Of a stretch of 64,000 bases of DNA, positions 1 to 64,000 are shown piece by piece. The stretch lies in assembly GCF_016907235.1 (NCBI RefSeq), contig NZ_JAFBBO010000001.1, forward strand, positions 1,984,001-2,048,000, in the 5' to 3' direction. Position numbers and translations under genes: made by a program. Source of the DNA: Oerskovia jenensis. GTDB lineage: Bacteria; Actinomycetota; Actinomycetes; Actinomycetales; Cellulomonadaceae. The first letter of the stretch is position 1; each line of letters starts with the position of its first letter. The notes beneath the pieces were generated by a model. The model was not told where the DNA came from. It did not search any database and worked only from the letters and a program-made list of their open reading frames with translations.

Positions 1-1167
1 CAGGCGGTCGTGCGCGAAGTGCATCGCGTACGTCTGCGCGATGCGCGGGATCAGGCGGCGCTGGTGCGTGCCGTAGTCGAGGATCACGACCTCCTCGACG
101 GCCGAGGCGCCGTTGAACTGGCGGCGCTGGTTGCCGTAGGTGACGGCCGTGGCGAGGCCCAGCTTCGACGCGGTGATCGCGGCGCCGTCGAGCGATACGC
201 GCCCCTGGACGAGCGAGCCGAGCATCGTGAAGAAGCGGCGCCCGGGGCTGTCGATCGGCGAGGTGTACGTGCCGTCCTCGGCGACCTGGCCGTAGCGGGC
301 CAGGAGGTTCTCGCGCGGGACGCGCACGTGCGTGAAGTGCAGGCGGCCGTTGTCGATGCCGTTGAGCCCGCCCTTGAGCCCGTCGTCCTCCCCGCCGACG
401 CCGGGCAGAAAAGCACCGGCCCCTCCGTCAGCAGCGGTCTCCCGGATGGGCGCGTAGAACGCGTGGACGCCGTGGTTGACGCCGTTCGTCACGAGCTGCG
501 CGAAGATGACCGCCGCGGTCCCGTTGACGGCCGCGTTGCCGAGGTAGTCCTTCCACGCCCCGCGGAACGGGGTGTGGACGACGAACTCCTGCGTCGCGAC
601 GTCGTAGGTCGCGGTCGTCGCGATCGAGGCGACGTCCGAGCCGTGGCCCGTCTCGGTCATGGCGAACGCGCCGGGGACGGAGGCGTCCATCGCGCCCGGC
701 AGCAGGCGGTCCTGCTGCTCGGGCGTGCCGAGGTGCAGGATCGCCGACGCGAACAGCCCCCACTGGACGCCCGCCTTGATCTGGAGCGAGGGGTCGGCGG
801 CGACGAGCTCCTCGAACCCGGCGAGGTTGCCGCCCGCGTCGTCCTGCCCGCCGAGCCGCGTGGGGAACCCGCGGTGCACCTGCCCGATCTCGACGAGCGC
901 CTTGACCTGGTCCATGACGCGCTCGCGGTGCTCGGTGAGCGAGAGTCCCTCGATGCGGTGGAAGCGTTCCTCGCCCGCGGTCGCGCGAGCCTTGGCGCGC
1001 AGGTCCGCCCAGCGGCCCAGGAGCTGGTGGGAGAGGTCGGCCACGTCGATGCGGACCTCGTCCGCGGGCATCGGGGGTGTGACGCCTGCGGCGGGGATCG
1101 ACGTGGAGGTGGCTGCGCCGTCGCCGCGGGTGTCGCGGGCGGTGGTGCGGTCTGAGGTGGTGGTCAT
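1..1167 (-). CDS. Acyl-CoA oxidase/dehydrogenase family flavoprotein (C-terminus cut by window edge)
   Basis: This enzyme should introduce the trans-2 double bond into acyl-CoA using FAD. The translation shows the flavin-binding stretch MTETGHGSDVASIAT, then GLKGGLNGIDNG and later YGNQRRQF with ILDYGTHQRRLIP. That combination is typical of peroxisomal-type acyl-CoA oxidases rather than short acyl-CoA dehydrogenases. The ATG at 1167 has GGAG five bases upstream. About 389 residues are present and the frame is still open at base 1, so the C-terminal helical half lies outside. It follows a TetR gene on the same strand (38-base gap) and is divergent from thiolase, reductase and dehydratase genes, so a role in the same acyl-CoA pathway is likely. 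Whether it uses O2 or an electron-transfer flavoprotein cannot be read here. Confidence 0.85.
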   Translation of the reverse strand, partial: MTTTSDRTTARDTRGDGAATSTSIPAAGVTPPMPADEVRIDVADLSHQLLGRWADLRAKARATAGEERFHRIEGLSLTEHRERVMDQVKALVEIGQVHRGFPTRLGGQDDAGGNLAGFEELVAADPSLQIKAGVQWGLFASAILHLGTPEQQDRLLPGAMDASVPGAFAMTETGHGSDVASIATTATYDVATQEFVVHTPFRGAWKDYLGNAAVNGTAAVIFAQLVTNGVNHGVHAFYAPIRETAADGGAGAFLPGVGGEDDGLKGGLNGIDNGRLHFTHVRVPRENLLARYGQVAEDGTYTSPIDSPGRRFFTMLGSLVQGRVSLDGAAITASKLGLATAVTYGNQRRQFNGASAVEEVVILDYGTHQRRLIPRIAQTYAMHFAHDRL

Positions 1168-1205
1168 CGGGACTCCTGTGTGCCGGTGGTAGCCATGAGA
1201 GAGGT

Positions 1206-1982
1206 TCAGAGGTCGTCGGTCGAGGGGGTGGCGGTGTCGTCCGAGGCCGTCGCCGCGCCCCGGCTGCGGGCCATGACCCCGACGGGGCCGCCCCACAGCC
1301 AGGCGGCGACGCGCTCGGTGAGCTCGTCGCGGTCGGGCGCGTCGGGGCCGTCGTGGTTGCCGAGCCACCACTCGCCGGCGCCGCGCACGAACCCGACGGC
1401 GCCCGCGGCCCACGCGGCGGCGTCGGCGGGGCTCACGTCGGTCGCGCGCGTGAAGGGCTGGGCGACGAGCTGGGTCACGGAGTCGAGGAACGCCGCGAGG
1501 GGCGCGGAGGCGGTGCGGGCCGTGCCGTCGGTGCCCGCGATCGCGCCCGTGCGGGTCACGAAGTAGTAGACGTTGGGCGAGCTCGCGATCATCTCGAGGT
1601 AGACACCGACCATGGCGCGCAGCGCGCGGCGCGGGGTCTCGGCGGACTCCGCGGCCTGGGTCAGCGCGTCGTGCATCTGCCCGACGACCGAGGCGCCGAT
1701 CGCGATCTGCAGCCCCGTCTTGTCCTCGAAGTAGCGGTAGATGATCGACTTGGACGTGCCGGAGGCCGCCGCGATCTCGTCCATGGACACTCCGGGGCCG
1801 CCCTTGTGGACGGCCTTGCGGGCCGCGTGCACGAGCTCGGCGCGACGGAGGGCGCGGTGGTCGTCCCAGCGGGTCGAGCGTCCGTCGGTCACGGGGGCGG
1901 GGGGTGCGGTGCGTCCGGGGTCGCGAGAGAGCACGGCAGTGCGGGGTCTCCCGGCTCGTCCGTTCGTGTCGCCGTTGATCAC
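1206..1982 (-). CDS. TetR/AcrR-family transcriptional regulator
   Basis: A 258-residue DNA-binding repressor. The N-terminal helix-turn-helix reads SMDEIAAASGTSKSIIYRYF, a canonical TetR recognition region, followed by a helical ligand-binding domain with no close signature. I chose the GTG at 1982 because GGAGG lies five bases upstream; the open frame continues to 2114 but without a ribosome site. It sits upstream of the acyl-CoA oxidase on the same strand and divergent from the thiolase operon. It therefore probably represses both in response to an acyl-CoA-like ligand, as FadR- and KstR-like TetR proteins do; the ligand is inferred only from context. Confidence 0.88.
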   Translation of the reverse strand: MINGDTNGRAGRPRTAVLSRDPGRTAPPAPVTDGRSTRWDDHRALRRAELVHAARKAVHKGGPGVSMDEIAAASGTSKSIIYRYFEDKTGLQIAIGASVVGQMHDALTQAAESAETPRRALRAMVGVYLEMIASSPNVYYFVTRTGAIAGTDGTARTASAPLAAFLDSVTQLVAQPFTRATDVSPADAAAWAAGAVGFVRGAGEWWLGNHDGPDAPDRDELTERVAAWLWGGPVGVMARSRGAATASDDTATPSTDDL

Positions 1983-2120
1983 GCAGTCCTCCAGTGGTGC
2001 CCGACGTCGGTGTCGTCCCTGGTCGTCCGTCCGGCGGTCCGCGAGTGGCCGGCCGGGCGGCGCCCCCTCGAGGCGGGGACCGCCGGGGCGCAGGGAGCGA
2101 GGGGTGTGACCCACCTCACG

Positions 2121-2140
2121 GTACTGAGAGTATCAGGTAC
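2121..2140. promoter_or_regulatory. Candidate TetR operator (imperfect inverted repeat)
   Basis: The 20 bases gtactgagagtatcaggtac contain CTGA and TCAG arms around GAGTA with flanking GTAC on both sides; GGTACTG also occurs twice as a direct repeat 16 bases apart. The site is AT-rich relative to its surroundings and lies in the 233-base divergent gap, 76 bases before the thiolase start. Position and symmetry fit an operator for the adjacent TetR gene, but binding is inferred. Confidence 0.4.
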
Positions 2141-2215
2141 TGTGGGTCTTGGACACCGCGTGGATCGCGCCCGCGGTCCCCACCCTCAGCAACGACGCGA
2201 GAGAGAGCAGGCGAA

Positions 2216-3670
2216 GTGGCCACCCCGAAGACACCCCAGACCACCACCCCCGGAACCGACGAGCGGCCGGACGCGCAGACCGTCGAGCAGCCCGGGCGCA
2301 CTCCCGCCCTCCGCGACGCCTACGTCCTGGGCGGCAACCGCATCCCGTTCGCCCGCGCGGGCGGGAAGTACACGGGCGCCAGCAACCAGGACATGTTCAC
2401 GGCCGCCCTCGAAGGGCTCGTCGCGCGCTACGGGCTCCAGGGCGAGCGGCTGGGCGAGGTCGTCGGCGGCGCGGTGCTCAAGCACTCGCGCGACTTCAAC
2501 CTGGTCCGCGAGTCCGTCCTCGGCTCGTCGCTCTCGCCGCAGACCCCCGCGTTCGACCTCCAGCAGGCGTGCGCGACAGGCCTCGAGGCCGTGGTGACCG
2601 TGTCCAACAAGATCCGGCTCGGCCAGATCGAGTCGGGCGTCGCGGGCGGCTCCGACACCGTGTCCGACGCGCCCATCGCCGTGAGCGAAGGGCTGCGCAA
2701 GGCGCTCCTCAAGGCCAGCCACGCCAAGACCCTGGGCGCTCGCCTCAAGGCCTTCGCCGCCGTGCGCCCGGGTGACCTGGCGCCGTCGACGCCCAGCACG
2801 GGCGAGCCCCGCACGGGGCTGTCGATGGGCGAGCACCAGGCGATCACGACAGCGGCCTGGGGCATCGCCCGCGAAGCGCAGGACGAGGTCGCCCTGAACA
2901 GCCACCTGAACCTCGCCGCCGCGTGGAAGGCAGGGTTCTTCGACGACCTCGTGACGCCGTTCCGCGGCCTCACGCAGGACCAGAACATGCGCGCCGACTC
3001 GTCGGCCGAGAAGCTCGCGTCGCTCAAGCCCGTCTTCGGCAAGCACCTCACGCCGAGCGCGCCCACGCACGGGGCGGCGGCGGCAGGCCCCGCCCTGCCT
3101 ACCATGACCGCCGGCAACTCGACCCCCCTGACCGACGGCGCCTCGGTGGTCCTGCTCGGCTCGCGCGAGTGGGCCGCCGAGCACGACCTGCCCGTCCTCG
3201 CCCGCGTGGTCGACGCGGAGTCCGCCGCGGTCGACTTCGTGCACGGCCACGAGGGTCTGCTCATGGCTCCGGCGCACGCGGTCCCCCGCCTGCTCGCCCG
3301 CAACGGCCTGGCGCTCGAGGACTTCGACTTCTACGAGATCCACGAGGCCTTCGCCTCGACCGTCCTGACGACGCTCGCCGCGTGGGAGGACGACGACTAC
3401 TGCCGCACCGAGCTCGGCCTCGACGGCGCGTTCGGGTCGATCGACCGCTCTCGTCTGAACGTCCACGGCTCGTCGCTCGCCGCGGGGCACCCGTTCGCCG
3501 CGACCGGCGGGCGCATCGTCGCGACGGCTGCGAAGCTCGTGGCCGACAAGGCGCGCGAGACGGGCCGCCCGGCCCGTGCGCTCATCTCGATCTGCGCGGC
3601 CGGCGGCCTGGGCCTCGCCGCGATCCTCGAGAGCGCCGCGAGCCCGGCCACGACCACCACCGAGAGCTGA
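2216..3670 (+). CDS. Acetyl-CoA C-acyltransferase (thiolase, FadI-like)
   Basis: Thiolase of 484 residues that cleaves 3-ketoacyl-CoA or condenses two acyl-CoAs. The nucleophile cysteine is in QQACATGLEAV, the histidine in EIHEAFAS (the HEAF form seen in FadI-like long-chain thiolases), and the second cysteine in SICAAGGLG near the C-terminus. The usual NGGAIALGHP loop reads HGSSLAAGHPFAATGGR. The GTG at 2216 is preceded by a purine-rich GAGAGAGAGCAGG; the frame is open further upstream but lacks a ribosome site. It is the first gene of a three-gene operon with the reductase 11 bases downstream. The order thiolase, double-size reductase, dehydratase, plus an acyl-CoA flavoenzyme, matches mycobacterial fadE5-fadA2-fabG4-htdX. 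Confidence 0.9.
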   Translation: MATPKTPQTTTPGTDERPDAQTVEQPGRTPALRDAYVLGGNRIPFARAGGKYTGASNQDMFTAALEGLVARYGLQGERLGEVVGGAVLKHSRDFNLVRESVLGSSLSPQTPAFDLQQACATGLEAVVTVSNKIRLGQIESGVAGGSDTVSDAPIAVSEGLRKALLKASHAKTLGARLKAFAAVRPGDLAPSTPSTGEPRTGLSMGEHQAITTAAWGIAREAQDEVALNSHLNLAAAWKAGFFDDLVTPFRGLTQDQNMRADSSAEKLASLKPVFGKHLTPSAPTHGAAAAGPALPTMTAGNSTPLTDGASVVLLGSREWAAEHDLPVLARVVDAESAAVDFVHGHEGLLMAPAHAVPRLLARNGLALEDFDFYEIHEAFASTVLTTLAAWEDDDYCRTELGLDGAFGSIDRSRLNVHGSSLAAGHPFAATGGRIVATAAKLVADKARETGRPARALISICAAGGLGLAAILESAASPATTTTES

Positions 3671-3681
3671 GGGAGCCCACC

Positions 3682-5034
3682 ATGACCGACAAGTACCTGT
3701 CCGCCGTGAACTCCGGCTTCACCAAGACCCTCGCGAAGAAGCTCGGTCTGCCCCGGCCCGCGGTCCTGCGCCGCTACCGCCCGGGCGACCCGCTCGTACC
3801 GGGCCCGGTGCTCGTGATCGGCGAGCCCGGCTCGGCCCAGGACACGAACGCCGTCGCGCAGGCCCTGCTCGGGTGGGACCTCGACGTCCGGCAGAACGCC
3901 GGCGACGGGGAGACCCGCTGGGGCGCGATCGTGGTCGTCCTGACGGGCGCCACCAGCCCGGCGGACTTCTCGGCCCCCGTGCTCGAGCTCGGCGCGAACC
4001 TGCGCCGCCTCGCGCCGGGCGGGCGCGTCGTGACGATCTCGCGCGCGCCGGCCGACGACGACACCCCGCTGCTCGCGGCGACCCGCCAGGGCGTCGACGG
4101 GTTCCTGCGCTCGCTCGCCAAGGAGCTGCGCGCAGGCGCCACGGCCAACGGCGTCCAGCTCACGCAGGGCGCGGCTCCCGACTCCACGTCGGCCCTGGCC
4201 ACGCTGCGGTTCTTCCTCTCGGGCAGCTCGGCGTTCGTCGACGGGCAGCTCCTGCACGTGGGCCCGGCGGCGACCGAGACCACGACCGACTGGGACCGTC
4301 CCCTCGCTGGCCGCGTCGCGGTCGTGACGGGGGCCGCGCGGGGGATCGGCGCGGCCATCGCCCGCACGCTCGCACGCGACGGCGCGACGGTCGTCGTGGT
4401 CGACGTCCCCGCCGCGGGCGAGTCCCTCGCGAAGGTCGCCAACGAGATCAAGGGCACGGCCCTGCAGCTCGACGTGACGGCCGAGGACGCAGGAGCCCGC
4501 ATCCTCGAGCACGCCCGGACCCGCCACGGCGGCCTGCACATCCTGGTCCACAACGCCGGGATCCTGCGTGACAAGCTCCTCGCCAACATGTCCCCCGACA
4601 AGTGGGACGCCGTGATCGCGGTCAACCTGCTCTCGCAGCTGCGGATCAACGAGTACCTGCTGGGCGCGAACGGCTTCTCCGAGGCCCCGCACATCGTCTC
4701 GCTCGCCTCGACGAGCGGCATCGCGGGCAACCGCGGCCAGACGAACTACGGCGCCTCCAAGGCCGGGGTCATCGGGCACACGCGCGCGACCGCCCGCCTC
4801 CTGGCCCCGCTGGGCGGGTCGGCCAACGCGGTCGCGCCGGGGTTCATCGAGACCGACATGACGGCGTCCATCCCGCTCGTCCAGCGCGAGATGGCCCGCC
4901 GCGTCTCCTCGCTCCAGCAGGGCGGCCAGCCGATCGACGTCGCCGAGGCGATCTCGTTCCTCGCGTCCCCCGCCGCGGCCGGCGTCAACGGCCAGGTGCT
5001 GCGCGTGTGCGGCCAGAGCCTGGTGGGCGCGTGA
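3682..5034 (+). CDS. High-molecular-weight 3-oxoacyl-thioester reductase (FabG4-like SDR)
   Basis: A 450-residue short-chain dehydrogenase, nearly twice the usual FabG length. The C-terminal half (from about residue 205) holds the working Rossmann fold: TGAARGIG cofactor loop, NAG in VHNAGILRD, the catalytic Tyr/Lys in YGASKAG and the GFIETDMT segment. The N-terminal half is a degenerate flavodoxin-like domain without cofactor motifs. This is the architecture of mycobacterial FabG4, a reductase of 3-oxoacyl thioesters. The ATG at 3682 follows GAGGGAG. Its stop overlaps the next gene's GTG start, so translation is probably coupled to the dehydratase that would act on the product. Confidence 0.9.
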   Translation: MTDKYLSAVNSGFTKTLAKKLGLPRPAVLRRYRPGDPLVPGPVLVIGEPGSAQDTNAVAQALLGWDLDVRQNAGDGETRWGAIVVVLTGATSPADFSAPVLELGANLRRLAPGGRVVTISRAPADDDTPLLAATRQGVDGFLRSLAKELRAGATANGVQLTQGAAPDSTSALATLRFFLSGSSAFVDGQLLHVGPAATETTTDWDRPLAGRVAVVTGAARGIGAAIARTLARDGATVVVVDVPAAGESLAKVANEIKGTALQLDVTAEDAGARILEHARTRHGGLHILVHNAGILRDKLLANMSPDKWDAVIAVNLLSQLRINEYLLGANGFSEAPHIVSLASTSGIAGNRGQTNYGASKAGVIGHTRATARLLAPLGGSANAVAPGFIETDMTASIPLVQREMARRVSSLQQGGQPIDVAEAISFLASPAAAGVNGQVLRVCGQSLVGA

Positions 5035-5999
5035 CGGCCGCCGCGCACGAGGGCACCAACCCGCGTCTCGTCACGCTCCCCGCGCTGCCGGGGCTCGGCG
5101 GCCTCTACGCGAGGGGCGTGGCGTCGTCGGGCCGGATCGCCGTGACGCGCTCCCCCGTGGGGCGCGTCCTGCCCGGGCCGCGCGACGTCGTCCTGCCGGA
5201 CGTCGTCTACCGCGTCGCCGACGTCCCGACCGCAGGCGTGACCGAGCACCTGACCGCGTACCAGCGGCTGGTCGGCGAGCGCGTCGACGACACCCTGCCC
5301 GCGGGCTACCTGCACGTGCTCGCGTTCCCGCTCGCGACCGCGCTCATGGTCCGCCGCGACTTCCCGCTGCCGCTGCTCGGCCTGGTGCACGTGTCGAACG
5401 CGGTCTCGGTGCACCGGCCCGTGCGGGTCGGCGACGTGCTCGAGGTACGGGCCACGGCCCAGAACCTGCGCGCGCACCGGCGCGGGGTCCAGGTGGACCT
5501 CGTGACCGAGGTGAGCACGGGCGGCGAGCTCGCGTACCGCGGCGTCTCGACGTACCTGGCCAAGGGGTTCCGGCTGCCGCCGGCGCAGGGGGCACCCGCC
5601 CAGCGGACCGACGAGGCCCCCCGCGAGGACTTCGTGCCACCGCTCCCGACCGCGCGCTGGGAGCTCGGCGGCGGGACCGGGCGCGCCTACGGTGCGGTCT
5701 CCGGCGACCGCAACCCCATCCACACCTCGCCCCTGGGCGCCAAGGCGTTCGGCTTCCCGCGGACCATCGCGCACGGCATGTACACGGCGGCCCGCGCGCT
5801 GGCCGAGGTCGGCGCCGCGCGCGGCGACGTCTACGACTGGACGGTCGAGTTCGAGAAGCCGGTCCTGATCCCGGGCACGGTCCAGGTCGCGATCACCCGC
5901 ACGCCCGACGACGGCGCCCACCCGGGCGGGTTCACGTACGTGGGGTGGCACGGGAAGAGCGGCAAGCGGCACTTCAGCGGGACGGTCACGCCGCGCTGA
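5031..5999 (+). CDS. MaoC-like (R)-3-hydroxyacyl-thioester dehydratase (HtdX-like)
   Basis: A 322-residue double hot-dog protein that should interconvert 3-hydroxyacyl and trans-2-enoyl thioesters. The C-terminal hot dog carries the hydratase-2 motif: YGAVSGDRNPIHTSPLGAKA followed by GFPRTIAHGM, giving the catalytic Asp and His; the N-terminal half has no such motif. The GTG start overlaps the reductase stop in a GTGA arrangement. Last gene of the operon, followed directly by a long hairpin. With the upstream reductase it can form a pair working in either fatty-acid elongation or degradation; the direction is not decided by sequence. Confidence 0.88.
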   Translation: MTAAAHEGTNPRLVTLPALPGLGGLYARGVASSGRIAVTRSPVGRVLPGPRDVVLPDVVYRVADVPTAGVTEHLTAYQRLVGERVDDTLPAGYLHVLAFPLATALMVRRDFPLPLLGLVHVSNAVSVHRPVRVGDVLEVRATAQNLRAHRRGVQVDLVTEVSTGGELAYRGVSTYLAKGFRLPPAQGAPAQRTDEAPREDFVPPLPTARWELGGGTGRAYGAVSGDRNPIHTSPLGAKAFGFPRTIAHGMYTAARALAEVGAARGDVYDWTVEFEKPVLIPGTVQVAITRTPDDGAHPGGFTYVGWHGKSGKRHFSGTVTPR

Positions 6000-6024
6000 G
6001 TCTGGCTGACGCCGCCGACGCCGA

Positions 6025-6088
6025 CGCCGAGAAGTGAGTAGATGCCCCTGATCGGGTCGGATCAGGGGCATCTACTCACTTCTCGGCG
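6025..6088. terminator. 29-bp perfect hairpin between convergent genes
   Basis: Two perfectly complementary 29-base arms (6025-6053 and 6060-6088) enclose a 6-base loop gggtcg. The hairpin lies between the dehydratase stop and the convergent end of the next minus-strand gene, so it could stop transcription both ways. There is no U-tract on either side. The arm contains gagaagtgagtagatg, which resembles the arms of other hairpins in this window. Confidence 0.75.
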
Positions 6089-6097
6089 ACGAACGCC

Positions 6098-6544
6098 TCA
6101 GCGTCCCGCGAGGAACGACCGCACGTCGGCCGAGCAGAGCTGCACGAGCACCTTGATCCCCAGCCCGAGGACCAGGACGTCGACCAGGAACGGCAGGAGC
6201 GCGAAGCTCCCGTCGAACATCCCCAGGACGCGCAACCCGATGCCGATCCCGGCGACCCAGAGCGCGACCGTCCGCGCCGTCGCGCTGCCTGCGGCCACCT
6301 TGGGCGCCAGGACGAGGTACACCGCCGAGAAGGCGAGACCGACGGTCACGACTCCGATCGAGACCGCGAGGAGGAGCATCGCGTCCGGCGAGTCACCGAG
6401 CAGGGAGAACAGCAGCAGCACGCTCAGCACACCGCCGACGATCCCTAGCCATCCCAAGGTCCTGAGCGACGTGGCGGCCTTGCGGAAGTCGTCCGGGATG
6501 ATGCGCTTGACGGGTGCGTCCTGGGTGGGCGGGTAGTCGTACAC
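6098..6544 (-). CDS. Small four-helix membrane protein of unknown function
   Basis: A 148-residue protein with about four hydrophobic segments (roughly residues 28-50, 55-80, 85-110 and 112-135) after a short polar N-terminus MYDYPPTQDAP. I recognise no family motif. The GTG start at 6544 has a weak AGGA upstream. It is convergent with the fatty-acid operon and separated by 92 bases from the hydrolase gene upstream, so it may be a single transcription unit. The polar end reads DVRSFLAGR. Confidence 0.6.
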   Translation of the reverse strand: MYDYPPTQDAPVKRIIPDDFRKAATSLRTLGWLGIVGGVLSVLLLFSLLGDSPDAMLLLAVSIGVVTVGLAFSAVYLVLAPKVAAGSATARTVALWVAGIGIGLRVLGMFDGSFALLPFLVDVLVLGLGIKVLVQLCSADVRSFLAGR

Positions 6545-6636
6545 GGCGGGTCCTGCTCTCGTCCGGCGACCCCCACGTCGGGGTCGGCGACGATGAACCT
6601 AGTGCCTCGGGCATCTCGCCGCCAAGGTGCCCGTGG

Positions 6637-8817
6637 TCAGCCTGCCGTGCGGCGGATGCTGCGCCGCCACCGACGTTCGAACACCACGTCCTCGCCGTCG
6701 CGCGCCACGACCTCGTCGTCGGTGTGGAAGAACTCGGCGTCGCACGTGATCTCCGAGCGCGTCACGATGCTCGCGTCCCACGCGAGGTCGGCCGGCGTCG
6801 CCCCGGGCCGACGCAGCCGCACGCTCCAGTCGGAGCGCGTGCGCGCGCTCAGCGGGTCGCGCCCGATCCAGTAGCGCTCGAGCGCGTCCTCGGTGAACTC
6901 GAGGCCGTCGGGGTAGATGCGCGTCCCGCCGTACCTCGGGTCGACCTCCAGGAGCCACTCGTCGGCCGCGACGTCGCGCACGACGCGCCGCTCGGGCCGC
7001 TGGTCCGCGGCCTCCGGGTAGACGACACCGAGCGGGGGCGCCTGCTCGGGCTCCTCGAAGGTGACGACCGGGTGCCCGCCGGGAGCTGCGCCGTCGTGCA
7101 CGGGAAGCTCGAGCGAGCTGCCCGCGGGCGCGACCGCGAGCGCCGCACCGCCCGGCTGCGGCCACACCCACGGCCAGTAGGCCGACGAGAGCGCGAGCCG
7201 GAGCCGGTGCCCCGGCGCGAGCGCGTACCCCACGCCGCTGAGCTCGAACGTCACGTCGTGCGTCGTGCCGGGTTCCCAGGGGACCACGCGGTCGCGTCCC
7301 TCGCGGGCCGACAGGTTGACCACGCCACGGGTCACGAGCGTCGAGGAGCCGTCAGGACCCACGTCGCACAGCCGCGCCACGACCTGGCCCTTGTCGCCCG
7401 CGCACGACAGGCGCAGGCGGACCCGTGCTCGCCCCAGGATCTCGAGCCGCTGGGTGAGCGGGGCCGAGTCGAAGCACACGGACCGCCCGTCCTCCTCGCG
7501 CTGGTCGGGCGGCAGGTCCGCGTCGTTGCCGAACGGGAAGAAGCGGCCCGCGTCGATCCCGGTGTGCTGGGGAGAGGCCACGAGGCACGACGGCGGCACG
7601 TCCGCGGGGGCGGCCGGCCCACCGCTCGCTGGGCCCGGGTGGGCGGGCAGGTGCGTGACGAGCGGGGCGGTCGTGCGCAGCACGGGGGCGACCGCTGCGT
7701 CGTCGGTGTCGGTGTCGTCCGTTCCACCCGGCGCTCCCGCGAGCGGGAGGACCGTCGGCCGGACGTGCGGAGACGGCCACCGCTCCTCCCCGACCCAGCG
7801 GCCGGGCAGCTCGTCGTAGACCGTGGCGGGCGGCACGGACTCGGTGACCCAGGCGCGCAGCGCCGGTTCGTCGAGCGCGCCCGTGTCCTCGTCCTTGAGG
7901 AAGTGGTCCCACCAGCGCAGGGTCTCCTGCAGGAAGCCGATCGAGGGGCCGGGCGGCAGGCCCCGGTCGGGGTACTGGTGCGACCAGGGACCGACGATGC
8001 CCCGGACCGGACCACCCAGAGCACGGTCGCCGTCGGCCGCCTGGTCCCCCGCGGCGACGAGCCGCAGGACCGTGTCGCGGTAGGGGTCGTTCCACCCGCC
8101 GACCGCGAGCACCGCGGCCTTGATCGCCGAGTAGTCCTCGATCACGCTGCCGTGGCGCCAGTAGTCGTCGCGCGTCTGGTGGTCGAGCCAGGTGTGGACG
8201 AACGGCTCGGTGTGCTCGAGGCGGTCGAGCCACTGCTCCTTCCACCGGTCGCCCACGACGGCCGGGTCCGGGGGCCGGGAGCAGAACGCGAGCATGGTCG
8301 CGGCCCACGCGTGCATGTCGACGGCGAGGACCGATCCGCCCGTGTAGTGCACGTCGTTGTCGTACCGGTCGTCGGTCGAGCAGACCGTGACGATCGCGCG
8401 CAGCGCCTCGGGCGCGAGGGCCGCGACCTGCAGGGCGTTGAACCCGCCCCACGAGATGCCGAACATCCCGACCCTGCCGCTGCACCACTCCTGCGCCGCG
8501 AGCCACTCGACGACCGCGACACCGTCGGCGAGCTCGGTCGGCGAGTACTCGTCGTCCTGGTGGCCGTCCGAGTTCCCGCTGCCGCGGAGGTCGACGCGCA
8601 CCGACGCGTACCCGTGGCCCGCGTAGTACGGGTGGCGCTGCGCGTCGCGCGGGGCGGTCCAGTCGGACAGCCGGTAGGGCAGGTACTCCAGGATCGCGGG
8701 GACCGGCGCGGGGTCGACGGGTCGCCACACGCGCGCGGCGAGGCGCGTGCCGTCGGCGAGGGGTATCCAGTGGTCCTCGACCGTGGTCTCGAACGGGAGC
8801 TCGGTCACGTACCGCAT
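6637..8817 (-). CDS. CocE/NonD-family serine hydrolase
   Basis: A 726-residue alpha/beta hydrolase with a C-terminal jelly-roll domain, the architecture of cocaine esterase, X-Pro dipeptidyl peptidase and related acylases. The nucleophile serine is in GMFGISWGGFN (around residue 120), the aspartate in VGGWNDPYRD and the histidine in GPWSHQYPD. No signal peptide is visible, so it is probably cytoplasmic. The ATG at 8817 has GGAGGA six bases upstream. A peptide transporter lies 88 bases upstream on the same strand. Together they suggest uptake and cleavage of small peptides or amides, although the substrate is not evident from sequence. Confidence 0.85.
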   Translation of the reverse strand: MRYVTELPFETTVEDHWIPLADGTRLAARVWRPVDPAPVPAILEYLPYRLSDWTAPRDAQRHPYYAGHGYASVRVDLRGSGNSDGHQDDEYSPTELADGVAVVEWLAAQEWCSGRVGMFGISWGGFNALQVAALAPEALRAIVTVCSTDDRYDNDVHYTGGSVLAVDMHAWAATMLAFCSRPPDPAVVGDRWKEQWLDRLEHTEPFVHTWLDHQTRDDYWRHGSVIEDYSAIKAAVLAVGGWNDPYRDTVLRLVAAGDQAADGDRALGGPVRGIVGPWSHQYPDRGLPPGPSIGFLQETLRWWDHFLKDEDTGALDEPALRAWVTESVPPATVYDELPGRWVGEERWPSPHVRPTVLPLAGAPGGTDDTDTDDAAVAPVLRTTAPLVTHLPAHPGPASGGPAAPADVPPSCLVASPQHTGIDAGRFFPFGNDADLPPDQREEDGRSVCFDSAPLTQRLEILGRARVRLRLSCAGDKGQVVARLCDVGPDGSSTLVTRGVVNLSAREGRDRVVPWEPGTTHDVTFELSGVGYALAPGHRLRLALSSAYWPWVWPQPGGAALAVAPAGSSLELPVHDGAAPGGHPVVTFEEPEQAPPLGVVYPEAADQRPERRVVRDVAADEWLLEVDPRYGGTRIYPDGLEFTEDALERYWIGRDPLSARTRSDWSVRLRRPGATPADLAWDASIVTRSEITCDAEFFHTDDEVVARDGEDVVFERRWRRSIRRTAG

Positions 8818-8905
8818 GGTCGTTCCTCCGGTGCTGGGTGGTGCGGGTGGTGCGATCGGTCGGGTGGTGGTCGTCCGGCGACGCCGGTGGCGCGGGTCGC
8901 GCCCC

Positions 8906-10399
8906 TCAGTGGACGGGATGCATGGTCCGCTTCATCCAGGGCGAGAGGATCAGGACGACGACCGCGACGAGCACGGCCACGGCCCCGTTGAGCGTGAAGT
9001 AGAGGCCGTCGGGGATCTCGCCGTAGAACCGGACGGTCTGCGCCTGGATACCGTTCGCGAGCGCGATCGACAGGAACCACACGGCCATCGACTGGCTCGA
9101 GAAGGCCGCGGGGGCGAGCTTGGTCGTCGCGGACAGGCCCGTCGTCTGGAGCAGCACGTCACCGAGGCCCAGCAGGAGGAGCGAGGCCAGGAGCCACCAC
9201 ACGGCGATCTTCCAGTCGCCGCTCTGCCCCGTCACCGCGGGCACGAGGATCAGGTAGGACAGCCCGCCGAGGAGCGCGCCGATCGCGATCTTCTTGGACG
9301 CGTGCGGCTGCCGGGGGCCGAGCCAGGTCCACAGGGCCGCGACCACGGGCGCGACGAGCACCTCGACGCCGCCGAGGAACGAGCTGAACCAGGCGGCCGG
9401 TGCCTCCCACCCGAAGATCGTGCGCTCGACGTGCTGGTCGGCCAGCAGGATCAGGACGCTGTACGCCTGGAAGAGCACGAAGTTGAACGCGACCGACGCG
9501 AACCACAGCACGAGGAACGGTCGCAGCCGACCGCGCTCCTCACCCGTGACCCGAGGGCTGCGGAACATGACCGTGAAGTAGGCGATGGGCGCGGCCATCG
9601 CGATCACCGTCAGCACGTCGACGACGCCCGCGATGCTGAGCCGCCCCACGAGCGCGAGCCCGACGGCGAGGAGCACCACCCCGGCCGCGACCCCTCCCAG
9701 GATCCACAGGGTCCGGCGCATCACGGCCGGCGGCAGCGGCGCCTCGGGGCCGCGCCCGTGCCCGGGGACGTGCTTGCGGCCCACGACGTACTGGACCACT
9801 CCCGCGGTCATGCCGATCGCGGCGGCCGAGAACCCCCAGTGCCACCCCACGTCGGCGCCGAGCCAGCCCGTCACGAGGGGACCGAAGAACGCCCCGACGT
9901 TGATGCCCATGTAGTAGAGCGCGAACCCGGCGTCGCGGCGCTCGTCGGTGGTCGAGTAGAGCTTGCCCACGAGGGTCGACACGTTGGGCTTGAGCAGGCC
10001 CGTGCCCAGGCTGATGAGGACCAGCCCGAGCCAGGTCGAGAGCTCGGCGGGGACCGCCATGGTGTAGTGCCCGCACGCGATGAGGATCCCGCCCCACAGG
10101 ACCGCGCGGTACGAGCCCAGGACCCGGTCAGCGATCCACCCGCCGCCGACCGAGACCAGGTAGACCATGGTCCCGTAGCCGGCCGCGATCGAGGCCGCGG
10201 GGCCCGCCGCCATCCCGAGCCCGTCGTCGGCGACCGACGCGGTGAAGAACAGGACGAGGATCGCCTGCATCCCGAGGAAGGAGAACCGCTCCCAGACCTC
10301 GAGGCCGAACAGGGTCGACAGACCTCGGGGGTGCCCGAAGAAGGCCCGGTCGTCCGGGTCTGCCGCGGGGTCTGCCGGTCGTGCGTCCTCGGTCGTCAA
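8906..10399 (-). CDS. POT/PTR2-family proton-coupled oligopeptide transporter
   Basis: About 497 residues, twelve or more membrane segments, proton-driven di/tripeptide uptake. The family signature is seen early as GLEVWERFSFLGMQAIL (the ExxER-type stretch), with LGTGLLKPNVSTLVG and the helix-5 motif FALYYMGINVGAFFGPL. A GGAGGG sits just before two adjacent TTG codons (10402 and 10399); I take 10399 for the better spacing. A TTG at 10453 in frame is the alternative. It precedes the CocE-type hydrolase on the same strand, so the two probably form a peptide import and hydrolysis unit. Confidence 0.87.
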   Translation of the reverse strand: MTTEDARPADPAADPDDRAFFGHPRGLSTLFGLEVWERFSFLGMQAILVLFFTASVADDGLGMAAGPAASIAAGYGTMVYLVSVGGGWIADRVLGSYRAVLWGGILIACGHYTMAVPAELSTWLGLVLISLGTGLLKPNVSTLVGKLYSTTDERRDAGFALYYMGINVGAFFGPLVTGWLGADVGWHWGFSAAAIGMTAGVVQYVVGRKHVPGHGRGPEAPLPPAVMRRTLWILGGVAAGVVLLAVGLALVGRLSIAGVVDVLTVIAMAAPIAYFTVMFRSPRVTGEERGRLRPFLVLWFASVAFNFVLFQAYSVLILLADQHVERTIFGWEAPAAWFSSFLGGVEVLVAPVVAALWTWLGPRQPHASKKIAIGALLGGLSYLILVPAVTGQSGDWKIAVWWLLASLLLLGLGDVLLQTTGLSATTKLAPAAFSSQSMAVWFLSIALANGIQAQTVRFYGEIPDGLYFTLNGAVAVLVAVVVLILSPWMKRTMHPVH

Positions 10400-10579
10400 C
10401 AACCCTCCAGCGATCGGTCGGCCCGTCGCAGGTCCGCGCAGGCATCCTTCCAACCTAAGGAGGATCGGGTCACGTGGCCACAGGGACGCCGGCCCGTGGA
10501 TGTCGAGCCCGAGGTCGGTCAGGCGACCTGGCCACGTCGCCGGACCAGCCCCGGGTTCGACACCGCCGGGTTCTCGGGG

Positions 10580-11185
10580 TCAGCGCGTCAGGTCCGCGAT
10601 CCGGGTCAGCAGGCCGTCCCGCACGGTCAGCCACTCGTCGGACAGGACCGAGAAGTAGGCGGTGTCCCCGCGCGAGCCGTCGGGCGCGACCCGGTGGCTG
10701 CGCAGCACCCCCTCGGGCACCGCACCGAGCCGCTGGATCGCGGCGATCGAGCGCGCGTTGCGCGCGTCGGCACGCAGCGCCACGCGCTCGACGTCGAGCA
10801 CCTCGAACGCGTGCCGCAGCAGCAGGTACTTGCACACCGGGTTGGTCACGCCGCCCCACCACGGCCGGTCGTAGAAGGTCGAGCCCAGCTCGACGCGCCG
10901 CTGCGCGGGCGACCACTCGTAGAGCGAGGTGCTGCCGCGGACGGACGTGGCGCCGTCGGGCCCCTCGCCGGGAGCAGCCGGCCCGACGACGGCCCACGCC
11001 AGGCGCCCCGGCGCCGCCACCGCCTCGCCCACGTAGGCGGACATCGCGGGCGTACCGCGCGGCGTGGGCGACGACATCCCCGCCCACAGGGCGTCGTCGA
11101 CGAACGCGCCGAGCGCCTGCGCGTGCTCCTCGGCGAGCGGCTCGAGCCGCAGCCCGAACCCTTCCAGGACGACGTCGTTCTCCAT
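10580..11185 (-). CDS. GNAT-family N-acetyltransferase (RimJ/RimL type)
   Basis: A 201-residue protein-type acetyltransferase. It shows the RimL-like opening LEGFGLRLEPLAEEHA, the central RVELGSTFYDRPWWGG loop, and DARNARSIAAIQRLGA, the acetyl-CoA-binding region of this subgroup. The ATG at 11185 is taken because the homologous region begins there; an upstream in-frame start (11251) adds unrelated residues. A clear paralog lies at 11571-12344 on the same strand, with a CsbD gene between them on the other strand. The substrate is unknown. Confidence 0.85.
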   Translation of the reverse strand: MENDVVLEGFGLRLEPLAEEHAQALGAFVDDALWAGMSSPTPRGTPAMSAYVGEAVAAPGRLAWAVVGPAAPGEGPDGATSVRGSTSLYEWSPAQRRVELGSTFYDRPWWGGVTNPVCKYLLLRHAFEVLDVERVALRADARNARSIAAIQRLGAVPEGVLRSHRVAPDGSRGDTAYFSVLSDEWLTVRDGLLTRIADLTR

Positions 11186-11309
11186 GCGGGCATCCTGCCC
11201 GACCAGTTGTGAAGGTCTCGTGGACCGCCCGTCCTCCGAGATGCGAGTCACCGGGAGCCCTGCCTACGGTCGACAGGTAGCACCCACCAACACCGAGGGA
11301 GGAACCCCC

Positions 11310-11486
11310 ATGGGACTGGGAGACAAGGCGAAGCACGCGGCCGAGGAGGCCAAGGGCAAGGTCAAGGAAGGTGCCGGCAAGGCGACCGGTAACGAGCGCC
11401 TCGAGGCCGAGGGCCACGCCGACCAGGCGAAGGCCAACGTCAAGCAGGCCGGCGACGACGTCAAGGACGCCTTCAAGAAGGACTGA
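11310..11486 (+). CDS. CsbD-family stress protein
   Basis: A 58-residue, lysine- and alanine-rich, highly charged helical protein beginning GLGDKAKHAAEEAKGKVKEG, typical of CsbD-like general stress proteins whose molecular role is unknown. GAGGGAGG stands seven bases before the ATG. It is a single-gene unit ending at a strong GC hairpin. In many actinobacteria such genes are stress-induced, but no sigma-factor promoter is obvious here. Confidence 0.85.
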   Translation: MGLGDKAKHAAEEAKGKVKEGAGKATGNERLEAEGHADQAKANVKQAGDDVKDAFKKD

Positions 11487-11504
11487 GTCCGCCCGCAGAC
11501 GAAG

Positions 11505-11538
11505 ACCGCCCCGGGACCCTGCAGGGTCCCGGGGCGGT
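11505..11538. terminator. 16-bp GC hairpin between convergent genes
   Basis: Perfect arms accgccccgggaccct and its complement, loop of two or more bases, placed 19 bases after the CsbD stop and before the convergent acetyltransferase end. Likely a bidirectional terminator. Confidence 0.8.
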
Positions 11539-11570
11539 GCTGTGGACGGGGTGGACGACGAGCGGGCAGG

Positions 11571-12344
11571 TCAGAGCGCGATGACCGGGGGCAGGTCGGC
11601 GACCGCGGTGAGGTCGGCCGGACCGGCGGCACCCGTGGCCTCGAAGCCGAGGGTCCCCGCGAACGACTCCTCACCGACCGGTGGCACCACGGTGAGGAAC
11701 GGCGGGCCCACGGGCACGCCGACCGCGGGCGGCCCCGCGGGCTCGACCAGACCGATCACGGGCACGATGCGCGGGCTCGTGATCCGCGCGAGCAGGCCGA
11801 GCTCGACGCCCGCCCACTCGTGCGCCAGGATCGAGAAGCACACCGAGTCCGCGCGCGTCCCGTCGGGAGCCGTGCGATGGCCGCGCATGACACCCTCCTC
11901 GTACGCGCCGAGGCGACGCATCGCGGCGAGCGAGCGCGCGTTGCGCGCGTCGACCCGGAACCCCACGCGGTGCACGTCCCACGACTCGAACGCATGTCGG
12001 AGCAGCAACCATTTCGAGACCGGGTTGACGAGGCTCCCCCACGTGGAGCGGGCGTAGAAGGTCCGCCCGATCTCCACGCGCCTGTCGTCGAGCGACAGGT
12101 CACGGAAAGCGGTGCTCCCCACCACGAGACCCGAGCCCGCGTCGACGACCGCGAAGGCCGTCAGGGCGCGGGTGGCGCGGGTGTCCTCGATGAAGTTCAC
12201 CATCCCGACCTCCCCCTCGGGGAGGGTCGTACTCATGCCTGCCCACATCGACGGATCGACGATCTGGGCCAGCGCACCGGCGTGCGCGACAGCCAGGGGT
12301 TCGAGGCGGAACCCGTGGCCTTCTAGGTGGACATCGTGCTGCAC
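11571..12344 (-). CDS. GNAT-family N-acetyltransferase with C-terminal extension
   Basis: A 257-residue paralog of the acetyltransferase at 10580-11185. Shared blocks are LEGHGFRLEPLAVAHA, RRVEIGRTFYARSTWG, LRHAFESWDVHRV and DARNARSLAAMRRLGA. The GTG at 12344 aligns with the paralog's ATG, so I prefer it to the upstream GTG at 12386. The last 60 or so residues, rich in Pro, Val and Gly, have no counterpart in the paralog and no recognised domain. No clear ribosome site is seen. Downstream it converges on the CsbD gene. Confidence 0.8.
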   Translation of the reverse strand: MQHDVHLEGHGFRLEPLAVAHAGALAQIVDPSMWAGMSTTLPEGEVGMVNFIEDTRATRALTAFAVVDAGSGLVVGSTAFRDLSLDDRRVEIGRTFYARSTWGSLVNPVSKWLLLRHAFESWDVHRVGFRVDARNARSLAAMRRLGAYEEGVMRGHRTAPDGTRADSVCFSILAHEWAGVELGLLARITSPRIVPVIGLVEPAGPPAVGVPVGPPFLTVVPPVGEESFAGTLGFEATGAAGPADLTAVADLPPVIAL

Positions 12345-12467
12345 AGCGCATATCAGAACACACGCAGGCGTCGCCGCCAAGACCACGGAGCGGTCGACTG
12401 TGAACGGGCGGGTGACGCGCTGGTGAACGTTGGGGTTCGGGCAGCGTCTGCGCAGGTCAGAGGCTAC

Positions 12468-13868
12468 TCAGGCGGGGGCGGGTCCGCAGCCGACGGCGGC
12501 CGTGATGTTGCCCGCCGCGGCCGTCGCGAACAGGCCCGAGAGGCCCGCGACCTGCAGGAGCGGACGCGGGTCGTCGCTCACGACCCAGCAGCCGTCCACG
12601 ACCTCGTACCGGGCCGTGGCCCCCTCGCTCACCCAGGTGCGCAGCGCGGTGACGAGACGCTCGATCTCCTCGCCCGTCGTGCCGACCCCGATCGACGCCC
12701 TGATCGCCCCGGCCGGGAAGCCCAGCCGGGCCAGGAGCGGGTGCGCGCAGAAGCGGCCGTCGCGCACGCCGATGCCATGCTCGGCCGACAGGTAGGCCGC
12801 GACGAGCCCCGCGTCGGAGCCGTCGACCGAGAAGGTCACGACCCCCACAGGATCCACGGCGTCGGCCCAGGCGCGGACGACGCGCACGCCGTCGATCGCC
12901 TCGAGCCCCGCGACGAGCCGGGCCCGCAGCTCGGTCTCGTGCGCGACGAGCTCGCCGGGCTCGAGCGCCGCGAGCGCGTCGCACGCCGAGGCGAGCGCGA
13001 CCGCGCCGATCACGTTGGGCGACCCGGCCTCGTGCCGCGCCGGGGCGCTCTGCCACGTGGTGCCGTCGAGCGTCACGTTGCGCACCGCGCCGCCACCGGC
13101 GAGGTAGGGCGTGCCGGAGTCGAGCCAGTCGCGGCGCCCCACGAGAGCGCCCGCACCGAACGGCGCGTAGGTCTTGTGCCCCGAGAAGGCGACGTAGTCC
13201 ACGTCGCTCGCGGCGAGCGAGACGCCGCGGTGCGGGACGAGCTGGGCGCCGTCGAGCAGGACGCGCGCACCGGCGTCGTGCGCCGCGGCCACGACCTCGG
13301 CGAGCGGCAGCGACTCGCCCGTGACGTTCGAGGCCCCCGTGATCGCGACGAGCGCGTACGGGAAGCGCGACAGCTCGGCACGCAGCCCGGACAGGGTCTC
13401 GGCGACCGTCGCACCGCCGACCAGGACCGTGGCGCCCCCCGTGCGCTGCCAGGGCAGGAGGTTCGCGTGGTGCTCGACGTCGAGGACGAGCACGCGGCCC
13501 GGCGAGCCGTCGGCCTGGGCCGGGACGCAGCCCGCGAGGAGGTTGAGCGAGTCCGTGGTGTTGCGCGTGACGATCGTGACGTCGTCCTCGCGCGCGCCGA
13601 CGAACGCGCCGATCGTCTGGCGAGCGGCCTCGTAGAGGGCCGTCGACACCTGGGAGAGGTAGCCCGCGCCGCGGTGCACGCTCGCGTACAGCGGCAGGAC
13701 CTCGTTGACCCGGTCGGCCACGACCTGGAGCGCCGGGGCCGAGGCCGCGACGTCGAGGTTCGCGTACGGGACGCTGCGCCCGTCGACGAGGGGGACCAGG
13801 GTGTCGCTGCCCACGACGGGCAGCACGGCACACGAGATGGGGGCTTCGATGACTGCGTGTGCGCTCAT
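12468..13868 (-). CDS. Class V aminotransferase, cysteine-desulfurase-like (SAM-IV controlled)
   Basis: A 466-residue PLP enzyme of the SufS/CsdA type. The PLP lysine is in AFSGHKTYAPFGAG, the cofactor aspartate in LLDGAQLVPH, and the N-terminal half shows VTIVTRNTTDSLNLLA and HHANLLPWQ, both normal in cysteine desulfurases and selenocysteine lyases. A cysteine near the position of the catalytic loop occurs in RDGRFCAHPLL. The ATG at 13868 has GGAGG eight bases upstream. It is preceded by a SAM-IV riboswitch, so it belongs to the sulfur/methionine regulon rather than Fe-S housekeeping; no suf genes are near. The terminal segment ATAAAGNITAAVGCGPAPA is unusual and unassigned. Confidence 0.85.
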   Translation of the reverse strand: MSAHAVIEAPISCAVLPVVGSDTLVPLVDGRSVPYANLDVAASAPALQVVADRVNEVLPLYASVHRGAGYLSQVSTALYEAARQTIGAFVGAREDDVTIVTRNTTDSLNLLAGCVPAQADGSPGRVLVLDVEHHANLLPWQRTGGATVLVGGATVAETLSGLRAELSRFPYALVAITGASNVTGESLPLAEVVAAAHDAGARVLLDGAQLVPHRGVSLAASDVDYVAFSGHKTYAPFGAGALVGRRDWLDSGTPYLAGGGAVRNVTLDGTTWQSAPARHEAGSPNVIGAVALASACDALAALEPGELVAHETELRARLVAGLEAIDGVRVVRAWADAVDPVGVVTFSVDGSDAGLVAAYLSAEHGIGVRDGRFCAHPLLARLGFPAGAIRASIGVGTTGEEIERLVTALRTWVSEGATARYEVVDGCWVVSDDPRPLLQVAGLSGLFATAAAGNITAAVGCGPAPA

Positions 13869-13910
13869 GGCACGTCCTCCGGTGGTCGTCGGAGTTCGCC
13901 CTGCCGGCCC

Positions 13911-14024
13911 CTCCGCGCTTGCCCCCCTCCAGGTAGAGAGGGACCTGGTCGTCACCCGGGGCACCCCACCGCGGAGGAGGGTTGCCGGCCAGCAAACCGG
14001 GGCTTTGCGCTGGCACTCATGACC
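13911..14024 (-). ncRNA. SAM-IV riboswitch
   Basis: Reading the minus strand, the leader begins GGTCATGAGTGCCAGCG, continues AAGCCCCGG, TTGCTGGCCGGCAACCC, then CGCGGTGGGGTGCCCC and GGGTGACGACCAGGTC, and closes with GGCAAGCGCGG. This matches, block for block, the conserved core and pseudoknot strands of the actinobacterial S-adenosylmethionine riboswitch class IV. It ends 42 bases before the start of the cysteine-desulfurase-like gene. SAM binding should lower expression of that gene. The expression platform is not obvious: no terminator is seen between riboswitch and start, so translational control is likely. Confidence 0.92.
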
Positions 14025-14032
14025 TGGTGTCC

Positions 14033-14062
14033 AGGATGGTCGAGGCGCCCGGAGCATGTCAA
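14033..14062 (-). promoter_or_regulatory. Candidate promoter of the SAM-IV leader
   Basis: On the minus strand TTGACA (14062-14057) is followed after 18 bases by CATCCT (14038-14033). The -35 is a consensus match, the -10 is weak. Transcription would start just ahead of the riboswitch's first conserved base, which supports the call. Confidence 0.5.
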
Positions 14063-14128
14063 CCGGTGGGCACGGCGTCTCGGATGATGGGCACGGCGGT
14101 CTCTCAGCAGCGCGGGTAGGTCAGGAGG

Positions 14129-14998
14129 TCAGGTGCGCGCGGTCGCTGCGAGCGCCGCGATGTAACGCGCATCGGCCCGGTACATGGCGGCGTGCTCCCG
14201 GAAGTCGTCGCGTCCGGTCACGGACGCCCGCTCGTCCGTGAACGCCGCGAGCTCGTGGAGCCGCGCGACCACGGTGGTCAGGACCTCACGTCGCGAGTAC
14301 GGCATCCCGTAGGCGGCGACCAGCACGTCGAGTCGTGCCAACGAGTCCAGCCGCCCGACGACGTCGCTCCCCTCCGAGTCCCCTGCGTCCGCCACGAGGG
14401 GCGCGAGCCGGTAGCCGAGGTAGGCCAGGTCCCAGATCCGGGGGCCGGGGCTCGCGGTGTCGAAGTCGATGAGCCCCACGAGGGTTCCGTCGCGGAAGAC
14501 CATGTTGTACGGGGCGACGTCGTTGTGGCACACGACCTCGGCGGGCTCGTGCGGTGCGGTCTGCCAGACGGGCGCCGCGGTGCGTGTGTCGAGGAACCCG
14601 ACGCTCGCGTCGTGCACGCGCCGCAGCAGCGCGCCCGCGTCCCGGAGCACCGACTCGTCCCAGACCCACTCGGGCAGCGGGTAGTGCGCGACGTCACCGG
14701 GGAGGAAGGACAGCACCTCGCGCCCCTGCTCGTCCGTCCCGAGCGGCTCGGGCACCCCGGTGACGCCCTGTGCTCGCAGGTGCCGCAGGAGCGCCTGGAT
14801 CGTGGGCGTCCAGGGACCTGCGGTCCGGCGGACGGTGTCGCCGCGCCGCACGACCGTCGTCGAGTTCCCCCCGGCCAGGGGCTCCTCGGCCTGGTCGGGC
14901 GCCTCGGGGTAGAGGGCTTGCGTCGAGGTAGAGGCCCCTGGTCCTCCGTCTCGACGGGAGTCCTCTACCTCGCGGTCCGGTTCGGGGAGATGGCTCAT
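14129..14998 (-). CDS. Aminoglycoside-phosphotransferase-family kinase
   Basis: A 289-residue kinase of the APH/choline-kinase fold that phosphorylates a small molecule with ATP or GTP. The catalytic loop is CHNDVAPYNMVF (Brenner-type HxDxxxxN) and the metal aspartate is in GLIDFDTASPGPRIWDLAYL. The substrate is not predictable. The ATG at 14998 (MSHLPEP) is preferred over an in-frame start at 15130 because the longer version would run across the divergent SAM-I riboswitch. It is separated by about 75 bases from that riboswitch, so both promoters share this gap. Resistance to a drug cannot be claimed from the sequence. Confidence 0.82.
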   Translation of the reverse strand: MSHLPEPDREVEDSRRDGGPGASTSTQALYPEAPDQAEEPLAGGNSTTVVRRGDTVRRTAGPWTPTIQALLRHLRAQGVTGVPEPLGTDEQGREVLSFLPGDVAHYPLPEWVWDESVLRDAGALLRRVHDASVGFLDTRTAAPVWQTAPHEPAEVVCHNDVAPYNMVFRDGTLVGLIDFDTASPGPRIWDLAYLGYRLAPLVADAGDSEGSDVVGRLDSLARLDVLVAAYGMPYSRREVLTTVVARLHELAAFTDERASVTGRDDFREHAAMYRADARYIAALAATART

Positions 14999-15073
14999 GC
15001 GCAGGAACCTACCCGACCACCCTGCGAGACGACCGTTCCATCTTGTGGGCACGGTGGCGTACGATCCGACGCA

Positions 15074-15161
15074 ACCATCCAGAGCGGCTGAGTGACTTGG
15101 CACGATGACGCCGCAGCAACCCCCCGGCAACGGGCGAGGGTGCTACCGCCACGACCGATGG
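15074..15161 (+). ncRNA. SAM-I (S-box) riboswitch
   Basis: The leader shows the S-box landmarks in order: CCATCCAGAGCGGCTGAG, TTGGCACGATGACGCC, CAGCAACCCCC, GGTGCTACCGCC and closing GATGG. CCATC (15074-15078) pairs with GATGG (15157-15161) as P1. The Shine-Dalgarno GGAGG (15160-15164) begins inside the 3' strand of P1, so ligand-stabilised P1 would cover the ribosome site and block translation of the rhodanese and, by coupling, metZ. No terminator hairpin follows, which fits translational rather than transcriptional control. Confidence 0.9.
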
Positions 15162-15170
15162 AGGATCACC

Positions 15171-15635
15171 ATGAGTGTCCCTGACCGCGCGACCGCTGCC
15201 CCGGTCCCCGACGCCCGGCCCGCCGACGGCTACGCCGGCGACATCACGCCCCAGCAGGCGTGGACCCTTCTCCAGGGCGACCCGAGCGTCGTCCTCGTGG
15301 ACGTGCGCACCGACGCCGAGTGGCGCTTCGTCGGGGTCCCCGACCTGGCCTCGACCGGCCGCGAGCCCGTCCTGGCCCAGTGGGTCGACGTCACGGGCCG
15401 CCCCAACCCGGCGTTCGTCGCGGAGCTCACCGCGGCCGGGGTGAGCCCTGAGCGTCCGGTCGTCTTCCTGTGCCGCTCGGGAGCCCGCTCGATCGGCGCC
15501 GCCAAGGCTGCCACCGCCGCGGGGCTGGGTCCCGCGTACAACGTCCTCGAGGGCTTCGAGGGAGCGCTCGACGGCGCCGGCCACCGCGGGTCGGACGGCT
15601 GGCGCGCAGCCGGTCTCCCCTGGAAGCAGTCGTGA
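15171..15635 (+). CDS. Rhodanese-like sulfurtransferase
   Basis: A 154-residue single-domain rhodanese. The active-site cysteine lies in VVFLCRSGARSIGA, a six-residue CRSGAR loop as in thiosulfate or polysulfide sulfurtransferases, and the N-terminal LVDVRTDAEW is the family's other mark. A 20-residue low-complexity N-terminus precedes the domain. The ATG at 15171 follows GGAGG, which is part of the SAM-I riboswitch. Its stop overlaps the metZ start. It probably carries sulfane sulfur related to the homocysteine-forming step; that link is inferred from the strict gene pairing. Confidence 0.9.
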   Translation: MSVPDRATAAPVPDARPADGYAGDITPQQAWTLLQGDPSVVLVDVRTDAEWRFVGVPDLASTGREPVLAQWVDVTGRPNPAFVAELTAAGVSPERPVVFLCRSGARSIGAAKAATAAGLGPAYNVLEGFEGALDGAGHRGSDGWRAAGLPWKQS

Positions 15636-16915
15636 GCGCCGCGCACGGGGACGGCGTCCTGCGCATCCCTGCCGGCGTCCCTGGCGGCTCGGGCCGCGGC
15701 CCGCTGCCCCGCTCGGCCCGTCCCGACACGCTCGCGGTGCGCGGCGGCCACGCCCGCTCCAACTTCGAGGAGACGAGCGAGGCGCTCTTCCTCACGCAGG
15801 GCTACGTCTACGGGAGCGCCGCGGAGGCGGAGGCCGCGTTCACGGGCGAGGTCGACCGCTTCATCTACTCGCGCTACGGCAACCCGACCGTGCACACGTT
15901 CGAGGAGCGGCTGCGCCTCATCGAGGGCGCCGAGGCCTGCTACGCCACGGCGTCCGGCATGTCGGCGGTCTTCACCTCGCTCGCGGCGCTGGTCGGCGCC
16001 GGGTCGCGCATCGTCGCCGCCCGCGCGCTCTTCGGCTCGTCGCTCGTCATCTTCGACGAGATCTTCGCCAAGTGGGGCGTGCGCACCGACTACGTCGACG
16101 GCCACGTGCTGTCGCAGTGGGAGGAGGCGCTGTCGACCCCTGCGGACGTCGTCTTCTTCGAGACCCCGTCCAACCCCATGCAGGACGTGATCGACGTGCG
16201 CCGCGTGAGCGACCTCGCGCACGCCGCAGGCGCGGTCGTCGTGCTCGACAACGTGTTCGCGACCCCCGTGCTGCAGAAGCCGCTCGAGCTCGGCGCCGAC
16301 GTCGTCGTGTACTCGGCGACCAAGCACATCGACGGGCAGGGGCGCGTGCTCGGCGGCGCGATCCTGGGTTCCGAGGAGTACGTCAAGGGACCGGTCCAGA
16401 CCTTCATCCGCAACACCGGCCCGTCGCTCAGCGCGTTCAACGCGTGGGTCCTGGTCAAGGGGCTCGAGACCCTCTCGGTGCGCGTCAAGGCGCAGAACGC
16501 CTCGGCCCTCCAGGTCGCGACCGCCCTCGAGGACCTGCCCGGCGTCACGGCCGTGCGCTACCCGTTCCTGGCCTCGCACCCGCAGGTCGAGCTCGCCAAG
16601 GCCCAGCAGAGCGGTGGCGGGACGGTCGTGACGTTCAACCTCGACGTGCCGGGCGCCGACGACCCGCGCACCGACCCCGAGCTTCTCAAGAAGCGCACGT
16701 TCCAGTTCCTCGACGCCCTGCGGGTCGTGGACATCTCGAACAACCTGGGCGACGCCAAGTCGCTCATCACGCACCCGGCGACCACGACGCACCGCAAGCT
16801 GGGTCCGGACGGGCGTGCCGCCGTCGGGATCGCGGAGACGACCGTGCGCCTGTCGATCGGCCTCGAGGACCCGCTCGACCTCATCGAGGACGTCGAGCAG
16901 GCGCTGCGCCACTGA
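15632..16915 (+). CDS. metZ: O-succinylhomoserine sulfhydrylase
   Basis: PLP enzyme of 427 residues that makes homocysteine from O-succinylhomoserine and sulfide in direct sulfhydrylation. It belongs to the Cys/Met metabolism family: PLP lysine in YSATKHIDGQGR, cofactor aspartate in VVLDNVFATPVLQKP, substrate-side YSRYGNPTVHTFEERL and the C-terminal VRLSIGLEDPLDLIEDV. The DNVFATP and TKHIDGQGR wording is characteristic of MetZ rather than MetB. The GTG start overlaps the rhodanese stop (GTGA). Both genes lie under the SAM-I riboswitch, so methionine sufficiency should shut off homocysteine synthesis. A long hairpin follows the stop. Confidence 0.92.
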   Translation: MSAAHGDGVLRIPAGVPGGSGRGPLPRSARPDTLAVRGGHARSNFEETSEALFLTQGYVYGSAAEAEAAFTGEVDRFIYSRYGNPTVHTFEERLRLIEGAEACYATASGMSAVFTSLAALVGAGSRIVAARALFGSSLVIFDEIFAKWGVRTDYVDGHVLSQWEEALSTPADVVFFETPSNPMQDVIDVRRVSDLAHAAGAVVVLDNVFATPVLQKPLELGADVVVYSATKHIDGQGRVLGGAILGSEEYVKGPVQTFIRNTGPSLSAFNAWVLVKGLETLSVRVKAQNASALQVATALEDLPGVTAVRYPFLASHPQVELAKAQQSGGGTVVTFNLDVPGADDPRTDPELLKKRTFQFLDALRVVDISNNLGDAKSLITHPATTTHRKLGPDGRAAVGIAETTVRLSIGLEDPLDLIEDVEQALRH

Positions 16916-16919
16916 CCGT

Positions 16920-16984
16920 CCGCTGAGTGCGGAGTACTTGTCGTGAAACCTGCCGGACGACGACAAGTACTCCGCACTCAGCGG
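16920..16984. terminator. 25-bp perfect hairpin after metZ
   Basis: Arms at 16920-16944 and 16960-16984 are perfectly complementary with a 15-base loop. There is no U-tract. The arm ctgagtgcggagtacttg is almost the same as the arm of the hairpin at 54170-54232. Probably stops transcription from metZ; the downstream gene is on the same strand and starts 49 bases later. Confidence 0.75.
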
Positions 16985-17032
16985 CACGACGGCCAGGAAT
17001 ACCCCGGGCGTATCCCGGGGTTGCACCAGGCG

Positions 17033-18082
17033 ATGACTACCTCGCCGCGCCTCTCCGTCCTCGACCTCGTCCCCGTCCGCTCGGGACAGTCCTCCGCCCA
17101 GGCCATCGCCGCCTCCCTGGACCTCGTGCGCCTCGCCGACCGCCTCGGCTTCACGCGCTACTGGTTCGCCGAGCACCACAACATGCCCGCGGTCGCGGCG
17201 TCGGCACCGCCCGTCATGATCTCGGCGGCCGCCGCGGTGACCGAGCGGATCCGTGTCGGGTCGGGAGGCGTCATGCTGCCCAACCACGCGCCGCTCGTGG
17301 TCGCCGAGCAGTTCGCGGTCCTGGAGGCCATGGCCCCGGGGCGCATCGACCTGGGCATCGGGCGCGCGCCCGGCAGCGACCCGGTCGTCACCGCCCTGCT
17401 GCGCAGCAGCGGCCCGACGTCCGACGTCGACCGCTTCCCCCAGCACGTCCAGGACATCCGCTCGCTCATGAGTGCAGAGGGAGCCTCGGTCCGTCTCACG
17501 ACCGGTCAGGTCTACGACGTCCACGCGACCCCGGCCGCCGAGTCCGTGCCGACCGTCTGGCTGCTCGGGTCGAGCGACTACTCGGCGCGCCTGGCGGCCG
17601 AGCTCGGGATGCCGTACGTGTTCGCCAACCACTTCTCGGGCGCCGGCATCGACGAGATCCTCGCGCTCTACCGCGACGGCTACCGCCCGTCGCCCGAGCA
17701 CCCGGCGCCGGAGACGTTCCTGACGGTCAACGTGTCGGTCGCCCCGACGCTCGACGAGGCCCGCGCCCGGGCGTTGCCGCAGGCGCGCATGATGGCCCGC
17801 CTGCGCTCGGGCAAGCCGCTGGGCGCCCAGGAGACGGTCGAGGACGCGGCGTCCACGCCGCTCGACGGGCTCACGTCCCAGATGGCCGACGAGATGCTCG
17901 ACCGCTGGATCGTCGACGAGCCCCAGGCCGCGGCCCGTCGCGTGCGCGAGCTGGCCGCCCGGCACGGCGTCGACGAGGTCATGGTCGTGCCCGTCGCGGC
18001 GTCGCGGGCCGACGAGTCGCTCGACGCGACGCCCGGGCGCACGCAGACGCTCGAGCTGCTCGCAGCCGCGCTCGACGACTGA
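17033..18082 (+). CDS. Luciferase-like (LLM class) flavin-dependent monooxygenase
   Basis: A 349-residue TIM-barrel enzyme of the bacterial luciferase superfamily, using FMNH2 and O2 on an unknown substrate. Seen are FTRYWFAEHHNMP near the N-terminus (typical of MsnO8/YhbW-like members), RIRVGSGGVMLPNH, and GRIDLGIGRAPGSDP, with VWLLGSSDYSARLAAELG in the middle. The ATG at 17033 is chosen because the family begins near LSVLDLVPV; the frame is open upstream into the hairpin. The metallo-hydrolase follows after 4 bases, so the two are probably co-transcribed. Confidence 0.87.
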   Translation: MTTSPRLSVLDLVPVRSGQSSAQAIAASLDLVRLADRLGFTRYWFAEHHNMPAVAASAPPVMISAAAAVTERIRVGSGGVMLPNHAPLVVAEQFAVLEAMAPGRIDLGIGRAPGSDPVVTALLRSSGPTSDVDRFPQHVQDIRSLMSAEGASVRLTTGQVYDVHATPAAESVPTVWLLGSSDYSARLAAELGMPYVFANHFSGAGIDEILALYRDGYRPSPEHPAPETFLTVNVSVAPTLDEARARALPQARMMARLRSGKPLGAQETVEDAASTPLDGLTSQMADEMLDRWIVDEPQAAARRVRELAARHGVDEVMVVPVAASRADESLDATPGRTQTLELLAAALDD

Positions 18083-18086
18083 TCCC

Positions 18087-18938
18087 GTGACCCCACCGAG
18101 CCACGACCGCACCGGCCCGCCCGCCGGTGCGGCGCCGTCGGGCGTACCCGTGGGGGTCACGGACCTGGCCTCGGTGCTGCTCGCCCCCAACCCCGGTCCC
18201 ATGACGCTCGACGGGACCAGGTCCTACGTCCTGGCCGCCCCGGGGGCGCGCACGCGCGTGGTCGTCGACCCCGGGCCCGACGACGTCGCTCACCTCACCG
18301 CGCTGGCCGCCGGTCCGCGCGTCGAGCTCGTCCTGATCACGCACCGCCACGCGGACCACATCGCAGGGGCGGCACGCTTCGCCGAGCTCACGGGGGCACC
18401 GGTCCGCGCCGCCGACCCGGCCCACTGCCACCCGGCCGGCTCCCGCGAGGCAGCGCCGCTCCGCGGCGGTGAGACGATCCACGCGGCCGGCCTGCGGATC
18501 GAGGTGCTCGCGACGCCCGGGCACACGGGCGACTCGACGAGCTTCCACCTCCCCGACGACGGCCCGCACGGCAGCGTGCTCACCGGAGACACCGTCCTGG
18601 GCCGCGGCACCACTGTCCTCTCCGAGCCCGACGGATCGCTCCGCGACTACCTCACGACCCTCGACGTGCTCGAGTCGTTCGGTGCCGCGAGGGTCCTGCC
18701 CGCGCACGGCCCGCAGCTGGGCGACCTGTCGGCCGTGGTGCGCGCGTACCGCGAGCACCGGCTGGACCGCCTCGCGCAGGTGCGGGCGGTGCTCGGGGAC
18801 CAGGCCGTCGTCCCCGTGACGGAGGAGCTCGTCGACGACGTGACCGCTGCGGTCTACGGCGACGTCGCGCCCGGTGTGCTTCCCGCAGCCCGGCAGAGCG
18901 TCCGGGCCCAGCTCCGGTACCTCGCCGCGGGCGGGTAG
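18087..18938 (+). CDS. MBL-fold metallo-hydrolase
   Basis: A 283-residue metallo-beta-lactamase-fold protein. Metal ligands are visible in ITHRHADHIAG (HxHxDH), TPGHTGDS, TGDTVLG and LPAHGP, with a C-terminal helical winged-helix-like part as in LACTB2-like hydrolases or nucleases. All metal-binding motifs are intact, so it should be active with zinc; the substrate is unknown. The GTG start lies 4 bases after the monooxygenase stop with no strong ribosome site, suggesting translational coupling. Confidence 0.85.
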   Translation: MTPPSHDRTGPPAGAAPSGVPVGVTDLASVLLAPNPGPMTLDGTRSYVLAAPGARTRVVVDPGPDDVAHLTALAAGPRVELVLITHRHADHIAGAARFAELTGAPVRAADPAHCHPAGSREAAPLRGGETIHAAGLRIEVLATPGHTGDSTSFHLPDDGPHGSVLTGDTVLGRGTTVLSEPDGSLRDYLTTLDVLESFGAARVLPAHGPQLGDLSAVVRAYREHRLDRLAQVRAVLGDQAVVPVTEELVDDVTAAVYGDVAPGVLPAARQSVRAQLRYLAAGG

Positions 18939-19002
18939 CGGCCGTGTCCCGGACGGGACCGGCCGACGCGCCGGGCCGCGCGGCCGGTGGTTGACTGACC
19001 GC

Positions 19003-19674
19003 GTGACGCCCTCCCACCCGGACCTCCCCACCGGCCCCGTCCCCCGCGACCGGCTCGGCGCCGGCCCCGGGTGGCGCCTGGGAGCCGGGGCGCTGGTCGG
19101 GGTGGCCGTCGGGAGCTGGCTCGGCTCGCGGGGCTACCCGAGGTTCGCGTTCCTCGCGGGGTGGAGCGTCGCGGCCCTGCTGTTCATCGCGTGGACGTGG
19201 CTCGTCATCGCCCCCATGGACGCCCGGGTGACCGCGAGCCACGCCACGCGCGAGGAACCCTCACGTCGGGTCACGCACCTGTTCATCCTGGCGGCGTCGG
19301 TCGTGAGCCTTGTCGGGGTCGGGCTGCTGCTGCTGGCCTCGCCCGACGACAAGCGGGAGCAGGCGCTCGCGGCGGTCTTCGCCGTGGCGAGCATCGCGAT
19401 CTCGTGGGCCGCGGTCCACACCCTGTTCGGGCTGGCGTACGCGCGGCAGTACTACACGGGCACCGACGGCGGCATCGACTTCAACCAGGTCGAACCACCG
19501 CGCTACCTCGACTTCATGTACGTGGCGTTCACGGTCGGGATGAGCTTCGCGATCTCGGACACCAACGTGACGTCGGGCGAGATTCGCCGGACGACGCTGG
19601 CCCACGCCCTGCTGTCCTACCTGTTCGGGACGGTGATCATCGGCGCGGTCGTCAACCTGGTCGCGGGGCTCTGA
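19003..19674 (+). CDS. DUF1345 membrane protein
   Basis: A 223-residue integral membrane protein with about five or six hydrophobic helices. The DUF1345 features are visible: AWTDxRMDAR-like MDARVTASHA after the second helix, YARQYYTGTDGGIDFN, and PRYLDFMYVAFTVGMSFAISDTN, the conserved YLDFxYFSxxxGxxFQxSD-type stretch. Function of the family is unknown. I choose the GTG at 19003; the ribosome site is weak. It is a separate unit 64 bases after the metallo-hydrolase. Confidence 0.82.
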   Translation: MTPSHPDLPTGPVPRDRLGAGPGWRLGAGALVGVAVGSWLGSRGYPRFAFLAGWSVAALLFIAWTWLVIAPMDARVTASHATREEPSRRVTHLFILAASVVSLVGVGLLLLASPDDKREQALAAVFAVASIAISWAAVHTLFGLAYARQYYTGTDGGIDFNQVEPPRYLDFMYVAFTVGMSFAISDTNVTSGEIRRTTLAHALLSYLFGTVIIGAVVNLVAGL

Positions 19675-19698
19675 GCGCCACGCCTCACGCGTACCGGG

Positions 19699-19980
19699 TC
19701 ACCGGCTCCGGCGGGTCACGAGGCTCGACACGAGCGCTGCGACCGCCGCGACCGCCAGGACGAGGACGAGCGCGAGCACGACCCGCAGCGGGGTGTACGC
19801 GATGCGCTCGGTCATCTCGCCCGTCGGGCCGAACCAGCCCCAGTCCGCGACGACGGCCTCGACGCGCGAGCCGATGGCCCCCACCCGACCCGGCGCCGCG
19901 CCGAGCATCCCGGTCATCCAGGCGACGCAGTCGATCAGGTGGGCGCCGAACACGGAGGAACCGGACAAGAGGGTGAGCAC
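19699..19980 (-). CDS. Small membrane protein, hypothetical
   Basis: Possible 93-residue protein beginning MLTLLSGSSVFGAHLIDCVA with a strong hydrophobic helix near the C-terminus (VVLALVLVLAVAAVAALVSS) and a basic end TRRSR. No family is recognised, no strong ribosome site is visible, and other frames are also open here. Residue composition (one clear membrane helix followed by positive charges) favours this frame over the alternative overlapping one. It lies downstream of purQ on the same strand, beyond a hairpin. Confidence 0.4.
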   Translation of the reverse strand: MLTLLSGSSVFGAHLIDCVAWMTGMLGAAPGRVGAIGSRVEAVVADWGWFGPTGEMTERIAYTPLRVVLALVLVLAVAAVAALVSSLVTRRSR

Positions 19981-20034
19981 CGGACCAGGGTAACCGGTCG
20001 GGCCTCCGGGCGGCGGGTGATGTCCGGGCCCGGT

Positions 20035-20096
20035 ACGTCACTGCCCGACGGCGGCGCTCACCTCGGGAGGTGAGCGCCGCCGTCGGGCAGTGACGT
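20035..20096. terminator. 30-bp perfect hairpin after purQ
   Basis: Arms 20035-20064 and 20067-20096 are perfectly complementary, with only gg between them (a larger loop must open in RNA). It lies 39 bases beyond the purQ stop. No U-tract. Likely the terminator of purS-purQ. Confidence 0.75.
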
Positions 20097-20135
20097 GCTT
20101 CGGGCAGTGCGGGCGTCGCGCGGGGCGACGGGCGC

Positions 20136-20864
20136 TCAGCCCTGGACGAGCGTGCTGAGCACCGAGGTGAAGAAGCCCAGCCCGTCCGTGCCCGCGCGCG
20201 GGCCGGACTCGTTCGCGGGGCCGAAGCCGGCCTCGACCGCGTGCTCGGGGTGCGGCATGAGGCCCACGACGTTGCCCGCCGCGTTCGAGATGCCCGCGAT
20301 GTTGCGGCGCGAACCGTTGGGGTTCCAGCCCTCGTAGCGGAAGACGACGCGACCCTCGGCCTCGAGCTCGTCGAGCGTGCGCTCGTCGGCGACGAACTGG
20401 CCGTCCTGGTTCTTGAGCGGCACCGTGATGCGCTGGCCCGCGGTGTAGTCGCGCGTCCAGGCGGTGTCGGCGTTCTCGACGACCATGGTCTGCTCGCGGC
20501 AGATAAACGCGAGGTGGTCGTTCTTGATCATCGAGCCGGGCAGCAGGTGCGCCTCGGTGAGGATCTGGAAGCCGTTGCAGATGCCCAGGACGGGCAGGCC
20601 GCCCTTGGCCGCGTCGACGAGCGAGTCCATGACGGGCGCGAAGCGGCTGATCGCCCCGGCGCGCAGGTAGTCGCCGTACGAGAACCCGCCCGGGAGCACG
20701 ACCGCGTCGACCCCGTGCAGGTCCGCGTCCGCGTGCCACAGGGACACGGGCTCGCCGCCGGCCAGGCGCACCGCGCGCGCCGCGTCGCGGTCGTCGAGCG
20801 TGCCGGGGAACGTGATGACACCGATCCGGGCCGTGGCCAGGCCGGTCGCTGCGGGGGCGCTCAT
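20136..20864 (-). CDS. purQ: Phosphoribosylformylglycinamidine synthase, glutaminase subunit
   Basis: A 242-residue class I glutamine amidotransferase that feeds ammonia to PurL in the fourth step of purine synthesis. The catalytic cysteine is in [10 protein letters not shown] and the His/Glu pair in PHPEHAVE; the opening [12 protein letters not shown] and the glycine loop [14 protein letters not shown] are diagnostic. The ATG at 20864 shares one base with the purS stop (TGATG), so purS and purQ are translationally coupled. purL is not in the window; it is not on the downstream side as far as base 1. Confidence 0.95.
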
Positions 20865-21136
20865 CAGGCGCTCTCCCCGCCCAGCTCGGCCGTGAGCTCG
20901 GCGACGAGGACGACGTCCTCGATGACCGGGTTCGACAGGACCTTCTCGCCGGCCTCGCGGGCAGCGGCGAGGACCTCGGGCGTGACGTCGCCCTCGACCT
21001 CGAGCTCGAACCGCTTGCCCTGGCGCACGCCCGTGAACTGGGTGAAGCCCAGGCGCGGGAGCGCCCCGACGACGGCCTTGCCCTGCGGGTCCAGGATCTC
21101 GGGCTTGGGCATGACCTCGACGACTACGCGTCCCAC
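20864..21136 (-). CDS. purS: Phosphoribosylformylglycinamidine synthase subunit PurS
   Basis: A 90-residue subunit that links PurQ and small PurL into the active complex. It begins [20 protein letters not shown], the family hallmark, and continues [17 protein letters not shown]. The GTG at 21136 is supported by GGAG seven bases upstream and by alignment to the family start. First gene of the purS-purQ unit. Confidence 0.93.
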
Positions 21137-21336
21137 AGGAGCTCCTCGGGAAGTTGGTCCGGCCGGCTCGGCTCGGACAGGTCCGCACGAGGCTCGGGGC
21201 GCGCCGCGAGGGCGGCGACGAGGTCGCACGGATCTCGGTGGGTGGGGATTCCGGGGCCAGTTTACCCGGGCCCCGCACGGGCCCGGGCCGCGTCTCAGGC
21301 GTCGGTCGGTGCGGCGCTTCCTGAGCGCCTGGGTGC

Positions 21337-21391
21337 CGAGAACGAGGTTGCGGTCGTTCTGACGTGCAGAACGACCGCAACCTCGTTCTCG
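21337..21391. terminator. 25-bp perfect hairpin
   Basis: Arms 21337-21361 and 21367-21391, perfectly complementary around a 5-base loop acgtg. It sits in the 292-base gap between the stop of the membrane protein at 21429 and the purS start, so it most likely ends the PadR transcript. The remaining gap holds no gene that I can support. No U-tract. Confidence 0.7.
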
Positions 21392-21428
21392 ACCGCGGGG
21401 ATCTTCCTGGCCGACGGCGGAGCTCACC

Positions 21429-22052
21429 TCAGGAGGTGGGCTCGGCGGCCCGGGGGTCGGGTGAGCCGGGCGTGAGCCGCATCGGCTCGGGCACGTTGCC
21501 GTAGACCACGTGGCGGTACCAGGCGGTCCGAGTCCGGCGCTCGCGGAACAGCGTCCCCGACGTGACCACGACGGCGGTGACGAAGGCCCAGAAGTACCAC
21601 GTCGTGAGGAACGTGGGCCAGAGGTCAGCAAGAGGCCGTCCCGTGACCCACGCGTACCCCGTGAGCACCGCGAGCAAAGGGCTGTAGATCAGGAGCAGCG
21701 TCCACGCGGCGTCCCGCACCGAGTAGAGCGCTCCCCGGATGTCGTCCGCGACCCACCACCAGTACTCCGCGGGCAGCCTGAGGCCGAACCGGTACAGCAC
21801 CCACCGCCACAGCGGCGGGCGCTCACGCCACCGCAGTCCCCACCCCGCGCGCAGCAGGCCACGGACCTCGTCGGCGCTCAGCCGGTCGGGCACGGGCGCA
21901 CCGGTCGCCTCGGCCACTGCGAGCGCGACGTCCTGCTGGACCGCGAGGAGCTCGTCGCCGTGGACCTCGCGCCAGCGGCGGGGGTAGGCGCGCGCCCAGA
22001 AGCGCGCCGACCGTTCGAAGCGTTCGTCGGTCGTCAGGTCGCGGCGGCGCAT
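21429..22052 (-). CDS. PadR-linked membrane protein of unknown function
   Basis: A 207-residue protein with a basic N-terminus (ARFWARAYPRRWREVHGDEL, the pattern of many actinobacterial membrane proteins that follow PadR genes) and two hydrophobic stretches near residues 118-140 and 148-168. I recognise no enzyme motif. Its ATG overlaps the PadR stop by one base (TGATG), so the two genes are coupled and the regulator probably controls this protein's level. Similar pairs often act as membrane stress or efflux accessory units, but that is inference. Confidence 0.75.
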   Translation of the reverse strand: MRRRDLTTDERFERSARFWARAYPRRWREVHGDELLAVQQDVALAVAEATGAPVPDRLSADEVRGLLRAGWGLRWRERPPLWRWVLYRFGLRLPAEYWWWVADDIRGALYSVRDAAWTLLLIYSPLLAVLTGYAWVTGRPLADLWPTFLTTWYFWAFVTAVVVTSGTLFRERRTRTAWYRHVVYGNVPEPMRLTPGSPDPRAAEPTS

Positions 22053-22450
22053 CAGGCCAGCCCTCCGGCGAGCCTGCCCGACGTCGGGCGCGGCGCCGTG
22101 CCGCGCTGCTCGAGTGCCTTCTGCGCCCGAGCGGCGAGCGCGCGGAGCCTGTCGGTCTCCTGCTCGGCGGCGTGGCGGCCGTCGTCGGTGATCCGGTAGT
22201 AGCGCCGGAGGCGACCGTCGACGACCTCCTCACCTGCGGGCTCGACGAGGCCTGCACCCGAGAGCCGGTCGAGGTTGCCGTACAGCGTGCCGGCGCCGAG
22301 GGCCGTGGCGCCGTCGGAGAGCCCGGCGACGGCCTGGATGACGGCGTAGCCGTGCAGCGGCTCGGGGGTGAGGGACAGCAGGATCAGGTAGGCCTGCTCG
22401 GTCATACGGAAGGACTTCCCGCCGGCCGGGCCGCTCGTCGCTGTAGGCAT
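22052..22450 (-). CDS. PadR-family transcriptional regulator
   Basis: A 132-residue winged-helix repressor. FRMTEQAYLILLSL and PLHGYAVIQAV form the first helices, LGAGTLYGNLDRLSGAGLV the recognition helix and wing (compare TLYxxLxRLEExGLI), and YYRITDDGRHAAEQE the wing end; the C-terminal helix is the dimerisation part. The ATG at 22450 is preferred to the long upstream extension because a perfect palindrome lies directly before it. PadR proteins usually repress themselves and the adjacent membrane gene. Confidence 0.88.
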   Translation of the reverse strand: MPTATSGPAGGKSFRMTEQAYLILLSLTPEPLHGYAVIQAVAGLSDGATALGAGTLYGNLDRLSGAGLVEPAGEEVVDGRLRRYYRITDDGRHAAEQETDRLRALAARAQKALEQRGTAPRPTSGRLAGGLA

Positions 22451-22453
22451 GGT

Positions 22454-22465
22454 CGATATATATCG
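22454..22465. promoter_or_regulatory. Palindromic PadR operator candidate
   Basis: cgatatatatcg is a perfect 12-base palindrome, the only such AT-rich run in this GC-rich neighbourhood. It ends four bases before the padR start codon, where a bound repressor would block transcription or initiation. Autoregulation is inferred from position. Confidence 0.55.
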
Positions 22466-22538
22466 TGCAACGACCCATCGGGCAACCGAGACGCACCGGA
22501 GCCCTCGAAGCAGGCCGTGTCGGAGGCCTCGCCTACGA

Positions 22539-22554
22539 TCGAACACATGTTCGA
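22539..22554. promoter_or_regulatory. SOS (LexA) box
   Basis: TCGAACACATGTTCGA is an exact match to the actinobacterial/Bacillus-type LexA site TCGAAC-N4-GTTCGA. A TACGAT -10-like hexamer overlaps its left edge (22534-22539). The box lies over the first codon of the short HNH frame that follows, as expected if the original gene began further downstream of this promoter. LexA control is known for 13E12/DUF222-HNH genes in mycobacteria. Confidence 0.75.
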
Positions 22555-22906
22555 TCCGTCGCTCGCAGCCCGCCCCGGGCCAGGGGTCCTGGTGATCGCC
22601 GCCGTGCTCTCGCGGGACCGCACGTGCACGTTCCCGGGGTGCTCGGTGCCCGCCTTCCGGTGCGACCTCGACCACGTGGCCCGCCCTGCGCCGCGAGAGC
22701 CGGACGCCCCCGAGCCCGACGTCCGGCCCGAGGACCTCATCTCCCTGTGCCGGCACCACCACGTGGTCCGGGCACGCTCCGGCTGGCGACCGGAGCTCGC
22801 GGTGGACGGCACGGTCCGCTGGACGTCACCGACCGGCCACCGCTACGTCCGCGAGCGCCTCGGCTCCCCAGCGAGCTCCGCGCTCAGAACAGGGACTCGC
22901 CCGTGA
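22547..22906 (+). pseudogene. Internally deleted DUF222/HNH endonuclease gene (13E12 type)
   Basis: The 119-residue frame holds only the C-terminal HNH part: RDRTCTFPGCSVPAFRCDLDHV, then ISLCRHHHVVRARSGWRPEL and WTSPTGHRYVRER. Full-length family members have several hundred residues of DUF222 domain before this. Here the HNH region follows within about 20 codons of a promoter carrying a LexA box. The simplest reading is one internal deletion that removed the DUF222 domain and kept both the promoter and the 3' end. The 3' end overlaps the convergent purC gene by 23 bases. Whether the remnant is translated is unknown; the ATG at 22547 lies within the LexA box. Confidence 0.7.
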
Positions 22907-23843
22907 TCCGCTCGTAGGCCTCGAGGTAGCGGTCGCGCGTGCGCTCGACGACGTCCACGGGCAGCGAGGGCGGCGGCACGTCGGACGCACGGTCCCAGCC
23001 CGAGGTGTCGGAGGCGAGCCAGTCCCGGACGTACTGCTTGTCGAAGCTCGGCTGCGAGCGCCCGGGCTGCCACTGGTCGGCGGGCCAGAAGCGCGAGGAG
23101 TCGGGGGTCAGCACCTCGTCGCCCAGGACGGTCTCGCCCGTGACGGGGTCGATCCCGAACTCGAGCTTGGTGTCGGCGAGGATCACGCCGCGCTCGCGCG
23201 CGATCTCCTCGGCGCGCGAGTAGACCGCGAGCGTCAGGTCGCGCAGGCGGGTCGCGGCGTCGAGCCCGATGGTCCCCGCGACGACCTCGAACGACACGTT
23301 CTCGTCGTGCTCCCCCACCTCGGCCTTGGCGGCGGGCGTGAAGATCGCCTCGGGCAGGCGCGACCCGTCGACGAGCCCCTCGGGCAGCGGAACCCCGCAC
23401 ACCGTACGGTCCACGCGGTACTCGACGAGACCCGAGCCCGTGAGGTACCCGCGGGCCACGCACTCGACCGGGAACATCTCGAGGCGGCGGCAGATCATGG
23501 CACGGCCCGCGACGACGTCGGGCACCAGGCCGTCGCCCGGCATCGCGCTGGCCTCGGTGCTGACGACGTGGTTCGGGACCAGGTCCGCGAGCTTGTCGAA
23601 CCACCACAGGCTGAGCTGGGTCAGGACGACCCCCTTGTCCGGGATGCCCGGGGACAGCACGTGGTCGAACGCGCTGACCCGGTCGCTCGCGACCACGAGG
23701 ACCACGTCGCCGAGCGGGTGCGCGCCACCGAGCTGCGCGAGGTCCGGCTCGTAGAGGTCGCGCACCTTGCCCGAGTAGACGTGCCGCCACCCCGGGAGAT
23801 CGAGGCGGGCCGTGTCGAGGCCGCCCCCGGGCACCGCGCTCAC
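22884..23843 (-). CDS. purC: Phosphoribosylaminoimidazole-succinocarboxamide synthase
   Basis: SAICAR synthetase of 319 residues, joining CAIR and aspartate with ATP. Seen are YSGKVRDLYE (ATP-binding opening), ASDRVSAFDHVL, VECVARGYLTGSG, and LADTKLEFGIDPVTG with DEVLTPDSSRFWPADQW, all diagnostic. It is the longer actinobacterial/eukaryal-type PurC. The GTG at 23843 overlaps the purD stop (GTGA), so purD-purC are co-translated. The convergent HNH relic overlaps its last codons. Confidence 0.95.
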   Translation of the reverse strand: MSAVPGGGLDTARLDLPGWRHVYSGKVRDLYEPDLAQLGGAHPLGDVVLVVASDRVSAFDHVLSPGIPDKGVVLTQLSLWWFDKLADLVPNHVVSTEASAMPGDGLVPDVVAGRAMICRRLEMFPVECVARGYLTGSGLVEYRVDRTVCGVPLPEGLVDGSRLPEAIFTPAAKAEVGEHDENVSFEVVAGTIGLDAATRLRDLTLAVYSRAEEIARERGVILADTKLEFGIDPVTGETVLGDEVLTPDSSRFWPADQWQPGRSQPSFDKQYVRDWLASDTSGWDRASDVPPPSLPVDVVERTRDRYLEAYERITGESLF

Positions 23844-25147
23844 AGCGCCGCCGCCCGACCGGTCGCGGCCTTCTCGGCGATGTCGGTGCGGTGGTGCGAA
23901 CCCGGCAGGACGACCTGGTCGACGCCCGCGTACACCCGGCGACGCGCCTCCGCGAGATCCTCGCCGCGGGCGACGACCGACAGCACGCGACCGCCCGCGC
24001 TGCGGAGCGCGCCCTCGTCGTCGGCCGTCGTGCCCGCGTGGAGCACGTGGACACCCTCGACCGCCTCCGCGGCGTCGATGCCCGTGATCGGGTCGCCGCT
24101 GCGGACGCTCGACGGGTACCCGTGGGCCGCGACGACCACGGTGACCGCGGCGTCGTCGGACCAGCGCAGACGCGGGAAGTCCGCGAGCTCACCACGTGCC
24201 GCTGCGCGCAGCACCGCGGAGAGCGGGGTCGTGAGGCGGGCCAGGACGACCTGCGTCTCCGGGTCGCCGAAGCGCGCGTTGAACTCGACCACGCGGGTGC
24301 CGCGGCTCGTGAGCGCGAGACCCACGTACAGGACGCCGGCGAACGGCGTGCCGCGACGCGCCATCTCGTCGATCGTGGGCTGCGCGACCCGGGTCACGAC
24401 CTCCTGGGTCAGCCCGTCGGGGGCCCACGGCAGCGGGCTGTAGGCGCCCATGCCTCCCGTGTTGGGGCCGGCGTCGGCGTCGAACGCGCGCTTGAAGTCC
24501 TGCGCGGGGGCCAACGGGACGACGCTCGTGCCGTCGGACAGGCAGAAGAGCGAGACCTCGGGGCCGTCGAGGTACTCCTCGATCACGACGACCGGGTCGC
24601 CCGCACCCGGGCGGGGCGTCGCGAAGCAGGCCTGCGCGTGCTCGAGCGCCTCCTGGCGGTCGTCGGTCACGACGACGCCCTTGCCCGCCGCCAGCCCGTC
24701 GTCCTTGACGACGTAGGGGGCGCCGAACGCGTCGAGCGCGTCGGCGACCTGGTCGATGTCGGTGCAGACGTGCGCGAGCGCGGTGGGGACCGAGGCGGCC
24801 GCCATGACGTCCTTGGCGAACGCCTTGGACCCTTCGAGCGCGGCAGCCTGGGCACTCGGCCCGAAGCAGTCGATGCCGACCGCGCGCACGGCGTCCGCGG
24901 TGCCCGCGACGAGCGGCGCCTCGGGGCCGACGACGACCAGGTCCGCTCCCAGACGGACCGCGAGCGCCGCGACGGCCTCACCGTCGAGCACGTCGACCGC
25001 GTGCAGGGTCGCGAGCTCACCGATGCCCGGGTTGCCGGGGGCGGCGTGCAGCTCGTGCGCCTCCGCACCGGTGACCACGGCCTCGTGGGCGAACGAGTGG
25101 ACGATGGCGTGCTCGCGGGCACCCGAACCGATGACGAGGATCTTCAC
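23840..25147 (-). CDS. purD: Phosphoribosylamine-glycine ligase (GAR synthetase)
   Basis: A 435-residue ATP-grasp ligase for the second purine step. It opens KILVIGSGAREHAIVHSF, has the ATP-grasp loop VVKDDGLAAGKGVVV, and the family signature RFGDPETQVVLARL. The GTG at 25147 is at the correct family start. Twelve bases separate it from the upstream signal peptidase operon, so some read-through from that unit is possible, though the functions are unrelated. Confidence 0.95.
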   Translation of the reverse strand: MKILVIGSGAREHAIVHSFAHEAVVTGAEAHELHAAPGNPGIGELATLHAVDVLDGEAVAALAVRLGADLVVVGPEAPLVAGTADAVRAVGIDCFGPSAQAAALEGSKAFAKDVMAAASVPTALAHVCTDIDQVADALDAFGAPYVVKDDGLAAGKGVVVTDDRQEALEHAQACFATPRPGAGDPVVVIEEYLDGPEVSLFCLSDGTSVVPLAPAQDFKRAFDADAGPNTGGMGAYSPLPWAPDGLTQEVVTRVAQPTIDEMARRGTPFAGVLYVGLALTSRGTRVVEFNARFGDPETQVVLARLTTPLSAVLRAAARGELADFPRLRWSDDAAVTVVVAAHGYPSSVRSGDPITGIDAAEAVEGVHVLHAGTTADDEGALRSAGGRVLSVVARGEDLAEARRRVYAGVDQVVLPGSHHRTDIAEKAATGRAAAL

Positions 25148-25158
25148 GGGACGGCAGT

Positions 25159-25815
25159 CTACCGACCACTGCCCGGGACGCCCGGGGCGTCCACGTGGCC
25201 CGCTCCGGCGGCACCGCCGTCGGCCCCGGCGTTCGACGGCCCGTCGCCTCCCGGCAGGTCGCTCGGCGGCCCGTCGCCGTCGGGCTCCGCGCTCGTCCCG
25301 GACTCCTCGGCGTCCTCCTCCCGCGCGGGGCGCTTCTTCGAGGAGGGCATGAGCGCGAACCCGACGAGCGCGCAGGCCGCGACGACGACGGGGATCCCGA
25401 CGGTCGGGCGACGCAGCACCTCGATCGCGTCCCGGGCACCCGGGATCCGGACCATGGGCACCAGGGCGTCCTCGACCACGTAGGGCTCGGGGTCGTCGAC
25501 CGGGTTGTTGTCACCGCGCAGCGTCAGGGTGCGCGCCTCTCCTGGCCCGTCGTCCACCTGGACGATGCGGTGCGTGACGAGGACACCTTCGCGCGTGAAC
25601 ACGCTCACGACGTCGCCCACCTCGAGCGTCGAGGCCGGGACACGGCGCGAGACGATGCCGTCGCCCACCTCGTAGGTGGGGATCATCGAGCCCGAGACGA
25701 CCACGAGGGACTGCAGGTTGCCCGTCTGGATACCGACGAACAGCACCAGTCCGAGCACCCCGGCGATCGCGGCGAGCGTGAGGAACGCGTCGCCGATGCG
25801 CTTGAGCCACTTCAT
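25159..25815 (-). CDS. SipW/ER-type signal peptidase I
   Basis: A 218-residue membrane protease with Ser/His chemistry. The catalytic serine is in VSGSMIPTYEVGD (about residue 42), the histidine in THRIVQVDD replaces the usual lysine, and GDNNPVDDPEPY supplies the aspartates. This is the archaeal/eukaryotic-like SipW class. An N-terminal membrane helix precedes the serine and a second one follows near residue 150. The C-terminal 60 residues form an acidic, Gly/Pro-rich tail, absent in short SipW proteins. It is the last gene after three exported proteins, two of which carry SipW-type signal segments, so those are its probable substrates. Confidence 0.88.
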   Translation of the reverse strand: MKWLKRIGDAFLTLAAIAGVLGLVLFVGIQTGNLQSLVVVSGSMIPTYEVGDGIVSRRVPASTLEVGDVVSVFTREGVLVTHRIVQVDDGPGEARTLTLRGDNNPVDDPEPYVVEDALVPMVRIPGARDAIEVLRRPTVGIPVVVAACALVGFALMPSSKKRPAREEDAEESGTSAEPDGDGPPSDLPGGDGPSNAGADGGAAGAGHVDAPGVPGSGR

Positions 25816-25869
25816 GCAGCACCTCCGGGAGAGACCGTCGGGTCGGGAGAGGTCGAGGGATTCACGGCG

Positions 25870-27219
25870 TCACCCCCAGGCGGACCAGGTCTGCAGCACC
25901 GGCCACGGCCGGTACTTCTTGGGCGCCGCCGCAGGACCACCCTCGATGCCGAGCTGCCCCTGGGCGTTGCTCCCCCAGCAGTAGACGCTGCCTGCGGTGG
26001 ACATCCCGCACGCATGGTTGCTGTCGACGTCGACCGTGGCGAACTGATCGATGTCCATCTGGCCGGTCGTGATCTCGGACGGGCGGTCGACGACGGTCTG
26101 CACCCACGACTCGTCGTACCCCACTCCAGCCTGCCCGTCGGCGTTGTCGCCCCAGCAGTAGCCGTCCGCACCGGTGGTGATGGCACAGGCCGTCATGCCG
26201 CCGAGGTCGACCGAGCGGACGCTGATCTCGGTGAGCGGACCACGGACCTGGAGCGGCACGTTCGACAGCCCGACCTGGGCCCCGTCGCTCGACTGCCCGA
26301 GCTGCTTCTTGGAGTTGTCGCCCCAGCAGAACGTCCGCTCGGCGTCGTTCGGGCCGGAGCCGACCGCGCACGCGAAGTTCTGACCGACCGACACGTCTCC
26401 GACCGCGAAGCCGGACATGGGGCCCGTCGTCACGACCTGGACGGGCACGAGGCTCGTCGTCGTGGTCCCGTCACCCAGCTGTCCTCGGCCGTTCTCACCC
26501 CAGCAGTAGGGGATGCCGTCGGCCGTGAGGCAGCCGGACGCCTCACCGACCCCGATGTCCGTCACGGTCGCGGACGCCGGGAGGGCACCTCCCGAGATCA
26601 CGACCGGCGCAGCCACGCTCCCGGCCGAGGTGTGCGTCTCCCCCCAGCAGTACCCCTTGCCGCCGGCGACCACGCACGAGGAGTTCCCGCGCAGCTCGAT
26701 CCCCGTCACGGACCCGAGCTGCGACGCGACCCGGACGGGCACCGAGGAGCCGGCGACGTCGGGTACGCCGAGCTGGCCGTGGTCGTTGAGGCCCCAGCAG
26801 TAGACCCCGTCGTCGGTCGCGGCGCAGGTGTGCGAGGCGCCGGCGTCGAGGTGGGTCACGGTCCGGTCCTGCAGCGCGCCACGCACCGGGCCGACGAACA
26901 CGTCCGAGGACGTGGTGTCCCCGGTCCCGAGCTGACCCGCGGAGTTGTCCCCCGAGCACCAGACCTGCCCGCTCACGAGGACGCACGAGAAGTCCTGACC
27001 GGCGACGACGTCCGTCGCGGTGCCGGCGACCGCGATGTCGACCTGGCCCTGGGCGTGGACCGCGTCGGTCCAGGCCGCCGTCGTCGGCTGGGGGTGCCGG
27101 CCCGCCCAGAGGACCGCCGTGACGGCGAGCAGGAGCACGAGCAGCGCGGCCGCACGCGTGCGGAACCGGTCGGAGCCCGGAGCGTGGAGGTGCGCTCGGG
27201 TCATGGGTCGGCTGGCCAT
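25870..27219 (-). CDS. Exported RCC1-repeat beta-propeller protein
   Basis: A 449-residue secreted protein made of RCC1-like repeats. After a basic N-terminus and a hydrophobic helix (RTRAAALLVLLLAVTAVLWA) comes TTAAWTDAVHAQG, the AAWTD-type processing segment of SipW-cleaved proteins. Then seven copies of a pattern ending in C(W/S)GxNxxGQLG follow, for example VWCSGDNSAGQLG, VYCWGLNDHGQLG, YCWGENGRGQLG, YCWGDNADGQAG and VYCWGSNAQGQLG, which fits a closed seven-bladed propeller. One repeat (YCWGETHTSAG) is irregular. No catalytic motif. GAGGAGAG precedes the ATG at 27219. Presumably a surface or matrix binding protein. Confidence 0.85.
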   Translation of the reverse strand: MASRPMTRAHLHAPGSDRFRTRAAALLVLLLAVTAVLWAGRHPQPTTAAWTDAVHAQGQVDIAVAGTATDVVAGQDFSCVLVSGQVWCSGDNSAGQLGTGDTTSSDVFVGPVRGALQDRTVTHLDAGASHTCAATDDGVYCWGLNDHGQLGVPDVAGSSVPVRVASQLGSVTGIELRGNSSCVVAGGKGYCWGETHTSAGSVAAPVVISGGALPASATVTDIGVGEASGCLTADGIPYCWGENGRGQLGDGTTTTSLVPVQVVTTGPMSGFAVGDVSVGQNFACAVGSGPNDAERTFCWGDNSKKQLGQSSDGAQVGLSNVPLQVRGPLTEISVRSVDLGGMTACAITTGADGYCWGDNADGQAGVGYDESWVQTVVDRPSEITTGQMDIDQFATVDVDSNHACGMSTAGSVYCWGSNAQGQLGIEGGPAAAPKKYRPWPVLQTWSAWG

Positions 27220-27282
27220 GCTCTCTCCTCTCGTCCTGGTCGTCTCGTGTCCTCGGTCGGGCGTCCTGGTCGATGCGGTCGT

Positions 27283-28041
27283 TCAGCCGGGCGCGCGGTC
27301 GTGCCGTCGGTCGCTCTCAGCATCCCGCCTCCGCCGTACGAGCGCAGTCCCGACGCCGAGCAGCCCTCCGGCGAGGGCGGCCAGGGTAAGAACGTCCGTG
27401 CCGGTGGTGGCGAGCGGTCCGCTCCCCGGCCGGCCCGCGCCTCCTGGACGGCCCGCGGCGTCGGTCCCGGTGGTTCCCGAGGGATCGTCCGGTCCGGTGG
27501 TCCCGCCGCCCTGCGAGGGGTCGCCCTGCGTCTCCTGGACGGAGAGGTCGTAGCGGACGCTGCCCGTCGCACCGGCGGCGACGTCGTCGTCGAGCGTGAC
27601 GGAGACCTTGAGCGACGTCGTCCCGCCGGCGGGCAGGACGACCTCCTCGCGGGAGGTCCCGGCCTGGTCCCCTCTCCACCCCTCGACGAGGACAGCGGCC
27701 CCCGTCGGGCAGGAGCCGTCCTCCCAGGTGGTGCTGCACGCCTCGATCGACGTGCTGAGCGACGAGCCCAGCTCACCGCTGGTCGTCATCGCGACGCCCA
27801 CGACGACGCCGTCGCTCTCATGGGTCGAGGCGAGGTCGACGAGGGTGGACCGGGTCTGCCCCGGTGACATGCCGTCGAAGGAGAACGACTGCGGCTGGGG
27901 GATCACCTCCCCGGCCGACACCCCGACGGGTGCGTCCACGGCGACGGCAGCGCCGGCTCCCAGGAGGGCTCCGGCGCTGCCGAGCGTGCAGGCAGTCGCC
28001 ATCCCCGCGACGGCGAGAGCCGTTCGCGGGATCCAGGCCAT
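27283..28041 (-). CDS. LAXTG-anchored surface protein
   Basis: A 252-residue exported protein. A classical signal peptide (hydrophobic run ending near AGAAVAVDA) is followed by a beta-rich domain and a Gly/Thr/Asp linker, then LATTG, a hydrophobic helix and RRRRDAESDRR. LAXTG plus helix plus arginines is the class E sortase sorting signal of high-GC actinobacteria. The middle domain has a cysteine pair (ACSTTWEDGSCPTG). The ATG is one base after the stop of the upstream exported protein. In an operon with a TasA-like subunit it could be the wall anchor of a fibre; that role is inference. Confidence 0.78.
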   Translation of the reverse strand: MAWIPRTALAVAGMATACTLGSAGALLGAGAAVAVDAPVGVSAGEVIPQPQSFSFDGMSPGQTRSTLVDLASTHESDGVVVGVAMTTSGELGSSLSTSIEACSTTWEDGSCPTGAAVLVEGWRGDQAGTSREEVVLPAGGTTSLKVSVTLDDDVAAGATGSVRYDLSVQETQGDPSQGGGTTGPDDPSGTTGTDAAGRPGGAGRPGSGPLATTGTDVLTLAALAGGLLGVGTALVRRRRDAESDRRHDRAPG

Positions 28042-28042
28042 G

Positions 28043-28579
28043 TCAGGAAGCGATCTCCGTGCCGGTGACCTGGACGGTGATCTGCGCGGACTTGCCCTGC
28101 GCCCCGGCGTTGGGGCCCGTCGCGCTCGTGTCGGGGTTCGTGAACGCGTAGGTCACGTCGACCGGGATGACGTCGTTGGTCGCGAGGTTGTCCGGGTCCT
28201 TGCCGCCCGTCGTGTCGTACGCGGCGGTGACCGTGAGGAACGAGGCTGCGTCACCCGTGACCGAGACGACCGGGGTGTCGACGAGGTCCGCCGCGTTGGT
28301 CGAGTCGGCGTTCTTGACCCAGACCGTCCGCGTCACGGACTCGCCGGGGGCCAGGTCCTCGACGACGGGGATCGTGAGGGCGAGCGCTTCGCTCGACGCC
28401 TCCTCGAACCCGGTGTCGGCGCTGGTCACCGAGCCCTGCAGGTTGAAGGCGGACGTGCTGACGTCCCCCTTGAACCAGACGTTGTCGCTCCAGAGCGCGC
28501 TGGTCGCGGCGACGCCGACCCCGAGGACGACCAGGCCCGCGAGTCCTGCCTTGATCTTGCGGCTACGTGATTCCTGCAT
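28043..28579 (-). CDS. SipW-dependent exported protein (TasA/camelysin-like)
   Basis: A 178-residue protein with the alternative signal segment of SipW substrates: KIKAGLAGLVVLGVGVAATS then ALWSDNVWF, matching the AxWSD-type processing region. The mature part is a beta-rich domain (for example APGESVTRTVWVKNADST) like the TasA/CalY group, whose members polymerise into fibres or act at the cell surface. First gene of the four-gene sip operon. I take the ATG at 28579, since the signal segment begins a few residues later; the frame is open much further upstream but without a ribosome site. Confidence 0.83.
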   Translation of the reverse strand: MQESRSRKIKAGLAGLVVLGVGVAATSALWSDNVWFKGDVSTSAFNLQGSVTSADTGFEEASSEALALTIPVVEDLAPGESVTRTVWVKNADSTNAADLVDTPVVSVTGDAASFLTVTAAYDTTGGKDPDNLATNDVIPVDVTYAFTNPDTSATGPNAGAQGKSAQITVQVTGTEIAS

Positions 28580-28820
28580 GAAACACCCATCTCTCTCGGT
28601 CAGGGCTGCGAGCGGCACGTAGCCGACGCCACCCTGAAGTTCCCTTGCGGTCACCCCAAGAAAGCGCCGTTGCATGAAGCTTCTTGGTACGCCTATACCA
28701 TACTGACAACGGGACGTGACGTGAAGACACGCACAGTCTTTACCCGGTCGACTTGTGCAGTCCTGTCCGGTTTCTGACACCCTGTTATGACGAAGATCAC
28801 CCGCTGCGGCGCGGGAACGC
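28580..28820. other. Gene-free leader upstream of the exported-protein operon
   Basis: About 240 bases with lower GC than the flanks and no gene I can support. On the minus strand it holds TTGTCAGTATGGTATAGGCG near 28690-28712, possible promoter material; an inverted repeat AAGAC/GTCTT at 28724-28740; and, nearer the start, a G/C-rich stretch with a small CGGC-tacgt-GCCG hairpin. It may be a structured 5' leader, but I cannot match it to a known riboswitch. Confidence 0.4.
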
Positions 28821-28875
28821 CGAAGGGCCCCGCCTCGACCCCGTCCGATCGGACGGGTCGAGGCGGGGCCCTTCG
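28821..28875. terminator. 21-bp perfect hairpin after purA
   Basis: Arms 28821-28841 and 28855-28875 are perfectly complementary and the loop itself contains the palindrome gtccgatcggac, so the stem can extend almost to the apex. It lies 80 bases past the purA stop and upstream of the exported-protein operon. Very stable; probable terminator. Confidence 0.8.
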
Positions 28876-28955
28876 TGGTCGACGTGTCCGTCATGACGGA
28901 CCTCCGCTGGTCGAGGAGGACGGCGACCGGTACCAGCGTCTCAGCGAGGCAGCTC

Positions 28956-30242
28956 TCAGTGCAGCAGGTCGTGCAGCGGGATGATCGCGTCGCGCGACGG
29001 TCCCACACCGATCGCCGAGACCCGCGAGCCCGAGAGCTCCTCGAGCGAACGCACGTACGCCTGCGCGTTGGCCGGCAGGTCCTCGAACGTCCGGCAGCCG
29101 GAGATGTCCTCGGTCCAGCCGTCGAACTCGGTGTAGATCGGCTTCGCGTGGTGGAACGCCGTCTGGTCCGTGGGCATCTCGTCGTAGCGGACGCCGTCGA
29201 CGTCGTAGGCGACGCAGACCGGGATCTTGGGGATGCCCGTGAGGATGTCGAGCTTGGTCACGACGAGGTCGGTGATGCCGTTGATACGGCTCGAGTACCG
29301 GGCGATCACCGAGTCGTACCAGCCGCAGCGGCGCGCACGCCCCGTGGTCACACCGAACTCGCCACCGGTCTTGAGCAGGTACTCGCCCATCTCGTCGAAG
29401 AGCTCGGTGGGGAACGGGCCCTCGCCGACGCGGGTCGTGTACGCCTTGATGACGCCGATCACCGAGGAGATCTTCGTGGGTCCGACTCCCGAGCCCGTCA
29501 GCGCGCCGCCCGCCGTGGCGTTCGACGACGTCACGAAGGGGTACGTGCCGTGGTCGACGTCGAGCATCGTGGCCTGGCCGCCCTCGAACAGGACGTTCTT
29601 GCCCGCGTCGAGCGCCTGGTTGAGGATCAGCGACGTGTCCGCGACCATGGGCTTGACGCGGTCCGCGTACGCGAGGAGCTCCTCGACGGTCTCGTCGACC
29701 GTGATCGCGCGCCGGTTGTAGACCTTGACCAGCAGGTGGTTCTTCTGGTCGAGCGAGCCCTCGATCTTCTCCGCGAGGATCTTCTCGTCGAACAGGTCCC
29801 ACATGCGGATGCCCACGCGGTTGATCTTGTCGGCGTACGCCGGCCCGATCCCGCGCCCGGTCGTCCCGATCCGGCGCTTGCCCAGGAAGCGCTCGCTCAC
29901 CTTGTCCATGGTGCGGTGGTACCCGGTGATGACGTGCGCGCTCCCGGAGACCAGGAGGCGCGAGGCGTCCACCCCGCGCGAGATCAGGTCGTCGAGCTCC
30001 TGGAAGAGGACCTCGATGTCGACGACGACACCGTTCGCGATGACCGGGGTGACCCCGGGCGACAGGATGCCGGAGGGCAGCAGGTGCAGGGCGTACTTCT
30101 CGTCGCCGATGACGACCGTGTGCCCGGCATTGTTGCCGCCGTTGAACTTGACCACGTAGTCGACCCGCGACCCGAGGAGGTCGGTCGCCTTGCCCTTGCC
30201 TTCGTCGCCCCACTGGGCACCGATGAGCACCACGCCTGGCAT
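28956..30242 (-). CDS. purA: Adenylosuccinate synthase
   Basis: A 428-residue GTP-dependent ligase converting IMP and aspartate to adenylosuccinate. Diagnostic stretches are [14 protein letters not shown] (P-loop-like), [24 protein letters not shown], and the C-terminal [11 protein letters not shown]. Full length with all motifs. The ATG at 30242 is at the family start. DUF3151 lies upstream on the same strand with a terminator hairpin between, so purA has its own promoter in the 30243-30489 gap. Confidence 0.96.
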
Positions 30243-30489
30243 GGATTCCCCACTTTCAGACTGCCTGTTCCTCGGACCAGGTCACGGACCGGCACCGACC
30301 GGCACGTACGTCAGGACTGTCCGGTCGGCGAACGACCGCGTCGCGCACCATCGACCGGAGGTCGACGCACGGCGCGTACCGCCGACGGGTCCTGCGCGGG
30401 CCCGAGGCGCGTCCGGGCGGCAGTCACCCGGAAGCCTGGACGAGTTTACCTGCCATTGACCTCGACGGGCCCCTCGGCCCACCGAGAAC
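30243..30489. other. Intergenic region upstream of purA
   Basis: The 326-base gap between purA and DUF3151 holds a GC hairpin at its far end and, in the remaining 247 bases, no gene or recognised RNA. It should contain the purA promoter, which I cannot pin down; no purine riboswitch pattern is visible. Confidence 0.5.
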
Positions 30490-30541
30490 CTTCCCGCGGC
30501 CCGACGGCGTGGCGTGCGCGGCGTCGTCGGGCCGCGGGAAG
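30490..30541. terminator. 17-bp perfect hairpin after DUF3151
   Basis: Arms 30490-30506 and 30525-30541 (cttcccgcggcccgacg and its complement) with an 18-base loop, starting 28 bases after the DUF3151 stop. Probable terminator of that gene. Confidence 0.75.
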
Positions 30542-30568
30542 TGCGTCCTGGCCAGGGCGGGAACGGCG

Positions 30569-31009
30569 TCAGCCCGCGAGAGCCGCGACCTCGTCGGCCG
30601 AGGTTCCCGAGTCCACCAGGAACTGGGAGCAACGCTCGGCCTCGGCGGTCTCCCCGATGAGCGACGCCGCGCGCGAGAGCGCGAGGAGCGCACGCAGGAA
30701 GCCCTGGTTCGGTGCGTGGTCGGCCGGGATCGGGCCCTGGCCGCGCCACCCCGCACGACGCAGCGCGTCGAGCCCCCGGTGGTAGCCCGTGCGGGCGAAC
30801 GCGTAGGCGGTGACGGTCGAGCGCTCGTCGCCCTCCCGCAGCGTCGCCTCCGCCAGGAGCGCCCAGGGGAGCGAGGAAGCAGGGTGGGCGCCCGCGAGGG
30901 CGAAGTGGTCGTCCCCCCGGGCGATCGCCGCGTCGACGTCCGGCTCGGCCGGCAGACGGACGGGGGGCGGCCCGTCGAGGAGGTTGCGGTGCGTGGGTGC
31001 GTGAGACAT
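30569..31009 (-). CDS. DUF3151 protein
   Basis: A 146-residue cytosolic, helical protein of the actinobacterial family DUF3151, function unknown. It shows FALAGAHPASSLPWALLAE, GYHRGLDALRRAGWRGQG and APNQGFLRALLALSRAA, the family's fixed blocks. The ATG at 31009 is at the normal family start (MSHAPTHRNLL). It lies upstream of purA and close to fbaA, as in mycobacteria, where a DUF3151 gene also lies near the class II aldolase gene. Confidence 0.85.
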   Translation of the reverse strand: MSHAPTHRNLLDGPPPVRLPAEPDVDAAIARGDDHFALAGAHPASSLPWALLAEATLREGDERSTVTAYAFARTGYHRGLDALRRAGWRGQGPIPADHAPNQGFLRALLALSRAASLIGETAEAERCSQFLVDSGTSADEVAALAG

Positions 31010-31078
31010 CCAGCGATTCTCGCAGGCCCCTGACGAGCGCATGTGCAACGAGTCGCCCCGCAGCCTAGAGTCAGGGGC

Positions 31079-31417
31079 ATGATCGAGATCTCCACGTCCC
31101 CCGCGACGACCACGCTCGTCATCGCAGGAGACCTCGATCTCGCGGAACGAGACCAGTTCCCGGAGATCGCGGCCCGCGTGGTCGGGCTGCGCCGCCAGCT
31201 CCTCGTGATCGACATGTGCCGGGTGACCTTCATGGACTCGACCGGCGCGGCCTTCCTCATCTCGCTCGCCGACTCCGGCCGCAAGCGCGGCGGGGCGACC
31301 GTGCTGCGCGGCTGCGACGACCGGGACCTGTTCGTCCTCGAGGTGTGCGGTGCGCTCGACCTGTTCCGCATCGACGCGGACCACCGGTGCGACCCGCCCG
31401 TGAGCGCCAGCGCCTGA
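31079..31417 (+). CDS. STAS-domain anti-sigma factor antagonist
   Basis: A 112-residue single STAS domain. The phosphorylatable serine is in VTFMDSTGAAFLISLAD, the standard SpoIIAA/RsbV site, preceded by the LVIAGDLDLAERDQFP strand. It should bind an anti-sigma kinase when dephosphorylated. It ends 55 bases before the convergent SpoIIE-type phosphatase, with a second STAS gene on that gene's other side. The ATG at 31079 is taken; no strong ribosome site is visible. Confidence 0.87.
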   Translation: MIEISTSPATTTLVIAGDLDLAERDQFPEIAARVVGLRRQLLVIDMCRVTFMDSTGAAFLISLADSGRKRGGATVLRGCDDRDLFVLEVCGALDLFRIDADHRCDPPVSASA

Positions 31418-31471
31418 CGCGCCGGCCCCTCACGCCCTCCCGACGCACGGGACACGCGTGGCCGGGGCTCG

Positions 31472-33898
31472 TCAGCCCTCGTCGGACCTCGACGCGCGTT
31501 CTGCGCGCTCGGCACGTTCCGCGCGCTCGGCGGCCGGCCGGATCCGGGCCCACACGAGCTTGCCCGAGCCGGCCGGACGCCAGCCCCAGTCCGCGAGGCG
31601 CTCGACGATCTGCATCCCGAAACCACCCATGCGGTGGGCGTGCCCGTCGGTCGACACGGGCGGAGCAGGGTTGGAGTCCTCGACCTCGACACGCAGGCCG
31701 TCCCCGGTGTCGAAGAGCCGCAGCGCGAGGTGCCCCCACCCGTGCAGGACGCCGTTCGCGACGAGCTCCGAGACGACGAGCTCCGCGTTGGCGCTGTCGC
31801 CCAGGTCCCACGCCTGGCAGGTGCGCAGGACCGCGTGGCGCGCCCTCCCGATCGACGCGGGCTCGCTCGGCAGGAGCCAACGGCGGCTGCGAGGGCTCAG
31901 AGCCGACGTCACCGGGTCCGTCACGGGGTCGGGGACACGGACCACCACGAGCGCGACGTCGTCCTCGGGGGCGTCCGCGAGCCGCGACAGGAGCTCCTCG
32001 CCGATCCCCGCCGAGTCGATCGCGGTGATCGCGCGGGTCGCCTCGATCAGGGCGTCGAGACCGACGCGCAGCGCACGGTCCCGGCGCTCGATCAGACCGT
32101 CGGTGTAGAAGAGCAGGACGTCCCCCGGGACGAGCTCCGCCCGACCCGTCGCGCGCGTCCCGACCCCGAACCCGACGAGCGAGCCGCCCGCCTCGTTGAG
32201 CTGCGTGACCTCGCCGCCCCGCAGCAGCAGGGGCGGCAGGTGCCCGGCCCGCGAGTACTCGATCGTCCAGCGCTGCGAGTCCTCCGTGGCGCCACCGGCG
32301 CCCCCGCGGTCGCCGGCGCCGTCGCTGTCGGTCCCGCTGTCGGTCCCGGCGACGCCCCCGCTGTCGGTCCCGGCGGCGTCGTCGCCACGCTCGTCCGCGC
32401 CGTCCTCGGCCGACGGCTGCTCGCCGTGCCGCACCAACGACGCGTAGACCAGGCTCGCGGACCGCGGGATGCGCATGCCGACCACGAGCTGGTCCACCCG
32501 TTCGAGGACCGGGCCGGGCGTCGTGAGCTCGTACGCGTAGGACCGCACGACCGACCGGAGCTGCCCCATCGCGGCCGCGGCCTCGACGTCGTGCCCCACG
32601 ACGTCCCCGATGACGAGCCCGACGACGTCGGGCGTGATCTGCAGGACGTCGTACCAGTCACCGCCGACCTGGGCGTGCTCGGAGTTGGGCGCGTAGTAGG
32701 TCCAGACGTCGAGCCCGGTCACGTCCGCCTGCTCGGGCAGCATCGCGCGCTGCAGGGTCTCCGCGAGGCGGTGCTCCCGGGCGTAGAGACGCACGTTGTC
32801 GATCGCGAGGCCCGCACGCCGTGCGAGCGTGCGCAGGACCGCGTCGGCGCTCTCCGGGTCCGTCGTCGTCCCGGGTGAGGCGGGCAGCCCGCTCGTCGCG
32901 AGCAGCCCCAGGACGCGGCGGCGTCCTGCGATCGCGTGGAGCAGGACCTCGCGCGGCGCGCCCGCGAGCGTGGAGGTGCGCTGCCGCACGTCACGGCTCA
33001 ACCAGCCCGAGGCCGACCACTGCGGGTAGTCCGCCGACAGGTCGAGCCGCACGGGGCCGTCGATGCGACCGTCGAGCAGGTCCTGCACGGTGTCCTGGAG
33101 GTCGATCACGGTCCCCGGGACCAGGAGGGCCGGGCCCGTCGCGTCGCCCAGCGCATCGGTCTGCCCCATCGCGCCCTCGACGATGCCCGCGCCGTCCGCG
33201 ATGTACCGGCCGTGGCGCTGCCCGCGCCCGCTCGGTGGCGTCGTGGTGTCGATGCCCTCGGCGAACCGCAGGCCGTCGTCGTTCATGTAGAAACCGGCCC
33301 ACTCCACGAGCGCCCCCTCGAGGACGTCGCAGATCTCCCGCAGCGCGAGCGGGTAGTCCAGGTCGTTGAGCAGGTCCGAGGTCTCGGTGATGATCGCGAG
33401 ACCGGCGCGCTTGCGCCGTTCGAGGTCGAGCGACGCGAGCTGGGCCGCCGACCGGTCGACGTGCTCGGTGACGTCGACCATCGAACCTGCCCAGTGGCTG
33501 ACCTCGCCACCGGCCTCGTCGACGGGGGCGAGCGTGAGCTGCACCCAGATCATCGACCCGTCGTGGCGCTCGTGCTGCACGGTGCGCTTGACCTCGCGCC
33601 CCTCGAGCACTCCCGTCCGGAAGTGCTCGGCCTCCGACTGGTCCGCGAGGACGTCCGACAGGAACTGCGGCCGGTGCCCGACGACCTCGTCGGTCGAGAA
33701 GCCCGTGAGCCTGCTGAAGGCGTCGTTGACCCACAGCACGGGCATGCCCGCGGAGGCCGGTCCCAGGAGGAACGCCGCGACGCCCGCGCGCTGCACGGCG
33801 CGCGCAAGAGTCTCCGCCCCGCCCTCGGGCAGCGACGTCCCGCTCGTGCGCGGACCATGGCCCCAGGAGCCAAGACCCAGGCTCGACGAGCCGACCAT
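31472..33898 (-). CDS. PAS-GAF-SpoIIE phosphatase-HATPase regulator
   Basis: An 808-residue multidomain regulator. Order: PAS near residues 35-150 (VLWVNDAFSRLTGFSTDEVVG, GSMVDVTEH), GAF-like region near 165-385, PP2C/SpoIIE near 395-655 and a GHKL ATPase near 680-795. PP2C metal sites are intact: QVGGDWYDVL, IGDVVGHDVEAA, YTDGLIERRD and PEDDVALVVV. The ATPase has ELVVSELVANGVLHG and GGFGMQIVERL like RsbW. A Gly/Asp/Thr-rich insertion splits the PP2C domain, and the C-terminus ends in RAE repeats. The ATG at 33898 follows GGAGG. It can dephosphorylate STAS antagonists and possibly kinase them too, joining both sides of a partner switch. Confidence 0.9.
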   Translation of the reverse strand: MVGSSSLGLGSWGHGPRTSGTSLPEGGAETLARAVQRAGVAAFLLGPASAGMPVLWVNDAFSRLTGFSTDEVVGHRPQFLSDVLADQSEAEHFRTGVLEGREVKRTVQHERHDGSMIWVQLTLAPVDEAGGEVSHWAGSMVDVTEHVDRSAAQLASLDLERRKRAGLAIITETSDLLNDLDYPLALREICDVLEGALVEWAGFYMNDDGLRFAEGIDTTTPPSGRGQRHGRYIADGAGIVEGAMGQTDALGDATGPALLVPGTVIDLQDTVQDLLDGRIDGPVRLDLSADYPQWSASGWLSRDVRQRTSTLAGAPREVLLHAIAGRRRVLGLLATSGLPASPGTTTDPESADAVLRTLARRAGLAIDNVRLYAREHRLAETLQRAMLPEQADVTGLDVWTYYAPNSEHAQVGGDWYDVLQITPDVVGLVIGDVVGHDVEAAAAMGQLRSVVRSYAYELTTPGPVLERVDQLVVGMRIPRSASLVYASLVRHGEQPSAEDGADERGDDAAGTDSGGVAGTDSGTDSDGAGDRGGAGGATEDSQRWTIEYSRAGHLPPLLLRGGEVTQLNEAGGSLVGFGVGTRATGRAELVPGDVLLFYTDGLIERRDRALRVGLDALIEATRAITAIDSAGIGEELLSRLADAPEDDVALVVVRVPDPVTDPVTSALSPRSRRWLLPSEPASIGRARHAVLRTCQAWDLGDSANAELVVSELVANGVLHGWGHLALRLFDTGDGLRVEVEDSNPAPPVSTDGHAHRMGGFGMQIVERLADWGWRPAGSGKLVWARIRPAAERAERAERAERASRSDEG

Positions 33899-34012
33899 TT
33901 CCACCTCCGAACGACACTGCCGTGAGCGCGTTACTGTCCCGAGTGGACATTCAACCGTAGATTGGTGATCTCCGAGACCTGTGCGGGTCCGGTCCACGCT
34001 GGGAGGAGCAAC

Positions 34013-34468
34013 GTGCGCGACGGTAACACCACGGCTGGTAGCGAGCCCGAGGACCCCGAACTCGGGGCGAGCGGCGTCGTCACGGACCAGGCCGATCCTG
34101 CGAGCGTCCACGTCATCGTCGGGGCGACCCGGGCACGGATCGTCCTGTCAGGTGAGATCGACGCCGATCTCGGCGCCGACCTCCTGGACGCGACGGCCGA
34201 CGCCGAGGCCACTGGCCTGCCCGTCGAGATCGACGCCCATCACGTGACCTTCATGGACTCCTCGGGCGTGGCGTTCCTCGCCCGGCTCGCGACCCGCGGA
34301 CCGCACCGGGTCCGGGTGCTGCGCGCCCCGCCCACCGTGCGGTTCCTGCTCGAGGTCACGCGCATCGGGGACATGCTCGACATCGTCGACGAGGACCCCG
34401 GCTTCGACCTGCCCGACGGCGTCACGCACCTCAACGGCAGCCGTCGCCTCCCGCGCACCGACCGCTGA
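34013..34468 (+). CDS. STAS-domain anti-sigma factor antagonist (second copy)
   Basis: A 151-residue protein with a 40-residue acidic, unstructured N-terminus and a STAS domain holding VTFMDSSGVAFLARLA, the phosphoserine site. AGGAG lies five bases before the GTG at 34013. It is divergent from the SpoIIE-type phosphatase, sharing a 114-base promoter gap, so it is the likelier direct partner of that enzyme. No sigma factor gene is in the window. Confidence 0.87.
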   Translation: MRDGNTTAGSEPEDPELGASGVVTDQADPASVHVIVGATRARIVLSGEIDADLGADLLDATADAEATGLPVEIDAHHVTFMDSSGVAFLARLATRGPHRVRVLRAPPTVRFLLEVTRIGDMLDIVDEDPGFDLPDGVTHLNGSRRLPRTDR

Positions 34469-34540
34469 CGTCGGGCCGGGCGCGCCGCCCTCGGTGCGCT
34501 CCGCCGTCGGGCACCCGCGTCTGGCACGCCCAGGACACGC

Positions 34541-34575
34541 AGCAGGCCCCGGTCCGTCCCGGACCGGGGCCTGCT
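34541..34575. terminator. 15-bp GC hairpin between convergent STAS and fbaA
   Basis: agcaggccccggtcc and its exact complement around a 5-base loop gtccc, placed between the STAS stop and the convergent fbaA stop. Probable bidirectional terminator. Confidence 0.82.
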
Positions 34576-34637
34576 CGTACCTCTGGTGGCGGGGCCTGCC
34601 CGCCGGGGTCACCGCCCAGGCGGGCGGCTCACCGGGT

Positions 34638-35660
34638 TCAGCGGATCTTCTGGCCCGCGGAACGCAGCTGCTGCGACGCCTCGACGATGCGCTGAGCCAT
34701 GCCGGCCTCGGCCAGCTTGCCCCAGGCGCGCGGGTCGTAGGCCTTCTTGTTGCCCACCTCGCCGTCGATCTTCAGGACGCCGTCGTAGTTGCGGAACATG
34801 TGGTCGACGACCGGACGCGTGAACGCGTACTGCGTGTCCGTGTCGATGTTCATCTTGATGACGCCGTTGTCCACGGCCTCCGTGATCTCCTCGAGCGTCG
34901 AGCCCGAGCCGCCGTGGAAGACGAGGTCGAACGGGTTCTCCTTGCCGATGGCGTCGCCGACGGCCTTCTGGATGTCCGCGAGGATCGACGGACGCAGCTT
35001 GACCGCACCCGGCTTGTAGACGCCGTGCACGTTGCCGAACGTGAGGGCCGTCAGGTAGCGGCCCTTCTCGCCCGCACCGAGGGCCTTGACCGTCGCGAGA
35101 CCGTCCTCGACCGTCGTGTAGAGCTTGTCGTTGATCTCGGCCGTGTGGCCGTCCTCCTCGCCACCGACGACGCCGACCTCGATCTCGAGGATGGTGCGCG
35201 CGGCGACCGAGAGCTCGAGGAGCTCCTCGGCGATGATCAGGTTCTCGTCGAGCGGCACGGACGAGCCGTCCCACATGTGCGACTGGAAGGTGGGCAGGCC
35301 ACCGTTCTTGACCTGCTCGGCCTCGATCGCGAGCAGCGGGCGGACCCAGGAGTCCAGGTTCTGCTTGGCGCAGTGGTCCGTGTGCAGGGCGATCGTGACG
35401 TCGTACTTCTTCGCGACCTCGGTCGCGTAGGCCGCGAGGGCGAGCGATCCGGTCACGCGGTCCTTGATCGTCGAGCCCGACGCGTACTCGGCGCCACCGA
35501 CGGAGACCTGGATGATGCCGTCGGACTCGGCCTCGGCGAAGCCCTGAATGGCGGCGGTCACGGTCTGCGAGGACGTGATGTTGACGGCGGGGTAGGCGAA
35601 CTTGCCTGCCTTCGCACGGTCGATCATCTCGGCGTAGACCTCGGGGGTTGCGATAGCCAT
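34638..35660 (-). CDS. fbaA: Class II fructose-bisphosphate aldolase
   Basis: A 340-residue zinc-dependent aldolase of glycolysis and gluconeogenesis. Metal and substrate motifs: TIALHTDHCAKQ (zinc histidine), VHGVYKPGAVKL, VFHGGSGSTLEEI and KMNIDTDTQYAFT. The length and opening fit the actinobacterial FbaA group. The ATG at 35660 has GGAG eight bases upstream. Codon use is strongly adapted, as for a highly expressed gene. A perfect inverted repeat lies in its upstream region. Confidence 0.95.
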   Translation of the reverse strand: MAIATPEVYAEMIDRAKAGKFAYPAVNITSSQTVTAAIQGFAEAESDGIIQVSVGGAEYASGSTIKDRVTGSLALAAYATEVAKKYDVTIALHTDHCAKQNLDSWVRPLLAIEAEQVKNGGLPTFQSHMWDGSSVPLDENLIIAEELLELSVAARTILEIEVGVVGGEEDGHTAEINDKLYTTVEDGLATVKALGAGEKGRYLTALTFGNVHGVYKPGAVKLRPSILADIQKAVGDAIGKENPFDLVFHGGSGSTLEEITEAVDNGVIKMNIDTDTQYAFTRPVVDHMFRNYDGVLKIDGEVGNKKAYDPRAWGKLAEAGMAQRIVEASQQLRSAGQKIR

Positions 35661-35724
35661 CTGCAGAACTCCAATGACGGAAGGAGGTGGGTGCCGACGA
35701 CACTGCCGCGCGCCCTGTTATCCC

Positions 35725-35739
35725 CATGATTTTGTCATG
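35725..35739. promoter_or_regulatory. Inverted repeat upstream of fbaA
   Basis: catga-ttttg-tcatg: perfect 5-base arms around a 5-base centre in an AT-rich patch, 65 bases before the fbaA start. On the minus strand GATAAC follows nearby and could be a -10. A regulator binding site or small hairpin; unproven. Confidence 0.35.
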
Positions 35740-35817
35740 GATCCCTACCGGCGGTGTGGTCCGTCCCTCAGGTGGACGTCCGTCACCACGGGTTGGGACG
35801 TCCCGAGGGCGGGCCCG

Positions 35818-36573
35818 TCACGGGACCACGAGGTGCTGGGTGACCCACGCGTGCATCGCGATCGCCGCGGCGGCGCCCGCGTTGATCGACCGGGTCGACC
35901 CGTGCTGGGTGATGTGCAGGACGTCCCGGCTCGCCGCGCGCGCCTCGGTCGACAGACCCGTGCTCTCCTGCCCGAAGAGCAGGACGCACTCGCGCGGGAA
36001 CGCGTACCCCTCGATCGGGATCGAGCCGGGGACGTTGTCGATCCCGATGACCGGGATGCCCGCGCCATCACGCGCGTCGGCGGCCCAGGCGAGCAGGTCC
36101 TCGACCTGCGGGTGGTGGCTCACGTGCTGGTAGCGGTCCGTGACCATGGCGCCGCGCCGGTTCCAGCGGCGCCGGCCGACGATGTGCACCCCGGCCGCGT
36201 TGAACGCGTTCGCGGTACGCACGACCGAGCCGATGTTGAGGTCGTGCCCCCAGTTCTCGATCGCGACGTGCAGACGCCGGTCGCGCGGCCTGCGCGCGTC
36301 CATGTCCGCGACCACGGCCTCGACGCTCCAGTAGCGGTACGCGTCCACGACGTTGCGGCGGTCGCCGTGCTCCAGGAGGTCGACGTCGTAGCGCGGGTCG
36401 GTCGGCCACGCCGCCCTGCCCCCGGGCCAGGGGCCGACGCCCACCTCGACCTCGTCCTCGCCGCGACGGGTCGGGTCGTCGGGCCCGGTCGGCTCGTCGG
36501 GCTGCGGCTGGGGCTGCGGCTGGGGCGGTGCGGGGTGGGCTGTCACGGTCCCATTGTCGTCGGTCCCGATCAT
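35818..36573 (-). CDS. SpoU/TrmH-family RNA 2'-O-methyltransferase
   Basis: A 251-residue SPOUT methyltransferase acting on ribose 2'-hydroxyls of tRNA or rRNA with SAM. The three knot motifs are present: NIGSVVRTANAF, LLFGQESTGLS and ITQHGSTRSINAGAAAAIA. An N-terminal extension contains a QPQPQPQP repeat and acidic residues. I give the ATG at 36573; a GTG at 36546 is as likely since neither has a clear ribosome site. It lies upstream of fbaA on the same strand. Confidence 0.85.
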   Translation of the reverse strand: MIGTDDNGTVTAHPAPPQPQPQPQPDEPTGPDDPTRRGEDEVEVGVGPWPGGRAAWPTDPRYDVDLLEHGDRRNVVDAYRYWSVEAVVADMDARRPRDRRLHVAIENWGHDLNIGSVVRTANAFNAAGVHIVGRRRWNRRGAMVTDRYQHVSHHPQVEDLLAWAADARDGAGIPVIGIDNVPGSIPIEGYAFPRECVLLFGQESTGLSTEARAASRDVLHITQHGSTRSINAGAAAAIAMHAWVTQHLVVP

Positions 36574-36711
36574 GGAGCAGGGCCCCGAGTTGGTCGTGGT
36601 CCGCGGCGCGGAACGGCCGCCGCGTCCCGAAGGTGCGATCCACCCACGATGTTCACGCGCGCGCTACGTGGTCCCGGGTCGGCACTGCGGTGCGCCCACT
36701 ACGCTGGGTGC

Positions 36712-37614
36712 GTGCTCACCGACCTCCTCACGTCCGCGCTGCCCGATGCCACGGCCGCACTCTCCGCCGTCGACGGGAGCCACGTGGTCGCCCTGGGGCC
36801 GGACTGGCTCGACGCACGGAACATGATCAGCGGGTTCATCGAGCGCTTCGGCGTCTACGCGGTGTTCGGCATCGTCGCGGTCGTCTTCATCGAGACCGGG
36901 CTCCTCTTCCCGTTCCTGCCCGGCGACTCGCTGCTCTTCACCGCGGGCCTCCTGGTCGCGCAGGACGAGCTGAACCTGTCGATCTGGCTCGTGTGCGGCA
37001 TGATCTTCGCCGCCGCGTTCCTCGGTGACCAGCTCGCGTACCTGATCGGCAACAAGATCGGTCCGCGGCTCTTCAAGCCCGACGCGCGCGTCCTGAAGAC
37101 CAAGTACATCGACCAGGCGCACGACTACTTCGAGCGCTTCGGCGGTCGCACCGTCATCCTCGCGCGCTTCGTCCCCTTCCTGCGGACCTTCGCGCCCGTC
37201 GCCGCGGGCATGAGCGGCATGCGCTACCGCACGTTCGTGGTCTACAACCTGGTCGGCGCTTTCGTCTGGGGCGTCGGCGTGACGCTGCTCGGCTACTGGC
37301 TCGGCAACGTCCAGTTCGTCAACGACCACATCGAGACGATCCTCGTGCTGATCGTCGCGATCTCCGTGATCCCCGTGGTCATCGAGGTGCTGCGCGCCCG
37401 CCGGGAGTCCCAGCGGGTCAAGGCCGAGGGGACGGGTGCCCTCGCGGACGCCGCGAGCATCTCCGAGCTCGCTGCCACCCCCGTGACGCCCGCCGCGACG
37501 ACCACGGCCGCAGCGGCCCCCGCCGTGCCCCCCACCGAGGCCGCCACCGCCCCGGTGACACGACCCGAGAAGTCGACGGACACCGTCGAGCACTCCCCCG
37601 GAAAGGACGACTGA
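36712..37614 (+). CDS. DedA-family membrane protein
   Basis: A 300-residue member of the DedA/VTT family, thought to be undecaprenyl-phosphate or lipid flippases needed for envelope homeostasis. The family core ETGLLFPFLPGDSLLFTAG, FERFGGRTVILARFVPFLRT and PVAAGMSGMRYRTF is present, with reentrant and membrane segments between residues 45 and 225. The tail is a low-complexity Ala/Thr/Pro stretch. The GTG at 36712 stands six bases after a TACGCT -10-like hexamer, so the mRNA may be leaderless. The stop overlaps the next ATG (TGATG). Confidence 0.88.
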   Translation: MLTDLLTSALPDATAALSAVDGSHVVALGPDWLDARNMISGFIERFGVYAVFGIVAVVFIETGLLFPFLPGDSLLFTAGLLVAQDELNLSIWLVCGMIFAAAFLGDQLAYLIGNKIGPRLFKPDARVLKTKYIDQAHDYFERFGGRTVILARFVPFLRTFAPVAAGMSGMRYRTFVVYNLVGAFVWGVGVTLLGYWLGNVQFVNDHIETILVLIVAISVIPVVIEVLRARRESQRVKAEGTGALADAASISELAATPVTPAATTTAAAAPAVPPTEAATAPVTRPEKSTDTVEHSPGKDD

Positions 37615-38387
37615 TGCCTCGCGTGATCGAGAGCTGGCTCACCGACATGGACGGCGTGCTCGTCCACGAGGGCCACGCCATCCCCGGCGCCCCCGAGTTC
37701 ATCCGCGCCCTGCGGGACAAGGAGCGCCCGTTCCTCATCCTGACGAACAACTCGATCTTCACGGCCCGTGACCTGCGGGCACGCCTGGCGACGTCGGGCA
37801 TCGAGGTGCCCGAGGAGTCGATCTGGACGTCCGCGCTGGCCACCGCGCAGTTCCTGAGCGACCAGGTCCCGGGTGGCAGCGCCTACGCGATCGGTGAGGC
37901 GGGCCTGACCACGGCGCTGTACGAGGCCGGGTACACGCTGACCGAGTCGGACCCCGACTACGTGGTGCTGGGCGAGACGCGCACCTACTCGTTCGAGGCC
38001 ATCACCAAGGCCGTGCGCCTGATCCTGGGCGGCTCGCGCTTCATCTGCACCAACCCGGACACGACCGGCCCCTCGCAGCAGGGGCCGTTGCCCGCCACCG
38101 GCGCCGTCGCGGCCATGATCACCGCCGCGACAGGGCGCGAGCCGTACTTCGTGGGCAAGCCGAACCCCATGATGTTCCGGTCCGCGCTCAACCGGATCGA
38201 CGCGCACTCCGAGACGACCGCGATGATCGGCGACCGCATGGACACCGACGTCGTCGCGGGCATCGAGGCCGGGCTCTACACGTACCTCGTCATGACCGGC
38301 TCGACGAAGCTCCACGAGGTCGACACGTTCCCGTTCCGGCCCAGCAAGGTCGTCGACTCGATCGCGGACCTCGTCGAGCGGGTCTGA
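37614..38387 (+). CDS. HAD-superfamily class IIA phosphatase (NagD-like)
   Basis: A 257-residue phosphatase. Motif I is WLTDMDGVLVHEG, motif II LTNNS, motif III/IV KPNPMMF and MIGDRMDTDVVAGIEAG. The IIA cap lies between motifs II and III, as in NagD and AraL, which hydrolyse small phosphates such as nucleotides or sugar phosphates. Translationally coupled to the DedA gene, so the two may share a function in envelope phosphate chemistry, which is only a suggestion. Confidence 0.88.
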   Translation: MPRVIESWLTDMDGVLVHEGHAIPGAPEFIRALRDKERPFLILTNNSIFTARDLRARLATSGIEVPEESIWTSALATAQFLSDQVPGGSAYAIGEAGLTTALYEAGYTLTESDPDYVVLGETRTYSFEAITKAVRLILGGSRFICTNPDTTGPSQQGPLPATGAVAAMITAATGREPYFVGKPNPMMFRSALNRIDAHSETTAMIGDRMDTDVVAGIEAGLYTYLVMTGSTKLHEVDTFPFRPSKVVDSIADLVERV

Positions 38388-38483
38388 GCCGTCCTCCGGC
38401 AAGCGGCCCGGCTCGAGGGACGCCTGCCGACCGGCGGCCCCGACGCCCGTGGACGCCCCGCCGCCCCTCCCCCGGACAGCACA

Positions 38484-38522
38484 CCGCCCCGGCCCCCCGA
38501 CCAGCTCGGGGTACCGGGGCGG
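38484..38522. terminator. GC hairpin between convergent genes
   Basis: Outer arms ccgccccgg / ccggggcgg with an inner ccccga / tcgggg stem; imperfect but very stable. Between the phosphatase stop and the convergent universal stress gene. Confidence 0.7.
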
Positions 38523-38537
38523 CGGTCCGTGGACGCC

Positions 38538-38927
38538 TCAGGCCTTGACCGCCAGGACCGGGCAGTTCGCCCGGAGGAGGATCTGCTGAGGCGTCGAGCC
38601 GAGCACGAGCTTGCCCACGGGGGTCCTGCGGCGCAGGCCGACGACGATGAGCTCGGCGTCGACCTCGTCGGCGACCTCCAGGACGACGTCGGCCGGCAGC
38701 GCGCCCGACTTCAGGTGGCGCACCTCGTGGTCGACGTGCGCCTCGTCGAGAATCTCGATCACGTGGGCCAGCTCGGCCTCGTCGGCCCACCGGGGGTCGA
38801 CGAGCCGGTCGGCACGCGTGGCGTTGACGATCACGACGCGCGACCCGAGCAGCGCGGCCGACCGACCGGCCGACCGGGCACTGGCTGTTCCGAGCTCGCC
38901 CGGGGCGTACGCGAGGACGACGGTCAT
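38538..38927 (-). CDS. Universal stress protein (UspA family)
   Basis: A 129-residue single-domain UspA protein. The ATP-binding motif GLRRRTPVGKLVLGSTPQQI fits G-2x-G-9x-G(S/T), so it should bind ATP. It begins VVLAYAPGELG, with the family's strand-helix order. Its ATG overlaps the tctA stop by one base (TGATG), making it the fourth gene of the tctCBA operon. UspA proteins fused or coupled to transporters may act as nucleotide-dependent regulators. Confidence 0.87.
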   Translation of the reverse strand: MTVVLAYAPGELGTASARSAGRSAALLGSRVVIVNATRADRLVDPRWADEAELAHVIEILDEAHVDHEVRHLKSGALPADVVLEVADEVDAELIVVGLRRRTPVGKLVLGSTPQQILLRANCPVLAVKA

Positions 38928-40486
38928 CAGTTCACCTCCTGCGACTGGGATTCTTCACGAATCTCCTCGCCGAGCCGGGACAGCTCGGCGTTGGCACGCT
39001 TCTCGCGGCTCTTGAGCCACAGGCCGAGGCCCACGATCACGAGGATCGAGACGTAGGCCGTGGCGGCGAACGGGCTCGTCACGAGGTAGGAGAGGTCTCC
39101 CTGGCTGATGGTCAGGGAGCGCCTCAGGCGGTCCTCGGCCATGGGGCCGAGGATCATGCCGACCACCATGGGGGCCACGGGGTAGCCGTAGCGCCGCATG
39201 AAGAAGCCGACCACACCGATGACGAGCAGGATGAGCACGTCGATCGGGGAGAAGTTGAGCGCGTAGGACCCGAGCGCCCCGAACAGCAGGATGCCCGCGT
39301 ACAGGTAGTGCCGGGGGATCTGCAGGACCTTGACCCACATGCCCACGAGCGGCAGGTTCAGGACGATCAGCATCAGGTTGCCGATGTAGAGGCTCGCGAT
39401 GAGCGCCCACACGAGCGACGACTGCGTCTGGAAGAGCATCGGACCGGGCTGGATCCCGTACGACTGGAACGCCACGATGATGATGGCCGCGGTCGCCGTC
39501 GTGGGCAGGCCCAGGGTCAGGAGCGGGACGAGGACGCCCGAGGCCGCGGCGTTGTTCGCCGACTCCGGGCCCGCGACACCCTCGATGGCTCCCTTGCCGA
39601 ACTGGTCCTTGTGCTTGCCGGCGAGCTTGCGCTCGGTCGCGTACGACAGGAACGTCGCCACGTCGGCGCCCCCGGCCGGGATGGTCCCGACGGGGAAGCC
39701 GATCGCGGTGCCGCGGAGCCAGGGCTTCCACGAACGGCGCCAGTCCTCGGGCTTCATCCAGGTGCGCCACCCCTTCTCGACCGGGATGACGTGCACCGGT
39801 CCGTGCCGCAGGCGTGAGGCGACGTAGAGCGCCTCGCCCACCGCGAACAGGCCCACGGCCACGATGACGACGCTGAGACCGTCGGCGAGGTTCGGGATGC
39901 CGAACGTGAAACGCTGCTGCCCGGTCAGGGTGTCCGTGCCCATGAGACCCAGGAACAGGCCGAGGGCCAGGGCGACCATGCCGCGCGAGACCGACTTGCC
40001 GAGGAGCGCTCCCACCGTGATGAAGGCGACGATCATGAGCGCGAAGTAGTCGGGCTCACCGAGCTGGACCGCCCACTTCGCCATGACGGGAGCCACGAGC
40101 GTCAGCAGGACGGTCGCGATCGTCCCCGCGACGAACGAGCCGATCGCGGCCGTGGCGAGCGCCGCGGCGCCGCGTCCGAGCCGGGCCATCTTGTGACCCT
40201 CGAGCGCGGTCACGATCGAGGCGGACTCGCCCGGCGTGTTGAGCAGGATCGAGGTCGTCGACCCGCCGTACATGCCGCCGTAGTAGATGCCCGCGAACAC
40301 GATGATCGCGGCCGTCGCGTCGAGCGAGTACGTCAGGGGCAGGAGCAGGGCGATGGTCATGGCGGGGCCGATGCCCGGCAGGACGCCGACCGCCGTCCCG
40401 ATGAACACGCCGAACAGCGCGTAGAGCAGGTACACGGGCTGCGCGACGGTCGCGAAGCCCTCCATCAGTGCGGAGAGGTTATCCAC
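38927..40486 (-). CDS. tctA: Tripartite tricarboxylate transporter large membrane subunit
   Basis: A 519-residue TctA permease with about twelve helices. The family stretches [40 protein letters not shown] and [18 protein letters not shown] are all present. With TctB and the lipoprotein TctC it imports citrate-like or other carboxylates using an ion gradient. The GTG at 40486 overlaps the end of tctB by eight bases. All structural signatures are intact. Confidence 0.93.
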
Positions 40487-41153
40487 GGAAGAAGCTCACC
40501 CCTTCGAGGAACGGGCCGGGGGGCAGCGACAGGCCGAGCAGTCCGCCGAAGACGAACTGGATGACGAGCGCGAGGACGACGGCGAGCGCGATCGCGCGCC
40601 ACCACGGGCGAGCGCCGAGCACGATCGCCGACCCGCCGAAGAGCAGCGTCGCCGCCACCGGCCACCCGGCGAGGTTGATCGTGTAGACGTGCGCCACGAA
40701 GATGACGCCGAGGAGCGCGACCGTCTTCCAGTCGGTCCTGACGTTCGGGTCGACGTCCTCGCCGTCGTCCTCCTCGCCGAACTTCCCGCGCAGGAGCCCG
40801 ACCAGGACGAGGACGCCCGAGATCAGCAGCAGGCCACCGACGAGGTACGGGAAGGCGCGAGGGCCCATGGTGGTCGTCGAGCCCGGGACCTGGATGGTCC
40901 CGGCGTCGGCGATCACGAACACGCCCAGGGCGATCGTGACCCCGGCGACGACGTACTCGCCGATCCGCCGCCTGGGGGCCGCAGCGGTGTGCGCCGCTGC
41001 GGCCTCCGACGGCCCGGTCCCGCCGGTGAGCGGGACCTCTTCGGTCACCGGGTCCTGTCCGCGCGAGTCGGCGCGACGGGCCGTGGTGACCTGGGGGGAG
41101 GTCCCGCCCGGTGCGGGGGATTCACCGGGCGGGACGACAGAGGACGGGGACAT
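40479..41153 (-). CDS. tctB: Tripartite tricarboxylate transporter small membrane subunit
   Basis: A 224-residue protein with a 55-residue polar N-terminus and four hydrophobic helices, the TctB layout. The segment [21 protein letters not shown] (helix 1 end, the family's conserved GPxxFP site) identifies it. The ATG at 41153 follows the tctC stop with one base between (TGACATG). It ends inside the tctA start. Confidence 0.85.
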
Positions 41154-41154
41154 G

Positions 41155-42228
41155 TCAGGCGACCAGACCGATGTCCTGCAGGACCGCCTGGATGTCGGCG
41201 ATGTTCTGCTGGAGGTAGTCGTCGAAGTCCGCGCCGGTGACGAACGCGTCCGCCCAGCCCTTCTCCTCGAGCGTGGCCTGCCACTCCTCGGACGCGTGGA
41301 GCTCGGTGAGGACGTCCTCGAGCGCGGCGCGCTCCTCCTCGGTGATGTCCGCCGGGGCGAGGACGCCACGCCAGTTGGTGAGGTCGAAGCCGTAGCCCGC
41401 GTCGTGGAGCGTGGGCACGTCGGGGAGCGCCTCGACCTTCTCGGGGCTCGTGACCGCGAGCGCGCGCAGGGTCCCCGCCTTGACCTGCTCGGAGTACTCG
41501 CCGACGCCCGAGATGCCGGCGCTGACCTTGTTGCCGAGCAGGGCGGCGAGGGACTCGCCACCGCCCGAGTACGCGACGTAGTTGAGCGTGTCGACGAGCT
41601 TCTCCGACGGGACGCCGGCCTGCTTGAGGAGCATCCCCGCGAGGATGTGGTCCGCGCCGCCGGCCGACCCGCCGGTCACGGTGACGCTCTTGCCGTTGGC
41701 GACGATGTCGTCCACGAGCTCCTTGAGCGTCGTGTACTTGGACTCGGCCGGCACGACGATGACGAGCGGCTCCTCGGTGAGGCGCGCGATCGGCGTCGTG
41801 TCCTCGATGCGGGCCTGGGACTTGTTCGTCTCGACGGCACCGACCATGACGAGGCCGGTGACCATGAGGGTGTTGGGCTCGGTGACGTTCGCCAGGGAGG
41901 CCAGGCCGACGGTCCCGCCGGCCCCACCCACGTTGGTCACGTTGATGGTCTTCGCCAGCCCGGTGGCCTGCAGCTCCTTCTGGAGCGCGCGGCCCGTCTG
42001 GTCCCAGCCACCGCCCGGGTCTGCGGGGACGATGATGTCGAGCGAGGCCAGGCCGACCGCGGCGGGCTTGTCGGTGCCCTCGGCGGCCGGGGCCTCGTCA
42101 CCCGAGGCGAGTCCCGCGCAGGCGCTGAGGGCGAGGGCGAGGCTCGTGAGTGCTGCTGCGCCGACCAGGCGGCGACGCCCCGGCCGGCTGGTGCTGTGCC
42201 CGCTGCGCGGGCTGACGACGGATGCCAT
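41155..42228 (-). CDS. tctC: Tripartite tricarboxylate transporter substrate-binding lipoprotein
   Basis: A 357-residue periplasmic-type binding protein of the Bug/TctC family. Signal peptide with lipobox LALSAC, then IIVPADPGGGWDQTGRALQ, GGAGGTVGLASLAN and the LxAxLGGxVxxxxxG-type stretch SLAALLGNKVSAGISG, closed by ALPDVPTL. GGAGGAG precedes the ATG at 42228 by two to three bases. First gene of the operon, divergent from the sensor kinase. The ligand is not known; citrate or another carboxylate is typical. Confidence 0.92.
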   Translation of the reverse strand: MASVVSPRSGHSTSRPGRRRLVGAAALTSLALALSACAGLASGDEAPAAEGTDKPAAVGLASLDIIVPADPGGGWDQTGRALQKELQATGLAKTINVTNVGGAGGTVGLASLANVTEPNTLMVTGLVMVGAVETNKSQARIEDTTPIARLTEEPLVIVVPAESKYTTLKELVDDIVANGKSVTVTGGSAGGADHILAGMLLKQAGVPSEKLVDTLNYVAYSGGGESLAALLGNKVSAGISGVGEYSEQVKAGTLRALAVTSPEKVEALPDVPTLHDAGYGFDLTNWRGVLAPADITEEERAALEDVLTELHASEEWQATLEEKGWADAFVTGADFDDYLQQNIADIQAVLQDIGLVA

Positions 42229-42334
42229 TTCTCCTCCTTGAGCGGGCCTCGTGACGTCGTAGTCCCGGGCCTGTGGTGTGCAGCGGAGCCTAGGAGGACG
42301 CGGGCGGTGCGTGGTCCCTGAGGTCGTAATGGAC

Positions 42335-42352
42335 GTTGTGGTCGTTGTGGTC
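42335..42352. promoter_or_regulatory. Tandem 9-bp repeat in the tctC/kinase promoter gap
   Basis: gttgtggtc occurs twice head to tail in the 213-base divergent gap. CitB-like regulators bind direct or inverted repeats near their target promoter, so this is a candidate site for the response regulator at 44217. Confidence 0.4.
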
Positions 42353-42441
42353 ACGTGAGTTTCCGGCGCCAGGTCACGGGTACGTCTCGGTTCTGCGTCC
42401 GAGTGGCGGACCGCCCCTGTGGCCTGGGGCACACTGGTCCG

Positions 42442-44220
42442 GTGGGATGGGCAATGCCGCTCAGGGTTCAGCTGCTCCTGCTGCAGGTCGTCATCGTCCT
42501 CGCCGTGGTCTCGGCCGCAGGCGTGGTCGCGGGCACCCTGCAGGAGCGGCAGCTTCGTGACGCCTACCTCGACCGGATGACGGGGGTCGCGCAGTCCGTC
42601 GCGGGGCTGCCTGCCATCAGGGACGCGCTGGGCTCCCCCGACCCCTCGATCACCATCCAGCCGATCGCCGAGGTCATCCGCGAGGCCTCCGACGTGACCT
42701 ACGTCGTCGTGACCGACGACGAGGGCATCCGCATGTCTCACCCCACCGCGGAACGCATAGGGGAACGCGTGTCCACCGACCCCTCCGTGCCCTTGTCGGG
42801 GGGGACCTACATCGGGACCCAGACGGGCACCCTGGGCGAGTCGTGGCGCGTCAAGGTCCCCATCTACGACGAGTCCGGGCGGGCTGTCATCGGTGCCGCG
42901 TCGGTCGGCATCCTCGAGTCGCAGCTCCACGCGGACTTCCGCGAGGACCTGGACGGCCTGCTCCTCGCGCTGGGCAGCGCGGCGGCCGGCGGGGTCGTGT
43001 GCGCCTGGTGGGTCACCCAGCTCGTCCGGCGCCGGATCTACCGGCTCGAACCGGAGGAGATCGCCTCCCTGCTCGAGACGCGCGACGCCATGCTCCACGG
43101 CATCAGCGAGGGGGTCGTGGCCCTGGACCGCACCGGTCGGGTCGCGCTCGTCAACGACGAGGCGCGCCGTCTCCTGGGCCTCGGCCCGGGCGAGGCCCCG
43201 GTCGGGTCGCTCGCGACCGACGTGCTCGACGGCCAGCTCCTGGAGCTCGCCGACCGTCCCGGCGACCACTCGAGCGGTGAGCTGCTCCTCGCGGGCGAAC
43301 GCGTCCTGCTCGCGCGCGCCAACCCGGCCACGGTCGACGGGCGGGCCGTGGGGGCGGTGCTCGTGCTGCGCGACCACACCGAGCTGCACGCCCTCCTGCA
43401 GGACCTCGACGGCGCCCGCGACCTGACCGACGCGCTGCGGGCGCAGTCCCACGAGTTCGCCAACAAGCTGCACGTGGTCTCCGGGCTCCTCGAGCTGGGG
43501 CAGCACGTCGAGGCAGTGGCGTTCATCGAGCGCGCCGGGCACGGCGGGCTCCTCACGGCGAGCGCGATCGCCCCGGGCGTCCACAGCCCGCAGGTCGCGG
43601 CCCTGCTCCTGGCCAAGGCGACCACGGCCCGCGAGCGAGGGATCGACCTCGAGGTCGACCCGTGCTCGGTGCTCGACGCCCCCGACTCCCCCGAGTCGAC
43701 GACCCTCCAGCAGGACGTCCTGACGATCCTGGGCAACGCGATCGACAACGCGATCGACGCGGCGGGCCCCGGCGGGACCGTCCAGGTCCTCGTCGAGGAG
43801 GACGACGAGGAGGTCGTCGTCCTCGTCGACGACGACGGCCCGGGAGTCCCGACGGCGCTGCGTGCCGCGGTCTTCCGGCCCGGCTTCAGCACCAAGCACG
43901 CGGGCACCCAGCCTCCTCGTTCCGTGCGGCGGGTGTCCCGGCCGGGCGCGGGCCCGTCCTCGTCGCCTCGTTGGGACGCCCTGCGGCACGACGACGCCCC
44001 AGCACCTCACCTCTCGCCGACGCCTGGCTCCGACGCGGGAACCGCGCGCGGCATCGGGCTCGCCCTCGTGCGACGGATCGTCGCCCGACGAGGCGGCACC
44101 GTCGGTTTCACGACCTCACCGCTCGGCGGCGCGCGACTCACGCTGACGCTGCCCGTGCGCTCCTCCGCGGCCCCCGCAGGGGCCGCCCTCGACCGACTCA
44201 CCGGGACGGTGCACCGATGA
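42442..44220 (+). CDS. CitA/DcuS-type sensor histidine kinase
   Basis: A membrane kinase of about 592 residues from the GTG at 42442 (ATG at 42454 also possible). A first helix near residues 10-32, an extracellular PAS-like sensor to about 165, a second helix near 172-192, a cytoplasmic PAS, then the H-box QSHEFANKLHVVSGLLELG with His about residue 337. The ATPase has the N-box ILGNAIDNAIDAA, G1 VDDDGPGVP and G2 GTARGIGLALVRRIV. Between F-box FRPGFSTKHAG and G2 lies an insertion of about 45 Pro/Arg/Ser-rich residues, normally only a few residues. It is divergent from tctCBA and overlaps the regulator gene, so it likely senses the carboxylate. Confidence 0.88.
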   Translation: MGWAMPLRVQLLLLQVVIVLAVVSAAGVVAGTLQERQLRDAYLDRMTGVAQSVAGLPAIRDALGSPDPSITIQPIAEVIREASDVTYVVVTDDEGIRMSHPTAERIGERVSTDPSVPLSGGTYIGTQTGTLGESWRVKVPIYDESGRAVIGAASVGILESQLHADFREDLDGLLLALGSAAAGGVVCAWWVTQLVRRRIYRLEPEEIASLLETRDAMLHGISEGVVALDRTGRVALVNDEARRLLGLGPGEAPVGSLATDVLDGQLLELADRPGDHSSGELLLAGERVLLARANPATVDGRAVGAVLVLRDHTELHALLQDLDGARDLTDALRAQSHEFANKLHVVSGLLELGQHVEAVAFIERAGHGGLLTASAIAPGVHSPQVAALLLAKATTARERGIDLEVDPCSVLDAPDSPESTTLQQDVLTILGNAIDNAIDAAGPGGTVQVLVEEDDEEVVVLVDDDGPGVPTALRAAVFRPGFSTKHAGTQPPRSVRRVSRPGAGPSSSPRWDALRHDDAPAPHLSPTPGSDAGTARGIGLALVRRIVARRGGTVGFTTSPLGGARLTLTLPVRSSAAPAGAALDRLTGTVHR

Positions 44221-44945
44221 CTTCCACAGACGACCGACTGCGCACGCTGATCGTCGAGGACGACCCCCTCATCTCCCGCCTGCACCGAGGCTTCGTGGAG
44301 AGCCACCCCCGCTTCGTCGTCGTCGGCGAGGCCCGGACGGGTGCGGAGGCGGTGCGCGCGATCTCGGTGCTCGAGCCCGACCTCGTCCTGCTCGACATCT
44401 ACCTGCCCGACACGAGCGGCTTCGCGGTGCTGAACCAGCTCCGGCGGCGCCCGGGGCCTCCCGTGGACGTCATCGCGACGACGGCGGCACGCGAGCTCGA
44501 CAGCGTGCGCCGCGCCATGGCCGGCGGGGTGCAGCACTACCTCGTCAAGCCGTTCACGGCGGCCGTGCTGCGCGGGCGGCTCGACGAGGTCGTCCGGTTC
44601 CGTGCGCAGGTCCGTGCGACCGACGGTGCGCTCGACCAGGCCACCGTGGACCGGCTGGTCCGCCAGGCCAGGAACGAGAGCCCTCAGCTTCCCAAGGGCC
44701 TGTCCGACCGCAGCCTGGAGCTCGTCGTCGGGGCCCTCGTCGACGTGTGCCGGGAGGCGGTGGTCGACGCCTCGGCGGTCGACGTGGCCGAGGCGACCGG
44801 CATGTCCCGGGTCAGCGCCCGGCGCTACCTGGAGCACCTCGTCGCGATCGGTCAGGCCGAGGTCAACCCGCGGTACGGGTCGGCCGGGCGACCCGAGAAC
44901 CGGTACAAGCCGCTCCTCGCGGTCAGCGCGGAGTCCCCCTCCTAA
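44217..44945 (+). CDS. CitB/DcuR-type response regulator
   Basis: A 242-residue regulator: receiver domain with DD pair in IVEDDPLIS, phospho-acceptor in VLLDIYLPD, T/A in VIATTAAR and Lys in YLVKPFTA; then a helical linker and a C-terminal winged helix VAEATGMSRVSARRYLEHL as in CitB, DpiA and DcuR. The ATG overlaps the kinase stop (ATGA). It should activate tctCBA in response to the kinase. Confidence 0.92.
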   Translation: MTSTDDRLRTLIVEDDPLISRLHRGFVESHPRFVVVGEARTGAEAVRAISVLEPDLVLLDIYLPDTSGFAVLNQLRRRPGPPVDVIATTAARELDSVRRAMAGGVQHYLVKPFTAAVLRGRLDEVVRFRAQVRATDGALDQATVDRLVRQARNESPQLPKGLSDRSLELVVGALVDVCREAVVDASAVDVAEATGMSRVSARRYLEHLVAIGQAEVNPRYGSAGRPENRYKPLLAVSAESPS

Positions 44946-44964
44946 CAGGGCGCGGGCATGCAGA

Positions 44965-45010
44965 ACGGCGGGCGGGCCGGGACCTCGAAGGGTCCCGGCC
45001 CGCCCGCCGT
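44965..45010. terminator. 20-bp perfect hairpin between convergent genes
   Basis: Perfect 20-base arms (44965-44984, 44991-45010) rich in G/C with a 6-base loop tcgaag, lying between the response regulator stop and the convergent HtaA gene stop. Bidirectional terminator. Confidence 0.85.
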
Positions 45011-45027
45011 CGTCGTGCGGAGGTGCG

Positions 45028-48000
45028 TCAGGCGTCGGCGCGAACCCGACGGCGCTTGCTCACCGCGAGCAGTCCTGCGCCACCCAGCAGCAGCATCACC
45101 GCGAGGGCGGTGACCGTCGCCGAGTCGGCGCCGGTGTCCGCCAGACCCGAGTACACGTCGCACTCGACGTCGCCGCCGACCGGGAAGCTGAACGTCACGG
45201 GGGCGAGGGCCGTCCCCGCCTCGTAGAAGCCCGCGAACGCCTTGGCGCCCGCGGCGGTCAGCGTGGCCGGCGCACCGGTCCACGTGATGGTGCTGCCCGA
45301 GGTCGACTTCTTGCCCGAGAGGTTCAGGCTCGCGAACGCGACGCCCTTGCTCGTGGACTTGTTGCCCTGCATGTCGCTGCTCACGACGTCGACGACCAGG
45401 GTGCCCGTGCTGCCGTCGACCTGGACCCGCGGGTTGGAGATCTGCAGGTCGAGGATGCCGTCGTGGCCCGTGAACTTCACCGAGCCGGAGAAGCCCGTGC
45501 GTCCCTTGCCGAGGTCGGTGTTGAACGACCCCTTGCCGCCGCTCCACGTGAACGACGAGCCGTTGTCCTTGACACCGCTCGTCGAGGCCGAGCCCTTGGC
45601 GATCGGCCCGGCGATGTACGCGCGGAACGAGTCGCTCACGCCCCAGGTCAGGGTCGCACCGTTGACGCCCTGTGCGTAGCACTGCTGGGCGGCCGAACCG
45701 GTCGAGGTACCGGCACCCGTGACCGTGATGACCGCGGAGACCTTGTGGTTCGCGCCCTCGAGGGACAGCGTGTGCTCGCCCGGCTCGAGGTTCTTCGGGA
45801 TCGTGACCGTGGCCGACGCGGCACCGCCGGCGTTCGCCGTGATGCCCGTCGCGAGGGTGCGCGGCGTCGACCGGATGATCGACGTCAGGCCCGTCTCGTT
45901 CGCCCCGAAGCCCACGCCGCTGATCGTGACCTGACCACCGGGGACGACCTGGTACGTCGAGAGGGTGGCCTTGGCGGGGTCGACCGGCGTGCTGCCGGAG
46001 CCGTCGCCCGGGGTGCCGATCGAGCCGCCGTCACCGCCGCCCGGGGTGCTGCTGGCACCCATCACGAAGAACAGCGGGTCGAGCGCGGTGCCCGCCGGGT
46101 AGAAGCCGCTGAAGGCCTTCGACCCCGCTTCGGTCAGCGTCGTGGTGACGTTGACGTAGGTGACCGAGCCGCTCTCGTGCTCGATCCCGCCGTTGTTCAG
46201 CTCGAGCGAGGCGAACGGAACACGCTTGGCGTCGAACGTGGTCCCGTCGAGGTTCGCGGAGCGAACGTCCACGACGAGGGTTCCCTCACGGGAGGACGAC
46301 ACGTCGATCGTCGGGTTGGAGAGCGTCAGGTTGAGCAACCCGTCGTGCCCCGAGAAGGTGACTGTCCCGCCGTACACGGCGGTCCCCAGCAGAGTGCCGG
46401 GCTTCCAGGTGCCACCTGTCTGCCGGAAGTCGAAGCTCCCGTTCTTCACGGAGGCGCCCGCGGACGCCACGGCACCACCCTTGGCGATGTTCCCCGTGAT
46501 GTAGCTGCGGAAGCTCTCCTTGACGCCCCACTGGAGGGTGCCCGCCTCGAGGGTCCCGTCGACGGGCGGTGCCTCGACGACGTTCACCGTGACGGCCTGG
46601 GAGGCCGACGGCTCGAAGGCTGCCCCGTCCGTCGGTACGAACCGCGCAGAGTACTGGAGCGGGCCGAGGACCGAGGTCGGAACACCGATCGACGCGGTGC
46701 CCTTGACCACGGGGATCGTGGCCACGACGGCGTCGCCGCTCAGGAACTCGACGGCCCCTGCCGCGGTGGCCGGCGTGACCGTCGCCGCGAGCTCGGCCGC
46801 ATGGCCCAGCTCGACCTCGGCGGACGCGGCGCTCAGCGTCGTGGTGGTCGCGACGGCCACCGGGGTGGCCTGCTTGATCGCGATCGAGGAGAAGGTGTCG
46901 AGAGTACGGTCGGTCATGGAGAGGCCGTGCGCGGCGGAGGTCGCCACGACGTACTCCTTGGTCGGGTCGAACGACCCGGCCGGGACGGTGAGGGTCTTCG
47001 TGAACGTCCCGTCGACGATCGTGGCCACGTGCGCGAGCTGCAGCCAGCCGCTGGCGACCAACGGGCCCTCGCCCTTCCAGATCGACGCGTCGCCCCCGAG
47101 CACGTACGCACCGTTCTTCGCCCCGGCACCGACGAACCCGGTCCCGGTGACCGTGAACGTGTTCGCGACCGACGGGTCGACGTCGGCGTTCGGCGTGACC
47201 GTCACGGTGGGCTTCACGATCGTGAAGCCGACTTCGCCGTGGGCGCCGAGCGCGCTGACGACCCGGACGGTCGTCGCACGGGCTTCGGCCGTCTTCGGGA
47301 TCGTGACCACGACCGAGTCACCGGTGGCCGTGAACGACGCGGGGGCACCGTCGAGCAGGACCGCGAGGATCTTGTCCTCCTCGGCCAGGCCCGCGATGGT
47401 CAGCGTCTGCTTGCCACCCGGGACGACCTGGGGCAGGCCCGGCGTCACGGTCAGCGCTGCCGGGGCGGGTGCGTCGGTGTAGTTGACCGGGACCGAGAGC
47501 TCCTGGGCGGCGTTCGTCACGCCACCGGCACCGTAGGTGTAGACACCGAACGAGCCCGCCTCGGGCCACGCGAGATCCACACCCGACGCCTGCTTGGGCT
47601 TGACCGTCAGCTCTGCCGTGAACTCACCCTCGGGCGAGACCGTGACCCACTGACCACGCACCCCACCCTGGTACCCAGGATCGATCGCGTCGAACCCGGC
47701 CTGGCTCAACGCCCACCGCTGGTCCCCCACCACACGAGCCGACGACGGCGCACCCGCCGACGGCCTCCACGCGTCGGCGAACTTCCCGAAGACCACGTAC
47801 GTCCCCGCAGGGCTACCCGCAGAGATCGGCGGACGGTTGCCCGCAGGAGCGAGGTTCCCCGCCGGGTCGAACCCGGACCCCTTCACGACGACCTTGTCCC
47901 CCGCACGCACCAACGTGTTCCCCAGCGACGTCTTCCCGTCCGCAGCGAACACCTCGACCGTCGGCTCGAACACCGGGGTCACCGGCTCCTCGCCCTTGAG

Positions 48001-49251
48001 CGCGATCGGCGTGAACGTGTCGAGCGTGCGGTCCGTGACCGAGAGCTCGTGCGCGGCCGAGGTCGCGACGACGTAGTCCGTCCCCTCGACGAAGGTCCCC
48101 GCGGGCACCGTGATCGTCGTGGAGAACGCGCCGTTCGTGAACTGCTCGGCCCGGACGAACTTCAGGTTCAGCCAGCCGTTGGCGACGAGGGGGCCGTTGC
48201 CCTTCCAGATCGACGCGTCGCCCAGAAGCACGTACGCGCCGTACTTGGCCCCAGCACCCACGAAGCCGGTGCCCGAGATCGTGAACGTGTTCTCGACCGC
48301 GGGGTCGACGTCCTTGCTCGGCGTGACCGTGATCTCGGGGTCCGCGACCGGGGCCGGCGGGTCGACCTGCTTGGCGGTCACGGTGTGCGCGACCGACGCG
48401 GACGCCGACGGCTTGAACGCCGCGGCGTCCGTCGGCGTGAAGTGCGCGCTCAGGGAGCGCTCCCCCACGGCCGGCGCGGGGACGTCCAGGCGGGCGACGC
48501 CGCCGGACACCGTGGCGGTGCCGAGCGTCGAGGCGCCGTCGCGGAACTCGACGCTGCCCGCGGCGAGCGGCGCGACCGTGGCGGTCAGGGCGAGGGGCGT
48601 GCCCTCGACCGAGGTACCCGCAGGAGCGACCGAGAGCGCCGTGCTGGTGGCCGCAGCGGGGGCCACGGGGAGCGGGGCGTCGAGCGTCGCGGTCAGGGTG
48701 GACATCGGCTGCCCGACGTAGTCGACGAAGTTGCCGTCCAGTGCCCCGAAGGCGCTCGACAGGTTGCCGTCGGCCGTGACGACGAGCTTGTCGCCCTCGC
48801 GAGCGGTCTTCACGACGACGTCCGCGACCCGGACGTCGCCCGACGTCTGGCCGGGCGTCACGAAGTCGGCGGTGAGGTGGCCGGACGTCGGCGAGCTGAT
48901 CGTGAGGCGCAGGTCGGAGACCGTGATGTCCAGTGCGCCGGCGTGGGCGTTGTAGTTCGTCGCGCCGCCGAGACGGATCTCCCCGACCGCCGTGACCGGG
49001 TCGATGGTGCCGCTGGCCGGCGAGTACACGGACTTGCCGTCGGTCAGCGCGGGCGTGATCGTCCCGCTGCGGCCGATGTAGCCGGTCCAGCTGTCCTTGA
49101 GGTTCCAGGTGGCGCTGCCGCTCGACACCGTGACGGTGTCGGCGGCGGCTCCTGCGGGGGCGACCCCGACGAAGGCGAGACCGGCGACGAGCGCTCCGGT
49201 CAGGAGTGAGGCGAGAGCGCGACGGCGCCCTCCCCGTTGCGTGATGAGCAC
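45028..49251 (-). CDS. Giant cell-wall protein with three HtaA (heme-binding) domains and Ig-like repeats
   Basis: A 1,407-residue exported protein. Signal peptide (LASLLTGALVAGLAFVGVAPAGA) then HtaA domain 1 (ATWNLKDSWTGYIG), an Ig-like repeat, two copies of a 110-residue module (starting VTPSKDVDPAVENTFTISG and VTPNADVDPSVANTFTVTG), a second Ig-like repeat, HtaA 2 (LQWGVKESFRSYITG), an IPT/TIG-like part, HtaA 3 (LTWGVSDSFRAYIAG) and LADTG plus helix plus RRR, a class E sortase signal. HtaA domains bind heme in corynebacteria. The GTG at 49251 has GGAG five bases upstream. A candidate iron box lies about 105 bases ahead. No heme ABC transporter is nearby. Confidence 0.9.
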   Translation of the reverse strand: MLITQRGGRRRALASLLTGALVAGLAFVGVAPAGAAADTVTVSSGSATWNLKDSWTGYIGRSGTITPALTDGKSVYSPASGTIDPVTAVGEIRLGGATNYNAHAGALDITVSDLRLTISSPTSGHLTADFVTPGQTSGDVRVADVVVKTAREGDKLVVTADGNLSSAFGALDGNFVDYVGQPMSTLTATLDAPLPVAPAAATSTALSVAPAGTSVEGTPLALTATVAPLAAGSVEFRDGASTLGTATVSGGVARLDVPAPAVGERSLSAHFTPTDAAAFKPSASASVAHTVTAKQVDPPAPVADPEITVTPSKDVDPAVENTFTISGTGFVGAGAKYGAYVLLGDASIWKGNGPLVANGWLNLKFVRAEQFTNGAFSTTITVPAGTFVEGTDYVVATSAAHELSVTDRTLDTFTPIALKGEEPVTPVFEPTVEVFAADGKTSLGNTLVRAGDKVVVKGSGFDPAGNLAPAGNRPPISAGSPAGTYVVFGKFADAWRPSAGAPSSARVVGDQRWALSQAGFDAIDPGYQGGVRGQWVTVSPEGEFTAELTVKPKQASGVDLAWPEAGSFGVYTYGAGGVTNAAQELSVPVNYTDAPAPAALTVTPGLPQVVPGGKQTLTIAGLAEEDKILAVLLDGAPASFTATGDSVVVTIPKTAEARATTVRVVSALGAHGEVGFTIVKPTVTVTPNADVDPSVANTFTVTGTGFVGAGAKNGAYVLGGDASIWKGEGPLVASGWLQLAHVATIVDGTFTKTLTVPAGSFDPTKEYVVATSAAHGLSMTDRTLDTFSSIAIKQATPVAVATTTTLSAASAEVELGHAAELAATVTPATAAGAVEFLSGDAVVATIPVVKGTASIGVPTSVLGPLQYSARFVPTDGAAFEPSASQAVTVNVVEAPPVDGTLEAGTLQWGVKESFRSYITGNIAKGGAVASAGASVKNGSFDFRQTGGTWKPGTLLGTAVYGGTVTFSGHDGLLNLTLSNPTIDVSSSREGTLVVDVRSANLDGTTFDAKRVPFASLELNNGGIEHESGSVTYVNVTTTLTEAGSKAFSGFYPAGTALDPLFFVMGASSTPGGGDGGSIGTPGDGSGSTPVDPAKATLSTYQVVPGGQVTISGVGFGANETGLTSIIRSTPRTLATGITANAGGAASATVTIPKNLEPGEHTLSLEGANHKVSAVITVTGAGTSTGSAAQQCYAQGVNGATLTWGVSDSFRAYIAGPIAKGSASTSGVKDNGSSFTWSGGKGSFNTDLGKGRTGFSGSVKFTGHDGILDLQISNPRVQVDGSTGTLVVDVVSSDMQGNKSTSKGVAFASLNLSGKKSTSGSTITWTGAPATLTAAGAKAFAGFYEAGTALAPVTFSFPVGGDVECDVYSGLADTGADSATVTALAVMLLLGGAGLLAVSKRRRVRADA

Positions 49252-49331
49252 TCGGTCTCCTGTGAAGGTCCAGGGTCGCCCGCGATGGCGACGCATGGCG
49301 ACAGGTCTCTCGACCATCGCCTCGTGGACCA

Positions 49332-49366
49332 TATAAGGGCCGCCTCACCAAAGCAAGGTAAACCTT
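49332..49366 (-). promoter_or_regulatory. Promoter with DtxR/IdeR-like iron box
   Basis: AAGGT-aa-ACCTT (49355-49366) is a perfect inverted repeat with a 2-base centre, resembling a shortened DtxR/IdeR site. On the minus strand TTATAT (49338-49333) lies downstream as a -10, so the box covers the -35 region. Iron-dependent repression would fit the heme-binding product. The site lacks the full 19-base DtxR consensus. Confidence 0.5.
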
Positions 49367-49413
49367 ATCTGCTGTGCGCGGAGTCACACCTCGGTATCGG
49401 ACCAGGACGCCGA

Positions 49414-49447
49414 GAGGGGCGGTGCGCCCTGTGGCACACCGCCCCTC
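49414..49447. terminator. 11-bp hairpin downstream of lemA
   Basis: gaggggcggtg / caccgcccctc with a 12-base loop, 60 bases beyond the lemA stop. Probable terminator. The rest of the gap up to 49506 holds nothing recognisable. Confidence 0.65.
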
Positions 49448-49506
49448 GCCGACGTTCCTCGCCCGCTCCCCGTCACCCGCCCCTCGCCGAGGGCCCGGTG
49501 CGGGCG

Positions 49507-50103
49507 TCAGCGGTCGACGATGGGACCGTTCCCGTGGAAGTCGACCCGTGGCGCGTTCCGCACCGCCGGGTCGTCGACCTCGAAGTACTCGGCCCGCTCG
49601 AAGCCGAACATCCTGGCGATGACGTTCGGCGGGAACGTCTCGACCTTGGTGTTCAGGGTGCGCACGTTCGCGTTGTAGAACCGGCGACCGGCCGCGATGC
49701 GGTCCTCCGTGTTCGTCAGCTCGTCCTGGAGCCGACCGAAGTTCTCGCTCGCCCGCAGCACGGGGTAGGCCTCGGCCACCGCGAAGAGCCGCCCCAGCGC
49801 CTGCGTGAGCTGGTTCTCCTTGGCCGCCTGGTCGGCCGGACCCGACGCGGTCCCGGCCGCAGCCGACCGAGCTGCAGCGACCTCCTCGAACACGCCGCGC
49901 TCGTGCGCGGCATAGCCCTTCACGGTCTCCATGAGGTTCGGGATGAGGTCGTGACGACGGTGCAGCTCGACGTCGATCTGCCGCCACGACTCCTGCACCA
50001 GGTTCCGCAGCCGGACGAAGCCGTTGTACTGCGCGACCGCCCAGAACAGGACGATCAGGACGACGATGCCGATGACGATCAAGGCGATGGTGCCGCCTGT
50101 CAT
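49507..50103 (-). CDS. LemA-family membrane protein
   Basis: A 198-residue LemA protein: one N-terminal membrane helix then a helical bundle. Core sequence YNGFVRLRNLVQESWRQIDVELHRRHDLIPNL, with LQDELTNTEDRIAAGRRFYNANV and FERAEYFEVDD (the family's C-terminal block) identifies it. LemA homologues are membrane-anchored, of uncertain function, often near DUF2207 or E3-like genes. A purine-rich GGGGGCAGC precedes the ATG at 50103. It lies directly downstream of a membrane protein at 50243 on the same strand. Confidence 0.9.
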   Translation of the reverse strand: MTGGTIALIVIGIVVLIVLFWAVAQYNGFVRLRNLVQESWRQIDVELHRRHDLIPNLMETVKGYAAHERGVFEEVAAARSAAAGTASGPADQAAKENQLTQALGRLFAVAEAYPVLRASENFGRLQDELTNTEDRIAAGRRFYNANVRTLNTKVETFPPNVIARMFGFERAEYFEVDDPAVRNAPRVDFHGNGPIVDR

Positions 50104-50242
50104 GCTGCCCCCTTGGGCTGAGCGGGTCGGACCGCCCGCCCGGGCGTCACGCGACCGGACCTGACAGACCGGGTGCGAGACGCCGTCGGGCGGCGCGGAA
50201 GGTAGGTGCATCGTAGCGGTGGGCCCACGTCCGACCGTGCGA

Positions 50243-51010
50243 TCACGGCGACGGCGTGCCCCACGGCGGCACCTGGGTCCCCGACCCCGGTTCCGGAGGG
50301 ACCCCGCCCGGGCTGCGCGGGGCGCGCCCGGCACGACGCGGCGGAAGCGCCCCCCGGTCCAACCACACGAAGTCGGGCACGGCGTCGACCACGGCCGCGA
50401 GCCGCGAGAGCATCGGGAAGACGTTGTCCGGCACCGTCCGCCCGCCCGTCCACGCGAGGATCGCGTCCCCCTCGATCCGCAGGAACCTGCGCTCGAAGTC
50501 CGCCGCCAGCAACCTGTGCATGGTGCGCGGGTGCAGCACGTCGTGCGCGAACCGCAGGTCGCTCGACTCGACCCGCCACGCCCGGTTGAAGGCGTCCGAC
50601 TCGAGCTGGATGTCCTGCCCGCCGAACGCCTTGGCCAGCTTCGCACCGAGCCCCTCGGGCGTGAGCTGGAGCGTCGGGAACGACGCGTCGAGCAGCAGCG
50701 CGACCACGTGCGCGGAGTGGGTCGTCGACTCCTTGCCCGAGCCCGTCGTCCACGAGTACGTGAAGGACAGGGCCGAGCGCCCCTCGTACGGGCCGGTCAG
50801 GACCTCGGTCGCGCGCCGCGAGCGGCCCTCGTCGAACGGGGCGCCCCGCCACCGGCGCGTGAGCGCAGGGTCCGCACCGTGGTGCACCCACCCGTTCTCC
50901 GCAGCCCACCGCTCGAGCAGCGCGATCCGCGCCCGGTGCCCCCACCAGCCGATGAGCACACCGGCGACCGCGAGCACCGCCATGCCGACCACGAACCACG
51001 AGCTGTCCAT
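50243..51010 (-). CDS. Membrane-anchored protein of unknown function (paralog 1)
   Basis: A 255-residue protein with one N-terminal helix (FVVGMAVLAVAGVLIGWWG) followed by a soluble domain: RRWRGAPFD, LSFTYSWTTG, FRRAW-like FNRAWRVES, LRIEGDAILAWTGG. The same blocks recur in the gene at 51731-52450 (RWKGAPFD, VTFRYAWRS, FEGRAVLSWTDG), so the two are paralogs. No catalytic motif. It precedes lemA with 139 bases between. The C-terminus is a Pro/Arg/Gly tail. Function unknown. Confidence 0.72.
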   Translation of the reverse strand: MDSSWFVVGMAVLAVAGVLIGWWGHRARIALLERWAAENGWVHHGADPALTRRWRGAPFDEGRSRRATEVLTGPYEGRSALSFTYSWTTGSGKESTTHSAHVVALLLDASFPTLQLTPEGLGAKLAKAFGGQDIQLESDAFNRAWRVESSDLRFAHDVLHPRTMHRLLAADFERRFLRIEGDAILAWTGGRTVPDNVFPMLSRLAAVVDAVPDFVWLDRGALPPRRAGRAPRSPGGVPPEPGSGTQVPPWGTPSP

Positions 51011-51135
51011 CGTTCCCCCTGCTCTCTCGGACCCGCGGGCGCGCCCCCGGGCCGCGGCCGGGTCGCGCCCGCCTCGTGCCCACTCAGGGCGGACCGTCCG
51101 CCGACCCGTCAGCCCCGTCAGGCGGGGCCCGTCCG

Positions 51136-51720
51136 TCAGCCCAGGTCGAAGTCGGTCAGGCCGAAGATCGAGTGGTAGGGCACGCCCAGCGCCTCGATCT
51201 TCTCGCGCGCGCCCGTGTCGCGGTCCATGATCGTCGCGACGCCCACGACCTCGGCACCTGCGGCCCGCGCGGCCTCGATCGCCGTGATGGGCGAGCCGCC
51301 CGTCGTGGTCGTGTCCTCGACGACGACGACCCGGCGACCCGCGATCTCCGGTCCCTCGATCTGACGCTGCATGCCGTGCGCCTTCGCGGCCTTGCGGACC
51401 ACGAACGCGTCGAGGTCCTGGCCGCGCGAGGCCGCGGCGTGCAGGAGCGCGGTCGCGATCGGGTCGGCGCCGAGCGTCAGGCCGCCCACGGCGTCCACCT
51501 CGGCCGTGCCCAGCCCGACCTCCTCGAGCTGGTCCAGCAGGACGTGCCCGATGAGCGGGGCCGCACGGTGGTGCAGCGTGACGCGGCGCAGGTCCACGTA
51601 GTAGTCGGCCTCCTTGCCGGAGGACAACGTCACCTTCCCGTGCACGATCGCGAGCTCGGCGATCAGGTCGCGAAGCTGCTCGCGGGGCGTCGGGGACAGG
51701 TGCGTGGAGGTCTCGGTCAT
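51136..51720 (-). CDS. pyrE: Orotate phosphoribosyltransferase
   Basis: A 194-residue transferase making OMP from orotate and PRPP. The PRPP loop is VVVVEDTTTTGGSPITAIEAA, and KVTLSSGKEADYYVDLRRV and VRKAAKAHG (catalytic lysines) are family features. The ATG at 51720 fits the family start; the ribosome site is weak. It lies 10 bases downstream of the paralog 2 gene and is thus probably co-transcribed with it, separating the two paralogs. Confidence 0.94.
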   Translation of the reverse strand: MTETSTHLSPTPREQLRDLIAELAIVHGKVTLSSGKEADYYVDLRRVTLHHRAAPLIGHVLLDQLEEVGLGTAEVDAVGGLTLGADPIATALLHAAASRGQDLDAFVVRKAAKAHGMQRQIEGPEIAGRRVVVVEDTTTTGGSPITAIEAARAAGAEVVGVATIMDRDTGAREKIEALGVPYHSIFGLTDFDLG

Positions 51721-51730
51721 GAGGTCAAGG

Positions 51731-52450
51731 CTAGCGGTCCGGCACCTGCGCGGACCTCGGCCCCTCACCCTCCGGACGCTCCGGGGCCCGAACGTGAGCG
51801 AGGACACCGGCGAGCAGGACCGCGAGGTCGCGCACGTCCTCCACGGGTGCCGGGCCGTCCGTCCACGACAGGACCGCGCGGCCCTCGAAGCGCAGCCGGA
51901 CCCCGCCGTACGCGGGGGTCAGGAGCACCTGCCGCACCGGCTCCGTCAAGAGGTCGTGGGCCGCGAGCTCGTCGGGGGCCCGGACGGTCCAGGTCGCGGC
52001 GAACACCGGGTCGTCGAACACGACCTGCCGGCCCACGACCCGCTGGACCGACGGCTGCCGGTAGCCCGCGGGCACGACCTCGACCGTCGGGACCTCCCCC
52101 GGGACGTCGAGGGCCACGACCTGGCACTCGGCCATCGTGGGGCGCCCGCGCGACGCCATGGTCGCGGCCGAGCGCCACGCGTAGCGGAACGTGACGAGCC
52201 GCCTGCCGTCCACCGTCCCCCGGCGCAGGTCCTCGACCCGGCCGCGGTCCTGCACGTCGAACGGGGCGCCCTTCCAGCGGTCGAGCAGCGCGTCGTCGCC
52301 CGGGCCGGGCTCCCAGCCGAGCTCGCGCAGGAGCGCGTCCTGCGCGTCCCGGCGCCTGCGGCTCGCGGTCCTGCCCAGCACCGCCGCGGCCACCACGAGG
52401 AGCAGCAGGACGCCCAGCACCACCAGGCCGACGACGGACTCCCGGGTCAC
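51731..52450 (-). CDS. Membrane-anchored protein of unknown function (paralog 2)
   Basis: A 239-residue protein with an N-terminal helix (VVGLVVLGVLLLLVVAAAVL) and a soluble domain that resembles the one at 50243-51010: LDRWKGAPFDVQ, VTFRYAWRSA, ATWTVRAPDELAAHDLL, LRFEGRAVLSWTDG. Starts with GTG at 52450 after GGGGGAG. The shared fold suggests duplication, with pyrE now between the copies. Function unknown; nearby LemA suggests membrane association. Confidence 0.72.
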   Translation of the reverse strand: MTRESVVGLVVLGVLLLLVVAAAVLGRTASRRRRDAQDALLRELGWEPGPGDDALLDRWKGAPFDVQDRGRVEDLRRGTVDGRRLVTFRYAWRSAATMASRGRPTMAECQVVALDVPGEVPTVEVVPAGYRQPSVQRVVGRQVVFDDPVFAATWTVRAPDELAAHDLLTEPVRQVLLTPAYGGVRLRFEGRAVLSWTDGPAPVEDVRDLAVLLAGVLAHVRAPERPEGEGPRSAQVPDR

Positions 52451-52477
52451 GCGCGACTCCCCCTGCGCCGCACTCCC

Positions 52478-53245
52478 CTAGCGCCCCTCGAACGCCCGCA
52501 CGGCCGCGCGCGGCGCGACCTTCAGCAGCCCCGACGCCAGCCGGTAGCGCAGCGAGGGCGTCGAGATCACGACGCCGCGGCGCACGTCCGCGAGGGCCGC
52601 CGAGACGACCCGGTCCGCGTTGAGCCACACGACGTCGGGAAGCTGTGTGTAGTCGATCCCTGCCCGCTCGTGGAACTCGGTGTGCGTGAGCCCCGGGCAC
52701 AGGGCCGTGGCCGTGACGCCCGTACCGCGCAGCTCGACCGCGAGCCCCTCGGTGAACGTCCGCACCCACGCCTTGGCCGCCGAGTACGTGCCGCCCGCCG
52801 TGAGCGCCGCGACCGACGCGACGTTGAGGATCGCGCCGCGCCCGCGCTCGGTCATCTGCCCTGCGGCGGCGTGCGACAGCACGAGGACCGCGCGCACCAT
52901 GACGTCCAGGGCCTTGACCTCTGCGTCGACGTCGCCGCCCACGAAACGCTGACGGACGGTGTAGCCCGCGTTGTTGACGAGCAGGCCCACGGGCCGCCGT
53001 CCTGCCTCGTCCTCCTCGAGCACGGCGAGGCGTTCCGCGACGCGCGCGACGTCGTCGGGCACCGAGAGGTCCGCCGGGAGCACCTGGACCCGCACACCCG
53101 CGGCCGCGCGGATCTGCGCCGCGACGCGCTCCAGGCGCTCCTCGTCGCGCGCGACGAGGACCAGGTCGTGACGGGCCGTGGCCAGCTGCCACGCGAACTC
53201 GAGCCCCAGGCCGGCGCTGGCGCCGGTGATCAGTGCAGTCGCCAT
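52478..53245 (-). CDS. Short-chain dehydrogenase/reductase
   Basis: A 255-residue classical SDR. Cofactor loop TGASAGLGLEFA (DltE-like), NNAGYT, catalytic serine in LNVASVAAL and YSAAK. NADPH preference is likely from the Arg after the second strand (ARDEERLERV). Substrate unknown. The gene ends 28 bases upstream of paralog 2, on the same strand. It is divergent from exonuclease III. Confidence 0.85.
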   Translation of the reverse strand: MATALITGASAGLGLEFAWQLATARHDLVLVARDEERLERVAAQIRAAAGVRVQVLPADLSVPDDVARVAERLAVLEEDEAGRRPVGLLVNNAGYTVRQRFVGGDVDAEVKALDVMVRAVLVLSHAAAGQMTERGRGAILNVASVAALTAGGTYSAAKAWVRTFTEGLAVELRGTGVTATALCPGLTHTEFHERAGIDYTQLPDVVWLNADRVVSAALADVRRGVVISTPSLRYRLASGLLKVAPRAAVRAFEGR

Positions 53246-53360
53246 GGGCCCAGCCTAGGGTGCGTGAGGCGGTCGCGAGACCCGCAGGCCCGACGGCGTC
53301 ACGCACCCGCTCCCACCGCCTCGCCGCAGGGCGTGGGTCGCCCCGGATAGCCTGTCGCTC

Positions 53361-54152
53361 ATGCGTCTCGCCACCTGGAACATCAACTCGATCCGAGCCC
53401 GCGCCGAGCGCGCCGTGGCCTTCCTCGAACGCTCGGGCACCGACGTGCTCGCGCTGCAGGAGACCAAGTGCAAGGACGCCCAGTTCCCGCACGCGGTGTT
53501 CGAGGCCGCGGGGTACGAGGTCGCGCACTTCGGCCTGAGCCAGTGGAACGGGGTCGCGATCGTCTCGCGCGTCGGCATCGAGGACGTCGAGACGGGCTTC
53601 GCGACCCAGCCCCACTTCGGGGCCGAGCCGCACCTGGAAGCCCGCGCGATCGGGGCGACGTGCGGCGGCGTGCGCGTGTGGAGCCTGTACGTCCCGCACG
53701 GTCGCGCGCTCGATGACCCGCACTACCCGTACAAGCTCGAGTGGCTGCACAACCTGCGCACCCAGGCCTCGGGCTGGCTCGAGGCGGACCCCGCGGCGCA
53801 GGTCGCGCTCGTCGGGGACTGGAACGTCGCACCGCTCGACACCGACGTGTGGGACCCGGCCGTGTTCGCGGGGCACACGCACACCTCGCCGGCAGAGAGG
53901 GCGGCATTCTCAGCGTTCTCGACGGCCGGGTACACCGAGGTCACGCGCGACTTCTTCCCCGAGGAGCACAAGTACACGTACTGGGACTACCAGCAGCTGC
54001 GCTTCCCCAAGAACCAGGGCATGCGGATCGACTACGCGTACCTGTCCCCCGCGCTGCGCGCCCGCGCGACGGGCGTCGAGATCGACCGCGACGAGCGCAA
54101 GGGCAAGGGCGCCTCGGACCACGTCCCGGTCATCGTGGACCTGACGGACTGA
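53361..54152 (+). CDS. xth: Exodeoxyribonuclease III (AP endonuclease)
   Basis: A 263-residue metal-dependent 3'-5' exonuclease and apurinic endonuclease of base-excision repair. The signature motifs are ATWNINSIRAR, LQETKCKD, VALVGDWNVAP, MRIDYAYLS and the catalytic SDHVPVIVDL. All catalytic residues are present. The ATG at 53361 stands shortly after GATAGCCT, a possible -10 (leaderless or short leader). It converges on the GH94 gene across a long hairpin. Confidence 0.94.
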   Translation: MRLATWNINSIRARAERAVAFLERSGTDVLALQETKCKDAQFPHAVFEAAGYEVAHFGLSQWNGVAIVSRVGIEDVETGFATQPHFGAEPHLEARAIGATCGGVRVWSLYVPHGRALDDPHYPYKLEWLHNLRTQASGWLEADPAAQVALVGDWNVAPLDTDVWDPAVFAGHTHTSPAERAAFSAFSTAGYTEVTRDFFPEEHKYTYWDYQQLRFPKNQGMRIDYAYLSPALRARATGVEIDRDERKGKGASDHVPVIVDLTD

Positions 54153-54169
54153 CCGTCCCACCCCGCAAA

Positions 54170-54232
54170 CGCTGAGTGCGGAGCAGTTGTCGTCGAACGA
54201 GCCGTTCGACGACAACTACTCCGCACTCAGCG
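54170..54232. terminator. 30-bp hairpin between xth and GH94 gene
   Basis: Arms 54170-54199 and 54203-54232 pair perfectly except one C-A mismatch, loop agc. It fills most of the 88-base gap between convergent genes. No U-tract. The outer arm cgctgagtgcggagyagttg is nearly identical to the hairpin at 16920-16984. Confidence 0.75.
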
Positions 54233-54240
54233 ACGACGAG

Positions 54241-56664
54241 CTAGCCCAGCGTCACGACGACCTTGACCTCGGAGCCCGCGGGCTGCACCGGGATCGGCTG
54301 CGTCGGGTCGAGCTCGACGCCGTCGAGCGTCACCGACCGCACACCCTTCGACACGTGGTCGGGGTTGCGCACCTCGATCTCGTAGACCGCGCCACGCCAC
54401 TCACGGCGCACCTCGAAGCCGTCCCAGTCCTTGGGGATCGACGGGTCGACGACCAGGCCGTCGAGGGCCAGGCGCACACCGAGGATGTACTTCGTCGCGG
54501 CCGTGTACATCCAGCCCGCCGTACCCGTGAGCCACGGGTTCTGCGCCTTGCCGAACCACTCGTGGTCGCGGCCGTACAGGAACTGCACGTAGGCGTAGGG
54601 CTCGGCCCCGCGGACCTCGATGTTGTCGTTCTGGTTGTACGGCAGGATCGCGTCGTAGAACTGCACGGCCTCGTCGCCGCGGCCCAGCATGGCCTCGGCG
54701 ATGATGGGCCACGCGTTCGGGTGCGAGAAGATCGCGGCGTTCTCCTTGATGCCCGGGTACACGCGCGTCACGAAGCCGACCGTGTCGTCGACCTTGGTGA
54801 ACGCCGGCCAGTTCAGGTGGTTGCCGTACTCCGAGCCCAGGAGCTCGCGCACCGAGTCCATCGACGCCTCGCCGCGCTCCTGCGTCGTGATGCCCGCGAT
54901 GACCGGCCAGGCCTGGTGCTCGAGGAAGATCTTGCCCTCGTCGTTGTCGTTCGAACCGATCTTCACGCCGTCGCGCGTGTAGCCACGGATCCACCAGGCG
55001 CCGTCCCAGAGCTGGGTGTCGGCGACCTTCGCGATGCGCGCGAGCTCGGCCTCGTACTTGGCGACGTCCTCGGTACGGCCCAGGGGACGAGCGATCTCCA
55101 GGAACGCCTGGATGGCCCACGCGTGCAGGAACGTGACCAGCGAGGTCTCGCCGCCGCCCAGGTTGAGGCAGTCGTTCCAGTCGGCGCGCAGGCCCAGGGC
55201 CACGCCGTTCTGGCCGATCTGCTTGCTCGAGAAGTCGAGCGCACGCGTGAGGTGCTCGTACACCGTGGCGGGGGTGCCCTCGGCGAACGGGATCTCCTCG
55301 TCGAGGAACTCCAGACGGCCCGTCTCCTTGACGTACTCCACGACCGACGGCACGAGCCACAGGTGGTCGTCCGAGCAGGTGTCCTCGAGCCCGTGGATGA
55401 GGTCCTTGGGGTCGGGGGTGGGGACGATCGTGGGCGACGGGACGTCGGGCAGCTTGGGTGCGTCCGGGTCGAACGCCTTGGGCTCGAACAGGTGCAGGCC
55501 GTAGCCCGCCTCCGTCTGGGCCCGGAGGAGCTCGACGATGCGCTGGTGCGTCTTGGTCGGGTTGGTGTGGATGACGCTCATGACGTCCTGGGCCGTGTCG
55601 CGGAAGCCCAGGCCGCTGCGTCCGCCGACCTCGACGAACGACGCGAAGCGCGACCACACGACGCAGGTCTCCGCCTGGAGCAGCGTCCACGAGTTGATCA
55701 TGGTGTTCATGCCCTCGTGGGGCGTGCGGATGCGCAGCTTGTCCTGCTTGGCCTTCCAGTACGCGGCCAGGCGGGCACGCTCGGCGTCGACGGTCGCGAC
55801 GTCCGCGTACTTGGCCTGCATCGCGCGGCCGGCCTCGGCGCGCGAGCCGTAGCCGAGCATGTAGACGAGGCGCTTGGTCTCACCCGGCTGCAGCGTGATC
55901 TTGTGCTGGAGCGAGCCGCAGTGGTTCTGCGTCGTCGCGCTCTCGTTCGAGCCGTGCCCGCGCTCGATCGCGATCGGGTTGGCCTCGGAGCGGTAGGGGC
56001 CGATGAAGTTGTCGCGCAGCGAGTCGTACGACGACGGCGCCTCGCTCGACGCGAAGTAGTGGAACGTCCACGGCTCGTAGTAGGCGTCGTACTCGATGAT
56101 GCCGTCCTCGTAGGACGACCCCGTCGAGTAGAGCGACATCTGCAGGTTCTGGTTGTCGATCGTGATCGTGTGGAAGGAGAACTCCACGTACGACCCGACC
56201 GTCAGCTCGCGGACCTCGTCGGTCGTGTTGGTCAGGCGCACGTCCCAGATCTCGACGTCGTCGTCCAGGGGGATGAAGATCGTCTGCTGGGCGTCGATGC
56301 CCTTGTACTGGGCCTCGAACGTCGAGTAGCTCAGGCCGTGGCGCGTCGTGTACGTCGCGCCGTCCTCGTGTCCATCAGCCGCGAGCGGCTTGCCCACCGG
56401 CTGCCACGACACCGACCAGAAGTCGCCGTCGGCCTCGTCGCGCAGGTACACGTAGTGCCCCGGGCGGTCGAGCGGGACGCCGTTCTGACGGAACCGCGAG
56501 ATGCGGCCGCTCTGCGCCGACTTGTAGTACGAGTAGCCGCCGCCGTTGTGCGAGAGCACGGTGCAGAAGTCCTTGGTGCCCAGGTAGTTCGTCCACGAGA
56601 CGGGGACGTCTGGGCGCTCGATGACGTACTCGTCACGAGCGGTGTCGAAGTGGCCGTAGCGCAT
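54241..56664 (-). CDS. GH94 glycoside phosphorylase, N,N'-diacetylchitobiose-phosphorylase-like
   Basis: An 807-residue inverting phosphorylase that should split a beta-1,4 disaccharide with phosphate to a sugar 1-phosphate. The catalytic acid aspartate lies in GLRADWNDCLNLGGGE. The opening WTNYLGTKDFCTVLSHNGGG, FRDTAQDVMSVIHTNP and DTCSDDHLW blocks match what I know of Vibrio N,N'-diacetylchitobiose phosphorylase, and differ from the Cellulomonas cellobiose phosphorylase, which has other sequences at these sites. So GlcNAc-1-P is the expected product. No signal peptide: a cytosolic enzyme acting on imported disaccharide. It follows the fusion gene, 90 bases apart, likely one operon. Confidence 0.85.
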   Translation of the reverse strand: MRYGHFDTARDEYVIERPDVPVSWTNYLGTKDFCTVLSHNGGGYSYYKSAQSGRISRFRQNGVPLDRPGHYVYLRDEADGDFWSVSWQPVGKPLAADGHEDGATYTTRHGLSYSTFEAQYKGIDAQQTIFIPLDDDVEIWDVRLTNTTDEVRELTVGSYVEFSFHTITIDNQNLQMSLYSTGSSYEDGIIEYDAYYEPWTFHYFASSEAPSSYDSLRDNFIGPYRSEANPIAIERGHGSNESATTQNHCGSLQHKITLQPGETKRLVYMLGYGSRAEAGRAMQAKYADVATVDAERARLAAYWKAKQDKLRIRTPHEGMNTMINSWTLLQAETCVVWSRFASFVEVGGRSGLGFRDTAQDVMSVIHTNPTKTHQRIVELLRAQTEAGYGLHLFEPKAFDPDAPKLPDVPSPTIVPTPDPKDLIHGLEDTCSDDHLWLVPSVVEYVKETGRLEFLDEEIPFAEGTPATVYEHLTRALDFSSKQIGQNGVALGLRADWNDCLNLGGGETSLVTFLHAWAIQAFLEIARPLGRTEDVAKYEAELARIAKVADTQLWDGAWWIRGYTRDGVKIGSNDNDEGKIFLEHQAWPVIAGITTQERGEASMDSVRELLGSEYGNHLNWPAFTKVDDTVGFVTRVYPGIKENAAIFSHPNAWPIIAEAMLGRGDEAVQFYDAILPYNQNDNIEVRGAEPYAYVQFLYGRDHEWFGKAQNPWLTGTAGWMYTAATKYILGVRLALDGLVVDPSIPKDWDGFEVRREWRGAVYEIEVRNPDHVSKGVRSVTLDGVELDPTQPIPVQPAGSEVKVVVTLG

Positions 56665-56754
56665 CGTCGGGTCGGTTCCTGTCGGTGAGAGGTGCGGGTG
56701 GGTGGGGTAGGTGTGCCGAGCCTCCGGGGTTCGAGGACCCCGGGGGACGGAGAC

Positions 56755-58977
56755 TCAGACGCCTGCGGTCACGAAGCCCTTGAGCCAGTCCAGCAGCTCG
56801 CCGGCCTTCTCGGGCGAGTCCGCCTCGACGAACATGCGCAGCACGGGCTCGGTCCCGGAGAACCGCAGGAGTGCCCAGTTGTCGTTCTCGAGGACGATCT
56901 TGGTGCCGTCGAGGTGGGAGATGCTCACGACCGGGTAGGGGCCGATGTGCGTGAGCGGGTCCGCCTCGAGCCGGCGCGGCACGGCGACCCGCATCTCCGG
57001 CGTGGAGTCCACGCCGGCCTCGAGCGTGTAGAGGCGCCCGGTGATCTCGTAGATCATCTCGCGCAGCTCGGAGATCTTCTTGCCGGTGCGGGCCAGCATC
57101 TCCACGACCAGGGCGCACGCGAAGATGCCGTCCTTGCCGAGGATCCAGCCTCGGACCGTCAGACCGCCCGAGGACTCGCCACCGAGCACGGCACCGATCT
57201 CCTCCATGCCGGCCGTGACGTGCTTGAAGCCCACCTTGACCTCACGCGACTCCTCACCGAAGTGCGCGGCGAGGCGGTCCAGCAGGTGGGTCGTGGCCAG
57301 GTTGCGCACGACGCCGCCCTTCTCGCCGCGGAACTCGTGCAGGTACCAGTACAGGAGGAGCAGGAGGTCGTTGGTCGAGATGTACTCGCCGGTCTCGTCG
57401 ACGATCCCGATGCGGTCGGAGTCGCCGTCGGTCGCCATGCCCAGGTCGTAGCGTCCGCCGCCCTGCTGGATCATCGAGATCAGCGTGGACAGGCGCTGCA
57501 GGTCCGGGGCGGGCGCGATGCCGCCGAACAGCGGGTTGTGCGACGCGTGGATGAACTCCGAACGCACGCGCATGTCGTTGAGGATCGTGCCGAGCGTGAG
57601 CTGGCTCGTGCCGTACATGGGGTCGACGATCACCCGCAGGTCCGAGCCGCGGACGGCGTCGACGTCGACGATCTTCTCGATCGCGTCGACGTAGGGCTCG
57701 GTGAGGACCTTGTCCACGACGAGCCCTGCCTTGCGGGCCACCGCGAGGTCGAGCGTGATGACGTCGTCGACGCTGAGCGCGTTGGCCTCGTCCTGGTAGC
57801 GGTCGGTCTCGTCGTCGAGGGGCAACGAGCCGTCCTGGCGGAACACCTTCATGCCGTTCCACTCGGGCGGGTTGTGGCTCGAGGTGACGATGATGCCGTA
57901 CGCGGCGCCGAGGTACGGGGCGGCGAACGTCACGAGCGGCGTGGGGACGTCGTCGGGCAGGAGGGTGACCGGGATGTTGTTGCCCGCGAAGACCTCGGCC
58001 GCGGCGATGGCCGACTCGCGCGAGAGGAAGCGGCGGTCCCCGCCGATGACGACGCCCAGGTCGTCGATGCCCTTGCGGACCGTCTCGTTCGCGATCGCCT
58101 GGCACAGCCGACGCACGTTGGCGAGCGTGTAGCCCTCGCCGATGATGGCCCGCCACCCACCGGTGCCGAACACGATCTTGGTGTCGGTGTTCTTCTTGGG
58201 CATGAACAGGCGCTTGAGGAGGATGTCGGCGGCCTCCTGCAGCTCCTCGGCCGTGTTGATGCCGCGGACCTCGTCGGTGTCGTAGATGCGGTACGACGAG
58301 ATGCTCTTGTGCTTGGCGATGACACGGCGGGCGAGCTCGGTGAGCCGGTGCTCGCCCTCGGCCAGCATGACCTCGAGCTCGGTGAAGAGCAGACCGGGGG
58401 CCGCGACGTAGGCACCCACGTTGACCTCGACGGGCTCCCCGGCGGTGTGCGCGTCGGCGGGCCGGTCCGACTCCTCGAGGATCGCGGTGATCTCGCCGTC
58501 GTGGCGGACGATGCGGCCGTAGGTCGGCAGGCCCTCGGTCACGACGGCCGCGAGCAACGACAGGTCGGCGCCCTTGAGCGTGTGGCGGGTCAGGAGCCCG
58601 AGCAGGGACTCGGAGCGCAGGAGGGGGGTGTCGGCGTAGGCCACCAGGACCTCGCTCGCGGGGCGACCGAGCGCCTCGACCGCGGCCCGGGCAGCCAGCA
58701 CGGCGCCGCCCGTGCCGGGCAGCTCCCGCTGCTCGACGTACTGGAACCCTTCGCCCAGCAGTCCCCGCACCGCCGTGTCACCGGGGGCAACGACGACCAC
58801 GATGCGGTCGTCGGCGATGATCTTGCGGACGTTCGCGACGGCGAGCTGGACCACGGTCGCGTCACCGAGCGGGCGCGTGATGAGCTCGCGCGAGGCGTCG
58901 TCGTGGCCTGCGGCGAGGACCACCGCCGCTCGGTCGTTCGTGGTGGCGGAGACCTGGGCGGCCTGTGGCAGGGTCAT
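56755..58977 (-). CDS. Fusion: GlmU-like nucleotidyltransferase domain and phosphohexomutase
   Basis: A 740-residue two-domain enzyme. Residues about 12-245 resemble the GlmU pyrophosphorylase domain: VVLAAG, LPGTGGAVLAA, LVAYADTPLL, PTYGRIVR and VNVGAYV. The loop after LAAG reads HDDASRELITRPL, lacking the normal GTRM...PK residues. Residues about 260-735 are a complete phosphohexomutase: phosphoserine loop VTSSHNPPEWNG, metal loop ATDGDSDRIG, sugar loop GGESSGG and phosphate loop RFSGTEPVLR. The ATG at 58977 follows GAGGA. First gene of the operon with the GH94 enzyme; it could convert GlcNAc-1-P to the 6-phosphate and perhaps to a nucleotide sugar. Confidence 0.88.
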   Translation of the reverse strand: MTLPQAAQVSATTNDRAAVVLAAGHDDASRELITRPLGDATVVQLAVANVRKIIADDRIVVVVAPGDTAVRGLLGEGFQYVEQRELPGTGGAVLAARAAVEALGRPASEVLVAYADTPLLRSESLLGLLTRHTLKGADLSLLAAVVTEGLPTYGRIVRHDGEITAILEESDRPADAHTAGEPVEVNVGAYVAAPGLLFTELEVMLAEGEHRLTELARRVIAKHKSISSYRIYDTDEVRGINTAEELQEAADILLKRLFMPKKNTDTKIVFGTGGWRAIIGEGYTLANVRRLCQAIANETVRKGIDDLGVVIGGDRRFLSRESAIAAAEVFAGNNIPVTLLPDDVPTPLVTFAAPYLGAAYGIIVTSSHNPPEWNGMKVFRQDGSLPLDDETDRYQDEANALSVDDVITLDLAVARKAGLVVDKVLTEPYVDAIEKIVDVDAVRGSDLRVIVDPMYGTSQLTLGTILNDMRVRSEFIHASHNPLFGGIAPAPDLQRLSTLISMIQQGGGRYDLGMATDGDSDRIGIVDETGEYISTNDLLLLLYWYLHEFRGEKGGVVRNLATTHLLDRLAAHFGEESREVKVGFKHVTAGMEEIGAVLGGESSGGLTVRGWILGKDGIFACALVVEMLARTGKKISELREMIYEITGRLYTLEAGVDSTPEMRVAVPRRLEADPLTHIGPYPVVSISHLDGTKIVLENDNWALLRFSGTEPVLRMFVEADSPEKAGELLDWLKGFVTAGV

Positions 58978-59117
58978 GACGTCCTCACTGCTCGGTGATG
59001 CGTCGTGCGCGGCCCGTGCAGACCACGCTCGGTAGGGCACCGGAGAGCCGACGGAAAAAGCACGACTCCTTCCAAATCCCTCGCACGAGGGACCGCGGAT
59101 GCCCGGTACCACCACCG

Positions 59118-59146
59118 ATCATAGACGCGCGCAGGGCCGTCCCGAA
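59118..59146 (-). promoter_or_regulatory. Promoter of the fusion-GH94 operon
   Basis: Minus strand TTCGGG (59146-59141), 17 bases, TATGAT (59123-59118). The -10 is a consensus match, the -35 weak. The transcript would have a leader of about 135 bases including a ccctc/gaggg hairpin. No LacI-type operator is obvious. Confidence 0.55.
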
Positions 59147-59269
59147 GGCCCCCGAGGGGTTTGGGGTGGAATCCTCACAAAATATTCGTCGACGGCCCCC
59201 GCGCACCCGCCCCGATGCGGCCTGTGGGAAGTCTCGGCGGCGGTCGCGCGTCCTGGCTACGGTTCTCCC

Positions 59270-59902
59270 ATGACGTCACCCCCGCCGCAGGGCTCGGACA
59301 CACCGGACCAGGACCCGTTCGCCCCGCCCGCCCCTCCGTACTCACCCGGCGGTGCGTCGCGCCAGCCCCCGCTCGTGCCCTACCGGCCACCGGTCGGGGC
59401 GGACGACGCACCCCACCCCGGGGACCCGTACGCACCTCCGGCCCCCGGGGTCCCGACGGCGCCTCCGCCCTCGGGCGCACCGGCCTACGGTCCGTACGGG
59501 GCGCCCGGGACGCCCGTGTACGGCACCCCTCCGCCCACCGGGGCCTCCGGGTACGACCCCTCGGTCGGCCAGTACCCGCCCGGGCACGGCGTCGGCTACG
59601 GCCCTGCCTACGGCCACGGCGCTCAGCCGACGTGGCCACCGGCCCCCTCGTGGGACGCCTCGTTCGCGCCGCCGCCCCGACAGAACGGCCTGGCACTCGC
59701 GTCGATGATCACGTCGCTCGCGGGGCTGCTCCTGTGCATGGTCCCCGGGGTCGTCGGCCTGATCCTCGGCATCGTGGCCCTGCAGCAGATCTCGCGCGAC
59801 GGGACGACGGGCCGTGGGTTCGCGATCACGGGCATCGCGGTGGGAGCGGTCGGGACCGCCTTCGTGGTGCTCTGGCTCTTCGCGATGCTGGGGTCCTGGT
59901 GA
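59270..59902 (+). CDS. Proline-rich DUF4190 membrane protein
   Basis: A 210-residue protein. The N-terminal 135 residues are a low-complexity Pro/Gly/Tyr tract; then two membrane helices (LASMITSLAGLLLCMVPGVVG, and ITGIAVGAVGTAFVVLWLF) with the DUF4190 linker LGIVALQQISRDGTTGRG between. Function unknown; the proline tail is probably cytosolic or cell-wall facing. The ATG at 59270 lies shortly after TACGGT, so the transcript may be leaderless. Its stop overlaps the next GTG (GTGA). Confidence 0.82.
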   Translation: MTSPPPQGSDTPDQDPFAPPAPPYSPGGASRQPPLVPYRPPVGADDAPHPGDPYAPPAPGVPTAPPPSGAPAYGPYGAPGTPVYGTPPPTGASGYDPSVGQYPPGHGVGYGPAYGHGAQPTWPPAPSWDASFAPPPRQNGLALASMITSLAGLLLCMVPGVVGLILGIVALQQISRDGTTGRGFAITGIAVGAVGTAFVVLWLFAMLGSW

Positions 59903-60558
59903 GCCACCCGGCCTCCCCTCACGGATACGACCCGGACGTCTTCTACGCACCGGGCTGGCAGCCCGCGGCCCCGCGGATCGAGCCGCTGGCCGTCGTCGCC
60001 CTGCCGACCGGGCTGCTGCTCGGGCCTGTCGGTGTCGGGATCGGGGCGGCTGCGCTCGCGCGCATCCGGCGCGACGGCACCCGCGGCACCGGTCTCGCCT
60101 GGGCGGGCATCGCCCTGGGGGTCGCGGTGACGCTGACAGCGATCGCGGTGGTCGTCGCGCTGTTCGTGGGGCGGGCCGCGACCGCCCCCCTGCCGGCCGA
60201 CGTGAGCGAGCCCCGCTCGGCGCACGCACGCCAGCTCGTGCTGGGGAACTGCCTGGCCGAGCTGCCCGACGACGGCGAGGTCTCCTCGGTGCGGGTCGTG
60301 CCGTGCGCGGACCCGCACGAGGCCCAGGTCGTCGCGCGCACCGACTTCGCCGCGGACGCGGTGTGGCCGGGCCAGGACGCGGCAGGCGCCCGCGTGTCCC
60401 GGGTGTGCTCGCCCGCGGTGCTGGCGGGCGACGCACCCACCGAGGGGATCGAGCTGGTCGTGTGGTCACCGTCCGAGGCGTCCTGGGCGCAGGGCGACCG
60501 GACCGGGCTGTGCGTGGCCGCCACCGGGGAAGCCGTGGAGGGTTCGCTGATCGACTGA
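59899..60558 (+). CDS. DUF4190 plus septum-formation-like domain protein
   Basis: A 219-residue membrane protein. Two helices with ALARIRRDGTRGTGLAWAG between them form a DUF4190 unit like the upstream gene's; the exported C-terminal domain has cysteines in LGNCLAEL, VVPCADPHEAQV, VCSPAV and GLCVAA, the pattern of the septum-formation (Septum_form) domain of actinobacteria, VxCxxPHxxEV. Translationally coupled to the preceding gene. Likely an extracytosolic disulfide-rich domain; role unproven. Confidence 0.83.
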   Translation: MSHPASPHGYDPDVFYAPGWQPAAPRIEPLAVVALPTGLLLGPVGVGIGAAALARIRRDGTRGTGLAWAGIALGVAVTLTAIAVVVALFVGRAATAPLPADVSEPRSAHARQLVLGNCLAELPDDGEVSSVRVVPCADPHEAQVVARTDFAADAVWPGQDAAGARVSRVCSPAVLAGDAPTEGIELVVWSPSEASWAQGDRTGLCVAATGEAVEGSLID

Positions 60559-60661
60559 GCCCGGCCCCGGGGGCGCCTCGTGCTCCGACGACCCCGGTGC
60601 CGAGCGGCGACCTCGCTCGCGAGCTCCGGCCGTCGGCCACGAACCCCTCCTCCTCGACGGA

Positions 60662-61402
60662 TCAGCCGCTGATCGGACCGCCGTGCCCAGGGACCTCGTC
60701 GGCGTGGATCAGCGCGAGGTAGGAGCGCAGTCCCGCCGCCATGTCGACGGGCGGACGCGGCCCCCCTCGTTCGAGGAGGAACTGCACCTGGAGCCCGTCC
60801 ATGACGGCGACGAGGGCCCGCGCGGCGGCGGCGACGTCGACCCCCGGACGCAGCAGTCCGTCGGCGTCGCGACGGGCGAGCTCGTGCCGGGTGCGCGCGA
60901 GCACACCGTCGTAGCGGCGCTGGAAGTACGCGTGCGCCGGGTGCTCGGGCGAGGTCGCCTCGGCCGAGAGGATGCAGAAGAGCTCGACGATGCCCGGCCG
61001 GGCCGCGTTGCGTCCGACCACCCGCATCAGGGAGTCGAAGTAGTCGACCCCGTCCTGACGGTCCTTGTCGAACAGGACGAAGTCCACCTCGTCCCGGCGT
61101 TCGAGCACCGCCTGAAGGAGCGTCTCCTTGGTCGGGAAGTGGTGCAGGAGGCCGGGGTGGGAGATCCCCACGCGCGAGGAGATCTCGCGCAGCGACGCCG
61201 AGTGGTAGCCGACCTCGCCGAAGAGCCCCGTCGCTGCCTCGATGATCTCGTCACGCTTGGCGCGCCCCTTCGCGTAGCCGCGCGGTGCGCTGCCTGCGCC
61301 TCGGCCGGGCCCGTCCCGCCGGGCCCGGTCTCCCGGGCCGGGCTCCGTCGTCGGGCCTGCGTGGTCGTGTGCGTGCGTGGTGTCTGACGTCGTGCTGGGC
61401 AT
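60662..61402 (-). CDS. TetR/AcrR-family transcriptional regulator
   Basis: A 246-residue regulator with a 45-residue His/Gly/Arg-rich unstructured N-terminus, then helix-turn-helix SLREISSRVGISHPGLLHHFPTKE. The ligand domain resembles BetI-like TetR proteins (LERRDEVDF, YFQRRYDGVL). GGGGAGG precedes the ATG at 61402. It is a single gene, convergent with the DUF4190 pair and with no clear target next to it. Confidence 0.87.
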   Translation of the reverse strand: MPSTTSDTTHAHDHAGPTTEPGPGDRARRDGPGRGAGSAPRGYAKGRAKRDEIIEAATGLFGEVGYHSASLREISSRVGISHPGLLHHFPTKETLLQAVLERRDEVDFVLFDKDRQDGVDYFDSLMRVVGRNAARPGIVELFCILSAEATSPEHPAHAYFQRRYDGVLARTRHELARRDADGLLRPGVDVAAAARALVAVMDGLQVQFLLERGGPRPPVDMAAGLRSYLALIHADEVPGHGGPISG

Positions 61403-61573
61403 GCGCCCTCCCCCGTGAGTGTGCTTCCCCGCGAGCGTAGCGCCGAGGACCCGGCCCGACACGTCGCGTTCCACTCCCGATCCGTCCGGAGCGCCGACCC
61501 GTGCGGGGCACGAGAGGGCCGCGGTTCCCGGTGCGACAGCGGCCCCTTCTCCGTCCGCACTCTCCGGTCAGAC

Positions 61574-61606
61574 GCCGGACCCGGCCCTCAGGAGGCCGGG
61601 TCCGGC
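61574..61606. terminator. 13-bp hairpin over the end of the GntR gene
   Basis: gccggacccggcc (61574-61586) and its exact complement (61594-61606), loop of seven bases. The stop codon of the GntR gene lies in the loop region. Probable terminator of the GntR transcript. Confidence 0.7.
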
Positions 61607-61971
61607 ACGGCGAGCAGACCGGCCGCCACGAGGTCACGGATCTCGGTGTCGGAGAGGCCGTGGTCGCGCGCGATGCGGACGAAGCGCGCGGCCGCCTCGA
61701 CCACCGCGGCCCGGTCGAGCGTCGCCGGGGGCGCGGTGACGAGCGTCCCGACCCGGCGGCGGGTCGTCACCAGCCCGGCGGCCTCGAGGTCGCGGTAGGT
61801 CCGGGCGACGGTGCCGGGGGCGATGCCGAGGTCGTTCGCGAGGGCGCGGACCGTGGGCAGCCGCTGCCCGTCCACGAGGGTCCCCGCGGTGACGAGGGCC
61901 GCGAGCTGCGCGCGGAGCTGCTCGTAGTGCGGCGTGGACGAGTCGACGTCGATCCGGACGGCGAGGCTCAC
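61588..61971 (-). CDS. GntR-family regulator, YtrA type
   Basis: A 127-residue short GntR protein: winged helix YEQLRAQLAALVTAGTLVDG, PTVRALANDLGIAPGTVARTYRDLEAAG, then only about 45 helical residues, the YtrA-subfamily layout. These usually repress ABC exporter operons. The GTG at 61971 overlaps the stop of the upstream membrane gene (GTGA). The ABC transporter genes run divergently at 63091, and an inverted repeat lies between. Confidence 0.88.
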   Translation of the reverse strand: MSLAVRIDVDSSTPHYEQLRAQLAALVTAGTLVDGQRLPTVRALANDLGIAPGTVARTYRDLEAAGLVTTRRRVGTLVTAPPATLDRAAVVEAAARFVRIARDHGLSDTEIRDLVAAGLLAVPDPAS

Positions 61972-62894
61972 GGGGTCGCTCCGAGCGGTCGGGCCGGCTC
62001 GACCGCGGGCGCCGGGTCTCGTGCGGGCCAGACGGCGGCGCCGATCGCCACGAGCGCGAGGGCGACCGCGGCCGCGAGGAGCGACGTCCCGGCGACGATG
62101 TGCGCTGTGCTCGGTGGTGGGGCGTAGACCCCCGAGCCGTGACCGAACCCGAGGATGCGCAGGGCCAGTCCGGCGAGGGAGACGAGTCCCGCCAGGGTCA
62201 GGCCGATCACGAGCTGCACGATCCGCAGCACCCGGCGCGCGACCCGGCGCCGCAGCCACATGTCCCACTCCTCGCTCACGTCGAGAACCGCCGGCCGGGA
62301 CGTGATCAGCCGGAGCACCACCTCGCACAGCACGAGGACCACGAGCATCACCACGACGATCGGCCCGGTCCACAACCAGCCGGGAAACGACCCGACCGTG
62401 AAGGCGTCGTGCTGGTCGATCACCCGCGACACCCGGCGGGGACCGGACGCGACGAGAGCGAACGCGATCGCCGCGACGACGGTGGCCCCCGCCCAGACCC
62501 GCACCAGGCTCCGCGCGACGGGCGGAGCCACGTCCGCTGCCGTCCGCGCCGTCAGGGTCGCCTGTCGGGTCGCTCCCTGTGGCTTGGGCCAGGTGACCTC
62601 GCCCACCGCGTACACCGCCAGGACCCCCACGAGCGACGCCATGGGCAGCACCGCGAGCAGATGAGGCGACGGCAGCCGAACGGACACGAACTCGAACAGC
62701 GGGAGACCGAGGCCCACGACGAGGGGTACCGCCGCGACCACGGCGGTGAGAACGGCATGACGAACTGCCCGTCGCGCTGCGGTCGAGGGCGCGACGACCC
62801 GTCGTCCGTCGAACCACAGGAAGGCTCCGGCTCCCAGCGTTGCGCACACCAAGAGCGCCACTGCCAGCATCGCCGGGGGCAAGATCTCGAACAT
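61968..62894 (-). CDS. Multi-helix membrane protein of unknown function
   Basis: A 308-residue protein with about seven or eight membrane helices (for example AVALLVCATLGAGAFLWF, VVAAIAFALVASG, IVVVMLVVLVLCEVVL and TSLLAAAVALALVAIG) and a Pro/Ala-rich end. I recognise no family; similar proteins with a GntR partner and DUF1648-like topology occur in Firmicutes and actinobacteria. GGGGGA lies before the ATG at 62894. Translationally coupled to GntR, so probably regulated by it. Confidence 0.75.
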   Translation of the reverse strand: MFEILPPAMLAVALLVCATLGAGAFLWFDGRRVVAPSTAARRAVRHAVLTAVVAAVPLVVGLGLPLFEFVSVRLPSPHLLAVLPMASLVGVLAVYAVGEVTWPKPQGATRQATLTARTAADVAPPVARSLVRVWAGATVVAAIAFALVASGPRRVSRVIDQHDAFTVGSFPGWLWTGPIVVVMLVVLVLCEVVLRLITSRPAVLDVSEEWDMWLRRRVARRVLRIVQLVIGLTLAGLVSLAGLALRILGFGHGSGVYAPPPSTAHIVAGTSLLAAAVALALVAIGAAVWPARDPAPAVEPARPLGATP

Positions 62895-62918
62895 GGGTCC
62901 CCCTCGTCAGAATGACTA

Positions 62919-62949
62919 TTGAACACAAACTATGATCATTAGGGTTCAA
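62919..62949. promoter_or_regulatory. Inverted repeat: candidate GntR operator
   Basis: TTGAAC (62919-62924) and GTTCAA (62944-62949) are exact inverted repeats 19 bases apart, and the centre holds the palindrome atgatcat. It is the most AT-rich segment of the divergent gap between the GntR operon and the ABC genes. A TATGAT (62931-62936) inside it could serve as a plus-strand -10. Confidence 0.5.
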
Positions 62950-63090
62950 GGTGTCAAGAGCCCACCTCCGCCGCAAGTCGCAACCCACCTTCCCCCCTCC
63001 GCCAGAAGCGCCCACGACCGCCCGGAAGCCAGGCTGGAGGCACGGCGCGCGGCACCTCGGCTGCGTGTCCGGAGGAGAAGGGATCCCCCG

Positions 63091-63804
63091 ATGCCAGCCA
63101 TCGAGATCGTGGGCCTGCGCAAGTCCTACGGGACGTTCGACGCCGTCCGCGACGTGAGCTTCGCCGTCGAGCCCGGCAGGGTCGTGGGGCTGCTCGGCCC
63201 CAACGGCGCGGGCAAGACGACCACGCTCAACGTCCTGCTGGGGCTCGCGTCTGCGAGCGCCGGCACCGCGACGATCCAGGGCAGCACGTTCGCGGCCCTG
63301 GAGAAGCCGGCCTCGACCGTGGGCGCGCTGCTCGACGCGGGCGGCCTGCACCCGGGCCGCAGCGGTCGCGACCACCTGCGGGTCCTCGCGACCGCGGGAG
63401 GGATCGGGGGCCGACGGGTCGACGAGGTGCTCGCACTGGTCGGGATGGATCGCGCCGCCGACCGCCGCGTCAAGACCTACTCGCTGGGCATGCGCCAGCG
63501 CATCGGGCTCGCCGCGGCGCTCCTGGGCGACCCGCAGGTCCTGGTGCTCGACGAGCCCGCGAACGGCCTGGACCCCGCGGGCATGCGATGGATGCGCGAG
63601 GTCCTGCGCTCGTTCGCGGACGGCGGCGGGGCGGTGCTGCTCGCGAGCCACGTCCTGGCCGAGGTCACGCAGGTGGCCGACGACCTGGTCGTGATCGGCC
63701 AGGGCCAGGTCATCGCCGACGGCCCGCTCGCGGACCTCGTCCGCGGCGAGTCCCTCGAGGACTTCTACCTGCACCTGACCGCCGAGACCGAAGGAGTCCG
63801 CTGA
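63091..63804 (+). CDS. ABC transporter ATP-binding protein
   Basis: A 237-residue ATPase of the CcmA/NatA-like exporter type. Walker A GPNGAGKTTT, Q-loop region, signature YSLGMRQRIGLAAALLG, Walker B VLVLDEPANGLDPAG and switch histidine LLASHVLAEV are all present. GGAGGAG precedes the ATG at 63091. Followed by a permease with a one-base overlap (TGATG). The pair plus a YtrA-type regulator suggests an inducible exporter of a peptide antibiotic or cell-wall-active compound; substrate unknown. Confidence 0.92.
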   Translation: MPAIEIVGLRKSYGTFDAVRDVSFAVEPGRVVGLLGPNGAGKTTTLNVLLGLASASAGTATIQGSTFAALEKPASTVGALLDAGGLHPGRSGRDHLRVLATAGGIGGRRVDEVLALVGMDRAADRRVKTYSLGMRQRIGLAAALLGDPQVLVLDEPANGLDPAGMRWMREVLRSFADGGGAVLLASHVLAEVTQVADDLVVIGQGQVIADGPLADLVRGESLEDFYLHLTAETEGVR

Positions 63805-64000
63805 TGCTCCGCGCCGAGCTGCTCAAGCTGCGCACGACCCGCACGCCCTGGATCCTGGGGATCGTCGCCCTCGCGGGCATGCTCCTGGTCCAGGCACTGA
63901 CGATCGCCCTGCCCCGCATCCTGTCGGGCCTCGAGGGCCTGGGTGGCGGTGCCACCGTGGGTCTCGGGGCCTCGCCCGGGATGACGGCCGACCTCGCGCC
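63804..64000 (+). CDS. ABC transporter permease (N-terminus only)
   Basis: The first 65 codons of a permease: MLRAELLKLRTTRTPWILG followed by a hydrophobic helix (VALAGMLLVQALTIAL), the usual start of ABC-2 type permeases. It begins in the stop of the ATPase gene and continues past the window end, so most of it is unseen. Confidence 0.8.
   Translation, partial: MLRAELLKLRTTRTPWILGIVALAGMLLVQALTIALPRILSGLEGLGGGATVGLGASPGMTADLA

What the first reader, a model, noticed from the sequence alone, without database searches (positions are those of the whole stretch)
54241..58977. Phosphorolytic chitobiose route coupled to a nucleotidyltransferase-mutase fusion
The GH94 enzyme looks like a diacetylchitobiose phosphorylase and would release GlcNAc-1-P. 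The upstream fusion has a phosphohexomutase that could make GlcNAc-6-P and a GlmU-like domain that uses sugar 1-phosphates. Both act on the exact product of the phosphorylase, a compact chitin salvage unit that saves one ATP. The domain order (GlmU-like then mutase) is unusual.
Basis: partly seen in the sequence, partly recalled or inferred. Interest (0 to 1): 0.75.

Follow-up and report, generated by a model that had tools for sequence, protein, structure and literature searches.

The report
Chitobiose salvage with nucleotidyltransferase-mutase fusion
A soil actinobacterium carries a two-gene unit that seems to break the chitin sugar chitobiose with phosphate and pass the product to a mutase fused to a GlmU-like domain; that domain kept its uridine and metal residues but lost its catalytic loop, so it looks more like a built-in sensor than a second working enzyme.

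The parts
54241..56664 (-). GH94 N,N'-diacetylchitobiose phosphorylase, 807 aa
   Evidence: phmmer against PDB: 1v7v Vibrio chitobiose phosphorylase 1071.5 bits over 1-807, next 8bou 521 bits, chains named cellobiose phosphorylase 449-502 bits; Pfam GH94 domains
56665..56754 (-). 90-bp gap between fusion gene and phosphorylase gene
   Evidence: in 42 of 44 family genomes that hold both genes they lie on one contig and strand with a gap of -1 to 130 bp
56755..58977 (-). GlmU-like / phosphohexomutase fusion, 740 aa
   Evidence: AlphaFold2 mean pLDDT 77.0
58207..58932 (-). GlmU-uridyltransferase-like domain, fusion residues 16-257
58879..58908 (-). replacement loop (residues 24-33, GHDDASRELI) where GlmU has GxGTRM; the catalytic Lys falls in a three-residue deletion just after
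   Evidence: GlmU G16, R18 and K25 kept in 0 of 30 sequences; 16 of 16 true GlmU proteins keep the signature
58729..58731 (-). Gln83, aligned with E. coli GlmU Gln76 (uracil contact)
   Evidence: 30 of 30 sequences
58630..58632 (-). Asp116, aligned with E. coli GlmU Asp105 (ribose contact; metal ligand by recall)
   Evidence: 30 of 30 sequences
58255..58257 (-). Asn241, aligned with E. coli GlmU Asn227 (metal ligand by recall)
   Evidence: 30 of 30 sequences
56770..58182 (-). phosphohexomutase domain, fusion residues 266-736
57868..57885 (-). phosphoserine loop TSSHNP (365-370)
57412..57429 (-). metal loop DGDSDR (517-522)
57163..57183 (-). sugar-binding loop GGESSGG (599-605), same letters in the Subdoligranulum mutase
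56845..56859 (-). phosphate-binding loop SGTEP (707-711)
58978..59122 (-). conserved, strongly folding non-coding 5' leader
   Evidence: found in 7 of 7 genomes held of the genus; RNA fold z -3.47, 0 of 200 shuffles as low; no two-sided covariation

Best explanation
Imported chitobiose is split with phosphate to GlcNAc and GlcNAc-1-P by the GH94 enzyme; the mutase half of the fusion turns GlcNAc-1-P into GlcNAc-6-P for NagA. The GlmU-like half is descended from a GlmU uridyltransferase, no longer transfers nucleotides, and binds a uridine nucleotide with a metal ion, most likely UDP-GlcNAc. It thereby sets the mutase activity, so that chitin carbon is sent to catabolism when cell-wall precursor is plentiful and held as GlcNAc-1-P for the cell's true GlmU when it is scarce. 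Shown here: gene structure, orthology, linkage, loss of the catalytic signature, retention of uridine and metal residues. Inferred: substrates, loss of activity, the ligand, and any regulation including its direction.
For: Phosphorylase orthology. The fusion is coupled to the phosphorylase: of 221 family genomes 44 hold both, 1 only the phosphorylase, 1 only the fusion (77% complete, short contig), 175 neither, Fisher p 3.7e-44 (the genomes are related, so this p overstates independence); 42 of 44 adjacent. In 9 of 9 further fusion loci fetched from three other families the phosphorylase is next. GlmU fold. Signature lost in 30 of 30; residues matching G14, Q76, G81, D105 and N227 kept in 30 of 30, T199 in 29, T82, Y103 and N169 in 25. 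In one genus (L118, L120-L123) the segment holding E154 is deleted and N169 is Asp, yet the uridine and metal residues stay: what is kept everywhere is the nucleotide end. The domain is under purifying selection: dN/dS 0.13-0.25 from the window to four Oerskovia species, and its identity in other genera (55.0-72.1%) is like that of true GlmU domains (60.5-71.0%), so it is not simply decaying. A GlmU with an intact signature is elsewhere in the genome. Uracil contacts of GlmU by Gln83, Gly88 and Ala14 and ribose contact by Asp114 (M. tuberculosis numbering) were read in passages of PMC9105790. GMPPA, a catalytically inactive pyrophosphorylase that binds GDP-mannose and acts as feedback inhibitor, is the precedent (PMC11228364, passages).
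Against: No binding or activity was measured. The new loop has its own conserved Arg (window Arg30; 29 of 30 by my reading of the alignments), which might do the work of GlmU Arg18. The genus that lost the sugar-contacting residues cannot bind UDP-GlcNAc in the GlmU way, so the ligand may differ or the domain may be structural there. Within Oerskovia dN/dS of this domain is about six to nine times that of the mutase domain (0.015-0.03). One genome (G625) has the phosphorylase with no fusion above the threshold, so the fusion is not strictly needed. The linker, residues 259-282, is predicted with low confidence, so domain contacts are unknown.
Confidence: 0.5

Rival explanations
1. The GlmU-like domain is still a uridyltransferase with a variant loop, so the fusion is a true branch-point enzyme: GlcNAc-1-P goes either to UDP-GlcNAc or to GlcNAc-6-P.
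For: Metal, uracil and, in most members, GlcNAc residues are kept. A conserved Arg sits in the new loop (29 of 30 by reading). In other actinobacteria the related stand-alone mutase lies in one stretch with a separate nucleotidyltransferase gene in 9 of 11 loci fetched; the one read in full (L115) has an intact GLGTRM loop, so the pairing of the two activities recurs.
Against: Signature Gly, Arg and Lys are absent in 30 of 30, with a three-residue deletion, while 16 of 16 true GlmU proteins of family genomes checked keep the signature; 5 of the 9 sequences from further families have also lost the GlcNAc-contacting segment.
Confidence: 0.2
2. The GlmU-like domain is a passive part: it holds the oligomer together, or captures GlcNAc-1-P from the phosphorylase and hands it to the mutase.
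For: It evolves faster than the mutase domain; one genus lost the sugar segment and still keeps the domain; gene adjacency fits channelling.
Against: What is kept in 30 of 30 is the uridine and metal end, not the sugar end, which neither a scaffold nor a GlcNAc-1-P carrier would need.
Confidence: 0.2
3. The GH94 enzyme prefers cellobiose or another disaccharide, and the mutase is a glucose- or mannose-phosphate mutase.
For: GH94 includes cellobiose phosphorylases and this genome has only one other GH94 match, weak (30.8 bits, cut-off 27). The nearest solved mutases are named phosphomannomutase/phosphoglucomutase.
Against: 1071.5 bits to the Vibrio chitobiose phosphorylase against 449-502 to chains named cellobiose phosphorylase. 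The genome has GH18 matches above cut-off at six places and a NagA-like ORF. The mutase half is 44.4% identical to the mutase beside a phosphorylase in Subdoligranulum but 28-30% to the three other own-genome mutases listed; stand-alone relatives lie with GHMP kinases (9 of 11) and a GH112 1,3-beta-galactosyl-N-acetylhexosamine phosphorylase (3 of 11), again an N-acetylhexosamine setting.
Confidence: 0.06

Closest known systems
Vibrio (GlcNAc)2 operon: VC0612 (GlcNAc)2 phosphorylase with VC0611 GlcNAc-1-phosphate mutase
   Same: Phosphorylase and mutase in one operon; same two steps (PMC5209532 passages; PMC12282291 passages for VC0612 and the operon)
   Different: No vibrio sequence was fetched or compared; that VC0611 lacks a GlmU-like domain is recalled. 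The vibrio operon holds (GlcNAc)2 transporter genes; among eight neighbouring ORFs scanned here none gave a sugar-transporter match, one being an ABC ATPase 4 kb away.
Chitobiose phosphorylase of Vibrio proteolyticus (PDB 1v7v)
   Same: Aligned over the full length at 1071.5 bits; R-D, W-N-D and K-E-N stretches identical; species and activity from the table in PMC8950772 (passages)
   Different: Actinobacterial host; activity unmeasured
GlmU N-terminal uridyltransferase domain
   Different: No GxGTRM...K signature (0 of 30); no acetyltransferase domain; mutase attached instead
GMPPA, the inactive GDP-mannose-binding paralogue of GMPPB
   Same: A sugar-nucleotidyltransferase fold without catalysis that keeps nucleotide-sugar binding and regulates (PMC11228364 passages)
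   Different: Here the domain is covalently joined to a mutase and descends from GlmU; neither binding nor regulation is shown
Clusters of other Actinomycetota: stand-alone mutase + nucleotidyltransferase + GHMP kinase, some with GH112 phosphorylase
   Same: Related mutase (42.9-47.2% identity by tblastn) in one stretch with a nucleotidyltransferase (9 of 11) and a GH112 phosphorylase (3 of 11)
   Different: Separate genes; the nucleotidyltransferase read in full has an intact loop; chitobiose phosphorylase not found in 11 of 11 fetched stretches

Membership tests
GH94 chitobiose phosphorylase | GH94 supersandwich and catalytic domains, full-length match to a characterised chitobiose phosphorylase far above other GH94 | tested here: met
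GH94 chitobiose phosphorylase | Catalytic acid region (W-N-D) and conserved subsite -1 stretches | tested here: met
   R-D, W-N-D, K-E-N identical to 1v7v, TGT[A/S]GW with Ala for Ser; roles of the conserved GH94 residues from passages of PMC5309861; that Val631 (window Val635) makes room for the N-acetyl group is recalled
GH94 chitobiose phosphorylase | Phosphorolysis of chitobiose to alpha-GlcNAc-1-P | not testable with these tools
   needs assay
GlmU uridyltransferase | GlmU fold | tested here: met
GlmU uridyltransferase | GxGTRM...K nucleotidyl-transfer signature | tested here: not met
   Gly, Arg and Lys kept in 0 of 30; control 16 of 16 GlmU
GlmU uridyltransferase | Uracil and metal residues (E. 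coli Q76, G81, D105, N227) | tested here: met
   30 of 30
GlmU uridyltransferase | C-terminal left-handed beta-helix acetyltransferase | tested here: not met
   mutase instead
alpha-D-phosphohexomutase | Four domains with Ser, metal, sugar and phosphate loops | tested here: met
GlcNAc-1-P mutase | Preference for GlcNAc-1-P | not testable with these tools
   only guilt by association
Mannose-1-phosphate guanylyltransferase/phosphomannomutase fusions (recalled) | Same gross order, nucleotidyltransferase then mutase, with an active nucleotidyltransferase | not tested
   known to me from memory only; one paper search aimed at it was listed and no paper of it was opened

The most novel reading that the evidence does not exclude
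A dead GlmU domain has been recruited as a covalent UDP-GlcNAc (or uridine-nucleotide) sensor of a sugar-phosphate mutase, giving a direct allosteric link between cell-wall precursor level and chitin breakdown. To my knowledge a pseudo-uridyltransferase controlling a mutase has not been described; the listed titles and abstract openings of the paper searches (capped lists, open-licence papers only) show none.
Probability: 0.4. Interest if true: 0.7.

Novelty: new variant of a known kind. Interest (0 to 1): 0.5.

Why it matters
GlcNAc-1-P is the branch point between making cell wall (via GlmU) and burning chitin sugar. A domain that kept the nucleotide end of GlmU's pocket but lost its catalytic signature, fused to the enzyme of the other branch and inherited with the phosphorylase, offers a testable case of an enzyme fold turned into a metabolite sensor, with a natural series of further loss (a genus without the sugar segment).

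Tried and rejected
Cellobiose phosphorylase as identity: rejected on bit scores. GTG start at 59115: not favoured, because an indel between the window and its relatives falls in the extra stretch. The idea that the GlmU-like domain is a rotting remnant: not favoured, because its identity between genera is like that of true GlmU and dN/dS is well under 1. A hairpin change in the leader that I first noted as compensatory (note) lies in the loop; the count of structure pairs found 0 pairs changed on both sides in 7 sequences, so I withdraw it. Rfam gave nothing for the leader (best 15.9 bits against a gathering score of 34). A GlmU paper search by E. coli residue numbers listed none; one by M. 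tuberculosis numbers worked. A match in G038 that seemed to span both halves was fetched (L052); its frame shows a mutase and no nucleotidyltransferase domain that I could recognise by eye, so it was dropped. Alignment A1 had one row on the wrong strand and was replaced by A2; P0004 is a wrong-strand reading and was not used. L028 and L033 have interrupted frames and were left out of the protein alignments. L117 also has a split mutase frame and was counted only by tblastn. Of the 16 stand-alone mutase loci and 18 fusion loci that I read in the order sample, 11 and 9 were fetched.

Full report
Setting. The window is a 64-kb piece (G000:C1:1984001-2048000) of a 4.45-Mb high-GC chromosome. The six genomes listed as the same genus have fusion contigs of the same lengths as named Oerskovia records where both were seen (for example G002:C79 and O. 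rustica, 160143 bases), so I call it Oerskovia; the fusion is 95-97% identical to those of five named Oerskovia species.

The two genes. GH94 at 54241-56664 (-) and the fusion at 56755-58977 (-) are separated by 90 bp. By phmmer against PDB sequences the GH94 protein scores 1071.5 bits with Vibrio chitobiose phosphorylase 1v7v over its whole length, 521 with 8bou (named N,N'-diacetylchitobiose phosphorylase) and 449-502 with chains named cellobiose phosphorylase. The R-D, W-N-D and K-E-N stretches are identical to 1v7v, and TGTAGW stands for TGTSGW; passages of PMC5309861 name the conserved subsite -1 residues of GH94. The fusion carries PGM_PMM I-IV (residues 268-729) and a nucleotidyltransferase domain. 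It reaches no NCBIfam cut-off: the best are archaeal GlmM at 264.6 bits (cut-off 439) and, for the first half, GlmU PRK14355 at 96.9 bits (cut-off 718); the GH94 protein has no NCBIfam match at E 0.01.

Linkage. A scan of one genome per species (genome contigs) with the fusion alignment returned 21 loci, titled Oerskovia, Cellulosimicrobium, Sediminihabitans, Luteimicrobium, Sanguibacter, Cellulomonas, Xylanimicrobium, Micrococcales bacterium KH10, Actinomyces minihominis, Paraoerskovia and two Promicromonosporaceae bins; the phosphorylase follows directly in 19 of 21. The two patterns used lie in the GlmU-like domain and the linker, so that scan could find only fusions. In 221 genomes of the family, 45 have the phosphorylase (E <= 1e-200) and 45 the fusion (E <= 1e-100); 44 have both, G625 only the phosphorylase, and G623 (77% complete, fusion on a 3368-base contig) only the fusion. 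42 of the 44 have them on one contig and strand with a gap of -1 to 130 bp; in G001 and G622 they are on different contigs. In a sample of 396 genomes of the phylum only the window's own has the phosphorylase at that threshold; 77 of 396 match the fusion at E <= 1e-60, but in every listed row other than the window's own the match begins at query residue 226 or later, that is, essentially in the mutase part. In 396 genomes of the order, 34 match at E <= 1e-60; by match range and frame length I read 18 as fusions and 16 as stand-alone mutases. Of these, 9 of 9 fetched fusions have the phosphorylase next and 0 of 11 fetched stand-alone mutases have it in the fetched stretch (tblastn E <= 1e-8).

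What the stand-alone relatives do. On a Subdoligranulum plasmid record a phosphorylase (54.5% identical) is followed directly by a 470-aa stand-alone mutase (44.4% identical to the mutase half), then by ORFs that I read by eye as a sensor kinase, an ABC transporter and a response regulator. In vibrios the pair is VC0612 and VC0611 (PMC5209532, passages; the same passages report that Photobacterium galatheae lacks both and still uses chitin). In the 11 fetched actinobacterial stand-alone loci, 9 hold a nucleotidyltransferase gene and a GHMP kinase gene in the same stretch and 3 a GH112 1,3-beta-galactosyl-N-acetylhexosamine phosphorylase, counting L115, which supplied the queries; L113 and L114 show the mutase alone. 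The one nucleotidyltransferase read in full (L115) has an intact GLGTRM loop. So these mutases tend to sit in an N-acetylhexosamine setting and are repeatedly found with a nucleotidyltransferase; in the chitobiose lineage the partner is fused and comes from GlmU.

The catalytic signature is gone. Against E. coli GlmU (fetched) and the window genome's own GlmU, 21 fusion sequences (window, L009 and 19 of the 21 loci) keep G14, Q76, G81, T82, Y103, D105, N169, T199 and N227 in 21 of 21, G140 in 19 and E154 in 15 (Asp in 4); G16 is Asp or Asn in 21 of 21, R18 is kept in none, and K25 falls in a three-residue deletion in all. With nine sequences from further families added, G16, R18 and K25 are kept in 0 of 30, and G14, Q76, G81, D105 and N227 in 30 of 30. 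True GlmU proteins of 16 family genomes that carry the fusion keep LAAGxGTRM...K in 16 of 16. If the gap is moved, the residue that would face the Lys varies (reading). The new loop is itself conserved: S29 in all, D26 and R30 in 90% or more of 20 aligned sequences, and the Arg in 29 of 30 by my reading. Eight of ten GlmU ligand positions outside the loop are invariant, against 58 invariant of 257 residues (hypergeometric 1.4e-4; the ten positions were chosen from recall and are not independent).

A second loss. In L118 and L120-L123 (one genus by the listing; L119 is of another genus of that family and keeps the pocket) the segment holding E154 is deleted, N169 is Asp, T82 is Pro and Y103 is Ser, but Q76, G81, D105 and N227 remain. 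Uracil contacts by the residues matching Q76 and G81, and ribose contact by the match of D105 (and of K25, which is lost here), were read in PMC9105790 passages; the metal role of D105 and N227 and the catalytic roles of R18 and K25 are recalled. The part kept in all 30 is therefore the uridine and metal end of the pocket.

Selection. Nei-Gojobori dN/dS from the window to four Oerskovia species is 0.13-0.25 for the GlmU-like domain and 0.015-0.03 for the mutase; to five sequences of other genera 0.34-0.51 and 0.16-0.25, where dS may be unreliable. Identity to the window protein in other genera is 55.0-72.1% for the GlmU-like domain and 79.7-92.0% for the mutase; true GlmU domains of 16 family genomes are 60.5-71.0% identical to the own GlmU (the two sets are not the same genomes). 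The domain is thus constrained about as much as a working GlmU domain, but less than its own mutase.

Pathway in the genome. GH18 matches above the Pfam cut-off lie at six places, five of them above 215 bits. A NagA-like ORF scores 102.4 and 100.2 bits in two pieces, neither reaching the cut-off of 225.65; its frame is open in L051. Eight neighbouring ORFs scanned gave endonuclease/exonuclease, short-chain dehydrogenase, phosphoribosyltransferase, TetR, DUF4190 (two, one with a septum-formation match), ABC ATPase, and in one case no match; how chitobiose enters was not worked out.

Reading. Phosphorolysis then mutase is well founded and already known in kind. The pattern of loss and retention fits a uridine-nucleotide-binding regulatory domain, in the manner of GMPPA (PMC11228364 passages). 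I put about 0.9 on the phosphorylase identity, 0.8 on the mutase acting on GlcNAc-1-P, 0.7 on the domain being non-catalytic, and 0.4-0.5 on it being a nucleotide sensor; these are judgements.

Limits. All function is from sequence and predicted structure. Paper searches cover open-licence PubMed Central only and show capped lists; no listed title or abstract opening named this fusion. The vibrio mutase sequence was not compared.

Noticed in passing
window 58978-59122 (-): Non-coding 5' leader of the fusion gene, present in 7 of 7 genomes held of the genus, folds with z -3.47; no two-sided covariation in 7 sequences and no Rfam match. A stretch with the same GTGGTACCGGGC start is seen in Sediminihabitans L018.
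   Followed up: partly
upstream of the fusion in L018, L022, L024, L028, L034 and others; window about 59057-59077 (-): A recurrent motif like TTTGnAAGGA followed in several loci by CTAA or GTAA, in some near a TATGAT-like box (by eye); perhaps an operator of a ROK/NagC-type regulator (recalled resemblance).
   Followed up: no
window 13910-14024 (-) and 15072-15164 (+): SAM-IV (114.9 bits) and SAM (61.5 bits) riboswitches close together on opposite strands.
   Followed up: no
L041 (G625), 8291-10777 (-): A chitobiose phosphorylase without the fusion, just after genes that read as LepA and HemW, with a NagA-like ORF about 3 kb further on.
   Followed up: partly
[quoted passage not shown]
   Followed up: partly
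   Followed up: partly
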